DNA from: Jiangella ureilytica | Lineage (GTDB): Bacteria; Actinomycetota; Actinomycetes; Jiangellales; Jiangellaceae | NCBI RefSeq assembly: GCF_004348545.1 | Contig: NZ_SMKL01000051.1 | Span: 1-44,475 of the forward strand | DNA: 44,475 nt | Reading direction: 5' to 3' | Part shown: piece by piece, positions 1 to 44,475 of the stretch | Position numbering within the stretch: the stretch's first letter is position 1 | Layout of the letters: each line of letters begins with the position of its first letter | Made by a program: the position numbers and the translations under genes | Notes under the pieces: model-generated | Told to the model about the DNA's origin: nothing | What the model saw: the letters and a program-made list of their open reading frames with translations, nothing else | Databases searched by the model: none

Positions 1-15
1 GTGTGGGAGGGCGGG

Positions 16-837
16 TCAGACGTTCCACACGCCGCTGGCGGCGGCGTCGCGGGCGTAGTCGGCGAAGTCCTTGGGCTCGCGGCCCAGCGCCCGCTGGACC
101 CCGTCGCTCAGGTGCGCGTTGCGGCCGTCGAGGACCTCGCCGAACAGGTAGCCGACCAGCCAGGCGACCTCGGGCGGCAGGTCCGCGTCCGCCAGTGCCG
201 CGATGTAGTCCTCGTGCGCGAGGGGGATGAAGGCGATCTCGCGCCCGCTGGCCTTCGCAATCTCGGCGACCGCCTCGGCGAAGGTCAGCAGCCGCGGCCC
301 GGTCAGTTCGTACACCTCGCCGGCGTGGCCGTCCTCCGTCAGCGCCGCCACCGCGACGTCGGCGATGTCGTCGGCGTCGACGAACGGCTCCGGCACGTCG
401 CCGGCCGGCAGCGCGACCTCACCGGCGAGGATCGGGTCGAGCAGGTAGCCCTCGTCGAAGTTCTGGTTGAACCAGGAGCAGCGGACGATCGTCCACTCCA
501 GCCCGGACGCCTGCACGACCTTCTCGGTGGCCTCCGCCTCCTCCTCGCCGCGCCCGGACAGCAGCACCAGCCGCTGGACGCCGGCGTCACGGGCGGCCTC
601 GGCCAGCGCCCTGACCAGGTCGGCGGAGCCGGGGATGGCGATGTCGGGGTAGTACGCGATGTAGACGCGGCCGACCCCGGCCAGCGCGGCCGGCCACGTG
701 GTGCGGTCGGTCCAGTCGAACGGGATCTCCGCCGACCGCGACCCGACGCGGAAGTCCGCGCCGCGAGCCGTCAGGCGCTCGACGACCCGGCGGCCCGTCT
801 TGCCGGTGCCGCCGAGAACGAGGGTGGTGGCGTTCAT
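16..837 (-). CDS. NmrA-like NAD(P)-binding oxidoreductase
   Basis: A 273-residue atypical short-chain reductase of the NmrA/YtfG (quinone reductase-like) type. The N-terminus carries the nucleotide-binding motif GGTGKTG (residues 9-15) after a beta strand, and the middle has the family pattern of a Rossmann domain without the usual SDR YxxxK pair. An upstream in-frame start exists at 888, but I chose the ATG at 837 because GGGAG lies at ribosome-binding distance and the glycine motif then sits at the usual place. It is divergent from an AraC regulator, a common arrangement in which the regulator controls the reductase. Probable role: cytoplasmic NAD(P)H-dependent reductase or redox sensor; the substrate is unknown. 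Confidence 0.85.
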   Translation of the reverse strand: MNATTLVLGGTGKTGRRVVERLTARGADFRVGSRSAEIPFDWTDRTTWPAALAGVGRVYIAYYPDIAIPGSADLVRALAEAARDAGVQRLVLLSGRGEEEAEATEKVVQASGLEWTIVRCSWFNQNFDEGYLLDPILAGEVALPAGDVPEPFVDADDIADVAVAALTEDGHAGEVYELTGPRLLTFAEAVAEIAKASGREIAFIPLAHEDYIAALADADLPPEVAWLVGYLFGEVLDGRNAHLSDGVQRALGREPKDFADYARDAAASGVWNV

Positions 838-972
838 GGTGTGCTCCCTGGTGTCGTTGTGGTGATGACCTGTCGTCCAGTGAAGCAATGCTGACTCGGC
901 TGATCTATGACTGTGTGACCGTCATTCATGCTTGATCGTCCAACCACTCTGGATGTCCGGTCATGACAAGCG

Positions 973-978
973 GATACT
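973..978 (+). promoter_or_regulatory. Candidate -10 box of the AraC gene (leaderless start)
   Basis: GATACT ends 7 bases before the ATG at 986, so transcription would start at or next to the start codon. There is no Shine-Dalgarno sequence before that ATG. The same spacing recurs at other starts in this window. The rest of the 838-985 gap contains no gene; I could not identify a clear AraC operator. Confidence 0.35.
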
Positions 979-985
979 CGTGGGC

Positions 986-1969
986 ATGACGACGATGCCG
1001 GATCACTGGGCACCCACCGACCCGCTGGGCGAGGCGCTGCACCAGATGCGCATGAACGGCGCGTTCTACTGCCGTTCCGAGCTGAGCGCCCCCTGGGGCA
1101 TGACGATGCCGGCGATGCCGGGCCACATCTGGTTCCACATCGTCACGTCGGGCCCGGCCTGGCTGCAGCCCGAGGACGGTGCGCCGCGGCGGCTGCTCCC
1201 GGGCGAACTGGCGCTGGTCCCGCACGGCCGCGGACACCTGATCCTCGGTGCGCCCGGTGCTTCGGCGCCGAACGTGATGGACCTCGAGCGCGAGTTCTCC
1301 AGTGACCGGTACGAGCTGATCCGTCACGGCGGTGGCGGCGACCCGACCACTCTGATCTGCGGCGCCGTCCGGTTCGACCACCCGGCCGCGCGCAAGCTCG
1401 TCGAGGCCCTCCCCGAGACCATCCACGTCGAGGTCGGCGGGTCGCCGCAGCAGGAGTGGATCCACAGCACCCTGCGACTGATGGCGAGCGAGGCCCAGCA
1501 GCTGCGCCCCGGCGGCGAGGAGGTCATCACCCGGCTCGGCGACATCCTGGTGATCCAGGCGATCCGGGCGTGGCTCGAGACCGACCCGGCCGCCCGCACC
1601 GGCTGGCTCGGCGCCCTGCACGACGAGCAGATCGGCCGGGCGATCTCTCTCATCCACAAGCAGCCGGACCGCGACTGGTCGGTGGCCGGCCTCGCAGCCG
1701 AGCTCGCGATGTCGCGCTCGGCGTTCGCCGACCGGTTCACCAAGGTGGTCGGCGAGCCCGTCATGCAGTACCTGACGACGTGGCGCATGAACCTCGCCCT
1801 CGACGCCCTGCAGTCCGAGCAGGCGACGGCGGCGCAGCTGGCCAGGCGCCTGGGCTACCGCTCCGAGGCCGCCTTCGCCCGCGCCTTCAAACGCGTCGTC
1901 GGCCTCCCGCCAGGCGCCGTCAAGCGCGGCTCCGTCCCGGCCGCCCCCTCGCCCGCGACGCCGGCGTGA
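986..1969 (+). CDS. AraC family transcriptional regulator, cupin sensor
   Basis: A 327-residue regulator. Residues 1-190 form a cupin-like ligand domain of the AraC-binding/cupin_6 type, with the typical beginning DPLGEALHQMRMNGAFYCRS followed by the APWG motif. The last 100 residues carry two helix-turn-helix units: the first around WSVAGLAAELAMSRSAFADRF, the second around AQLARRLGYRSEAAFARAFKR. Start choice: ATG 986 matches the family start; ATG 953 and TTG 932 are upstream alternatives without ribosome-binding sites. It is divergent from the NmrA-like reductase at 16-837, which is the likely target. The inducer is unknown. Confidence 0.9.
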   Translation: MTTMPDHWAPTDPLGEALHQMRMNGAFYCRSELSAPWGMTMPAMPGHIWFHIVTSGPAWLQPEDGAPRRLLPGELALVPHGRGHLILGAPGASAPNVMDLEREFSSDRYELIRHGGGGDPTTLICGAVRFDHPAARKLVEALPETIHVEVGGSPQQEWIHSTLRLMASEAQQLRPGGEEVITRLGDILVIQAIRAWLETDPAARTGWLGALHDEQIGRAISLIHKQPDRDWSVAGLAAELAMSRSAFADRFTKVVGEPVMQYLTTWRMNLALDALQSEQATAAQLARRLGYRSEAAFARAFKRVVGLPPGAVKRGSVPAAPSPATPA

Positions 1970-2024
1970 CCCGGCGGGCGGCTCGCGCGACGGGGTGTGC
2001 GCGGCGGCACGGGGCGGCCAGAGG

Positions 2025-2579
2025 CTAGGGCCTGAGCACCCGGTAGCGGAGCACGGTGCCGGTGGCCTCCACGAGCTCGAGGTCGACCCGCTCGCGGCCG
2101 GGGCCGCCGTAGAGCCGCACGCCGTCGCCGAGGAGCAGCGGGGCGAGGTGCACGAGCAGCTCGTCGACCAGGCCGGTCTCGAGGCATTGCAGCGCGACGT
2201 CGGCGCCGAGGACCAGCAGGTCGCCGTCGCCGGCGGCGGCCATCGCCGTCGAGACCGCGGCCTCGATGTCGCCGGACAGGAAGGTCCGAGACCCGGCCGA
2301 GCCGCCCGGCCCGGCCGATCGATCGGCCGGCGGGTGCGTCGTCAGCACGAACTCGGGCCCGGACCACTCGCCCTCGAACGCCTCGCCGCTGCCCTTGCCG
2401 GCGTCACGCTGCCCGACGTCGTAGGTGTGGCGGCCGCAGAGGATCGCGCCCACGCGCGGCACCACGTCCGTGGAGGCCTCCGGCGGTGCGGGCTGCTCGA
2501 ACACCCAGTCCATGTCGTGGTCCGGCCCGGCGATGAACCCGTCGACCGACATCGTGACGTGCCACAGCACCCTGCCCAT
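2025..2579 (-). CDS. Dihydrofolate reductase family (RibD C-terminal-like) protein
   Basis: A 184-residue cytoplasmic protein of the RibD C-terminal/DHFR-like fold. The opening VTMSVDGFIAGPDHDMDWVF is the hallmark of this family; later LLVLGADVALQCLETGLVDEL matches the NADPH-binding end of the fold. Such stand-alone proteins are common in actinomycetes and their substrates are mostly undefined; it should not be read as true folate DHFR or as the riboflavin enzyme. It converges with the AraC gene and diverges from the TfoX-like gene, with 51 bases between starts. Confidence 0.88.
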   Translation of the reverse strand: MGRVLWHVTMSVDGFIAGPDHDMDWVFEQPAPPEASTDVVPRVGAILCGRHTYDVGQRDAGKGSGEAFEGEWSGPEFVLTTHPPADRSAGPGGSAGSRTFLSGDIEAAVSTAMAAAGDGDLLVLGADVALQCLETGLVDELLVHLAPLLLGDGVRLYGGPGRERVDLELVEATGTVLRYRVLRP

Positions 2580-2630
2580 CCCCCGAACCTACCGATGCAC
2601 GAGACCGGTGCGGTGCGGCAGTCTGGGGAC

Positions 2631-2960
2631 ATGGCATTCGACGATGGCCTGGCCACGCGCGTCCGCGAGATCGTCGGCGAGCGGTCCGGCTGCTCCGAGA
2701 AGCGGATGTTCGGCAGTCTCGTGTTCTTCCTCGACGGCAACATGGCCTGCGGCGTGCAGGACGACGGCCTGCTGGTCCGGCTCGCCCCGGCCGACCGCGA
2801 GGCGGGGCTCGGCGAGCCCGGCACCCGGCCGTTCGAGCTCACCGGCCGGCCGATGAGGAACTGGCTGGTCGTCGACGCCGCGGCGGTCGCCGAGGACGCC
2901 GACCTGCGCCGCTGGGTCGGCCGCGGCCTCGCCTTCGCCGGCACGCTTCCGCCCAAGTAG
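2631..2960 (+). CDS. TfoX N-terminal domain protein
   Basis: A 109-residue protein with the TfoX-N fold signature: the early KRMFGSLVFFLDGNMACGV segment, then a strand-rich middle and the pattern GRPMRNWLVVD. In proteobacteria the domain belongs to the competence regulator TfoX/Sxy, but in actinomycetes it occurs alone and its function is not established. ATG 2631 is the start: longer in-frame sequence upstream is non-coding in character and lies across the start of the divergent neighbour. CAGTCT ends 6 bases before the ATG, suggesting another leaderless transcript, though this is weak. It ends 16 bases before the convergent DegT-like gene. Confidence 0.85.
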   Translation: MAFDDGLATRVREIVGERSGCSEKRMFGSLVFFLDGNMACGVQDDGLLVRLAPADREAGLGEPGTRPFELTGRPMRNWLVVDAAAVAEDADLRRWVGRGLAFAGTLPPK

Positions 2961-2976
2961 TCGGCCGGCCAGGCCG

Positions 2977-4281
2977 TCACCACACCGGCTCGGGCAGCCC
3001 CTCACCGATCCCGCGCAGCCGGTCGCGGTGCGCGACCACCCGCCGGAAGATCTCGGCCAGCACGCCGGGGAAGCGCGGATCGCGCAGGAACTTGGTGTGC
3101 ACGAAGACCGCCCGCTCGACCACCCGCGCCGACACGTCGTACGACAGCGGCACCTCGTCGGCCCAGTGCTTCCAGGCCGGGTCCTGGTGCGTGGGTGTGA
3201 AGCCGGCCTCGGCCCAGACGCCCTCGGCCGCCAGCGTCACCCGCAGGTCCTTGGGCGTCAGCCCCAGCGACGACTCGAGCGCGTCGGTGCAGGACAGGTA
3301 GAGCGAGAAGAACGGCGGGTACTCCGCGTCCGGTGGCGGGTTCCACAGCACCGGCTCCGGGAACACCGAGGGATCCTCGATCAGCGACCGGATCAGCCGC
3401 CGGTTCTCGCGCATCTGCAGCCGCGCGTGCAGCGCCCGCAGCCACTGCACCAGCAGCAGAGCGGCGGGCTGCTCGCCCATCCGCTGGTTGCCGGCCATCA
3501 TCGGCCCGACCTCGGCGAACGGGATCGGGTCGAGGCGGCCCGGTCCGGTGCCGCAGTCGGTGTCGGCGCGCATCAGCGCCGCCAGCTCCGGGTCCGAGGT
3601 CAACGTCAGACCGCCCTCGCACGACGGCGCCGCCTTGCCGCCGCCCTGGCCGGAAATCGACGCCGTCGGGGCGCCGGGACCGTCGAACCGGGCCGCACCG
3701 CCGAGCGCGTTGTCGTGGTGGACGACGACGTCGTGCTCGCGCCCCAGCGCGGCGATCCGGTCGATCGCGCCGAAGTTGCCGTACATCGTCGCGGGCACGA
3801 CGGCCAGGACGCGGTCGCCGTGCGAGGCGAGGTACGACGCCACGACTTCCTCGTCCATGGTCGCGTCGAGCTTGGCCGGGATCGGCACGATCCGCGGCGC
3901 CCGGCCCAGCTGCGCCGCAACCCCGAGCACGACGCCGTGGTGCGCCGACGCGTGCGTCAGGTCGGCGACCAGCACCTCGTCACGTCCCCGCGCCCACCCA
4001 GAGCCCCGGGCGTACAGCTGCGCCCGCAGCCCGCTCGCGATGGCCAGCGTGCCGTTGGGCTGGCCGACGCCGTACCGGTGGCCGGTGGTGTCGGCGACCA
4101 CCTGCTCGAGCACCGCCCGCCACTTCGCCGGGTGGTTGGCGTAGCCGACCCACTGCCCGCCGTCGGTGATCTCGCCGAGCAGAGCACTCTCGACGGCGCC
4201 GGTCTCCGGCCACACCGGGTCGGTCGCCGCCGTCACGACGGGCGAACCGCCCAGCACGGCCGGCAGCGCGACGCCGCTCAT
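2977..4281 (-). CDS. DegT/DnrJ/EryC1/StrS-type PLP-dependent enzyme
   Basis: A 434-residue fold-type I PLP enzyme. The PLP lysine is K216 in GQGGGKAAPSCEGG, the equivalent of the lysine followed by EGG in DegT/ArnB sugar aminotransferases; HHD at 188-190 gives the aspartate that contacts the PLP ring nitrogen. Known family members transaminate keto-sugars or keto-cyclitols. The ATG overlaps the stop of the upstream dehydratase gene by 4 bases (ATGA), so it is the last, translationally coupled gene of the six-gene operon. A member in a catabolic operon suggests an amino-sugar or aminocyclitol intermediate, but running a dehydratase or epimerase-like reaction cannot be excluded. Confidence 0.82.
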   Translation of the reverse strand: MSGVALPAVLGGSPVVTAATDPVWPETGAVESALLGEITDGGQWVGYANHPAKWRAVLEQVVADTTGHRYGVGQPNGTLAIASGLRAQLYARGSGWARGRDEVLVADLTHASAHHGVVLGVAAQLGRAPRIVPIPAKLDATMDEEVVASYLASHGDRVLAVVPATMYGNFGAIDRIAALGREHDVVVHHDNALGGAARFDGPGAPTASISGQGGGKAAPSCEGGLTLTSDPELAALMRADTDCGTGPGRLDPIPFAEVGPMMAGNQRMGEQPAALLLVQWLRALHARLQMRENRRLIRSLIEDPSVFPEPVLWNPPPDAEYPPFFSLYLSCTDALESSLGLTPKDLRVTLAAEGVWAEAGFTPTHQDPAWKHWADEVPLSYDVSARVVERAVFVHTKFLRDPRFPGVLAEIFRRVVAHRDRLRGIGEGLPEPVW

Positions 4282-5426
4282 CGCGCGCCACCCGAGGCGA
4301 ACAGCGAATGCCCGGGCGCGTACCGCTCCAGCGCATCGCCGTCGAGCCGCAACCCCAGCCCGGGCGACGACGGCACCGGCAGGTACCCGTCGGGGTCCAG
4401 CGCGAAGCCGCCCGCCGCCAGCTCGTCGATATAGGCCGACCCGGTCTTGTACTCCACCAGCTCCGTCGCCGGCAGCGCCGCCGCCAGGTGCAGGTCGGCA
4501 GCCAGCCCGACGGCGGTGTTCCAGCCGTGCGGGACGAACGCGACCCCGAACTCCGCGGCCAGCCAGGCCACCCGGCGCGACTCCGAGAGCCCGCCGCCCT
4601 TCGTGGTGTCCGGCTGGACGATGTCGAACGCGCCCGCGGCCAGGAAGCGGTGGAAGTCCTGCCGGCGGGTCAGCACCTCGCCGCCGGAGATCGGCACCCG
4701 CGACCGGCGCCGCAGCTCGACGAAGCCCTCGACGTCGTCGGGGCGCAGCGCCTCCTCGAACCAGGCGACGTCGTAGCCGGCCAGCATCTCGGCGGTCCGG
4801 ACCGCCCACGGCAGCCCGCGCGGCCAGAACGCGTCGGACCCGCCCGCGTCGACGGCCAGGAGCGCGTCGGGCCCGACGGTCTCGCGTGCCGCCCGCACCA
4901 TCTCCTCGTCGACGGCGTCGCTCACCCGGCCGAACGACCCCCAGCCGATCTTGAACGCGGTGAACCCGTCTGCCACCAGCCGGGCGAGGTCGTCCTTCAG
5001 CACCGGCGGGTCGTCCATCAGCACCGACGCGTACGGCCGCACCCGCTCGCGGTACCGCCCGCCGAGCAGCGTGCTCACCGGGAGCCCGGTGACCTGCCCG
5101 AGGATGTCCCACAGCGCGATGTCGATGCCGCTGACGGTGTGCGTGACCGCGCCGCCGCGACCCAGCCAGAACGTGTTCTCGTGCAAGATCTGGCTGACGC
5201 GGTCCGGCTCGCGCGGGTCCGTGCCGACGGCGAGCGGGCGCAGCGTGTCGAGCGCGGCCCGCACCAGCGTCTCGCTGGAGAACACGCTGCCGATGCCCAC
5301 GACGCCCTCATCGGTGTGCACGGCGACGAGCGTGTGGACGTTGTCGTCCGGGTCCAGCTCGCGTGCCCAGCCGCCCTTCGGGGTCGCGCCGCGCAGCCCG
5401 GCCGCCTTGATGTCAGTGATCCGCAT
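4278..5426 (-). CDS. Mandelate racemase/muconate lactonizing-type dehydratase (enolase superfamily)
   Basis: A 382-residue enolase-superfamily enzyme with an N-terminal capping domain (1-130) and a TIM barrel. Metal ligands appear as D193 (AVDAGG), E224 (WFEEA) and E250 (SGGEVL); H300 (PHGWN) with D273 (QPD) forms the catalytic dyad of the mandelate racemase subgroup. At the first catalytic site the usual KxK is KIG (K159, G161), so the second acid/base lysine is absent, as in the KxGWG subset of the family. Expected chemistry is proton abstraction next to a carboxylate, most often sugar-acid dehydration. Its start overlaps the end of the ceramidase-GH13 gene by 14 bases and its end overlaps the DegT gene by 4. 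Confidence 0.9.
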   Translation of the reverse strand: MRITDIKAAGLRGATPKGGWARELDPDDNVHTLVAVHTDEGVVGIGSVFSSETLVRAALDTLRPLAVGTDPREPDRVSQILHENTFWLGRGGAVTHTVSGIDIALWDILGQVTGLPVSTLLGGRYRERVRPYASVLMDDPPVLKDDLARLVADGFTAFKIGWGSFGRVSDAVDEEMVRAARETVGPDALLAVDAGGSDAFWPRGLPWAVRTAEMLAGYDVAWFEEALRPDDVEGFVELRRRSRVPISGGEVLTRRQDFHRFLAAGAFDIVQPDTTKGGGLSESRRVAWLAAEFGVAFVPHGWNTAVGLAADLHLAAALPATELVEYKTGSAYIDELAAGGFALDPDGYLPVPSSPGLGLRLDGDALERYAPGHSLFASGGAR

Positions 5427-8337
5427 GATCCCTCTCCACGTCGATGACGACCGCCTCGTCGGCGGCCAGCGCGAACTCCCCCGCCGCCACCCGCCGCGCC
5501 GGCGCGCCGGCCGGAGACGCGGTCGACAGCAGCACCCGACCGTCGACCGGCAGCGGCACTGTCGCCGGCCGGTCGGTGAGGTTGAGCAGCACGAGCTTCC
5601 GGTCGCTCCCCTCCGTGCGCCGGTACGCGAGGACCGACTCGGTCCCGGCGTCGAACGTGATCGACCCGCGGCGCACCGCCGGCGACGCGTGCCGCAGCCG
5701 GGTCAGCGCCCGGTACAGCCGCAGCATCGACTCCGGATCGCGCACCTGTGCCTCGACGTTCAGCCGCGCCAGGTCGCGCGACACCGGCAGCCACAACGAC
5801 GCCTCCGGAGCCGGCGAGAACCCGCCGTTGACGCCGTCGTTCCAGGGCATCGGGGTGCGTGACGGGTCCCGGCTCACGCCGCCGTGGGTGCGGGCGAAGT
5901 AGTCGCGCTGCCGCTCCACCGGCACCGGCTGGTCGGTCAGTCCCAGCTCGTCGGCGTAGAGCAGGCACGGCGTCGCGGCCAGCGTGAGCAGCAGGACGGC
6001 GGCCACCCGCGCCTGCGCCGGACCCAGGCGGGTCGCCAGCCGCACCCGGTCGTGGTTGCCCAGCGCGACGATCGGCCAGGCGCCGTCGGGCAGCGCCGCG
6101 TAGAGCCCGGACAGCTCCGAGCGCAGCAGGTCGGCCCGCCAGTGGGTCTCGAGCAGCCGGAACGGGAACGGCAGGTGCATGCCGGCCGTGTAGTACTCGG
6201 CCCAGTCGGCCCACGGCATCGCCTCGATCTCGGCGATCGTCAGGCGCGAACCGGGGTACTCGTCGGCGACCGCGCGGATGTCGGCCAGCGCCGTGAACGT
6301 GTCCGGGTGCCGGCGGTCGTACACGTGCAGCTGGGTGCCGAAGTCGGGATGCTGCAGGTCGAACTCGTTGTGGTTGCCGCCGGGCGCCGCCGGGTTGTCG
6401 CGGAACTCGGGGTCCTTCATCAGCATGTGCGCGACGTCGATGCGCACGCCGTCGGCGCCGCGGTCCAGCCAGAACCGCAGCACGTCCAGCAGCGCCTTGC
6501 GCACATCGGGGTTGCGCCAGTTGAGGTCCGGCTGCTCCACCAGGTGCGAATGCAGGTAGTACTGCCCCGTCGGCTCGTCGAACTCCCACACCGACCCGCC
6601 GGCCTCGCTGGTCCAGTTGTTCGGCACGCCGCCGCCCGGCGCGGGATCGCGCCAGACGTACCAGTCGCGCTTCGGGTCGTCCCGCGACGACCGCGACGCG
6701 ACGAACCACGGGTGCTGGTCGGACGTGTGGTTCGGGATGTAGTCGACGATCACCCTGATGCCGCGCTCGTGCGCCGCGGCGACCAGCCGGTCGAACGTCT
6801 CCAGCGTGCCGAACACCGGCTCGACGTCGAGGAAGTCGGACACGTCGAAGCCCTGGTCGAGCAGCGGCGAGCGGTAGAACGGCCCGGTCCAGACGGCGTC
6901 GATGCCCAGCTCGCGCAGGTAGTCCAGGCCCTGGATCAGCCCGTCGAGGTCGCCGATGCCGTCGCCGGACCCGTCGCGGAAGCTCGGCAGGTGGCACTCG
7001 TAGACGACGGCGCCACGCCACCAGTCCTCGTCCGCGCCGCCGACCAGTCCGGCGGCGCGCACGCCCGCCGCCACCAGGTCGTCCTCGATGTCGGCCCGGA
7101 ACGGCAGATGACAGGCGATCAGCGGCACTTCATAGGCCGGGTACGGCTCGGCCGGCGGCTCGTACGCGTCGTGCGTCGGCGCGTAGCCCAGCCAGCCGTT
7201 CGTCGTCGACAGCACCAGGCAGTCCTCGCCGAGCGCCTCCTGGAGCCGGCGCTTGATGCCGTGGAAGACCTCGACGTTGTAGCCGAGCAGCGTCACCGGA
7301 CCCAGCCGCAGCGCGTGCACCCACAGGGGCCGGCGCACCTCCTCGCCGGCTTCGAGCGCGGCGACGGTCCGCCGCAGCGACAGGTACGTGACGTCGTCAC
7401 CGTCGTCACGTCGTTTGCGCAGCTCGTCCAGGTCGTAGGGCGCCAGTTCGTACGGGATCTCCTGCTTGACGACGGCGACGGCTTGCGTCGCGAGCGGCTC
7501 CGCCGCCGTCAGCCCCGCCGACACCGCGTCGGCGAACCGGCCGGCGAACAGCTCCAGCGCGACCAGCGACTCCTCGGCCGGGCCGTGCGCGTAGAGCGGG
7601 TTGAGGTCGCCGAGCGCACCCTGCAGGAACACGCCCGTCGCGCCGGGGTGCGCCGCCTCGACCAGCCGCAGCGCCTCGCCCGGGTAGTCGCCGTGCACGG
7701 CCGACGTCTCCTCGCAGCAGATCACCGGGTGGCACGAGTACGAGGCGACGAACCCGGCCAGCTCGCCGCCGTGGTCGACCCGCAGCACGTGCACGCCCGG
7801 ATCGATCAGGGACGGGTCCGGCTCGCTCCACGAACCGGACAGAGCGGCGGCGTTCGTCAGGCCGCGCGACGGCAGCATCCGGTTGTGGGCGAACCGGTCC
7901 AGCGGGGCGACGGCGTGGCGCACCGTCGCCGGCGCCAGCGCGCGCACCGCCTCGACGCACGCGCGGGCGATCAGCTCCGGCAGCCGGGCGACGTACAGCT
8001 CGTCGGGCGCGCCCCAGCCGACGTTCTCGACGGTGGCCGGGCCGGAGTGGTTGTGGGTGGCGTGCACGACCACCTCGTCCGGGTGCCAGCCGGTCGCCTC
8101 GGCCACCCGCGCCGTCACCTCGTCGACCACGGCGGCCGCCACCCCCAGCAGGTCGCAGCTCACCAGCACCCAGCGGCCACCGCCGTCACCGTCACCCCCG
8201 GCCACCGCGACGGCCCGGGCGTACAGCGGCGCGTGCACCGAGGTCGCACGCCGGCGCAGGAACGGGCCGAAGCCGGCCAGCTCGACGCCGAGGGGCGGGG
8301 TGAGGTCCGTCCGGCCGAAGCCGATCCGCACGGTCAT
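5413..8337 (-). CDS. Fusion: neutral-ceramidase-like domain plus GH13 alpha-glucosidase
   Basis: A 974-residue cytoplasmic protein (no signal peptide) made of two enzymes in one frame. Residues 1 to about 432 resemble the neutral/alkaline ceramidase N-terminal domain: THNHSGP (94-100, zinc histidines), SCHP and QGALGDLNP. The serine that is the nucleophile in true ceramidases (GDxSPN) is replaced by asparagine here, so ceramide hydrolysis is unlikely. Residues about 438-974 are a complete GH13 alpha-glucosidase: DYIPNH (532-537), VRID with nucleophile D634, E703 as acid/base, NHD (761-763) and a C-terminal beta domain. The join is a short GGADED linker with no start codon. It starts 7 bases after the permease gene, which places it in the transport operon. 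It probably hydrolyses an imported alpha-glucoside; the role of the first half is unknown. Confidence 0.88.
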   Translation of the reverse strand: MTVRIGFGRTDLTPPLGVELAGFGPFLRRRATSVHAPLYARAVAVAGGDGDGGGRWVLVSCDLLGVAAAVVDEVTARVAEATGWHPDEVVVHATHNHSGPATVENVGWGAPDELYVARLPELIARACVEAVRALAPATVRHAVAPLDRFAHNRMLPSRGLTNAAALSGSWSEPDPSLIDPGVHVLRVDHGGELAGFVASYSCHPVICCEETSAVHGDYPGEALRLVEAAHPGATGVFLQGALGDLNPLYAHGPAEESLVALELFAGRFADAVSAGLTAAEPLATQAVAVVKQEIPYELAPYDLDELRKRRDDGDDVTYLSLRRTVAALEAGEEVRRPLWVHALRLGPVTLLGYNVEVFHGIKRRLQEALGEDCLVLSTTNGWLGYAPTHDAYEPPAEPYPAYEVPLIACHLPFRADIEDDLVAAGVRAAGLVGGADEDWWRGAVVYECHLPSFRDGSGDGIGDLDGLIQGLDYLRELGIDAVWTGPFYRSPLLDQGFDVSDFLDVEPVFGTLETFDRLVAAAHERGIRVIVDYIPNHTSDQHPWFVASRSSRDDPKRDWYVWRDPAPGGGVPNNWTSEAGGSVWEFDEPTGQYYLHSHLVEQPDLNWRNPDVRKALLDVLRFWLDRGADGVRIDVAHMLMKDPEFRDNPAAPGGNHNEFDLQHPDFGTQLHVYDRRHPDTFTALADIRAVADEYPGSRLTIAEIEAMPWADWAEYYTAGMHLPFPFRLLETHWRADLLRSELSGLYAALPDGAWPIVALGNHDRVRLATRLGPAQARVAAVLLLTLAATPCLLYADELGLTDQPVPVERQRDYFARTHGGVSRDPSRTPMPWNDGVNGGFSPAPEASLWLPVSRDLARLNVEAQVRDPESMLRLYRALTRLRHASPAVRRGSITFDAGTESVLAYRRTEGSDRKLVLLNLTDRPATVPLPVDGRVLLSTASPAGAPARRVAAGEFALAADEAVVIDVERDHADH

Positions 8338-8344
8338 GGTGTGC

Positions 8345-9208
8345 TCATCCTTTCGAGACGCCGGCCAGCAGGCCGCGGACGAAGTGCCGTTGCAGGGCGA
8401 CGAAGACGGCCATCGGCACCAGCACCGACAGCACGGCCGCCGACGTGAGGATCTCCCAGCCGTCGCCGCGCGAGGCGACCAGCTGCGACACCGCGACCGT
8501 CATCGGCGCGACGTCGCGGAAGCCGCCCAGGAAGATCAGCGCGACCAGCAGGTCGTTCCACGTCCACACGAAGTCGAAGATCGCCAGCGCCGCCAGCGCC
8601 GGCCGGGCCACGGGCAGCACGACCGAGAAGAAGATCTGGCCCCGGGACGCACCGTCCATCTCGGCCGCCTCGAACAGCTCGCGCGGGATCGCGGCGAAGA
8701 AGTTGTGCAGCAGGTAGATCGCGAACGGCAGCCCGAAGCCCAGGTGCACCAGCCAGATGCCGAGGAAGCTGCCGGTGAGGTCCAGCGCGCTGAACGCCCG
8801 CAGCAGCGGCACGAGCGTGATCTGGATCGGCACGATGATCAGCGCGACGATGGTCAGCAGCACCGCCGAGCGCAGCCGGAACCGCATGCCGGCCAGGGCG
8901 TACGCCGCGGCCGCGCCGGCCGCCACCGTCAGCAGGGTCGCCGGCACCACCACCGCGAGGCTGTTGAACAGGCTCAGCGCCATGCCGTCGCGGTCGAGCA
9001 CCCGGCGGTAATTCTCCAGCGTGTAGTCGCCGGGCAGCGCGAACGACTCCCACCAGCCCGACGACAACACCGCCCACGACGGCCGGAACGCGCTGACCAC
9101 GAGCCCGACCAGCGGGACCGCCCAGATCGCGGCCACACCCAGCACCACCACGTGCACGGGGATCCGCCGCCACCTCGGCGCCCGCACGCGCACCACGCCC
9201 GCCGCCAT
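8345..9208 (-). CDS. Carbohydrate ABC transporter permease (MalG type)
   Basis: A 287-residue inner-membrane permease with about six membrane spans. The cytoplasmic EAA loop is clear: EAAEMDGASRGQIFFSVVLP, where it meets the ATPase. The family partner is the MalF-type permease immediately upstream; the stop of that gene and this ATG share one base (TGATG). No ATPase gene is in the operon, so like many actinomycete sugar importers it probably uses a shared MsiK-type ATPase encoded elsewhere. It is followed after 7 bases by the ceramidase-GH13 fusion. Confidence 0.93.
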   Translation of the reverse strand: MAAGVVRVRAPRWRRIPVHVVVLGVAAIWAVPLVGLVVSAFRPSWAVLSSGWWESFALPGDYTLENYRRVLDRDGMALSLFNSLAVVVPATLLTVAAGAAAAYALAGMRFRLRSAVLLTIVALIIVPIQITLVPLLRAFSALDLTGSFLGIWLVHLGFGLPFAIYLLHNFFAAIPRELFEAAEMDGASRGQIFFSVVLPVARPALAALAIFDFVWTWNDLLVALIFLGGFRDVAPMTVAVSQLVASRGDGWEILTSAAVLSVLVPMAVFVALQRHFVRGLLAGVSKG

Positions 9209-10191
9209 CACGCGGCCCCGGTCTCGCGGCGGAACTGCCGCACGTTGGCGATCATGATCGGCACGACGGTGAGCATGAGGATCGTCGCGACCGCGCCGGC
9301 CAGCCCGTTGTCCTTGGCGGTGAACAGCGCGCGGTACATGACGGTCGACAGCACGTCGGTGCCGTAGTTGCCATTCGTCATCACGTAGACGATGTCGAAC
9401 GCCTTGAGCGCGACCACCGTCATCGTCGTCGCCACGACCACGACCGTCGGCATCAGGAACGGCAGCGTGACGTGCCGGAACGCCGCCCACTCCGACGCGC
9501 CGTCCAGCCGGGCCGCCTCGAGCAGCTCGCCCGGCACGGACCGCAGCGCCGCGTCGAAGATCACCATGGCGAACCCGGCCTGGGTCCACAGCGTCGCGCC
9601 GATCAGCGCGTAGTTGTTCGTCGCGGTGTCGACGATCCACGCGACCGGCTCGCCGCCGAGCGCCGTCACGACGGCGTTCAGCGTGCCGGTCTGCGCGGCG
9701 CCCGGCGGCTGGTAGTCGTACATGAAGCTCCAGATCACCCCGGCCGCCACGGCCGAGATCGCGATCGGCAGGAACAGCGCCGCCTTGATCAGCGCGCCGT
9801 ACCGGACCCGCTCGGACAGCACCGCGATCACCAGCCCGACCAACACCGCCAGCGACGGCAGCAGCACCACCCAGAGCACGGTGTTGCGCAGTGCGACGCG
9901 GGTGACCTCGTCGGACAGCGTCTGCGCGTAGTTGGCGAACCCCGCGAACCCGCCACTGCCGCCGTCGCCGTCGTCGACGAGGCTCCAGCCCACCGTGATG
10001 ACCGCCGGCACGGCGAGCGCCAGCAGCACCATCGCGACGGCCGGGCCGGCGAAGAGCCACGGCGCGAGTCGCCGGTAGGCGCCGTGCGGCAGCGCGGCCA
10101 GGGCGCGGTCGCCGAGGCGCAGGTAGGCCCAGCCGGCGACGACGATCACTGCCGTCGCCGCCAGCGTGAGGACGATCCGGTCGCCGATCAT
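9208..10191 (-). CDS. Carbohydrate ABC transporter permease (MalF type)
   Basis: A 327-residue membrane protein, longer than its partner, with an extra N-terminal membrane segment followed by the usual spans. The EAA motif is EAARLDGASEWAAFRHVTLP. An unusual Gly/Asp-rich stretch (DDGDGGSGGFAG) lies in the first periplasmic loop. The ATG overlaps the stop of the solute-binding protein gene by 4 bases (ATGA). With the MalG-type permease at 8345-9208 it forms the channel of the operon's importer. Confidence 0.92.
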   Translation of the reverse strand: MIGDRIVLTLAATAVIVVAGWAYLRLGDRALAALPHGAYRRLAPWLFAGPAVAMVLLALAVPAVITVGWSLVDDGDGGSGGFAGFANYAQTLSDEVTRVALRNTVLWVVLLPSLAVLVGLVIAVLSERVRYGALIKAALFLPIAISAVAAGVIWSFMYDYQPPGAAQTGTLNAVVTALGGEPVAWIVDTATNNYALIGATLWTQAGFAMVIFDAALRSVPGELLEAARLDGASEWAAFRHVTLPFLMPTVVVVATTMTVVALKAFDIVYVMTNGNYGTDVLSTVMYRALFTAKDNGLAGAVATILMLTVVPIMIANVRQFRRETGAA

Positions 10192-11543
10192 CGGGCCCGG
10201 GCGTCCTCGATGCCCTGCAGGATCGCGTCCAGGTCGCCGGGGTTCTGGGCGAACGCCAGCCCGGACTGCCAGAACGCGTCCACCTCGGACTGCGGCATCA
10301 GCGAGTTGCCCAGCGGATACGTGCCCTCGGCCGAGGTCAGGACCTCGTTGGCGCGGCGCAGGAACGGGTCCTCGTAGGCGTCGGCGGCGACCGTGACGTT
10401 CGGCGAGAGCCAGCGACCGGTCGCCGCGATGAGCGTGCCGGCCTCGGTCGAGGCGAGGTAGCGGATCAGCGCGGCCGACTGCGGCGACTCCGTGACCATG
10501 CCGAGGATCTCGCCGGAGATGGAGCGGATGCCCGGGTGCTCGGGGCTGAAATCCGGCGCCGGGAAGAAGTCGAGGTCGGTGCCCGGCTCCAGGTCCGGGA
10601 ACGCGTCGGTGATGATGCTGCCCATGAACGTGGCCTGCTGGATCACGTAGCAGCCGGGGTCGTCGGCGAACATCGGGTTGGCCGCCTGCGAGAAGTCGGT
10701 GCTGAGCACCGTCGTCGTCCCGCCGTAGACCATGCCCTCGGCGATCATCTCGCCATAGGTCTCGTAGGCCTCTTTCACCTGCGGCGACGTCCAGGGCTCA
10801 GTGCCGTCGCGCCAGGCGCGGTGGAACTCCGGCCCGGCCTGGCGGAGCAGGATCTCGTCGATGAAGTCCGCGGCCGGCCAGCCGCTCGCGGCGCCGCTCT
10901 CGAGGCCGACGCACCACGGCGTCTCGCCGGCGGCCGCCTTCTCCGCCGCCCAGGCCTGCAGCTCGTCCCAGCTCGCCGGCTCGGTGGGGCCGTCGTAGCG
11001 CTTCGGGTCGTACCAGATCAACCCGCCCAGGTTGATCGTGTTGTAGAGCCCGAACAGCTCGCCGCCGGCGGTCCCGGTCTCGAGCATGCTGGCCGGGTAG
11101 TTGGTGGTGAGCACCGCCTCGTCGACCACCTTCCGCAGGTCGACGAGGGCGCCCTGCTCAGCCAGCGCCGCCATCTCGCCGATGGCCGGCGTGGCGACGA
11201 GGTCGGGCGGGTTGCCGCCGTCGACCCGGGTCTGCAGGACCGCCGCGAAGTCGCGGGTGCCCTCGTACTGCACGTCGATGCCGGTGGCGTCCTCGAACGG
11301 CGCGATGACGCTGAGGAACGCGTCGAGCTCCTCGCCGCCCAGGACGCCGAGCATCGTGACGCCGCCGCCGAGCTCCTCGCCGCCGGCCGCCTCGAGCGCG
11401 GCCTCCTCTGCTGCGGCGACGGCGCCGTCGCCGGCCGCCGCCTCTTCGTCCGGGCGGGCGGACTCGCTGGTGCTGCACGCGGCCAGCGCGGTGACGACGG
11501 CGCCCGCCGCGACCAGCGCGGTCCCACGGTGACGCAGGTTCAT
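10188..11543 (-). CDS. Sugar-binding lipoprotein of ABC importer
   Basis: A 451-residue extracellular solute-binding protein of the family that includes MalE (cluster B). The signal peptide ends in the lipobox LAAC, so C23 is the lipidated residue; an acidic, alanine-rich linker follows before the globular part (from about residue 60). Tryptophan- and tyrosine-rich segments in the middle fit a sugar pocket. Start at ATG 11543 is set by GAGGAG at the right distance. It is the first gene of the leftward operon and diverges from the GntR regulator. Substrate cannot be read from sequence; the alpha-glucosidase downstream argues for an alpha-glucoside. Confidence 0.93.
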   Translation of the reverse strand: MNLRHRGTALVAAGAVVTALAACSTSESARPDEEAAAGDGAVAAAEEAALEAAGGEELGGGVTMLGVLGGEELDAFLSVIAPFEDATGIDVQYEGTRDFAAVLQTRVDGGNPPDLVATPAIGEMAALAEQGALVDLRKVVDEAVLTTNYPASMLETGTAGGELFGLYNTINLGGLIWYDPKRYDGPTEPASWDELQAWAAEKAAAGETPWCVGLESGAASGWPAADFIDEILLRQAGPEFHRAWRDGTEPWTSPQVKEAYETYGEMIAEGMVYGGTTTVLSTDFSQAANPMFADDPGCYVIQQATFMGSIITDAFPDLEPGTDLDFFPAPDFSPEHPGIRSISGEILGMVTESPQSAALIRYLASTEAGTLIAATGRWLSPNVTVAADAYEDPFLRRANEVLTSAEGTYPLGNSLMPQSEVDAFWQSGLAFAQNPGDLDAILQGIEDARAR

Positions 11544-11616
11544 GGTCGGCTCCTCGGTTCGTCGGGATGACCGGGGTCGGTGTGTGGTGCAGGACCGTAA
11601 CAGAGTCGACGGACGA

Positions 11617-11646
11617 TTGTCGACAGTCGCTCATATGCTCTAGGAT
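11617..11646 (+). promoter_or_regulatory. Promoter of the GntR operon with overlapping palindromic operator
   Basis: TTGTCG (11617-11622) and TAGGAT (11641-11646) are separated by 18 bases and form a plausible housekeeping promoter for the rightward operon. The palindrome TGTCGACA (11618-11625) overlaps the -35 box; it is the sort of short dyad bound by GntR/FCD repressors. On the other strand the same palindrome supplies TCGACA, with TTACGG 17 bases further, a weaker candidate promoter for the transport operon. One bound repressor could thus shut both arms. Inference from sequence pattern only. Confidence 0.45.
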
Positions 11647-11685
11647 CGGGGTCATCCGCTCGCTACACGAGGTTGGAGTGCCCCT

Positions 11686-12363
11686 ATGACCGGACTGGGC
11701 TTGCGACGGGTTCCCAGCCTGTCGCGGCGTGAGCACGTCGCCGAGATCCTGCGCGAGGCGATCACCAGCGGCCGGCTCAAGCCCGGCGACCGGCTGGTCG
11801 AGCTCGACCTCGCCGCGGAGCTCGGCACCAGCCGCGCCCCCATCCGCGAGGCGCTGCGCCAGCTCGAGCAGGAAGGGCTGGTCGCCTCCTACCCGTACCG
11901 CGGCAGCGAGGTGCTGGGCGTCTCGCAGGACGAGGTCGAGCAGGTCCTGGTGCCGATCCGCATCACGCTGGAGCGCTTCGCGTTCGGCAAGGCGCTCGAC
12001 AAGCTGGGCCACGCCGACCTCGACGCGTTGCAGGTGCTGGTCGACGACATGCTGGTGGCGGCGCGGTCCGGCGAGGCGGAGCGGCTGGCCGACCTCGACA
12101 TCGGCTTCCACGAGCTGGTCATCACCCGGTCCGAGCAGCGGCACTGCCTGCAGATGTGGAAGACCATCCAGCCGCGCGTGCGCGCCTACTTCCGCCGCGA
12201 CGCCCCGGCCCACTCTGACCCCGCCGAGGTGGCACGGCAGCACCAGGAGCTGCTCGACGTCATCCGCTCGGGCGACCGCGACGCGGTGCTCGACGCCGTC
12301 AAGCGGCACATCCACATCCACCTCGCGCCGCCGCGAGGAGCGGAGAGCGGCGATGTGGCCTGA
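11686..12363 (+). CDS. GntR family regulator, FCD (FadR C-terminal) domain
   Basis: A 225-residue regulator. Residues 10-75 are a winged helix-turn-helix with the GntR signature LKPGDRLVELDLAAELGTSR followed by APIREALRQLEQEGLV. The C-terminal FCD domain has the helical ligand/metal pattern D..FH (near 143-146), then two more histidines, the last in RHIHIH. Relatives sense sugar acids or other small carboxylates. It heads the rightward operon and lies next to the promoter of the leftward one, so it most likely represses the entire catabolic cluster. The SDR gene starts inside its last 11 bases. Confidence 0.93.
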   Translation: MTGLGLRRVPSLSRREHVAEILREAITSGRLKPGDRLVELDLAAELGTSRAPIREALRQLEQEGLVASYPYRGSEVLGVSQDEVEQVLVPIRITLERFAFGKALDKLGHADLDALQVLVDDMLVAARSGEAERLADLDIGFHELVITRSEQRHCLQMWKTIQPRVRAYFRRDAPAHSDPAEVARQHQELLDVIRSGDRDAVLDAVKRHIHIHLAPPRGAESGDVA

Positions 12364-13126
12364 GACCGTCGCCGTCACCGGCGCGGGCTCCGGCATCGGC
12401 CGGGCGGTGCTGGTGGCCGCGGCGGCGCGCGGAGCCCGGGTGGCGGCCCTCGACGTGGACGCATCGGCGGCGACGGCGGCAGCTGCGGCCGCGCGGGCGG
12501 CGGGTGCCGCCGACGCGGTGGCGGTCGCGTGCGACGTGTCGTCCGAGGCGTCGGTGGCGACGGCGTTCGCCGCGGTGGCCGACGCCGTCGGCGACCCCGG
12601 GGCGGTGTTCGCCAACGCCGGCATCGAGGTCAACGCGCCGGTGCACGCCTTCCCGGCCGCGGACTGGGAGCGCGTCGTCGCCGTCAACCTGGTCGGCGTG
12701 TTCCTCACCTGCCGCGAGGCGCTGCGCCGGCTGGTCGACGCCGGCCGCGGCGGCTCCGTCGTCTGCACGTCGTCGCCGGCCGCGTTCGTCGGTCACTCCG
12801 GCGGCGGGAACAGCGCCTACGCCGCGTCGAAGGGCGGGGTGTCGGCGTTCGTCCGGTCCGCGGCCCTCGACTACGCGCCGCACGGCATCCGCGTCAACGC
12901 CGTCGTGCCCGGCGCGACCGACACCGCGATGCTGACGGCCGGCGGTGCCGACCCGGACCGGATCCGGGCCGCCGCCGCGACCCAGGTCCCGCTCGGGCGG
13001 CTCGGCCGGCCCGACGAGGTGGCCGCGGCGGTGCTGTGGCTGCTGTCCGAGGAGTCGTCGTACGTCACCGGGTCGCACCTGGTCTGCGACGGCGGCCTCA
13101 TGGCGAAGAGCGCCAACGACTTCTGA
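12353..13126 (+). CDS. Short-chain dehydrogenase/reductase (SDR)
   Basis: A 257-residue classical SDR. The cofactor motif is TGAGSGIG near residues 8-15, D37-like acidic residue after the second strand (ALDVD) suggests NAD(H) preference, NAG follows at strand four, and the catalytic residues are Ser (CTSSPAAF) and YxxxK (YAASK). The C-terminus ends with the usual VTGSHLVCDGG. The ATG at 12353 overlaps the end of the regulator gene by 11 bases and has GGAG before it, so the two are translated together. It probably oxidises a sugar, polyol or cyclitol hydroxyl in the pathway of this cluster. Confidence 0.92.
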   Translation: MWPETVAVTGAGSGIGRAVLVAAAARGARVAALDVDASAATAAAAAARAAGAADAVAVACDVSSEASVATAFAAVADAVGDPGAVFANAGIEVNAPVHAFPAADWERVVAVNLVGVFLTCREALRRLVDAGRGGSVVCTSSPAAFVGHSGGGNSAYAASKGGVSAFVRSAALDYAPHGIRVNAVVPGATDTAMLTAGGADPDRIRAAAATQVPLGRLGRPDEVAAAVLWLLSEESSYVTGSHLVCDGGLMAKSANDF

Positions 13127-13145
13127 CGAACGAGGAGGATTTCGC

Positions 13146-13508
13146 GTGGAGCCGATCGGTTCGACGGTCTGGGTGGTCGCCGACGGATACATTCCGCCCG
13201 GCAGCAGCGGCGACGACCCGGCGCTGGCCAGTCACGAGAGCGTCTGCATCCTCAACGCGGGGCCGGCCGACGCGACGGTGCGGCTCTGGGTCTACTTCAC
13301 CGACCGCGAGCCCGACGGGCCGCACGTCCTGTCCGTCCCGGCGCGGCGGGCGTTCCACCAGCAGCTCGGCGCGCTGGGCGTGCCGGCGGGCGTCGACTAC
13401 AGCGTCTTGCTGCACAGCGACGTTCCGGTCGTGGTCCAGCACACCCGGCTCGACTCGCGGCAGGCCGCCAACGCCCTGATGTCGACCATCGCCTACCCGG
13501 CGCGGTGA
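13146..13508 (+). CDS. Sensory rhodopsin transducer (ASRT) family protein
   Basis: A 120-residue protein that closely follows the Anabaena sensory rhodopsin transducer family: the opening WVVADGYIPPGSSG, then SHESVCILN, YFTDREPDGPH, VPARRAFH and the ending VVVQHTRLDSRQAANALMST are all family hallmarks. The fold is a small beta sandwich that forms tetramers. No rhodopsin gene is in the window. ASRT relatives have been predicted to be small-molecule, perhaps sugar-binding, domains because many lie in carbohydrate gene clusters; this placement, between an SDR and an MDR dehydrogenase, fits. GTG start chosen on a strong GAGGAGG; the next gene's GTG overlaps this stop (GTGA). Confidence 0.9.
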   Translation: MEPIGSTVWVVADGYIPPGSSGDDPALASHESVCILNAGPADATVRLWVYFTDREPDGPHVLSVPARRAFHQQLGALGVPAGVDYSVLLHSDVPVVVQHTRLDSRQAANALMSTIAYPAR

Positions 13509-14436
13509 GCGCGATGGTGACGACGAGGCGCAGCGAGCTGACCGGGCCGCGGACGTCGGCCGTGCGGACGGTCGAGCTGCCCGGCCCCGGCTACGGCGAG
13601 GTCCTGCTGAAGGTACTGGTCAGCGGGGTGTGCGCGAGCGAGGTGGCGGACTGGACGGCCGGCCCGCAGTCTCCGGAACCGCCGGTGCTCGGGCACGAGC
13701 CGGTCGGCGAGGTCGTCGCCGTCGGCCCCGACGTGACGGCGTTCGCGGCGGGCGACCTGGTCACCGGCCGCGTCGACGCCGCGTTCGCGGACCTCGCGAT
13801 CGGCGCCGTGCGCGACCTCGTTCCGGTTCCCACCGGCCTGGACCCGGCCGAGGCCCTCGGCGAGCCGCTGGGCTGCGTCGTCGAGGCGCTGCGCCGGACC
13901 CGGCTCGACACCGGCGACCGGGTCGCCGTCGTCGGCACCGGCTTCATGGCCTGGTACTGCTGCAACTACTCCGGCACGCGGGGACGCGGCAGGTGGTCGC
14001 GATCGACCCACGGCCGGACGCGCGTGAACAGGCGCTGATCCACGGCGCGGACGCGGCGGCGGCACCGGGCGAGGTCGACACGGCCGGCGACTTCGACGTC
14101 GTCGTCGAGGCTTCCGGCACCGCGCCCGGCCTCGACCTCGCGACGACACTGGTACGCCCCCACGGCGTGCTGTCGATCATGGGTTACCACCAGGAGCCGC
14201 GCACCGTCGACCTGCGGACCTGGAACTGGAAGGCCATCGACGTCGTCAACGCCCACGTCCGCGACCGCGACCGGCTGCGCGAGAGCGTCCGCCGCGGCCT
14301 CGACCTGGTCGCCGCCGGCCGCATCGACATCGGCGCGCTGGTCACGCACCGCTTCGCCCTCGACGAGGTGGACGCGGCGTTCGAGGCGCTGGTCGCCAAG
14401 GAGCCCGGGTTCGTCAAGGCCGCCATCGCCTGGTGA
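13505..14436 (+). pseudogene. Zinc-type MDR dehydrogenase, broken by a one-base frameshift
   Basis: An alcohol/polyol dehydrogenase of the medium-chain family in two frames. The first part (from GTG 13505) has the GroES-like domain with GHEPVGEVVAVG and reaches the Rossmann start VAVVGTGFM; reading then turns into nonsense and stops at 14038. The correct continuation, GLVLLQLLRHAG and onward to KAAIAW (stop 14436), is in another frame. Restoring one G in ATGGCCTGG at 13948-13949 would give GFMGLVLLQ, so a single deleted base explains it. The catalytic cysteine equivalent is in SGVCASE. Either a sequencing error or a recent loss; the rest of the coding sequence is intact. If functional it would be a 310-residue polyol or sugar-acid dehydrogenase. 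Confidence 0.85.
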
Positions 14437-15105
14437 TCAGCGGCCGTGGCGCGGGATGACGAGGCCGCCCTCATAGGCGGTGACGACGGCCTGGGTGCGA
14501 TCGCGCAGGGCGAGCTTGGCGAGCACCCGGCTGACGTGGGTCTTCACCGTCTCTTCGCCGACGACCAGACGTGCGGCGATCTCAGGGTTCGACAGTCCCT
14601 CGGCGACCAGCCGCAGCACCTCCGTCTCGCGCGGCGTCAGTGCCGCCAGACCGGCAGCCGGTGCCGCCGGCCGGGGCCGCAGCCGGGCGAACTCGGCGAT
14701 GAGCCGCCGGGTGACGGAGGGAGCGAGCAGCGCCTCGCCGGCGGCCACCACACGGACCGCATCGAACAACCGCTCCGCCGTCACGTCCTTGAGCAGGAAC
14801 CCGCTGGCGCCGGCCGCGAGCGCGTCGTACACGTGCTCGTCGAGGTCGAACGTCGTCAGCATGAGGATCCGCGGGCCGTCGCCGCCGGCATCGCCGACGA
14901 TGCGCCGGGTCGCCTCGATGCCGTCGAGGACCGGCATCCGCACGTCCATGAGCACGATGTCGGGCCGGACCTCGCGGCACAGCGCCACGGCCGCGGCGCC
15001 GTCGGCCGCGCTGCCGGCCACCGTGACGTCGGGCTGGGTGTCCAGCAGGGCCACGAAGCCGGCCCGGACCACCTCGTGGTCGTCGACCACCACGACGCGG
15101 ATCAC
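14437..15105 (-). CDS. Response regulator, NarL/FixJ type
   Basis: A 222-residue two-component regulator. The receiver domain shows the acidic pair VDDH (8-9), phosphorylation site D54 (VLMDVRMP) and the signalling lysine in FLLKD. The C-terminal LuxR-type HTH is [18 protein letters not shown] followed by [16 protein letters not shown] 15105 is the start and overlaps the stop of the kinase gene by 4 bases (GTGA). It probably regulates the ABC exporter that diverges from the kinase. Its stop codon abuts the stop of the convergent dehydrogenase: the six bases TGATCA serve both genes. Confidence 0.93.
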
Positions 15106-16151
15106 GGCGACGGCTCCGGCTCGCGGGCGGGCGACGTGGGCAGCACGGCCTCGACGACGAACCCGCTGGCCGGCTCCGGCCCCGCCCACAGCTCGCCGCC
15201 GACCGCGGCCGCCCGCTCCCGCATCCCGAGCAGCCCGTGGCCACCGGCAGGGCGCCCATGCGCCGCCGCCGGGCCGGGGCCGCTGTCGCGCACCCGCAGG
15301 TGCAGGGCCTCGGCCGCATAGCGGAGCTCGACGTCGACGGCGGCACCCGGCGCGTGCCGGCGTGCGTTGGTCAGCGCCTCCTGGACGATCCGGAACGCCG
15401 TCAGCTCGAGGCCCGGCTCGAGTGGCCGGACCTGCCCGCTGACGATCAGCCGGGTGCTCGCGCCGCCGACGTCGCGCGCCTCGTCGATCAACTCGATGAG
15501 CTGCGGCAGGCCGGGCTGCGGCCGCCGGGTGCCGCCGTCGTCGGCGTCCTCGCGCAGCACGCCGAGGAGCCGGCGCATCTCGGTGAGCGCCTCGCGGGCG
15601 GTGTCGCCGATGGCCCGCAGCCGGTGCGCACCCTCGGCCGGCAGCCCGGGAGTGGCGAGCCGGGCGGTCTCGGCCTGGACGGAGATCATCGACAGGTGAT
15701 GCGCAACGACGTCGTGCAGCTCGCGCGCGATGCGCGCGCGCTCGCCGCGGGCCGCGTGCTCCAGCAGGGTGTCGGCCACGGCCCGCTCCGACGCCGCCCG
15801 GTGCGACGCCGCCGCCCGGCGCCGTCGCACCCGCCGTGTCACCAGCAGCACCACGACGACCAGCTGGGCCGCCACGGCGGCGAGCGTCGGCGTGCTGAAC
15901 GTCGCGAGCGTGAGCAGCACCGCCGTCGTCACGGCAGCCGTCGCCGCCGCGGGGTGGGCGCGCGCGAACGCCACCGGCACCGTCGCGGCGAGCGCGAGCA
16001 GCAACGCCACGGGCAGCCCCGGCCCGGGGTCGCCGGCCCGCACCGCGACCTCGGCGACGGCGGCCGCCGCGAGCACCACTGCGGCCAGCAGCAGCCGGTC
16101 GGGGACGGCGACGTCCCGGCCGGCCGCGACCACGGTGGCGGCACGCCTCAC
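15102..16151 (-). CDS. Sensor histidine kinase, HisKA_3 type
   Basis: About 349 residues. Four or more hydrophobic membrane segments fill the first 110 residues, with almost no outer loop, so the stimulus is probably sensed within the membrane. The dimerisation helix has the phosphorylation motif [11 protein letters not shown]. The ATPase domain follows: N-box [10 protein letters not shown], then DSGPG and [12 protein letters not shown] prefer the GTG at 16151, directly before the first membrane stretch; GTG 16217 is the longest option and adds a charged leader. Partner of the overlapping response regulator. Such pairs next to an ABC exporter commonly answer drug or cell-envelope stress. Confidence 0.9.
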
Positions 16152-16281
16152 GCCGTCCGTTCTCGCGCGCGCGAGAACGGCGCCGTCCCCCTGAGCAGGA
16201 TGTCCGCCGTCCCCCACACGAGGGACGCGGGCTCCGGCAAGACGGCTCCGGCGCGTGACGACGCGGCCGGCCCGCGCTGTC

Positions 16282-16287
16282 TAGCCT
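16282..16287 (+). promoter_or_regulatory. Candidate -10 box of the ABC exporter operon
   Basis: TAGCCT fits TAnnnT and lies 6 bases before the ATG at 16294, which would make the transcript leaderless; no Shine-Dalgarno sequence precedes the ATG. No convincing -35 box at standard distance. Confidence 0.4.
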
Positions 16288-16293
16288 TCCCCC

Positions 16294-17223
16294 ATGGACG
16301 CCGACATCGAGGTGCGTGACCTCCGCAAACGCTACGGATCGACGCTCGCGGTCGACGGGCTGTCGTTCACCGTCCCGCCCGGCCGGGTCACGGGGTTCGT
16401 CGGCCCCAACGGCGCCGGCAAGTCGACGACGATGCGCATCATCCTGGGGCTCGACGCGCCGGACGAGGGTGTCGCACTGGTCGGCGGGCGCCAGTACCGG
16501 TCGCTGCGCACGCCGCTGCGCCACGTCGGCGCGCTGCTCGACGCGGCCGCGGTCCACCCGTCCCGGCGAGCCGCCGACCACCTGCTCTGGATGGCGCAGG
16601 CGAGCGGCCTCCCCCGCCGCCGGGTCGACGAGGTGATCGGCCTGGTCGGGCTGGAGTCGGCGGCCGGACGGCCGGCCGGCGGGTTCTCGCTCGGCATGCG
16701 ACAGCGTCTCGGCATCGCCGCCGCGCTGCTCGGCGACCCGCCGGTCCTGATGTTCGACGAGCCGGTCAACGGGCTGGATCCGGACGGCATCCGATGGATC
16801 CGCGAGCTGCTGCGCTCACTGGCGGCCGAGGGCCGCGCCGTCCTCGTCTCCAGCCACCTCATGGGCGAGCTGGAGGACACCGCCGACCACCTCGTCGTCA
16901 TCGGGCGGGGCCGGCTGGTCACCGAGACGAGTGTCGGCGCACTGCTCGCGGCGGCGTCCGGCGGCCGGGTCGCGCTGCGCACGTCGCACCGGACCGAGGC
17001 GATGACGGTGCTGGCCGGCGCGGGCGCGACGGTGGCGGCCACCGGCCGCGAGACGGTCACCGTCGGCGGCCTGCCCACCGAGCGCGTGATCGCCCTGCTC
17101 TCCGACCACGGACTGCCGTTCAGCGAGGTCTCGGCGCACCGGGCCTCGCTCGAGGAGGCCTACATGGAGCTCACCCGCGACGCCGGCGAGTTCACCGCCG
17201 CCGCGGTGCCGGGTGCGTCGTGA
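16294..17223 (+). CDS. ABC transporter ATP-binding protein (DrrA/ABC-2 exporter type)
   Basis: A 309-residue ATPase. Walker A is GPNGAGKST (37-45), the signature is [12 protein letters not shown], Walker B is [15 protein letters not shown] and the switch histidine lies in SSHLMGE. A C-terminal extension of about 90 residues is typical of the antibiotic/bacitracin exporter ATPases. It is first of three genes joined by GTGA overlaps, followed by two permeases, and diverges from the histidine kinase. Expected role: energising export of a lipid, peptide or drug, under control of the two-component system. Confidence 0.94.
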
Positions 17224-18683
17224 CGACCACGCTGCGGCCGGTGCCGCCGCGGTCCCAGCGCGCCGCCGGATTCGGCCGGCTGCTCCGCGCGGAGTGGACC
17301 AAGTTCCGGTCGGTGCCAGGCTGGGTGGCCGGCATGGTCGCCGCGGTCGTCGTGACGGTGCTGGTGTCGCTGCTCGCCGCCTCCGGGAGCGGCACCGACG
17401 CCAACGACGTCCCGGACCTCGTCACGGGCCCCGACGGCGGCCTCGTCGCCGACGCGTTCCAGTTCGTGCACGGCCCGATGACCGGCGACGGCAGTGTCAC
17501 CGTGCGGGTGACCGGCCAGGACGCCAGCCACGACGACGCCATGGCTGGCCTGATGATCAAGGACGGGACCACGCCCGGGTCGGTCTATGCCGCACTCATG
17601 GTCACCCCTGCCGACGGCGTGCGGCTGCGGGCCATGTTCGACGCCGATGTCGCCGGCCGCGACGGCGTCGCACCGCGGTGGCTGCGACTGGTCCGCTCCG
17701 GCACCGAGGTCACGGGCTACGAGTCCGCCGACGGCATCGACTGGGCCGAGGTGGGCACGGTGGATGTGCCTGGGCTGCCCGAGACCGCCGAGCTCGGCGT
17801 GTTCGTGGCCTCGCCGCCGGACGTGCGGGTGGAGCGCCAGGCGGGCAGCACCTCGGTCGGCGAGGTCGAGACGATCGGCCGCGCGACCTTCGCGGACCTC
17901 GCCGTCGACGCCGACGACGCGGTTGCCCCCGAGCGGTGGTCCGGCACGGACGTCGGCCGCACCGGGACCGGCGCTGTCACCATCGCCGGCGGCGTCCTGA
18001 CGGTGACCGGCTCCGGCGACATCGGCCCCGATCCGCCTGACGACGACCCCGTGCAGATCGGCCTCTTCGGCGCGGTCGTCGGGCTCATGGTGGTGATCGC
18101 GGTCGCCGTGCTGTTCGCCACCTCGGAGTACGGGCGGGCGATGATCCGCACGACGTTCGCGGTGACTCCTCGCCGCGGGCAGGTCCTGGCGGCGAAGGCG
18201 ATCGTCATCGGCGGGGTCACGTTCGTCGCCGGCCTGGTCGCGGCGGTGACGGCGGTCCTGCTGACCCGGCCGCTGCTGCGGGACGCGGGCTTCGGCCCGC
18301 CCGCCTTCCCCGAGTCCTCGCTGTTCGACGGGCCGGTGCTGCGCGCCGTCGTCGGGACGGCGGCGATGCTCGCCGTCGTGGCCGTCCTCGCGCTGGCCGC
18401 CGGGATCCTCACCCGGCACAGCGCCGGCGCCATCACCGGCGTGGTGCTGCTGGTGGTGCTGCCGATCCTGGTGGCCTCCGCGCTCCCACCGGGCGCCGCG
18501 GAGTGGATCATGCGTCTGACCCCGGCCGGAGCGCTGGCGATCCAGCGCACCAAGGACCCGACCGCCGGGCTGGTCGAGCCGTGGGCCATGGTCGGGCCGT
18601 GGGCCGGGTTCGGGATGCTGTGCCTCTACGCGACCGTCGCCATGGCGTTGGCGGCCAGGTCGCTGCGCGGACGGGACACGTGA
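17220..18683 (+). CDS. ABC-2 type permease with inserted concanavalin-like outer domain
   Basis: A 487-residue membrane protein with an unusual layout. After LLRAEWTKFRSVPGW and one membrane span (about 37-57) comes an outer region of roughly 220 residues before the remaining five or six spans begin near residue 280. This region (DAFQFVHGPMTG to GVFVASPPD) has the strand pattern of DUF1349/concanavalin-like lectin domains, including AGLMIKDGTTPGSVYAALMVT and the later WLRLVRSGTEVTGYESADG. The transmembrane part is of the ABC-2 type found in the AEWTK exporters of actinomycetes. GTG start overlaps the ATPase stop by 4 bases. The domain may recognise a carbohydrate or envelope polymer; that is inference. 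Confidence 0.87.
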   Translation: MTTTLRPVPPRSQRAAGFGRLLRAEWTKFRSVPGWVAGMVAAVVVTVLVSLLAASGSGTDANDVPDLVTGPDGGLVADAFQFVHGPMTGDGSVTVRVTGQDASHDDAMAGLMIKDGTTPGSVYAALMVTPADGVRLRAMFDADVAGRDGVAPRWLRLVRSGTEVTGYESADGIDWAEVGTVDVPGLPETAELGVFVASPPDVRVERQAGSTSVGEVETIGRATFADLAVDADDAVAPERWSGTDVGRTGTGAVTIAGGVLTVTGSGDIGPDPPDDDPVQIGLFGAVVGLMVVIAVAVLFATSEYGRAMIRTTFAVTPRRGQVLAAKAIVIGGVTFVAGLVAAVTAVLLTRPLLRDAGFGPPAFPESSLFDGPVLRAVVGTAAMLAVVAVLALAAGILTRHSAGAITGVVLLVVLPILVASALPPGAAEWIMRLTPAGALAIQRTKDPTAGLVEPWAMVGPWAGFGMLCLYATVAMALAARSLRGRDT

Positions 18684-19471
18684 GCCGCGTCCTGCGGGCG
18701 GAGTGGACCAAGCTGCGCACCGTCCCGAGCACCGCATGGCTGGTCGCCGCCGTCATCGGGCTGACCCTCGCGCTCGGCGTGGCCGCGGTGGCCTCCGTCG
18801 ACACGGCGCACTGCCCGACGCCGACGACGTGCGCGGAGGACACGGCGCGGCTCAGCCTCACCGGCGTCTGGCTCGGGCAGGCCGCGGTGGCGGTGCTCGC
18901 CGTCCTGGCGGTGACGAACGAGCACGCCAGTGGGCTGATCCGCAGCACTCTCGCCGCCTCGCCCTCGCGGGTGCGGGTGCTGGCGGGCAGGCTCACGGTG
19001 GTGACGGTGACGGTGGTCGCTGCGGCCGCCCTCGGCGTGGCCGGGTCGGTGCTCGCAGCCGCGGCGATCCTGCCGTCGAACGGCTTCACCCCGGCCCATG
19101 GCTACGCGCAGCTCTCGCTGGCCGACGGTCCCACCTTGCGGGCCGCCGCGGGCAGCGTGCTGTACCTGGGACTGGTGGCGGTGATCGGCGTGGCCGTCGC
19201 GACGATCGTCCGCGGTACGGCCGCCGCCCTCACGGCCGCGCTCACGGTGCTCTACGCCATCCCGCTACTCGTGCGGTTCGTCTCCGACCCGGGCTGGCAG
19301 GAGCAGCTGCAGCGCTGGTCACCGTCGTCGGCGGGACTGACGATCCAGGCGACCACCGGACTGGAGCGGCTGCCGATCCAGCCCTGGGCCGGCCTCGGGG
19401 TGCTGGCCGGCTACGCGTTCGTCACCCTGGTCCTCGCCGCGGCGCTGTTTCACTCCCGCGACGCCGGCTGA
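18680..19471 (+). CDS. ABC-2 type permease
   Basis: A 263-residue membrane protein with about six spans, beginning with the same LRAEWTKLRTVPS motif as its neighbour but without the inserted outer domain. A small outer loop after the first span carries two cysteines (CPTPTTC), possibly a disulfide. Its GTG overlaps the previous stop (GTGA). The two unequal permeases and the ATPase at 16294 probably form one exporter. It converges with the LysR gene. Confidence 0.9.
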   Translation: MSRVLRAEWTKLRTVPSTAWLVAAVIGLTLALGVAAVASVDTAHCPTPTTCAEDTARLSLTGVWLGQAAVAVLAVLAVTNEHASGLIRSTLAASPSRVRVLAGRLTVVTVTVVAAAALGVAGSVLAAAAILPSNGFTPAHGYAQLSLADGPTLRAAAGSVLYLGLVAVIGVAVATIVRGTAAALTAALTVLYAIPLLVRFVSDPGWQEQLQRWSPSSAGLTIQATTGLERLPIQPWAGLGVLAGYAFVTLVLAAALFHSRDAG

Positions 19472-19487
19472 TCACGACACCGGCCGA

Positions 19488-20381
19488 TCAGGTCGCCGCC
19501 GGGGCGGGCGCGGCCGGAGGCGGCGGCGCGGAGCGGCCGGCGAAGGGCTGGCCGAGGATGGCCGACGTCAGGGCCTCGACGGGCTCGACGGGCGAGCGCG
19601 GGTTGGACAGCAGCGTGAAGTCGATGTCGCCGAGCTCGGGCAGGCCGACCGAGGCGGGCAGCGCCTGCAGGTCCGCCGGGACCAGGCTGCTGGGGAACAC
19701 CGCCACCCCGATGCCCGCCCGCGCCGCCGCCAGCACGCCGTTGACCTCCAGCGTCTTGCAGGTGATCTTCCAGCTGCGCCCGGACTCCGCGAGCACCCGC
19801 AGCGCCGTCACCCGGCTGACCGACGGTGCGGTGTAGGTGATGAGCGGGATCGGCTCGTCGGGGCGGACCTGGGTGCCGGGCAGGCCGATCCACACCAGGC
19901 GGTCGCGGCGGACGACCCGGCCGACCGTCTCGCCGGGGAACTCCTTGATGAAGACCAGGTCGAGCTGGTTGGCCTCGAGCCGGCGCATGAGCGTGCGGGT
20001 CTGGGTGACCGTCAGCTCGAGGTTGATGCGCGGGTGCAGCTGCCGGAACGCCCGCAGCACGGCCGGCAGCTGGGCCAGCGCGAGGTCGTCGGCGGCGCCG
20101 AAACGGAGCCGGCCGCGCATGGCGGTGCCGGTGAAGTAGCTGGCCGCCTCGTCGTGCGCGGCGAGGATGGAGCGCGCGAAGCCGGCCATCGCCTCGCCGT
20201 TGTCGGTGAGCGCGGTGGCGCGGGTGTCGCGCAGCAGCAACTGCCGCCCGGCCGCCTCCTCCAGGCGCCGGACGTGCTGGCTGACGCTGGGCTGGCTGAT
20301 GCCGAGCTGCTGCGCCGCCTGCGTGAAGCTCAGCGTCGACGCCACCGCCAGGAATGTGCGCAGATGTACCGGATCGAACAT
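19488..20381 (-). CDS. LysR family transcriptional regulator
   Basis: A 297-residue regulator of usual length. The N-terminal winged helix is LRTFLAVASTLSFTQAAQQL followed by GISQPSVSQHVRRLEEAAGRQLL. A periplasmic-binding-like sensor fold fills residues 90-290, and the tail is a Pro/Ala stretch. I chose ATG 20381 (MFDPVHLRTF), the family's standard start; two ATGs lie upstream in frame (20411, 20429). It diverges from an MFS exporter, its likely target. Confidence 0.92.
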   Translation of the reverse strand: MFDPVHLRTFLAVASTLSFTQAAQQLGISQPSVSQHVRRLEEAAGRQLLLRDTRATALTDNGEAMAGFARSILAAHDEAASYFTGTAMRGRLRFGAADDLALAQLPAVLRAFRQLHPRINLELTVTQTRTLMRRLEANQLDLVFIKEFPGETVGRVVRRDRLVWIGLPGTQVRPDEPIPLITYTAPSVSRVTALRVLAESGRSWKITCKTLEVNGVLAAARAGIGVAVFPSSLVPADLQALPASVGLPELGDIDFTLLSNPRSPVEPVEALTSAILGQPFAGRSAPPPPAAPAPAAT

Positions 20382-20433
20382 CGACCGTTCACCGCCATCG
20401 GAAGTCGTCATTGGATTTCTTGATGACATTTAT

Positions 20434-20480
20434 AGCCCTTATCGGCTTAGCGAATCGGCGTTCAGCACCTAACGTTGAAC
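20434..20480. promoter_or_regulatory. Candidate LysR binding region between regulator and exporter
   Basis: Two dyads lie in the 165-base gap between the LysR start (20381) and the exporter start (20547). AGCC-N6-GGCT is at 20434-20447, in an unusually AT-rich stretch. GTTCA-N11-TGAAC is at 20460-20480, containing the T-N11-A form expected of LysR boxes. The exporter's promoter should be in the same stretch. Pattern-based; no homologous sites were compared. Confidence 0.45.
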
Positions 20481-20546
20481 ACGGTCCTGCCGCTGAGGCG
20501 GGACCGCTGCACGCCAACCATCCGTACCAGCACAAGGAACCCCACC

Positions 20547-22091
20547 GTGAGACCGGCGTCCGTCGCCCTTCACCCGTCCTCACAAGCCCACTCAGATACG
20601 CGCCCGGTCGCGCCGCCCGCCGCGGACGACCAGGAGCACCGGTCGCACTGGCGCGACACCTTCGCCTCGCTCCGAGTACGCAACTACCGCCTCTACGTCA
20701 TCTCCCAAATCCTGACCAACACGTGCGGCTGGATGCAGCGCGTGGCACAGGACTGGCTCATCCTCAGCCTGACCGGCAACGTCGCCTGGGTCGGGCTCAC
20801 CGTCAGCCTCCAGCTCGCCCCGATGCTCGTGTTCGGCCTCTGGGGCGGCGTCGTCGCCGACCGCTTCGACAAGCGCAAGCTGCTGATGATCACGCAGTCG
20901 CTGTTCGCCCTGTCGGCCCTGACGCTCGGGACGCTCACGCTGCTCGGCGCGATCGAGCCGTGGCACGTCCTGGCCGCCGCCGCGTTCACGGGCCTGGCGA
21001 TCGTCGTCGACAACCCGGCCCGGCAGGCGTTCGTGCCGGAGGTCGCCGGGCGCCAGCACCTGCGCAACGCCATCAGCATCAACTCGACGGTGTTCCAGCT
21101 GGGCGCGCTGATCGGACCGGCCCTGGCCGCCGTCGGCATCGCGCTGGTCGGCGAGGGCTGGTCGTTCATCGTCAACGCGCTGGCCGGCGTCGTCGCCGTC
21201 GTCCTGCTGGTGATGATGCGCGCGTCCGAGCTCTCGGCCGCGCCCGCCATCGCCCGCACCCGCGGGCAGCTGCGCGAGGGCCTGCGCTACGCCGGCGACG
21301 AGCCGGTCATCCTGTGGTCGGTCGTCCTGGTCGGCTTCGTCGCGATCACCGGCATCAACCTCGCCACCGTCCTGGCCGCCTACGCCGACGATGTGTTCGA
21401 CATCGGGTCGGCCGGCTACGGCCTGCTGAACTCGTGTCTCGCCGCCGGTGCCGTGGCCGGCGCGCTCGCCTCGACCCGGCGCAGAAGCCTGCGGCTGCGC
21501 ACGCTCGTGTACTCCGCGGGCGTGCTCGGCGTGCTGCAGATGGTGGCCGGCATGATCGACTCGCTGCCGTTGTTCTGCGTGGTGCTCGTCGGGGTCGGCG
21601 CGGTCACGCTGCTGTACCTGACCGGCGGCAACACGCTGGTCCAGACGACGGTCGCGGGCACCATGCGCGGGCGGGTCATGGCGCTGTACATCCTGGTGCT
21701 GTTCGGCGCGCAGGCCGGCTCCGGCACTCTCGTCGGCTGGATCGCGCACGAGGCGGGGGCCCACGTCGCCATGATCGTCAGCGGTGCCGGGCCGCTGCTG
21801 GGCGCGATCACCGTCGGCGCCGTCCTCGCCCGGAAGGGCCGGCTCACGACGCGGCTCATCCTGCGCGACCGGCCCGGTCGCGGCGTGCTCTACGTCGTCC
21901 CTCGCGACTCCGTGCCGGCGGCGTCCGGGTCGCCGGTGCCGGGGCTGCTCAGCCGCGGCCTGCGCGACGGGTCGCGCTCGACGCATCCGGCCGAACGACG
22001 GCGACGGCGGCAGTCCCGCTCGGGGCCGGTCCGGGCGCATGCCCGCCAGCACGCCGACCGCTCGCGGACCCGGCGCAGCCCGCTGCGGTGA
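20547..22091 (+). CDS. MFS exporter (EntS/MFS_3-like)
   Basis: A 514-residue transporter with about ten to twelve membrane spans between residues 55 and 425. The loop after the second span has the MFS motif GGVVADRFDKRKLL. Residues 20-45 and the last 80 are hydrophilic and low in complexity, the latter Arg/Ser-rich. GTG 20547 was chosen because AAGGAA lies 8 bases before it; the longer TTG start at 20475 lies within the inverted repeat of the control region. The relatives export siderophores or drugs. It diverges from the LysR gene and converges with the G5-domain lipoprotein. Confidence 0.9.
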   Translation: MRPASVALHPSSQAHSDTRPVAPPAADDQEHRSHWRDTFASLRVRNYRLYVISQILTNTCGWMQRVAQDWLILSLTGNVAWVGLTVSLQLAPMLVFGLWGGVVADRFDKRKLLMITQSLFALSALTLGTLTLLGAIEPWHVLAAAAFTGLAIVVDNPARQAFVPEVAGRQHLRNAISINSTVFQLGALIGPALAAVGIALVGEGWSFIVNALAGVVAVVLLVMMRASELSAAPAIARTRGQLREGLRYAGDEPVILWSVVLVGFVAITGINLATVLAAYADDVFDIGSAGYGLLNSCLAAGAVAGALASTRRRSLRLRTLVYSAGVLGVLQMVAGMIDSLPLFCVVLVGVGAVTLLYLTGGNTLVQTTVAGTMRGRVMALYILVLFGAQAGSGTLVGWIAHEAGAHVAMIVSGAGPLLGAITVGAVLARKGRLTTRLILRDRPGRGVLYVVPRDSVPAASGSPVPGLLSRGLRDGSRSTHPAERRRRRQSRSGPVRAHARQHADRSRTRRSPLR

Positions 22092-22112
22092 CCTCGATGG
22101 CGACGGGATCGG

Positions 22113-22769
<657 letters not shown>

Positions 22770-22844
22770 GGCCCCCCGGCCCTCTGCACCCATGATCAGG
22801 AAAGCCGCGAGGCTAGTCCTCCCCCACGGCCGCGTCAACAGCCG

Positions 22845-23222
22845 TCAGGAGGCGAGCGCCGCCACGATCGCGATCGCCGGAGGCAGCGCCTGCCCGACGG
22901 CACCCCGCCAGAGCCGCCGGTCGGACGCAACCAGGACGATCCCCGCCAGCGTCATCGCGGCGCAGCTGAAGACGACCAGCGTTCGACCGGCCGTCTCCTG
23001 GTCCGCGGCCCACACGACGACCCCGATCAGGGCGCCCGCGGCCAGCGCCAGGTTGTAGAAGCCCTGATTGAACGCCCACAGCCGGACGCCCGTCGACTGG
23101 CCGGCGTCGCGGACCAGCGCCCGCTGCACGAACGGACGGTCGAACAGGATGCTCTCCATCACGAACGCCGCGAGGTGGAAGACGCCGGCCACCACCGCGA
23201 AGATCCATGCGACAACCGTCAT
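22845..23222 (-). CDS. DUF1304 family membrane protein
   Basis: A 125-residue integral membrane protein with four predicted spans. FHLAAFVMESILFDRPFV and WAFNQGFYNLALAAGA are the two conserved DUF1304 segments. ATG 23222 gives the family start MTVVAWIFAVVAG; an upstream start at 23285 would add a basic leader. Function of the family is unknown. The neighbours on both sides are stress or envelope genes, but there is no operon link. Confidence 0.88.
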   Translation of the reverse strand: MTVVAWIFAVVAGVFHLAAFVMESILFDRPFVQRALVRDAGQSTGVRLWAFNQGFYNLALAAGALIGVVVWAADQETAGRTLVVFSCAAMTLAGIVLVASDRRLWRGAVGQALPPAIAIVAALAS

Positions 23223-23318
23223 GGCGCCAGCGTGGCGGCGCACGCGGGCCCGGACAAGGCGCCGGGCCGGTGAGACCCTCATCACCGGCCCGACAGGCTC
23301 GCGTTCAGCGATGCGGCG

Positions 23319-23645
23319 TCAGCGGCCGACCGCCTTCTCCAGCTCCTTCTTGGTCATCTTGGAGCGGCCCTTGATGCCCTTCTCCTTGGCCTCGTTGTAG
23401 AGCTGGTCCTTGGTGCGGCCACCGGGGCCCTTGCCGGAGCGCAGGCCACCCCGGCGCCCGGACGAGATGTCGTCGACGGACGTACGGCTCTTCTGCGCGG
23501 CCTCGCCGGAGCGCGCCCGCTCCTTGTTCACAGTGCGCGCGGCGATCTCTTCGGCCTTGTCCTCGCCGTAGTCGCGATCCTCCAGGCCTTCCTTGATGTG
23601 CTCGTACTGCCGCTCGCGCTTCTTGCTCCACTGTCCTCTCGGCAT
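23319..23645 (-). CDS. Small basic hydrophilic protein (annotated in relatives as plasmid stabilization protein)
   Basis: A 108-residue, highly charged protein without membrane segments. The pattern WSKKRERQYEHIKEGLEDRD, AEEIAARTVNKERARSGEA, SSGRRGGLRSGKGPGGRT and a C-terminal Rho-N-like helix pair (KDQLYNEAKEKGIKG then MTKKELEKAVGR) is familiar from actinomycete proteins labelled plasmid stabilization; I know of no demonstrated function. GGAGGTGAG precedes ATG 23645. A SigB-like promoter lies just upstream, so it is probably a general stress gene. Confidence 0.87.
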   Translation of the reverse strand: MPRGQWSKKRERQYEHIKEGLEDRDYGEDKAEEIAARTVNKERARSGEAAQKSRTSVDDISSGRRGGLRSGKGPGGRTKDQLYNEAKEKGIKGRSKMTKKELEKAVGR

Positions 23646-23671
23646 CCGGCTCACCTCCGTCACTGTGATCC

Positions 23672-23696
23672 GTACCCGGCCGGCGCGAAACCATCC
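23672..23696 (-). promoter_or_regulatory. SigB-like promoter for the gene at 23319-23645
   Basis: Read on the minus strand: GGAT (23696-23693), 15 bases, then GGGTAC (23677-23672). This fits the Streptomyces SigB-type form GNNT-N14-16-GGGTAC. It lies 27 bases before the ATG, with the ribosome-binding site between. Confidence 0.6.
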
Positions 23697-23702
23697 GCCG
23701 TC

Positions 23703-23726
23703 GTTTGCCGACATCCGCACCGGGTA
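23703..23726 (+). promoter_or_regulatory. SigB-like promoter for the gene at 23761-24144
   Basis: GTTT (23703-23706), 15 bases, GGGTA (23722-23726): a close match to the actinomycete general-stress promoter GTTT-N14-16-GGGTA. It is back to back with the opposing SigB-like promoter, six bases apart. Confidence 0.65.
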
Positions 23727-23760
23727 GCCGACCGGGTGAGGCAGGACAGAGGAGGACGCC

Positions 23761-24144
23761 ATGACCACGACCGGCAACCCCGACGACGGCCCCAACCGCG
23801 ATCCCGGTGCCTCGTTGGAGGAGGCGGGCATCCCGGAGTACGCCGACGACATGCAGCCTGACGGCGACGTGCCAGACCCGGGCGTGCCTTCCGTGCCCGT
23901 GGACGCGCCGACGTACGGCCTGTTGCGGGTCGAGGAGGAGGAGACGCTCGATCAGCGGCTGGCCGAAGAGGAACCCGACCCCGCTCAGGACCCCGACCTG
24001 TACGAGACCGCCGACGAGGACGACGCCGACCCGACGGCGGGTCTGCCCGTGCCCGAGGAGGCCGGCCTCGACGAGGAGGTGGACGCCGAGCTCGCCGGCG
24101 ACGACGTCACCGGCATGCACATCGAGACCGAACCCGGCCCGTGA
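23761..24144 (+). CDS. Acidic DUF5709-like protein
   Basis: A 127-residue, strongly acidic, probably disordered protein. The pattern ETLDQRLAEEEPDP in the middle is what I recall of DUF5709, seen in actinomycete stress genes; the assignment is from memory. No signal peptide, membrane segment or cysteine. GAGGAGG precedes ATG 23761. It is driven by a SigB-like promoter and followed after 17 bases by the Rv2629-like gene, probably in the same transcript. Confidence 0.8.
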   Translation: MTTTGNPDDGPNRDPGASLEEAGIPEYADDMQPDGDVPDPGVPSVPVDAPTYGLLRVEEEETLDQRLAEEEPDPAQDPDLYETADEDDADPTAGLPVPEEAGLDEEVDAELAGDDVTGMHIETEPGP

Positions 24145-24161
24145 CGCGAGGGAGGAACCTC

Positions 24162-25259
24162 ATGCGACTGGACACTCTCACCCGCATCCTCGACCACCAG
24201 GGACCGTTCGCCAGCGCCATGCTCGACGTCAGCCGCACCACCGAGGACGCCGGCCGGCTGCTCGAGCTGCGCAGCAGGGCGGCGCGCACGGAGCTCACCG
24301 AGGCCGGTGCGCCCCGCGGCGTCGCCGCGGCACTGGCGGACCGGATGGCCGAGCCGACGGGCAGACCGGGCGAGACCGGGCGGTTCGTGGTCGCGTCAGA
24401 GGCGGACGGCGTGCTGGTCGACGAGACGCTGCCGGGCTGGAGCGGGGCCGAGGTGCTGACGTGGGGACCGCTGCCGGATGTCACCGCCTGGCTGGCCTAC
24501 CAGGACTGCGCCGTGCCGGTGCTCGTGGTGCTGGCCGACCACGTGGGCGCCGACCTGCACCACCACGCCGCCTGGGGCCGCGAACCCGCGACCACCACGA
24601 TCGTGGACGGCAGCACCGAGAACATCTCCAAGGTCCCCGACGGCGGCCTGGCCCGGGCGGACCTGCAGAGCAGGACGGACGAGCAGTGGCGGCTCAACGC
24701 CCGCGCCGTCGCCGCCGAGATCGAGCGGCTGGCCGCGGCCACGCCGCCGCCGCTGATCGTCCTGGCCGGCGACCCGCGCGCCCGCCACGACATCCGTGAG
24801 GCGCTGAGCCCGCACCTCGCCGAGCGGCTGGTCGAGTCCGAACGGGGGAGCCGCGCCGACGGAGCGGGGATGAACTCGCTCACCACCGAGGTCGACGTCG
24901 CCGTCACCGACGCCGTCGCCCGCCGCCGTCAGGACGACATCGACCGGTTCCAGGAGCACGTCGGCCGGCAGGAGGCCGTCGCCGTCGGGCTCGGGCCGGT
25001 GCTCGAGATGGCGGTCATGGCCAGCATCGACACCGTCGTCCTCGACGAGGACCGCGCCGCCGGCACCCTCGTCCGGCCGGCCGACCACCCGTACCTGCCG
25101 CTGCCCGACGGCGTCCGCTCGGCCGACTCCGTCCGCTCGGATCTGCTGGTTCTCGCCGCGGCGGCGGCCACCGGGGCGGGGGCTGTCTTCGCCGCCCCGC
25201 CGGACCTGCCCGAGGACGGCGTCGCCGCGCTGCTGCGCTGGGACCGGCCGCCGGGCTAG
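24162..25259 (+). CDS. Rv2629-like protein (Vms1/eRF1-like, baeRF family)
   Basis: A 365-residue cytoplasmic protein that starts MRLDTLTRILDHQGPFASAM, as in mycobacterial Rv2629. The middle (LIVLAGDPRARHDIREAL) and the C-terminal domain with DTVVLDEDRAAGTLV match the eRF1-domain-3-like fold of the bacterial/archaeal release-factor-like family, related to Vms1 peptidyl-tRNA hydrolases. In M. tuberculosis the relative belongs to the dormancy regulon. A GGAGG precedes ATG 24162. Likely role: ribosome rescue or hibernation under stress, by inference from family and the SigB-like promoter of the gene in front. Confidence 0.82.
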   Translation: MRLDTLTRILDHQGPFASAMLDVSRTTEDAGRLLELRSRAARTELTEAGAPRGVAAALADRMAEPTGRPGETGRFVVASEADGVLVDETLPGWSGAEVLTWGPLPDVTAWLAYQDCAVPVLVVLADHVGADLHHHAAWGREPATTTIVDGSTENISKVPDGGLARADLQSRTDEQWRLNARAVAAEIERLAAATPPPLIVLAGDPRARHDIREALSPHLAERLVESERGSRADGAGMNSLTTEVDVAVTDAVARRRQDDIDRFQEHVGRQEAVAVGLGPVLEMAVMASIDTVVLDEDRAAGTLVRPADHPYLPLPDGVRSADSVRSDLLVLAAAAATGAGAVFAAPPDLPEDGVAALLRWDRPPG

Positions 25260-25283
25260 AGCGCACGGGTCGCGCGCCCGGCG

Positions 25284-25315
25284 CGAGGTCGGCTGGGAGG
25301 GGTCAGCCGACCTCG
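25284..25315. terminator. Bidirectional hairpin between convergent genes
   Basis: CGAGGTCGGCTG (25284-25295) and CAGCCGACCTCG (25304-25315) form a perfect 12-base-pair stem with an 8-base loop. No T tract follows, as is usual in high-GC actinomycetes. It separates the Rv2629-like gene from the convergent GAF-ANTAR gene and includes the latter's stop codon. Confidence 0.7.
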
Positions 25316-25980
25316 GCCGGCCGCGACGCGACGATCTGCTCGGCTCGCTCGCCGAGCTTCACGCCGTGGTCGCGCGCAGTGTTGCGCAGCAGGGCGAACG
25401 CCTGGTCGGCGTCGAGCCCGTGTCTCTGCATGAGCACTCCCTGGGCCTGCCCGATGACGTGCCGTGCGTTCATGGCCCGCCGCAGCCCGGACTCGTGCCG
25501 CGCCGAGACCAGCGCGACCGACGCGTGCCGGGCGTAGAGCCGGGCCAGCTGGGCGTGGTCGGCGGCGAACGCGCCGACCTTGGCGGAGTAGACGCTCAGA
25601 GCGCCGAGCGCCGAGCGGTTGGTGCGGAGCCCGAGGGACAGGACGCTCTGGAAGCCCATCTCGGTGACGGAGCCGCTCCAGTTGCGCCAGCGGTCGTCGG
25701 CGGAGACGTCGTCGACCACGACGGCGTCGCGGACGGACATGGCCTCGAGGCTCGGGCCCTCGGCACACTGGATCTGGAACAGGTCGGCCTTCGCCGCCTC
25801 GGGACTGGTGGCGCTCATGACCGCCGGGCGGCCGCCCTGACGGATCATGACGGTGACGCCGTCGGCTCCCGTGAGGGCGCGCGCGTGGTGCAGGACGGTC
25901 TGGACCGTGCTCTCGACGTCCGGTTCGCTGTGCAGGTCAGCGGCGGCCTCGGCAAGTTCCGACGACGGACTGAGGTCCAT
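25303..25980 (-). CDS. GAF-ANTAR regulator 1
   Basis: A 225-residue predicted transcription antiterminator. Residues 15-160 are a GAF sensor domain; residues about 165-220 an ANTAR RNA-binding domain: HVIGQAQGVLMQRHGLDADQ, then AFALLRNTARDHGVKLGERA. ANTAR domains bind paired hairpins in nascent RNA and prevent termination. It diverges from the TetR gene with the two candidate operators between them, so it is likely under TetR control. It is the first of four such proteins in 4 kb. Confidence 0.92.
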   Translation of the reverse strand: MDLSPSSELAEAAADLHSEPDVESTVQTVLHHARALTGADGVTVMIRQGGRPAVMSATSPEAAKADLFQIQCAEGPSLEAMSVRDAVVVDDVSADDRWRNWSGSVTEMGFQSVLSLGLRTNRSALGALSVYSAKVGAFAADHAQLARLYARHASVALVSARHESGLRRAMNARHVIGQAQGVLMQRHGLDADQAFALLRNTARDHGVKLGERAEQIVASRPAEVG

Positions 25981-26026
25981 TGCTTGCGCTCACCTTTCGC
26001 CGGGCACAGTTCCCCATGATCGAACG

Positions 26027-26066
26027 AACAGACGGTTCTGTCTACCCCGCGACAGCGGGGTCTGTC
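26027..26066. promoter_or_regulatory. Two candidate TetR operators
   Basis: Two copies of an ACAG-N6-CTGT dyad lie between the GAF-ANTAR gene and the TetR gene: AACAG-N6-CTGTC at 26027-26042 and the perfect GACAG-N6-CTGTC at 26051-26066. Centres are 24 bases apart. A further CCCCGC/GCGGGG hairpin (26045-26060) overlaps the second site. Typical of auto-regulating TetR repressors. Confidence 0.6.
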
Positions 26067-26086
26067 AACATGTATCGTCGGGCGCC

Positions 26087-26668
26087 ATGCAGGTCTCGGA
26101 CGCGGCCGGCGGCACGCCCAACGCACGAGAACGGATCCTGGCGGCCAGCTACCGGCTGTTCGCCCGGCGCGGCATTCTCGGCGTGGGTGTCGACGAGGTC
26201 ATCGAACGCGCCCACGTCGCCAAGGCCACGTTCTACAAGCACTTCCCGTCGAAGAACGACCTCGTCCTGGCCTACCTCGACCGGCGCGAGCGCGAGTGGA
26301 CCGTGGGGCTGGTCGAGGCCGGCTCCGAGAAGCTCGCCGACGGCCCCGAGGAGCGCCTGCTGGCCATCTTCGACGTGTTCGAGGAGTGGTTCGCCAGCGA
26401 CGACTTCGACGGCATCGCCTTCATCACCGTCCTGCTCGAGATGGGCCGGTCACACCCGCTGGGCCAGGCCAGCATCCAGCACCTGGCCCACCTGCGTGCC
26501 ATCGTCAGCGCGCGCGCCGCCGACGCCGGGCTGCGCGACCCCGAGGAGTTCGCCCGGTCCTGGCAGATCCTCATGAAGGGCTCCATCATCGCCGCACTCG
26601 AGGGCGATCCCGGCGCGGCGCAGCGGGCCAAGGCCATGGCGGCCACGCTGATCGAGCAGTACCGGTAG
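26087..26668 (+). CDS. TetR family transcriptional regulator
   Basis: A 193-residue repressor. The N-terminal HTH is RERILAASYRLFARRGILGV followed by VIERAHVAKATFYKHFPSKNDLV, standard for the family. The C-terminal helical sensor resembles the QacR/YxaF-like group with FEEWFASDDFDGIAF. ATG 26087 follows the operators closely, without a strong ribosome-binding site. It probably controls itself and the divergent GAF-ANTAR gene; the ligand is unknown. Confidence 0.9.
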   Translation: MQVSDAAGGTPNARERILAASYRLFARRGILGVGVDEVIERAHVAKATFYKHFPSKNDLVLAYLDRREREWTVGLVEAGSEKLADGPEERLLAIFDVFEEWFASDDFDGIAFITVLLEMGRSHPLGQASIQHLAHLRAIVSARAADAGLRDPEEFARSWQILMKGSIIAALEGDPGAAQRAKAMAATLIEQYR

Positions 26669-26691
26669 CGCCCGGCGCCGCTCGCGCGGCG

Positions 26692-26697
26692 TACAGT
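26692..26697 (+). promoter_or_regulatory. Candidate -10 box of GAF-ANTAR gene 2 (leaderless)
   Basis: TACAGT ends 7 bases before the ATG at 26705, so the transcript would start at the start codon. The sequence before the ATG has no Shine-Dalgarno match. Confidence 0.45.
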
Positions 26698-26704
26698 GAC
26701 GAGA

Positions 26705-27514
26705 ATGGCGGACGAGCGAAGCCAAGCGGGCCGCGACCTCACCGAACTGCTGGGCGCGGTGCAGAACCTTCTGCTCAACGCGCCCCGGGTCGAGGAGTTC
26801 CTCACGGACCTCGCCAAACTCGCCGCCGACCTCGTCGAGCCGCCCGCGTCGTGCGGCATCACCACCAGCTACGACGGCCAGCCGCGCACCGTGGTCACCA
26901 GCGACCCGCGGGCCGCTCTGGTCGACGAGGGACAGTACGAGGGCGGCTGGGGGCCGTGCGTGCACGCGCTGGCCACCGGCGACGTCGTCGAGATCGTGGA
27001 CCAGGAGTCCGACCCGCGCTGGCCCGAGTACCGGGTGCACGCCGTCGCGCTGGGCGTGCGGTCCTCGCTGAGCCTGCCGCTGGTCGTGAACGGCGACGTC
27101 ATAGGCGCCATGAACCTCTACGACTTCGACGAGCCCGAGGCGTTCGACATCCAGAACCGCCGCCGCGCCGAGACCTTCGCCACCCAGGCGTCCACGGCCC
27201 TGGCCCTCGCGCTGCGCCAGGTCCACGACGCGGAGCTCGCCGAGCAGATGGAGCAGGCGCTGGCCACCCGCAGCGTCATCGACCAGGCCATCGGAATCGT
27301 CATGGCGCAGCAGCGGTGCAGCGCCGAGCAGGCGTTCGCCACACTGCGCAAGCACTCGCAGAACAACAACCTCAAGCTGCGCACCGTCGCTGAGCGCATG
27401 GTCGCCAGGGTGTCCGGTCAGGCGGTGCCGCAGCCGCCCCCGTTCCGGCGCCGTTCGGCATCGAGCAGCGGCGGCGCCGCGACCGGGCTGGGCGACGGCG
27501 TCCCGGGCGCCTGA
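26705..27514 (+). CDS. GAF-ANTAR regulator 2
   Basis: A 269-residue protein. The GAF domain (about 20-165) has the pattern GGWGPCVHALATGDVVEIVD and GVRSSLSLPLVVNGDVIGAMNLY. The ANTAR domain (about 185-240) is SVIDQAIGIVMAQQRCSAEQ then AFATLRKHSQNNNLKLRTVA. The last 30 residues are a disordered Pro/Ser/Gly tail. Probably leaderless. A hairpin terminator follows directly, so it is a single-gene unit. Confidence 0.92.
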   Translation: MADERSQAGRDLTELLGAVQNLLLNAPRVEEFLTDLAKLAADLVEPPASCGITTSYDGQPRTVVTSDPRAALVDEGQYEGGWGPCVHALATGDVVEIVDQESDPRWPEYRVHAVALGVRSSLSLPLVVNGDVIGAMNLYDFDEPEAFDIQNRRRAETFATQASTALALALRQVHDAELAEQMEQALATRSVIDQAIGIVMAQQRCSAEQAFATLRKHSQNNNLKLRTVAERMVARVSGQAVPQPPPFRRRSASSSGGAATGLGDGVPGA

Positions 27515-27526
27515 GCCGCCGGTCCG

Positions 27527-27547
27527 GCGCGGGGCCGAGCCCCGCGC
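27527..27547 (+). terminator. Hairpin terminator after GAF-ANTAR gene 2
   Basis: GCGCGGGGC, a 3-base loop, then GCCCCGCGC: a perfect 9-base-pair stem 12 bases after the stop codon, without a T tract. The remaining gap to 27696 holds no gene; it must contain the promoter of the next gene, which I could not place. Confidence 0.65.
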
Positions 27548-27696
27548 GTCGTACGGGAGATTTGTCATTCGCCCGTGCCGTAGGTACGTTTGCCGTCTCC
27601 GGTTGAGACGCCAGCCGGCGGCAGTCCCGCCGCATTCGGCTCGTCGCCCGAGGTCTCCATGCCGTACCCCTTCGATCGTCGTCGCGGACAGCGTCC

Positions 27697-28497
27697 GTGA
27701 GCGGCGAGCCGTTCACTCCCGCCGACGCGGAGCCCGAGCCCGAACCCGAACCAGAGATCGAGCCGACGCACGTGGCCGAACCCGGGTCGCGGCGGCTCCT
27801 CGAACCCGACGACGTCGCTCAGCTGCTGGCCGCGGCCGCGCCGCACCTGTACCTGCAGCCCGACGTCGAGTCGACGGTGAACGCCGTGATCCATCAGGGT
27901 GTCGAGGTCATCGGTGGTGACGCCGCGGGGGCGACGCTACTGCGGCCTCGGGGCCGCCGTGAGGTCGCCGCGGCCACCACCGACCGCGCCGAGGAGGCCG
28001 ACCGGGTCCAGTTCGAGCTGAGCGAGGGGCCGTCGATCACCGCGCTGGCCGAGCAGGAGCCGGTCCTCGTCACCGACAGCACCACGGAGCCGCGCTGGCC
28101 GCGATGGACCGCCGTCATCGCCGAGATCGGCTACCGCAGCATGCTGGCGATGCCACTGGACCTCGGGCCGCACTACTCCGGCACGGTCATCGTGTTCTGG
28201 GAGCTGGCCGAGCAGCCGGCCGAGCGGCACGTGGCGGTGGCGAAGCTGCTGCTGCGCCACGCCGCCATCGCCATCACCGACGCTCGCCGGTCCTCGACGC
28301 TGCGGGAGGCGATCGACGCCCGGTACCAGATCGGGCTGGCGCAGGGCATCCTCATGGAGCGCTACGGGCTCGACGCCACCCAGTCGTTCGAGGTGCTGCG
28401 CCGCTACTCGCGCGACAACAACGTGAAGCTCAGCCGGGTGGCGGGCGACGTCGTCCGGACCCGGTCGCTGCCCGAGGCCTACGGCACCGGCGAATGA
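27697..28497 (+). CDS. GAF-ANTAR regulator 3
   Basis: A 266-residue protein. It begins with a disordered acidic stretch (Glu-Pro repeats at residues 11-20), then a GAF domain (about 45-195) and an ANTAR domain (about 205-258): YQIGLAQGILMERYGLDATQ then SFEVLRRYSRDNNVKLSRVA. The segment LYLQPDVESTVNAVIHQGVE is near-identical in pattern to regulator 1 (EPDVESTVQTVLHHARAL), so the two are probably paralogues. GTG start at 27697; ribosome-binding site weak. Confidence 0.9.
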   Translation: MSGEPFTPADAEPEPEPEPEIEPTHVAEPGSRRLLEPDDVAQLLAAAAPHLYLQPDVESTVNAVIHQGVEVIGGDAAGATLLRPRGRREVAAATTDRAEEADRVQFELSEGPSITALAEQEPVLVTDSTTEPRWPRWTAVIAEIGYRSMLAMPLDLGPHYSGTVIVFWELAEQPAERHVAVAKLLLRHAAIAITDARRSSTLREAIDARYQIGLAQGILMERYGLDATQSFEVLRRYSRDNNVKLSRVAGDVVRTRSLPEAYGTGE

Positions 28498-28542
28498 CCG
28501 GCCGCCGCCCGCCGCCCGGATCGCCCGCTCCGTCCGATCCAG

Positions 28543-28548
28543 TAGGGT
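28543..28548 (+). promoter_or_regulatory. Candidate -10 box of GAF-ANTAR gene 4
   Basis: TAGGGT (TAnnnT) lies 52 bases before the preferred start of the fourth GAF-ANTAR gene. It implies a short leader containing the GAGGAGGAG ribosome-binding site. No clear -35 box. Confidence 0.4.
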
Positions 28549-28600
28549 GGACGGCGCCGAGAACCGGATCGGCATGCCGGCTGCCGAGGAGGAGCGGCGG

Positions 28601-29332
28601 TTGACCACACGAGCCGAGGTGATATCGCGACTCGCCGCAGCGGTCGCCGACGCGGGGGCCAGGGCGCCACTGGCCCAGCGCCTCGGCGAGACCTGCCGGT
28701 CCATCCTCGACGGCGACGGCGCCGCCATCACCCTGGCCTACACGCTGCCGCAGCGGCTCACCGTCTGCTCCACCGACGACGTCTCCAGCACTCTCGAGGA
28801 CCTGCAGGACATCCTGGGCGAGGGGCCTGGAGTCGATGCCTACCGCACCGCTCGCACCGTCGTCGCCCGGCTCGGCGACCACGGGTCCGGGCCGGTCTGG
28901 CCGCTCTTCACCGAGGCGGCCCGCCGCGAGGTCGGCATGGCCACGGTGGTCGCCATTCCGGTGCCCATGGGCTCCGACGTGCTCGGCGTGCTGACGACGT
29001 ACCGATCCGGCTCCGACCACCCCGAGCCAGAAGCCGCCCTCGCCGCGCACCTGGCCGCCGCCGTCGGCGCGGCGCTGCTGCGCGACCCCGACCTGGCCGA
29101 TCCGCCGGGCGAGTTCACCGGCGCCTGGGCCGGCCGCGCCGAGGTGCACCAGGCCACCGGGTTCCTGGTGGCTCAGCTCGGCCTCTCTCCTGACGACGCT
29201 CTGGCGCTGCTGCGGGCCTGCGCCTACGCCGACGAGGTCACCGTGGCCGACGTCGCCCGCCGGGTCATCGAGCGCACGCTCGACCTCTCGGCGCTCGCGC
29301 GCGACCGCCGCCAGCCGCCCGCCGGGCTCTGA
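28601..29332 (+). CDS. GAF-ANTAR regulator 4
   Basis: About 243 residues: a GAF domain (about 10-160) and an ANTAR-like domain (about 175-230) with AEVHQATGFLVAQLGLSPDD and ALALLRACAYADEVTVADVA, more diverged than in the three others. I prefer TTG 28601, six bases after GAGGAGGAG; ATG 28574 and GTG 28547 are possible upstream starts, the last overlapping the candidate -10 box. A strong hairpin follows 15 bases after the stop. The four GAF domains differ enough to suggest four different signals. Confidence 0.85.
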   Translation: MTTRAEVISRLAAAVADAGARAPLAQRLGETCRSILDGDGAAITLAYTLPQRLTVCSTDDVSSTLEDLQDILGEGPGVDAYRTARTVVARLGDHGSGPVWPLFTEAARREVGMATVVAIPVPMGSDVLGVLTTYRSGSDHPEPEAALAAHLAAAVGAALLRDPDLADPPGEFTGAWAGRAEVHQATGFLVAQLGLSPDDALALLRACAYADEVTVADVARRVIERTLDLSALARDRRQPPAGL

Positions 29333-29347
29333 ACGGGGCTGTCCGGC

Positions 29348-29389
29348 CACTCCGCTCCCGAGAAGGGGGGCTTCGCGGGGAGCGGAGTG
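29348..29389 (+). terminator. Terminator hairpin after GAF-ANTAR gene 4
   Basis: CACTCCGCTCCC (29348-29359) and GGGAGCGGAGTG (29378-29389) make a perfect 12-base-pair stem with an 18-base loop. Downstream to 29514 there is no gene; a lone run of six T lies at 29492-29497 without a stem directly before it. Confidence 0.7.
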
Positions 29390-29514
29390 CCGGATCCCCC
29401 GTTGGACGAGTGGGCCGGCCGGCCCTGCACCTCCACCCGTCATCAAGTAGGAGGCGGCGGGCCACCGGATCCGCACGCGCGACTTCCAAGATTTTTTCCG
29501 GCCCGGTCGGCGCC

Positions 29515-32295
29515 TCAGGCCTGACCGGAGCCGGGCGGCCCGCCGTCGTCGTCGAGGCCGGTGACCACGATGCCGGTGAGCTCGGTCCGCGACCGGATAC
29601 CGAGCTTGCGGAAGATGCGCCCGAGGTGCGCCTCGACCGTCCGCACCGACACGAACAACTCCGTGGCGATCTCGCGGTTGCGCCGGCCGCTGGCGACCAG
29701 GGTGGCGATGCGCTGCTCGGCGTCGGTGAGGTCGGCCAGGCGGGTGGTCGGCGGGACCGGTCCGCCGGCGGCGCCGAGCTCCTGGCCCGCGCGGCCGGCC
29801 AGTGCGATCGCGCCGCTCTCCTGCGCCAGCACGACCGTGCGCTGCAGCCACGACCGCGCATCGGTACGGCGGCCCAGGCGGCGCAGCCGCTCGCCGAAGC
29901 ACAGCAGCGTCCGCGCCTGCTCGACCGGCGAGACGGTGTCGGCGGCGGTCTCGGCCGCCTCGCGGAACAGCGTCAGCGCCTCTTCGCCCTCGCTGACCAG
30001 CGCGCGGCAGCGGGCGACGGTGTGCCGCGCCCACGCCGTCGGGACACGGTCGGCCCGCAGCTCGAACTCGGCCAGTGCCACCCGGGCCCGGGCGAGCTCG
30101 CCGTTGCGGACGCACGCTTCGACGTAGTCGGGTTCGACGGCGAGGATCGACGGGTCGGTGTGCTCGAGGGCGTGCCGCCGGGCGTGGTCGAGCACCGACA
30201 TCGCCTCGTCGAAGCGGCCCAGCAGCAGGAGGAACGCCCCGGTCTCTGCCTGCATGACGGCGGTCGCCCACGAGTCGCCGTGCCGCCGCGCGCCCTCGAT
30301 CGACTGACGGCGGCGCTCCCAGGCGGCCTCGTCCTCACCCAGGAACGCGTTGACCCGGATCATGAACGCCGGCACCAGCGCCCGGTGCGCGCTGTCGGCG
30401 TCGACGCGGTCCCACCAGGCGGCGGCCTCGGCGGCCTCGCGCAGCCGGCCGGCCCGCGACTCCAGCTGGACCAGGCCGGCCAGTGCGGCGCGCAGCAGCA
30501 GCGGCGAGTCGCCGAACTGCCCGCTGGTGACCGCCCGCAACAGCCGCCGCGCCTGCCCGTAGCGCTCCGCCCGCACCAGCACCGTCGCGTGCAGCAGGTG
30601 CGTCTCGGCCTCGCCGAACAGGTCCTCGGCCGCGCCGGGGCCGGCCTCGACCAGCTCGACGGCGCGGTCCAGCTCGCCGCTGACCGACGCCAGCAGCGCC
30701 GCCGTACGCCGGTGCGCCGCACGGGTGGAGTCGTCGAAGTCGTCGGTGAACCGCTCGGCCAGCGCGAGGAACCGGGCCGCCTCGGCCTGCTCCATGCGCC
30801 CGGCCAGCCCGTGGGCGGCGGCGAGGTCGAGGGCGGCGGCGCGGGCCGGGTCGATCGGCGAGACCTCCTCCACGTGCCGGCTGACCAGTCCGGTCGCGAC
30901 CTCGCCGTCGAGCAGGTTGCGGGCGCGCACCTCGAGCAGCGCGAAGTCGGCCCGCTGCTCGGCCGTGGTGTCCAGGCGGAACCGCTCGCGAGCGATGTGC
31001 ACGGCCTCGTCCAGCCGGCCGGCCAGGACGGCGAATCGCCCGGCCTGCAGGAGCCGGTCGATCCGCTCACCCGGCTTGGAGGTGAGCCGGACCGCCTCGC
31101 GCGCGAACGACAGCGACCGCTCCACCTCGCCGCGGGCCAGCGACTCGCTCGCGACCCGGTGCAGCCGCGTGGCGAGCTCGTCGTCGTGGTCGGGCCGGGT
31201 CTGCGCCAGGTGCCAGAGCTGCCAGCCGGGGTCGGAGTCGGCGTATGCCGCGGCCAGCGCCTGGTGCGCGGCGTCGCGCTCGGCCATGGTCGCGGCCTGC
31301 CAGATGATCGAGCGGACGGCGGGGCGCTGCAGCGTGAAGGTGCCGTCAGAACGATTCAGGTGCTCGGCGAAGAGCCAGGCGACGTGCGGCGCGTCCGGCG
31401 AGCCGAGCGCGTTGAGCACCGGCGCCAGCCGGTGATCCTCGCTGCCGGTGGCGACGAGCAGGGCGAAGCGCTGGTCGTCGTCGAGCGAGCCCAGCTCCGG
31501 CAGCTGCAGCGCCTCCAGGACGGGCGAGTGCGGCAGGTGCCGGTCCAGCTCGACCTGCCCGAGCAGCTGCACGTCGGGGATCCGGCCGACGACGTCGAGC
31601 AGCGCCCGTGGGTTGCCCCCGACCCGGGCGGCGATGCGGGCGGCCACGCTGTGCAGGGTGTGCGAGCCGGCGGCGCGGCGGACCAGCTCGGTGGCCTCGG
31701 TGGGCGGCAGCTCGCCGAGCCGGATCACGGGCAGCCCGCGCAGCGGCGGCACTCGCTCGGCCGCCTCGACGACGACCAGCAGGACCAGCGGCGACGTGCC
31801 GACGCGGCGGGCGACGAACCCGAGCACCTCGAGCGACTGCGGGTCCAGGCGATGGGCGTTGTCCATGACGACGACCAGCGGCCGGCGCACGCGGCTGATG
31901 AGCGCCTGCACCTGGACGGCGATCTCGTAGGCGGTCGTGCTGGCCTGGTCGAGCCGGCGGGTGATGTCGTCGACCAGTCGCGCGGCGATCTGCTGCTGCT
32001 CGTGGTCGAGCGACCCGACGACGGCGGACAGCACGAGGTGCAGGCCCGAGTACGGCCAGCCGCGCTCGGCCTCGGCGCCGACGACCGATGACACCGTCAC
32101 CTCGTCGAGCCCCGTCAGCCGGCTCGCGCGCGCGTCGTCGGCGACGGCGCGCACGAGCGCGCTCTTGCCGACACCCACGGCCCCCTCCACGACGACGGCG
32201 CCCCCCTCGCCGGCCGTCAGCCTGAGCAGGACCTCGCGGATCCTGGACTGTTCACCGTCGCGGCCGATCAGCTCGTCGCGTACTTCCTTGTCCAC
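29515..32295 (-). CDS. Large ATP-binding LuxR-type regulator (LAL) 1
   Basis: A 926-residue regulator. The Walker A motif GAVGVGKS is at residues 38-45, and LVVVMDNAHRLDP looks like Walker B of the AAA/STAND ATPase domain. Residues about 330-830 are helical repeats of TPR type. The C-terminal 65 residues carry a LuxR HTH: LTDAEQRIATLVASGRRNRE, VSVRTVEAHLGRIFRKL. Relatives (MalT, PikD) are activators that bind ATP and an inducer, often for secondary metabolism or sugar use. GTG 32295 follows AGGGGAACGG. It diverges from another large LuxR-type ATPase, 196 bases away. Confidence 0.92.
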   Translation of the reverse strand: MDKEVRDELIGRDGEQSRIREVLLRLTAGEGGAVVVEGAVGVGKSALVRAVADDARASRLTGLDEVTVSSVVGAEAERGWPYSGLHLVLSAVVGSLDHEQQQIAARLVDDITRRLDQASTTAYEIAVQVQALISRVRRPLVVVMDNAHRLDPQSLEVLGFVARRVGTSPLVLLVVVEAAERVPPLRGLPVIRLGELPPTEATELVRRAAGSHTLHSVAARIAARVGGNPRALLDVVGRIPDVQLLGQVELDRHLPHSPVLEALQLPELGSLDDDQRFALLVATGSEDHRLAPVLNALGSPDAPHVAWLFAEHLNRSDGTFTLQRPAVRSIIWQAATMAERDAAHQALAAAYADSDPGWQLWHLAQTRPDHDDELATRLHRVASESLARGEVERSLSFAREAVRLTSKPGERIDRLLQAGRFAVLAGRLDEAVHIARERFRLDTTAEQRADFALLEVRARNLLDGEVATGLVSRHVEEVSPIDPARAAALDLAAAHGLAGRMEQAEAARFLALAERFTDDFDDSTRAAHRRTAALLASVSGELDRAVELVEAGPGAAEDLFGEAETHLLHATVLVRAERYGQARRLLRAVTSGQFGDSPLLLRAALAGLVQLESRAGRLREAAEAAAWWDRVDADSAHRALVPAFMIRVNAFLGEDEAAWERRRQSIEGARRHGDSWATAVMQAETGAFLLLLGRFDEAMSVLDHARRHALEHTDPSILAVEPDYVEACVRNGELARARVALAEFELRADRVPTAWARHTVARCRALVSEGEEALTLFREAAETAADTVSPVEQARTLLCFGERLRRLGRRTDARSWLQRTVVLAQESGAIALAGRAGQELGAAGGPVPPTTRLADLTDAEQRIATLVASGRRNREIATELFVSVRTVEAHLGRIFRKLGIRSRTELTGIVVTGLDDDGGPPGSGQA

Positions 32296-32450
32296 CCGTT
32301 CCCCTCACCCTGCGACCACCCATCGCCGGGCCCCCCTTTCGCGATCTTCCTCACCAAGCATCGCGGTCCGACACCCTGCCATGACGTAAGAACCCGACAC
32401 TGCTGACGGATGATCGGGGGTGGATCCTGGGGTGAGGCGAGGGGTGAGAC

Positions 32451-32456
32451 TAAGCT
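32451..32456 (+). promoter_or_regulatory. Candidate -10 box of the second large LuxR-type gene
   Basis: TAAGCT lies 35 bases before the ATG at 32492, leaving room for the GGGGAGAAGG ribosome-binding site. The 32296-32491 gap is the shared control region of two divergent regulators; I saw no strong dyad in it. Confidence 0.35.
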
Positions 32457-32491
32457 CGACCTCCGGGTGGACAGGACGGGGAGAAGGCTCG

Positions 32492-35002
32492 ATGCGGGGT
32501 GCCGAGGGTGACCGACGACGGTCTGTGCCGCGTTCAGTGCTGCCCAGACCACGCCTCGTCGACCCGCTGACCAGGCCCGACGCCGCACCGATCCTCGTCG
32601 TTCAGGGTCCGCCCGGGCTCGGGAAGTCGCTGCTGCTCGACGACGTCGCCCGGCGGCTGGGCGCCGGCCGGGTGGCACGGCTCGACCCCGGCCTCGGCGA
32701 CGCTCTCGGAGCCGCCGTCGACGACGTCCTCTGCCGCGCGGTGGGCGACTCCGCCACCGATCCGCCCGCGATCCTGCTCGACGACGTCCCCGATCCCGAC
32801 GGCGACGGCGTCCGCTCGGCCCTGCGCGCGGTGCGCGACCACGACACCCGGCTGTTGCTGAGCACCCGTACGCAGCCCGCGTGGGCGACCACCGACCGGC
32901 TGCTCGACGGCACGATCCAGATCATCGCCCTGCCGGACCTGCTGTTCGACGCCACGGAGATCCACAGGCTGGCCACCCGGTTCCGGGTCCCGCTGAGCCC
33001 CGACGACCTCGCCGAGCTGGACCAGACCACCGACGGCTGGCCGGCTCTGGTGGTGGCGGCGCTGCGGGCCCGCCGGCCCGGCTCCGCGCTGTCCGATCGG
33101 CGGCTGCGCGACCTCGTCGACCGGTTCGTCCGCGTCGAACTGCTCGGCGACCTCGATCCCGCCGACCACGCGCTGCTCACCGACGTGGCCGCGGCGCCGC
33201 GCTTCGACGCGTCGGTGCTGGCGCTGCTGCTCGAGGACCACGCCGCCGCCCCCGCCGACCCGGCCGCGCTGATCGACCGGTGGGCGACGGCGGGCCGGCT
33301 GGTTCCCGTCGCCGACGACGGGCAGTGGCGGCTGCCGCATCCGGTGCGCCGCGCCCTGCTGGCCCGCCTCGACACCGAGCACCCCGGCCGCCGTACCGAG
33401 CTGGTCACCCGCACAGTGCGGCTGCTGGTCGCGCACGACCGCACCACCCAGGCGCTGCCGCTGGTGGTCGACACCGCGCTGGACAAGGCGACGGCCGGCA
33501 GCGTGGTGCGGGCCAGCTGGGAGCCGGCGGTGGCGCGCGGCCAGGTCGACGACCTCCTGCCGGCGGTCGACACGCTGCCCGACGACGTCATCGCGGCCGA
33601 CCCCGTCCTCCTGCTGCTGTCGGCCGTCGCCGCCGTCGCGCCGCCGCCGGACCTGCAGACGTTCGCCCGCCGCGTGGCGCAGGCCGACCGGCTGGTCGAC
33701 CAGTACACGCTGAGCGGCACCCTGCTCACCATCCGCTGCTTCCAGATGGTGCTGGCCCGGGCCCGCGGCGACGCCGCCGCGGCACTCGCCGTCGAGCGGT
33801 CCGGGCAAGCGCTGATCCGGGCCGCCACCGACGACCAGCGCCGCGAACACCTCGACCGCGTCGTGTACTTCGACTGGCAGACCGGCGCCAACCGGCTCGC
33901 CGACGGCGACCTCGACGCCGCCGAGCACCTGCTGGGCCGCACGGCCATGCAGGCCCGGCACCACGGCATCGCCTGGCACGAGGCGAACAGCGAGGCGTTG
34001 CGGTCGTACACGTCGTTCCTGCGCGGCGATCTGGCCGGGGCGGCCCGGCAGGCGCGCTCGGCGGCGGACATCGCGCGGCGGCACGGCTGGGCCGACAACC
34101 AGTTCACCGACCACGTCCACCTCACCCGCGGCGCGCTCGACCTCGAGCACGGGCGCACCGCCGGCGTCGCCGAGCGGCTGCACGGCGCGCAGCGACGACT
34201 CGACGGCGACGTCGTGCCGCCGGCCGCCCGGCTCGCGCTGGCCTGGTCTGTGCTGGCGCTGCTCAGCGGCGACCGCACCGCGGCCGGGCACGCCGACCTG
34301 CTCAGCGGCGACGACCAGCCGACCAACCGGCTGCCGCTGAACCGGTTGCTGGCGACCATCGCCCGGGCGCACGCCCTGATCGCCCGCGACGAGCCGAAGG
34401 CCGCCACGGTGCTGCTCGCGTCGGCCGTGGCGCCGCCGGGGCACGTCGCCCTCCTGGCGGTGGCGCGGGCCCGCGCGCTGCTGGCCGCCGGCGACGCCGC
34501 GACCGCCGGCCGCGAGCTGGCCTCGCTCGGCGACCTCGGCACCGTGCCGCGGACCGTGCGCGCCGACGTCCATGCCCTGCAGGTCGAGTGCGCCCTGCGC
34601 CGCGGCCTCGGCACCGGCCCGCACCTGCACCAGCTGTTCGCGCTGATCGAGCGCACCGGCGCCCGGCGTCCGCTCCTGCTGCTGCCGGCGCTGCGGACGG
34701 CGGTCGTCGAGCGCGAGCTGCCGCTGCCGCCGTCGGGCCCCTTGAGCACGCTGCCGGTCGAGCTGGCCGCGCTGCACCGCGCCAACACCGGCGCCGCGCC
34801 CGCGCTGTCCGAGCGCGAGACCGAGGTGCTGCTCTCGCTCGACGGGCCCGAGACCCTCAGCGAGATCGCGAAGTCGATGTACATCTCCGGCAACACCCTG
34901 AAGACCACCGCGCGATCGCTGTATCGCAAGCTCGGCGCGGCCGATCGCTACGAGGCGGTCACCGTCGCCCGCGCCCTGGCCATCCTGCCGCCGGCGCAGT
35001 GA
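32492..35002 (+). CDS. Large ATP-binding LuxR-type (MalT-like) regulator 2
   Basis: An 836-residue regulator. Walker A is GPPGLGKS (39-46) and PPAILLDDVPD is Walker B; a MalT-like winged-helix stretch and helical repeats follow. The C-terminal LuxR HTH is LSERETEVLLSLDGPETLSE, then YISGNTLKTTARSLYRKLGA. It is of the MalT/AcoK style rather than the PikD style of its divergent neighbour, so the pair are not simple duplicates. ATG 32492 was chosen on the GGGGAGAAGG site; an in-frame start at 32420 is less likely. Confidence 0.9.
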   Translation: MRGAEGDRRRSVPRSVLPRPRLVDPLTRPDAAPILVVQGPPGLGKSLLLDDVARRLGAGRVARLDPGLGDALGAAVDDVLCRAVGDSATDPPAILLDDVPDPDGDGVRSALRAVRDHDTRLLLSTRTQPAWATTDRLLDGTIQIIALPDLLFDATEIHRLATRFRVPLSPDDLAELDQTTDGWPALVVAALRARRPGSALSDRRLRDLVDRFVRVELLGDLDPADHALLTDVAAAPRFDASVLALLLEDHAAAPADPAALIDRWATAGRLVPVADDGQWRLPHPVRRALLARLDTEHPGRRTELVTRTVRLLVAHDRTTQALPLVVDTALDKATAGSVVRASWEPAVARGQVDDLLPAVDTLPDDVIAADPVLLLLSAVAAVAPPPDLQTFARRVAQADRLVDQYTLSGTLLTIRCFQMVLARARGDAAAALAVERSGQALIRAATDDQRREHLDRVVYFDWQTGANRLADGDLDAAEHLLGRTAMQARHHGIAWHEANSEALRSYTSFLRGDLAGAARQARSAADIARRHGWADNQFTDHVHLTRGALDLEHGRTAGVAERLHGAQRRLDGDVVPPAARLALAWSVLALLSGDRTAAGHADLLSGDDQPTNRLPLNRLLATIARAHALIARDEPKAATVLLASAVAPPGHVALLAVARARALLAAGDAATAGRELASLGDLGTVPRTVRADVHALQVECALRRGLGTGPHLHQLFALIERTGARRPLLLLPALRTAVVERELPLPPSGPLSTLPVELAALHRANTGAAPALSERETEVLLSLDGPETLSEIAKSMYISGNTLKTTARSLYRKLGAADRYEAVTVARALAILPPAQ

Positions 35003-35100
35003 CCGATTGCGCCGCTTTGCCGCAAGATCGTGAATCCCCGTAGTGATGTCTGCGGGGACCACCGACGCGCGGAACATCGCACTGCCACGAGGTTCTTCCC

Positions 35101-35655
35101 ATGATCGACGAGTGGGACCACCAGGAGTTCGCGGTCCTGCTGGACCGGGCTCACGAGGGCGACGACGCCGCCTTCGGGACCCTGTACGAGAAGACGGCCC
35201 CCATGGCGCACCGCGTGGCACAGCACATCGTCCGGGACCGGCACGCCGCCGACGACCTCGTCCAGGAGACGTTCTGCCTCGTGCTGAACGCCGTTCGCGC
35301 CGGTCGCGGGCCCCGCTCCTCGTTCCCCGGTTACGTGCTGTCGACGGTGCGACGCCTCGCCTACCGGCACTCGACGGCACGCGGCCGCACGATCGCCGTT
35401 CACGACCCGGCCGCCTGGGACGCCCTGATCGACCGGCTCGGCGTACCCAGGGCCGACGACGGCCGCGCGGCGACCGCCCTGGCCGGCCTGCCGGCCCGTT
35501 GGCGGCTGGTCCTCTGGCTCGTCGATGTCGAGCGGTACTCGCCGTCGGAGGTCGGCACCCGGCTGTCGATGACGCCGAACGCCGTCTCCAGCCTCGCCGC
35601 CCGCGCCCGCAAGGCGCTGCGCGCGGCTTACGCCGCCGCCCCCGCCGACGTCTGA
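35101..35655 (+). CDS. ECF-type sigma-70 family RNA polymerase sigma factor
   Basis: A 184-residue sigma factor. Region 2 is LYEKTAPMAHRVAQHIVRDR followed by HAADDLVQETF; region 4 is LPARWRLVLWLVDVERYSPS followed by EVGTRLSMTPNAVSSLAARA. There is no C-terminal extension and no anti-sigma gene next to it, so its control is not evident. An imperfect 6-base-pair hairpin (35035-35058) lies in the upstream gap. It resembles the sigma factors that have lost or moved their partner; which promoters it reads is unknown. Confidence 0.88.
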   Translation: MIDEWDHQEFAVLLDRAHEGDDAAFGTLYEKTAPMAHRVAQHIVRDRHAADDLVQETFCLVLNAVRAGRGPRSSFPGYVLSTVRRLAYRHSTARGRTIAVHDPAAWDALIDRLGVPRADDGRAATALAGLPARWRLVLWLVDVERYSPSEVGTRLSMTPNAVSSLAARARKALRAAYAAAPADV

Positions 35656-35688
35656 CCCGCAGGTCAGGACCGCTCCGCACCACGCTAG

Positions 35689-35807
35689 AGGTCTGCGGTC
35701 GGATGAGACGGCACACCTCCAACGCGCGGTACAGGTCTGCGGTCGGAGCAGACCGCAGACCTCCACCACGCACGTCAGCGCCTGCCGCCGGATCAGACCG
35801 CAGGCCT
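35689..35807. repeat. Three tandem palindromic repeats
   Basis: Three 30-base units (35689-35718, 35733-35762, 35778-35807) at 44-45 base spacing. The middle unit is a perfect 12-base-pair palindrome, arms AGGTCTGCGGTC and GACCGCAGACCT. The first has two arm mismatches, the third about four. All three loops are six bases of the form GGANNA (GGATGA, GGAGCA, GGATCA), and CTCCA follows each. They begin 33 bases after the sigma factor stop. Nothing else in the window has this sequence. Function unknown. Confidence 0.85.
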
Positions 35808-35833
35808 CCAGCGCGGACTCCGGCAGGCCGCGG

Positions 35834-35864
35834 CACACGCGGCGGGCCCGGAGCGCCGCGTGTG
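35834..35864. repeat. Inverted repeat, possible terminator of the sigma factor gene
   Basis: CACACGCGGCG (35834-35844), 9-base loop, CGCCGCGTGTG (35854-35864): perfect 11-base-pair stem. With the palindromic repeats and the next hairpin it fills most of the 279-base gap between the sigma factor and the surface protein. Confidence 0.6.
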
Positions 35865-35894
35865 TCGCGGCGTGCCGGGCCCACTGCGGTTCGA

Positions 35895-35927
35895 CCGCGG
35901 GGCCGGCCGGTCGGACCGGCCCCGCGG
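35895..35927 (-). terminator. Hairpin terminator after the surface protein gene
   Basis: CCGCGGGGCCGG and CCGGCCCCGCGG form a perfect 12-base-pair stem with a 9-base loop, 7 bases beyond the surface protein's stop codon (35935). No T tract. Confidence 0.7.
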
Positions 35928-35934
35928 GCGTCGA

Positions 35935-38900
35935 TCAGCTGCTCAGGCCTCCCGTCTGCGGGCGGCGGCGGACGACGACCAGAGCCGTCGCGCCGGCCAG
36001 GAGGAGCAGCGCACCGGTGACCAGCAGCAGCGTGGCGTCGCCGCCGGTGTCGGCCAGGTCGTCGCCACCACCGTCGCCACCACCGTCGCCACCACCGTCG
36101 CCGCCGCTGCCGTCGTCGTCACCCGAGCCGTCGTCGTCGCCCGAGCCGTCGTCGTCACCGGGGGTGTCCGGCGGGGTCGGCGGGTCGAGCGGAGCGCAGG
36201 CGTCGGCGTCGAGCTCGTGGCCGTTGTGGTCGAGCAGCCCGAGGTTGAGCAGCCCGCCGGACTCACCGGCACCCGGGTCGTCCGGGCACGAGACCGACTC
36301 CGCGGTCGCCGTCGCCGGGTCGACCGTGACGGCGACGGTGACCTCGTAGGTGTGGGTGGCGTCGGCGTCGATGGTGACGTCGCCGGTGATGGCGTTCTCC
36401 GGTGCGTCGGGCTCCGCGCCCTGCCCGGTGAACGTGTCCAGGACCGCGACGTCGCCGGGTTCGGTGTTCTCGGCGGTGACGTCGACGATCTCGATGCCGG
36501 TGCCGTAGTTCAGCTGGTCGCTGAGGACGTAGTCCCCGGCTGCCGCGCCGTCGTTGGTGACCTCCAGCTCGTAGGTGATGGTGTAGGCGTTCGTGCCGGT
36601 CGACGTCGGGCCGGACGCGATGGTCTTGTCCAGGTGGATCGACGGCAGGTCGGCGCAGTCGGTGTCGGTGAGCTCGTTGCCGCCCTCGGTGGTGAGGGTG
36701 GCGCCGTTGTTCAGCCCGCCGTTCTCCCAGTTGTCGCCGGGCTCGCCGGCACACGCGGCCGCGGTGTTGCCGTCGTCGTCCACCTCGAAGCTCGGCGGGA
36801 CGTCGGCGACGACGGTGACGGTGTAGACGTGCGGTGCGTAGCCCTCGTCGTTCATGCCCGGCAGGGCGACGTCGGTCGCGATGACCGTGTCCTCCAGACC
36901 GTCCCAGTCCTCGTTCACGTCCACGCCGTCCGGCGCGTCGGTGACCTCGGCGTAGTCGACCTCGACGGTGTCGCCGAACAGCAGCTCGTCCTCGAGGTCG
37001 TAGGTGGTCTCGCCCGGCAGCAGGTTGGTGACCGTCAGCGTGTAGACGACCTCCCACTGCCCATCGTTCACCGGCTCGGCCGACACCAGCTCCTTGTCCA
37101 GGCTCGGCTCACCGAGGGAGAGGCAGGCCTCGTCGTCGTCGGTGAGGTCGTTGTGCTCGATGCCGGTGCTGTTGGCCAGCCCGCCGTTCTCGCCGGAGTC
37201 CGGCTCGGGGCAGGTCATCGACTCCTCGGTGAGGGTGTCCTCGTCGAGTGAGAAGGTCACCTGCACCTGGTAGGTGTGCACCCCGCCGGCGGCGAGCGGC
37301 ACGTCCTCGGCGATGACGTTGACCGGGTCGCCGTCGGGTCCCTGGCCGGTCCAGGTGTCCAGCGCGGTGACGCCCTCGGGCGTGGTGACCACGTCGGACG
37401 ACTCGACGACGATGCCCTCGCCGTAACGGAGGCGGTCGCTGATCGTGTAGTCACCGTCGCCGGCGCCGGTGTTGCTGGCCACCAGGTCGTAGGTGATCGT
37501 CCACGTGCCGTCACCGTTCGCGACCGGGCCGGCGCTGACCGTCTTCTCGATGTCGATCGACGGCAGCGGCGCGCAGGCCTGGTCGTCCTCCTCCAGGCCG
37601 GCCTCGTCGGTCAGCGTCGACGTGTTGTTGAACGCCGTGTCCGTGGTCGGGTCCTCCCCCTCGCCGGGGCAGGCCGCCGGGTCCGAGCCGTCCTCACCCG
37701 GTGCGAGCTGCAGTGGCGCCTCGGCGATCACCGTCAGCTCGTAGTGGTGCGGCGCGTAGCCGTCGTCGTCGGTGCCCAGGATCGGCACCTGCTCGGCGAC
37801 GACCAGCTGGTCCTGCCCGTTCCACGGCGGGTCGAACAGCGTCGCCTCGGCCGGCGACGCGGTGACGTCGGCGGACACGATCGTGACCTGGTCGGTGAAG
37901 TGCAGCTCGTCGGCCAGGTCGTACCAGCTCGCCTGGACGCCCTTGTTGACCACGTCGATGCCGTAGACGATCTCCCACTGGCCGTTGCCGATCGGCTCGG
38001 CCGAGATGAGCGACTTGACGTGGGTCGGCTGGCCGACCTCGCGGCACTCGGTGTCGCTGTCCGGGTACCCGTTGAACGACGAGCTCGCGTCGTTGTAGAG
38101 CCCGGTGCCGTCCTCACCCTCGCCGCCGGCCAGCGTGCAGTCCGACGGGTCGGGCGCCGCGGGCGGGTTCGGCAGGTCCATCGTGAACTGGACCGTGACG
38201 GTGTACTCGTGCGACTCCAGCGAGTCGATCGGCTGGTCCTCGACGATCAGCAGGTCGCTGACACCGTCGTACTCCGGCCGGGTGGTGATGTCGCCCGGGA
38301 CGGTGTTCGCGCTGGTCACCGAGCCGTCGATGATCTCGATGCCAGCACCGAAGCGGAGCTGGTCCTCGAGGTCGTAGTCGGTCGGAACCTCGGTCTCGTT
38401 GGTGACGGCGAGGCCGTAGGTGATCTCCCAGACGCCGGGCTGGTTCTCCCGGTCGACGACGTGCGGCTCGGTGACGACGGTCTTGTCGAGCGTGACGAGC
38501 GGGAGCTCGGCGCAGGCGTCGTCGGTGAGCTCCTCGTGGTTGGTGGGATCCAGCGTGGCGGTGTTGAACAGCCCCGTGGTCCCCCCGTCCGGTAGCGGGC
38601 GGCCGCAGGCCAGCGACTCCGGCGTGGCGGTCGCCTCGCCGGTCTCCGGGTCGGTCGTCAGCCCGACGGTCACCTGGATCGTGTAGATGTGCTCGGTGCC
38701 GTTCTCGATGGTCGACTGCGGGTCGATGGGCACCTCGCCGGTGACGACGTTCAGGTCGTTCACACCGTCCCAGTTCGGGTTCAGCAGCCCGTCGGCCTGC
38801 GGCGGACCGGACACCACCTGGGTGTCGACCACCTCGATGCCGTCGCCGTAGCCGGTCAGGTCGTCGGTGAGCAGGTACGCCCCGGGGATCATGCCGGTGT

Positions 38901-41421
38901 TCTGGGCGACCAGCTCGTACGTCACCGTCCAGGTGCCGTCGTCGTCCGGGCTCTCCGGCGCATTGGACCCGCTCAGCATGCGCTTGTCGAACTCGTAGTC
39001 GATATTGGAGTAGCCGAAGTCGATCGTGTGGTCGTTCTCGCCCGGTCCACCGGTGGTGATGGCGGCATACGGGAAGTCGCCGTCGTCGGTGGTCTCCACG
39101 ATGCCGTCGGAGTCGTTCCGGTTCGCGTCCACGGAGTTCGGGTCACCGGTGTCGGGCACCGTCGGGTACCAGTTCTCCAGCGGCCCGCCGGCTTCGTAGT
39201 CGGCCGGGTTGTCCACGCCGACGACGTAGTCGGTGTGCGTCTGGAGCTGGTAGTCCTGGTCGTTGGACGAGAAGTAGTACTCGCCGTTCGCGTCGGTCGT
39301 CGTGGTGCTGACGAGCGTGCGGTTGCCGGTCTCGTCCACCTCGTACAGGTTGACCGTCGCGCCCTGGACGACCGCCTCGTCCGGGTCCTGGACACCGTCG
39401 TTGTCGACGTCGTACCAGACGTAGTTGCCGATCTCGATCGGCGCGGCCGACGCCATCGCCGTCAACTCACCGAGGCCATTGCCCTTGGCCGTCGCGGACG
39501 GCGGGATGTTGGTGCCGGTGATGACGGCCGCACCGCGCGGCTCCACGAGCGTGCCGTCGTTCTGGTGGAACCGGCGAGTGCCGACCTGGAAGCCGCCCTC
39601 GGCGACGTGGAGCCCGGTCGCCATGATGCCGTCCGCGCGACTGGGCACGACCAGCGTGGCGCCGAGGTGCTCGGCGCTGTTCACCCAGGTGTCCATGAAG
39701 AACTTGCCCGGCTGGCCGTTCGGGCCGTTCAGGGTGACCTGGGTGTCCGCTCCGTCCACGCCGTTCACCTGACCGTCCTGCTCGATGCTCCAGGTGCCGT
39801 CGCCGTTGGGGCCGGCCTTCAGGAGCTCACCACCGAGCGAGCGTGACACCACGAGGAAGGGGTTGTCGGGCGCGAGGGCACTCTGCATGCCGAAGAGATC
39901 GCCGCCCAGGTCGCGGATGCCGACGACCAGGTCGCCGTGCAGGTAGCGCGCGTCCGCGACGATCGGCACGGCGGAGTACATGACCTGGCCCTGCAGGAAC
40001 TGCAGCCAGTCCGCGGAGTTGGTGCTCCACGGCTGGTAGTTCGCACTGTAGAGGCCCGCGAACAGGCCGCGCTGATAGCCGAGCGAGAAGTCCAGCACCT
40101 GCGTCAGGTTCGTCGGGTCGGCCGGGTCGAACGAGTACACGTAGGCGTGCAGGTCGGCCCGGTTCCCGGTCGACTCTGCCGTGTCGGTGACCGTCAGATA
40201 CATCTCGTTGGTCTCGGGGTTGGCCGAGATGCCGTGCGGCCGCAGGTCGCTGCCGTCCGGGAAGTAGGCGTCCAGCTCGTGCTCTGTGACGTCGAGCACC
40301 TGCGTGCCGTCGCGGCTGATCTCGATCTCGACCAGCGAGCGGTTGTGGAGGTTCACCGCGAACAGCGACTCCTGGTCGTTGGAGATCTCCATCGCGCCGA
40401 GTCCCTCGCGCCCGACCCGGTCCCAGGCCTGGGCGTCGGTCCCCCAGTCGTAGGCGGGGTTGTCGAGCGCCATGATCGGCCGCAGGCCGTTCGGGTCACC
40501 GAGCGCCGCCCCAGGGTCGTAGTCGCTGCCGACGTCGATGCCGTAGTCGGTCAGATCGACGAACACGTCGCCGGTGGCGGTGGGCGAGGCCGGAGTCCCG
40601 CCGTCGGGCGTGATCTTGTAGATCGCGCCGATGCCGCCCGGGCCGAGGCCCGAGTGCCGCCGTACGTACGCCGACGCGAACACCGAGCCCATGCCGCCGG
40701 GCTCCTCCGCCCGTTGCCAGGCGGTGCCGTAGGTCGCGCCGATCTGGCCGAACGGCACTTGCATCGTGGTCGGCACCGCGGTCGTCGTGTTCGGGCTCAT
40801 CGCGTCGTACTCGTGCGCCGCGCCGCCGAACAGGGCGGATTGAACGCCGTCATGGCCCGCGTACCGGAACGCCGGCAGGTACACGAACGGGTTGTTCTCG
40901 ACGAACGTGCCCGGCGTCTGGAAGGAGAAGTCGACCTCGGTGGCCGGCACGCTGTCGATGAACTGCACCGTCGTGCCGTTGCTGCGGCCGGCCGCGCGGC
41001 CGACGACGGAGTCGCGCCACTCGGCCCACTCCGGGGTGTCGGGCACGTTCGCCTCGACCCGCCATGGGCCGGCGTCGCTCGTCACCGGGAGCGAGTAGTC
41101 GCCGTTCGCGTCGGTGAGGGCCGGCCCGGCGACGTTGCCGTCGGCGTCGTAGGCGTAGACCTCGATGCCCTCGAGCAGACCGGACGCCTCGAACGTGTCG
41201 TACATGCCGTCGGAGTTGTAGTCCTGCCAGATCGTGCCCGTGATCGGGTCGCCGACGGCTGCCTGAGCGGGGAGCGTGGACACACCGGCCGCGCCGAGGG
41301 CCGAGCCGACGACGCCGAGCGCGGTGAGCGCTCCGGCGGCAGCACGCGCCCGCCTCGAGAAGGCCCGTTTCGGGCGTTGGGCGGCCGATCGGCCGCGGCC
41401 TCGTTCCTGGAACGATCTCAC
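35935..41421 (-). CDS. Giant repetitive surface protein, SdrD-B and DUF11-like repeats, LADTG anchor
   Basis: A 1,828-residue acidic cell-wall protein. Signal peptide about 1-54 (PAQA cleavage). A first SdrD-B-like domain (about 60-120) is followed by a propeller-like region (about 140-650) and a second SdrD-B domain (about 656-805: IGNYVWYDVDNDGVQDPDEA). Then six tandem repeats of 150-165 residues begin near 807, 973, 1131, 1287, 1438 and 1592. Each has a WTVTYELVAQNTG-like strand pattern and ends in a region with two cysteines. A Gly/Asp/Ser linker (about 1745-1788) leads to LADTG (1789-1793), a hydrophobic span and RRR, the sorting signal of class E sortases; no sortase is in this window. 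GTG 41421 follows GGAGGACC. Probably an adhesin or wall-structure protein. Confidence 0.9.
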   Translation of the reverse strand: MRSFQERGRGRSAAQRPKRAFSRRARAAAGALTALGVVGSALGAAGVSTLPAQAAVGDPITGTIWQDYNSDGMYDTFEASGLLEGIEVYAYDADGNVAGPALTDANGDYSLPVTSDAGPWRVEANVPDTPEWAEWRDSVVGRAAGRSNGTTVQFIDSVPATEVDFSFQTPGTFVENNPFVYLPAFRYAGHDGVQSALFGGAAHEYDAMSPNTTTAVPTTMQVPFGQIGATYGTAWQRAEEPGGMGSVFASAYVRRHSGLGPGGIGAIYKITPDGGTPASPTATGDVFVDLTDYGIDVGSDYDPGAALGDPNGLRPIMALDNPAYDWGTDAQAWDRVGREGLGAMEISNDQESLFAVNLHNRSLVEIEISRDGTQVLDVTEHELDAYFPDGSDLRPHGISANPETNEMYLTVTDTAESTGNRADLHAYVYSFDPADPTNLTQVLDFSLGYQRGLFAGLYSANYQPWSTNSADWLQFLQGQVMYSAVPIVADARYLHGDLVVGIRDLGGDLFGMQSALAPDNPFLVVSRSLGGELLKAGPNGDGTWSIEQDGQVNGVDGADTQVTLNGPNGQPGKFFMDTWVNSAEHLGATLVVPSRADGIMATGLHVAEGGFQVGTRRFHQNDGTLVEPRGAAVITGTNIPPSATAKGNGLGELTAMASAAPIEIGNYVWYDVDNDGVQDPDEAVVQGATVNLYEVDETGNRTLVSTTTTDANGEYYFSSNDQDYQLQTHTDYVVGVDNPADYEAGGPLENWYPTVPDTGDPNSVDANRNDSDGIVETTDDGDFPYAAITTGGPGENDHTIDFGYSNIDYEFDKRMLSGSNAPESPDDDGTWTVTYELVAQNTGMIPGAYLLTDDLTGYGDGIEVVDTQVVSGPPQADGLLNPNWDGVNDLNVVTGEVPIDPQSTIENGTEHIYTIQVTVGLTTDPETGEATATPESLACGRPLPDGGTTGLFNTATLDPTNHEELTDDACAELPLVTLDKTVVTEPHVVDRENQPGVWEITYGLAVTNETEVPTDYDLEDQLRFGAGIEIIDGSVTSANTVPGDITTRPEYDGVSDLLIVEDQPIDSLESHEYTVTVQFTMDLPNPPAAPDPSDCTLAGGEGEDGTGLYNDASSSFNGYPDSDTECREVGQPTHVKSLISAEPIGNGQWEIVYGIDVVNKGVQASWYDLADELHFTDQVTIVSADVTASPAEATLFDPPWNGQDQLVVAEQVPILGTDDDGYAPHHYELTVIAEAPLQLAPGEDGSDPAACPGEGEDPTTDTAFNNTSTLTDEAGLEEDDQACAPLPSIDIEKTVSAGPVANGDGTWTITYDLVASNTGAGDGDYTISDRLRYGEGIVVESSDVVTTPEGVTALDTWTGQGPDGDPVNVIAEDVPLAAGGVHTYQVQVTFSLDEDTLTEESMTCPEPDSGENGGLANSTGIEHNDLTDDDEACLSLGEPSLDKELVSAEPVNDGQWEVVYTLTVTNLLPGETTYDLEDELLFGDTVEVDYAEVTDAPDGVDVNEDWDGLEDTVIATDVALPGMNDEGYAPHVYTVTVVADVPPSFEVDDDGNTAAACAGEPGDNWENGGLNNGATLTTEGGNELTDTDCADLPSIHLDKTIASGPTSTGTNAYTITYELEVTNDGAAAGDYVLSDQLNYGTGIEIVDVTAENTEPGDVAVLDTFTGQGAEPDAPENAITGDVTIDADATHTYEVTVAVTVDPATATAESVSCPDDPGAGESGGLLNLGLLDHNGHELDADACAPLDPPTPPDTPGDDDGSGDDDGSGDDDGSGGDGGGDGGGDGGGDDLADTGGDATLLLVTGALLLLAGATALVVVRRRPQTGGLSS

Positions 41422-41539
41422 GGGGGTCCTCCGTCACTGTCGCACAACCACGTTGCACATTCCGCGACGCCGCGACCCTGCACGGGATACACGGCGGCGC
41501 TGACCATGAAGAGTCAACTCGCATGGCGATCAGCACGCG

Positions 41540-41557
41540 ACGTGATGCAGATCACGT
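41540..41557. promoter_or_regulatory. CRP-like binding site
   Basis: ACGTGAT-GCAG-ATCACGT is a perfect 7-base-pair palindrome and contains GTGA-N6-TCAC, the CRP/FNR family core. It lies between the surface protein (start 41421, leftward) and the lipoprotein (41634, rightward), 119 and 77 bases from their starts, so it could act on either or both. Confidence 0.6.
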
Positions 41558-41610
41558 TTTAGGGCGTGGCGATGCCGGACTGTGTCCCGAATTGCCTGGT
41601 GAGCGCACCG

Positions 41611-41640
41611 TGGTCATGCGTACACTCGTGCGCATGACCA
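41611..41640 (+). promoter_or_regulatory. Inverted repeat around the -10 box and start codon of the lipoprotein gene
   Basis: TGGTCATGCG (41611-41620) and CGCATGACCA (41631-41640) are perfect 10-base arms around TACACTCGTG. The spacer begins with TACACT (41621-41626), a good -10 box, 7 bases before ATG 41634, which would be a leaderless start. The dyad centred on the -10 box looks like a repressor operator. Confidence 0.6.
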
Positions 41641-42485
41641 CGCCCAGCCGCCGCCTTGGAATGCGGCCCATGCGCCGTTTCGGGCGGTTTGCGGCGATGG
41701 TCGGCATTGCACTCATCGCTGTGTCCGGATGCTCCGGCGGCGACTCTCCGGAGACCTCCCCGACGGCGTCGCGGACGGCCGACGAGGGCGACGGGCCGCG
41801 GCCGCTCAGCGTCGACGAGGCGCAGCGCCTGTCGATGATGCGCTACACCAACTACACCGACGGCGTCCGCGCGCTCCGGTTCGAGGTGACCGACGGCGCC
41901 CGCACGTTCGCCGTCGACGGCTGGGCCGACTTCGCCGCGCACGTCGGCTACGCCCGCGTCAGCGAGGACGGCGGCGACCCGCAGCTGGTCGCGTGGACGC
42001 TCTCCGGCATCACGTCGCACGCACCGGTCGGGCCGTCCGGGCCATCCGGCGGCGGCGACGGCGACGGCGGCCCGCCGCTGCCGCCACCCGACGACACCGC
42101 GTGGACGTCGTCGGCGCTGAACCCGGAGCAGTCGCGGCTGCACGCGATGCTCGCACTGGTCTTCCAGGCCGCCAGCGACCGGCCCGACAACCCCCTGCTG
42201 CTGCAGCAGACCGACGCCCGCTGGCTGCGCTCCGACGAGGTCGGCGGCGTCACCGTCGACGTCGTGGCAGGCCCGACGGCCGACCGCGCCTACGACCCCG
42301 CGACCGCCACCACGGCACCCGACGGCAGCGATGCGACGGTGCGCTACTGGGTCGACGACGAGAGCCGGCTGCGGCGTCTCGAGGCCCGGCTCGGCGCCGG
42401 CGGTGACTGGACGGCGGTCGACTTCGCCGACGCGCCGGGCGTGCACTTCGCCGGCGAGTTCCTCGAGACGACGGCGAGCGGCTGA
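41634..42485 (+). CDS. Putative lipoprotein, LprG/LolA-like size and style
   Basis: A 283-residue exported protein. The basic start and hydrophobic stretch end in the lipobox VSGC (cysteine near 33), followed by a Ser/Thr-rich linker. The globular part has no motif I can name; the alternating strands (ALRFEVTDGARTFAVDGWAD, then TVRYWVDDESRLRRLEARLG) recall the LprG/LolA lipid-carrier fold, at low certainty. A Gly/Pro stretch lies near residue 140. ATG 41634 fits a leaderless transcript; ATG 41616 is the longer alternative. Its stop shares one base with the ATG of the DyP peroxidase, so the two are coupled. Confidence 0.82.
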   Translation: MTTPSRRLGMRPMRRFGRFAAMVGIALIAVSGCSGGDSPETSPTASRTADEGDGPRPLSVDEAQRLSMMRYTNYTDGVRALRFEVTDGARTFAVDGWADFAAHVGYARVSEDGGDPQLVAWTLSGITSHAPVGPSGPSGGGDGDGGPPLPPPDDTAWTSSALNPEQSRLHAMLALVFQAASDRPDNPLLLQQTDARWLRSDEVGGVTVDVVAGPTADRAYDPATATTAPDGSDATVRYWVDDESRLRRLEARLGAGGDWTAVDFADAPGVHFAGEFLETTASG

Positions 42486-43747
42486 TGACCGAGCCCGACG
42501 ACCGGACACCGGACGGGAACGTCCCCGCGCAGCCGGGCCGCACCCGGCGGCGCGACCTGCTGCGCGGGCTCACCGCCGCCGGCGCCGCGGCGGGCTTCGC
42601 GGGCGTGGCCGGGCTCGCGGCCGGCCGGGCCACCGCCGACGACGGCGACCTCCGGCGGCCGGCGGCATCGCCCGCGACCACCGTCCCCACGCCGTCGGCC
42701 ACGTCGTCGCGGCCCGACCCCGTCGACCCCACCGGTGTCCACCAGGCCGGCATCGTCCGGCCCGGGACCCCGCAGCCGCACGGACTGCTCGTCGTGCTCG
42801 ACCTGACGACGGCGCCGGCCGCCACGCCCGCCTTCCGTGACGCCGTCCGCGCCCTGTGCCGGCGGCTCGGCACCGCGGTCCTCGACCTGACCGGCGAGCG
42901 AGCCACCGAGGCCGGGCTGCTGGACGGGCCGGGCGACGTCACCGCGACGGTGGGGCTGGGCCCGCGGGTGGTCGCCGCGTTCGGCGCCGAGCTGCCCGGC
43001 GCGGCGCCGCTGCCGCCGTTCGCGCAGGACGCCGCCCTCGCGCCGGAGCGGACCGGCGGCGACCTGCTGCTCGCCGTCCACGGGTCGGACCCGAACGACG
43101 TGCAGCGCGCGGCGAGCTGGCTCACCGCCCAGGCCGCACCCGACGCCGTCGCCCGCTGGTCGCAGCGCGGCTTCCGGGCGCCCGGCACCGGCACCATCGC
43201 CCGCAACCCTCTCGGGTTCCACGACGGTGTCATCGTCCCGCACGACGCGGCGGAGCAGGACGAGCACGTGTGGATCGCCGACGGCCCGTTCGCCGGCGGC
43301 AGCATCTGCGTCGTGCGCAGGCTCCGCCTCGACGTCGCGCGGTTCACCGCCGAGCCGGTCGCCCGCCAGGAGGCGGTCATCGGCCGGCGCCGCACGGACG
43401 GCACACCGCTGTCCGGCGGCGGCCCCACGGGCGAGGTCGACCTGCTGGCCAAGACGCCCGACGGCCAGTACGTCACGCCCGCGCGGTCGCACGTGCGGGC
43501 CGCGCACCCGTCGGTCACCGGTAGCGCGCTGATGCTGCGCCGCGGCTACGCCTTCGACGACGGCGGCGACGACCACGGCCTGCTGTTCGTCTGCTTCCAG
43601 CGCGACCTGCGCACGTTCGTCCAGACCCAGTTCCGCCTCGACGAGGTCGACGACCTCGGCGAGTACGTCACACCCACCGGCAGCGCGACCTTCCTCATCC
43701 TCCCCGGCTTCGACGCCGGCCGCCCCCTCGGCGTCACCCTGCCGTGA
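42485..43747 (+). CDS. Dyp-type peroxidase with Tat signal
   Basis: A 420-residue heme peroxidase. The twin-arginine signal RTRRRDLLRGLTAAGAAAGF exports it folded; a Ser/Thr/Pro linker runs to about residue 80. The DyP signature GFHDG (GxxDG) supplies the catalytic aspartate; HVRAAHP holds the proximal heme histidine, and the distal arginine is in CFQRDLRTF. DyP enzymes oxidise dyes, phenols or porphyrins with peroxide, and Tat-exported ones can work with iron uptake systems (EfeB), but no EfeU or EfeO gene is present here. It shares an operon with the lipoprotein before it. Confidence 0.93.
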   Translation: MTEPDDRTPDGNVPAQPGRTRRRDLLRGLTAAGAAAGFAGVAGLAAGRATADDGDLRRPAASPATTVPTPSATSSRPDPVDPTGVHQAGIVRPGTPQPHGLLVVLDLTTAPAATPAFRDAVRALCRRLGTAVLDLTGERATEAGLLDGPGDVTATVGLGPRVVAAFGAELPGAAPLPPFAQDAALAPERTGGDLLLAVHGSDPNDVQRAASWLTAQAAPDAVARWSQRGFRAPGTGTIARNPLGFHDGVIVPHDAAEQDEHVWIADGPFAGGSICVVRRLRLDVARFTAEPVARQEAVIGRRRTDGTPLSGGGPTGEVDLLAKTPDGQYVTPARSHVRAAHPSVTGSALMLRRGYAFDDGGDDHGLLFVCFQRDLRTFVQTQFRLDEVDDLGEYVTPTGSATFLILPGFDAGRPLGVTLP

Positions 43748-44354
43748 CGGCGTCCTCGACCGGCCGGTTCGCGATGGGGCGGCCGTAGTCGACGGCGTCG
43801 AGGACCGGCTGCGGAACGAGGTCGAGGAGCTGCGCGTCGGGGCTGGCACCGAGGGCGTCGTTCACGGTCGAGAACGCCACCCGGAGCGCGCTGAACACCG
43901 TCAGGCCGAAGATCTCGCCGTCGGTCCACCCGGCGTCGCGCAAGTCCTGCACGTCGCGCTCCGTCGTGCCGTTCGGGTCGCGAACCACCTTGCGCGCCCA
44001 CGCCGCCATGGCCCGCTCCTTGGGCGTCAGGCCGTCGTCGCGCCCGCTGAGCACGGCCGCCGCCGTCTCCGGGTCGGCCTCGCCGGCCAGCTTGGTGCCC
44101 CAGACGAGCGAGCAGGGCGAGTCGCCCAGGGCGGAGGCGACGGCGCCGACGAGGATGCCGCGCTGCCGCACAGTCATGCCATTGCTCTCCCACACATAGG
44201 TGATGAGGTCGAACAGCCTCTGGTGCGCCTCGGGGTCGTGCGCCCACAGCCGCGTGACGTTCATGACGTAGCCGCCGTCGGTCCGGTCGTGCTCGAAGAT
44301 CTCCTGCGCGCCGGGCGAGTCCGGGGCGTCGCCGAGGAAGTGCGGACTGGTCAT
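43734..44354 (-). CDS. Carboxymuconolactone decarboxylase/AhpD-like protein
   Basis: A 206-residue cytoplasmic helical protein of the CMD/AhpD superfamily. The active-site helix reads MTVRQRGILVGAVASALGDS then PCSLVWGTKLAGE; only one of the two cysteines of the AhpD CxxC motif is present and the usual histidine is replaced, so it may not be an alkylhydroperoxidase. A preceding GAAGGTAGGA serves as ribosome-binding site before ATG 44354. Its last 14 bases overlap the end of the convergent DyP gene. Exact role unknown. Confidence 0.85.
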   Translation of the reverse strand: MTSPHFLGDAPDSPGAQEIFEHDRTDGGYVMNVTRLWAHDPEAHQRLFDLITYVWESNGMTVRQRGILVGAVASALGDSPCSLVWGTKLAGEADPETAAAVLSGRDDGLTPKERAMAAWARKVVRDPNGTTERDVQDLRDAGWTDGEIFGLTVFSALRVAFSTVNDALGASPDAQLLDLVPQPVLDAVDYGRPIANRPVEDAVTAG

Positions 44355-44422
44355 CGGGTCCTACCTTCATAGGGGTTCTTCAGGTCTGCTCCCGGTAGGT
44401 GCTCGAGGGAGCGGCCCGCAGT

Positions 44423-44472
44423 CGGTGTCAGGGCTGGGCGCAGGCCACCGGTAGGGCGTGGCCTTGACACCG
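44423..44472. repeat. Large two-part hairpin at the right edge
   Basis: The outer arms CGGTGTCA and TGACACCG (44423-44430, 44465-44472) enclose an inner pair AGGCCAC and GTGGCCT (44442-44448, 44458-44464) that abuts the outer arm on one side, with an 11-base bulge on the other. It lies upstream of the AhpD-like gene and may be a terminator of a gene beyond the window. Confidence 0.55.
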
Positions 44473-44475
44473 GCG

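Follow-up and report, generated by a model that had tools for sequence, protein, structure and literature searches.

Does the stretch of Jiangella ureilytica DNA that we have analyzed (44,475 nt, hereafter the window) contain a gene which truly joins two enzyme families in one chain, and what could the resulting protein do?

The fused gene

Positions 5413–8337 of the minus strand form a single open frame with an ATG start, coding for 974 amino acids. The product matches two Pfam domains: PF04734 at residues 4–233 (54.5 bits, gathering cut-off 32.1), with only profile positions 2–233 of 509 covered, and PF00128 at residues 452–891 (362.7 bits). The in-frame, single-chain fusion reported in the initial annotation is thus confirmed. 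The two halves are joined by a linker, residues 433–438 (GGADED, positions 7024–7041, minus strand), which contains no stop codon, as had been noted. Species differ in its length by whole codons. The further statement that there is no internal start codon is not quite accurate: In-frame GTG codons are found at residues 422 and 426 (positions 7060–7074, minus strand), just upstream of the linker. The codon for residue 426 is GTG or ATG in all nine fused genes, GTG422 is absent from one of them (L011), and the window gene has GAGG 8 bases ahead of GTG422. A GH13-only product, made by internal initiation at one of these codons, is possible, although GC-rich DNA commonly uses GTG for valine.

According to the initial annotation, separate genes in close relatives would mark the fusion as a sequencing artefact. 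One relative, Phytoactinopolyspora alkaliphila, does have two genes, and three Jiangella genomes have no full-length match. Nevertheless, the same unbroken chain is found in 9 of 12 genomes of Jiangella, a genus of soil bacteria, that of the window included, with linkers differing by whole codons, so the fusion is neither a chance event nor an assembly error. An artefact is hardly conceivable, and we have rejected it. Comparison of the window gene with its eight fused relatives (Nei-Gojobori) gives dN/dS values of 0.23–0.27 for the first half and 0.22–0.29 for the GH13 half. The fusion is real and maintained by selection, which is purifying for both halves.

The combination of PF04734 and GH13 is a new domain architecture. 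It was absent from the open-licence literature matches listed and from passages of PMC4443539. In nine further PF04734 proteins encoded by long frames, scanned together with one neighbour gene, no domain but PF04734 reached E ≤ 0.001. Three of these proteins are below the gathering cut-off, two (L126 and L128) end at a stretch edge, with their C-termini outside the view, and the long frames left out of the scan include L122, L127 and frames in G504 and G739. Of 709 matching plasmid records, none covers over 80% of the fused chain, and the ten listed correspond to the GH13 half only. No relative of the N-terminal half is encoded in the 30 pattern-fitting stretches from viral contigs.

The two halves

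Pfam and alignments identify the N-terminal half (residues 1–432, positions 7042–8337, minus strand) as a short PF04734, or ceramidase-like, hydrolase domain. A profile-profile alignment of fused and split N-terminal halves with full-length ceramidases covers residues 3–405 with a probability of 98.3%, which becomes 99.9% when the short PF04734 group is added. In this comparison the remainder of the half, beyond the Pfam match, aligns to the family as well. Structure predictions, built from only 14 and 6 sequences, are both of low confidence, with mean pLDDT values of 54.1 and 34.2.

H95 and H97, initially annotated as zinc histidines, are present, and alignment shows that the metal-ligand positions of the family are intact: H95, H97, H203, E356 and Y385. 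H95, H203, E356 and Y385, together with H97, match the zinc-ligand and neighbouring-His positions of ceramidases. In the Pseudomonas aeruginosa enzyme, the zinc ligands are H97, H204, E411 and Y448. The five positions and the GH13 catalytic residues are identical in all nine fused genes. This comparison and that of dN/dS used all eight other fused genes, while the first ligand alignment took five of them. The ligands are also kept by short PF04734 relatives: H97 and H203 in 23 of 23, H95 in 22, and E356 and Y385 in 22, with one row showing a gap. The source of gaps in this alignment is L106, a partial sequence. Twelve of the 15 full-length ceramidase loci (L067–L081) were aligned, since frames were picked by a THTH or HTHS motif. 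This choice biases the counts for H95 and H97 in these proteins and does not affect those for H203, E356, Y385 and the serine.

N246, in the motif GDLNP, occupies the Ser position of GDxSP, the catalytic Ser of ceramidases. The fused genes have Asn in eight cases and Asp in one. This substitution had been considered distinctive, a suggestion that we have rejected, since the column varies across the whole short PF04734 group: 7 Asn, 6 Ala, 5 Ser, 3 Asp, 1 Trp and 1 Gly in 23 relatives. The 12 full-length relatives have 10 Ser, 1 Thr and 1 Val.

The C-terminal half (residues 438–974, positions 5416–7026, minus strand) is a GH13 alpha-glucosidase, according to Pfam and structure-database matches. 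Its catalytic residues D634, E703 and H762/D763 are all present, in agreement with the initial annotation, and the same residues appear in all 13 GH13 rows of our alignment.

Gene neighborhood

The fused gene is preceded on the minus strand by genes for a sugar ABC solute-binding protein (10188–11543), permease 1 (9208–10191) and permease 2 (8345–9196, start approximate). Its end is overlapped by the ATG of a gene for an enolase-superfamily (MR/MLE) dehydratase-like protein of 382 aa (4278–5426, minus strand), which in turn overlaps a gene for a DegT/DnrJ/EryC1-family PLP aminotransferase of 434 aa (2977–4281, minus strand), whose PLP lysine is presumably K216, judging by motif. A GntR/FCD regulator (11686–12363) and an SDR oxidoreductase (12344–13126, start approximate) are divergently coded on the plus strand. 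From its gene content, this looks like an operon for alpha-glucoside catabolism. A PfkB-family kinase follows the cassette in two loci (L040 and L041), the second of which also has a KDPG/KHG aldolase.

DegT and the N-terminal half do not always travel together: P. endophytica has DegT, and the N-terminal half was not found there, while two other genomes have DegT away from the cassette. No clue to the substrate was found in DegT relatives outside the family (G057 and G135). A PF01425 amidase gene after DegT in P. endophytica is a single-case hint of acyl chemistry.

Cassettes without the fusion

Four loci from Propionibacteriales/Nocardioidaceae MAGs have the order SDR, solute-binding protein, permease, permease, GH13, dehydratase, and in a short contig of an Acidimicrobiia MAG the order is permease, permease, GH13, dehydratase. 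None of these five distant loci has a match to the N-terminal half, and only 21–130 bases separate permease 2 from GH13. That such outgroup cassettes do without the N-terminal half speaks against the function proposed below, and so do the independent occurrence of DegT and the mixed neighbours of other short PF04734 genes.

Living species show three states of the cassette: The hydrolase gene is absent, overlaps its neighbour, or is fused to it. On the simplest account, the gene would first have been inserted into an older cassette, in the space that separates permease 2 from GH13. Its end would later have run into the GH13 gene, as in P. alkaliphila, and in Jiangella the two would finally have fused.

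Possible function

We consider, with a probability of about 0.55, that the fused protein is a cytoplasmic two-domain enzyme, a metal-dependent hydrolase plus an alpha-glucosidase, which belongs to an operon for the breakdown of alpha-glucosides. One such compound would be taken up by the ABC importer, and the GH13 half would release the glucose at its end, by the retaining mechanism standard for such enzymes, as the intact catalytic residues suggest. The first half may bind metal at the conserved positions, and its most likely role would be to hydrolyze an amide or ester linkage, either in the same imported compound or in the aglycone. After these steps, the SDR and the dehydratase could supply a De Ley-Doudoroff-like route for sugar acids. 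The sequence of events initially proposed, removal of glucose followed by action on the released part, is possible.

It is very unlikely that the chain combines a true ceramidase with a glucosidase for the breakdown of glucosylated ceramides. The PF04734 score exceeds the cut-off and the metal-ligand positions are conserved, but the chain scores 29.4 bits against the neutral-ceramidase profile NF041649 (NCBIfam), whose curated cut-off is 1200, and we have rejected a true ceramidase on this result. Besides, the N-terminal half has about 430 residues, compared to 646 and 688 in two solved ceramidases, no signal-peptide-like start was seen at the N-terminus by eye and hydropathy, and the gene sits in a sugar-import operon. 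Moreover, glucosylceramide is a beta-glucoside, whereas GH13 enzymes cleave alpha linkages. Almost certainly, ceramide is not the substrate of the fused protein, and the profile score, the absence of a visible signal-peptide-like start and the operon setting do not support the ceramidase-like substrate suggested initially.

The remaining alternatives concern the role of the first half. Each half might work on its own within a common pathway, without a shared substrate or channelling. The fusion would then do no more than equalize their amounts, possibly with extra GH13 from an internal GTG. This is possible, if rather unlikely: The short linker of variable length, the overlapping genes of P. 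alkaliphila and the GTG or ATG at residue 426 favour it, but conservation of the fusion in nine genomes fails to separate it from a shared substrate. It is improbable that the first half is a lactonase, opening an SDR-made sugar lactone before the dehydratase acts, with a fusion that reflects co-expression. SDR and dehydratase do recur as cassette partners, and no lactonase family was found among the cassette proteins scanned, but the outgroup cassettes have both enzymes without this half, and we know of no lactonase within PF04734. Equally doubtful is a first half which is catalytically dead, or a scaffold stabilizing GH13, after loss of the serine abolished its activity. The residues replacing Ser in the fused genes, and its presence in most full-length relatives, agree with this. 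Against it, the metal-ligand positions are invariant in the fused genes, dN/dS is as low as that of GH13, and short relatives keep the ligands despite their variable Ser position.

A more specific form of the two-domain enzyme is tentative and rather improbable: An acylated, soluble alpha-glucoside with an amide or ester group could be opened by a serine-less zinc amidase or esterase of the short PF04734 type and passed to the GH13 site of the same chain, with DegT handling the freed amine. If true, this would be the first function for a branch of the ceramidase family.

Comparison with known proteins

The N-terminal region can be aligned with neutral/alkaline ceramidases (PDB 2zws and 4wgk, E-values 4.3e-8 and 7e-7), with which it has the metal-ligand positions in common. 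It differs from them in its shorter length, its replaced Ser and the absence of a visible signal-peptide-like start. The nearest solved structures for the other half are the GH13 alpha-glucosidases 3wy1, 6aav and 7voh (387–426 bits), matched over the whole catalytic domain. Their chains have 528–544 aa and lack a PF04734-type half.

Short PF04734 proteins in the sampled Actinobacteria have 368–465 aa (start codons picked by hand), 24–40% identity to the N-terminal half over the aligned stretch and the same ligand positions, but they are unfused and have other neighbours. These neighbours are of several kinds (SIS, ROK, sulfatase, sugar ABC, Gfo/Idh). One neighbour tally drew on 56 open frames, chosen by their codon GC in 13 of 20 stretches. 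One such protein is a paralogue in the same genome as the window (L096, 6746–7987). Its gene adjoins an acyl-CoA-synthetase-like gene, a hint of acyl chemistry. The name ceramidase is passed on to short PF04734 proteins, although these can be far removed from the enzyme itself, as found here. A further comparison is with the pair of genes in P. alkaliphila (L038, 5974–7344 and 7341–9053): The proteins are orthologous, with the same order in the same operon, but are coded by two genes with an ATGA overlap. A short PF04734 protein tied to the alpha-glucosidase of an operon, by gene order and then covalently, thus offers a biochemical handle on the role of the short group.

The fused gene and its conservation

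The fused gene (5413–8337, minus strand) codes for a single chain of 974 residues. Pfam finds PF04734 in residues 4–233 (54.5 bits, with a cut-off of 32.1) and PF00128 in residues 452–891 (362.7 bits). GH13 alpha-glucosidases are the solved structures nearest to the whole chain (3wy1, 425.6 bits). When the first half is searched alone, the neutral ceramidases 2zws (4.3e-8) and 4wgk (7e-7) are the sole matches at E<=10. AlphaFold models are of low confidence, with a mean pLDDT of 54.1 for the full chain, where most of the first half is below 50, and of 34.2 for the first half alone. All residues cited in the initial annotation are present in the chain. The annotation's statement that the frame lacks an internal start needs a correction, as in-frame GTG codons at residues 422 and 426 are possible starts.

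A full-length match in one stop-free open frame is found in nine of the 12 genomes sampled from the genus, including its own, with 87–100% identity, which bears out the in-frame fusion proposed initially. The other three genomes have GH13 paralogues and short matches only, no full-length match. Linker length differs between species by whole codons. Nei–Gojobori dN/dS values, comparing the window gene with its eight fused relatives, are 0.23–0.27 in the first half and 0.22–0.29 in the second. At family level, 11 of 22 genomes match at E<=1e-90, the nine fused ones and two Phytoactinopolyspora. Among 393 genomes of the class, 10 contain the first half at E<=1e-30 (nine fused, one separate), and 12 contain the GH13 relative at E<=1e-140. 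The joining of a short PF04734 hydrolase to its operon's GH13 enzyme is real, conserved and lineage-specific.

Identity of the first half

PF04734 matches in the class sample fall into two groups, full-length ceramidases of 341–621 bits, one of which is divided between two frames, and weak hits that reach 57 bits at most; the phylum sample adds intermediates of 80–119 bits which match both profile ends. The first half belongs with the weak, short PF04734 proteins, and we have rejected its identification as a ceramidase. A profile-profile alignment extends the PF04734 relationship to residues 3–405 (probability 98.3%). The zinc-ligand and serine roles, with the P. aeruginosa numbering, are those of neutral ceramidase. 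H95, H97 and H203 were paired with ceramidase residues from the match to solved structures, E356 and Y385 from the alignment with full-length ceramidases and the profile-profile alignment.

Across 42 aligned proteins these five ligand columns hardly vary: one short row has Gln in place of H95, and one row is gapped. The D217 column has Asp in all 42, the D62 column Asp in 38 and Glu in four. The serine column (N246 in the fused chain) has S10 T1 V1 in the 12 full-length rows, N7 A6 S5 D3 W1 G1 in the 23 short rows and N in all seven fused or split rows; among the nine fused genes, eight have N and one D. Since this column is so variable in the short group, where N is the commonest residue, Asn is ordinary there and not the distinctive change that had been suggested. 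The ligand columns being nearly invariant, selection therefore keeps the metal site, not the serine.

Among other PF04734 proteins, four short ones lie within a 19.5-kb stretch (G128:C2:240500–260000). Four proteins of 976–1058 amino acids (L116, L117, L118 and L119) have a weak PF04734 match, no other Pfam domain and large regions without any domain match.

Operon and origin

The fused gene is preceded by genes for a sugar ABC-type solute-binding protein and two permeases, with no ATPase gene for the importer among the frames scanned, and by divergent GntR/FCD and SDR oxidoreductase genes. It is followed by an enolase-superfamily gene, whose best NCBIfam match is galactonate dehydratase (189.5 bits, under the 311 cut-off), and then by a DegT-family aminotransferase gene. 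In outgroup cassettes a PfkB-family kinase follows (L040, L041), in L041 also a KDPG/KHG aldolase. Judging from protein families, these genes read as alpha-glucoside import and catabolism: The sugar would be imported, hydrolyzed, oxidized, dehydrated, phosphorylated and split by an aldol cleavage. Elsewhere, the window has a Dyp-type peroxidase gene (42485–43747, plus strand) and an 860-amino acid frame (32420–35002, plus strand), in which a C-terminal GerE domain of the LuxR type is the sole Pfam match at E<=1e-5.

In Phytoactinopolyspora alkaliphila (L038) separate genes code for the two halves, arranged as in the fusion. The first-half gene stops at 7344 and the GH13 gene starts from an ATG at 7341, an ATGA overlap. 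The first protein ends nearly where the fused first half does; in the stand-alone GH13 protein, some 33 residues ahead of the conserved WWRG have no counterpart in the fusion. Other loci lack the first half. In four Propionibacteriales/Nocardioidaceae MAG loci (L039–L042), GH13 and dehydratase genes come with an SDR, a solute-binding protein and two permeases, and on a short Acidimicrobiia contig (L043) they come with permeases; in Actinomadura mexicana (L044) they are accompanied by an SDR and by different permeases. The simplest order of events would be insertion of the first-half gene, overlap with the GH13 gene and fusion. The P. endophytica locus has GH13, dehydratase, DegT, GntR and SDR, and neither the first half nor importer genes were found in that stretch; its genome shows no first half at E<=1e-30 among the four candidates scored per genome. 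Loss of the first half in this species, or transfer, is a possible alternative to plain insertion, overlap and fusion.

Possible function of the first half

Known PF04734 members cleave an amide, and by analogy the first half may be an amidase or an esterase. A stand-alone short PF04734 paralogue in its own genome (L096 6746–7987, C113:98332–99474) adjoins an acyl-CoA-synthetase-like gene (4774–6744). SIS_2 genes lie beside or overlap short PF04734 genes in three genomes (L107 5762–6511, L109 2023–2808, L115 6300–7103), a recurrent pair which hints at amino-sugar metabolism. Another short gene (L100) has a ROK protein and a Gfo/Idh oxidoreductase as neighbors; together, the SIS, ROK and Gfo/Idh neighbors hint at amino- or acyl-sugar chemistry. 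In P. endophytica, where the first half was not found, a PF01425 amidase gene (L037 10280–11419) directly follows DegT. Against an amidase or esterase, however, the supporting neighbors are single observations in mixed neighborhoods, and DegT is also present where the first half is absent. A lactonase is possible, as is an inactive scaffold.

We have searched for the same architecture in samples of one phylum, where some of the long PF04734 frames were scanned, in a plasmid collection and one open-licence library, and its rarity refers to these samples. A chain which joins PF04734 to GH13 is a new domain architecture.
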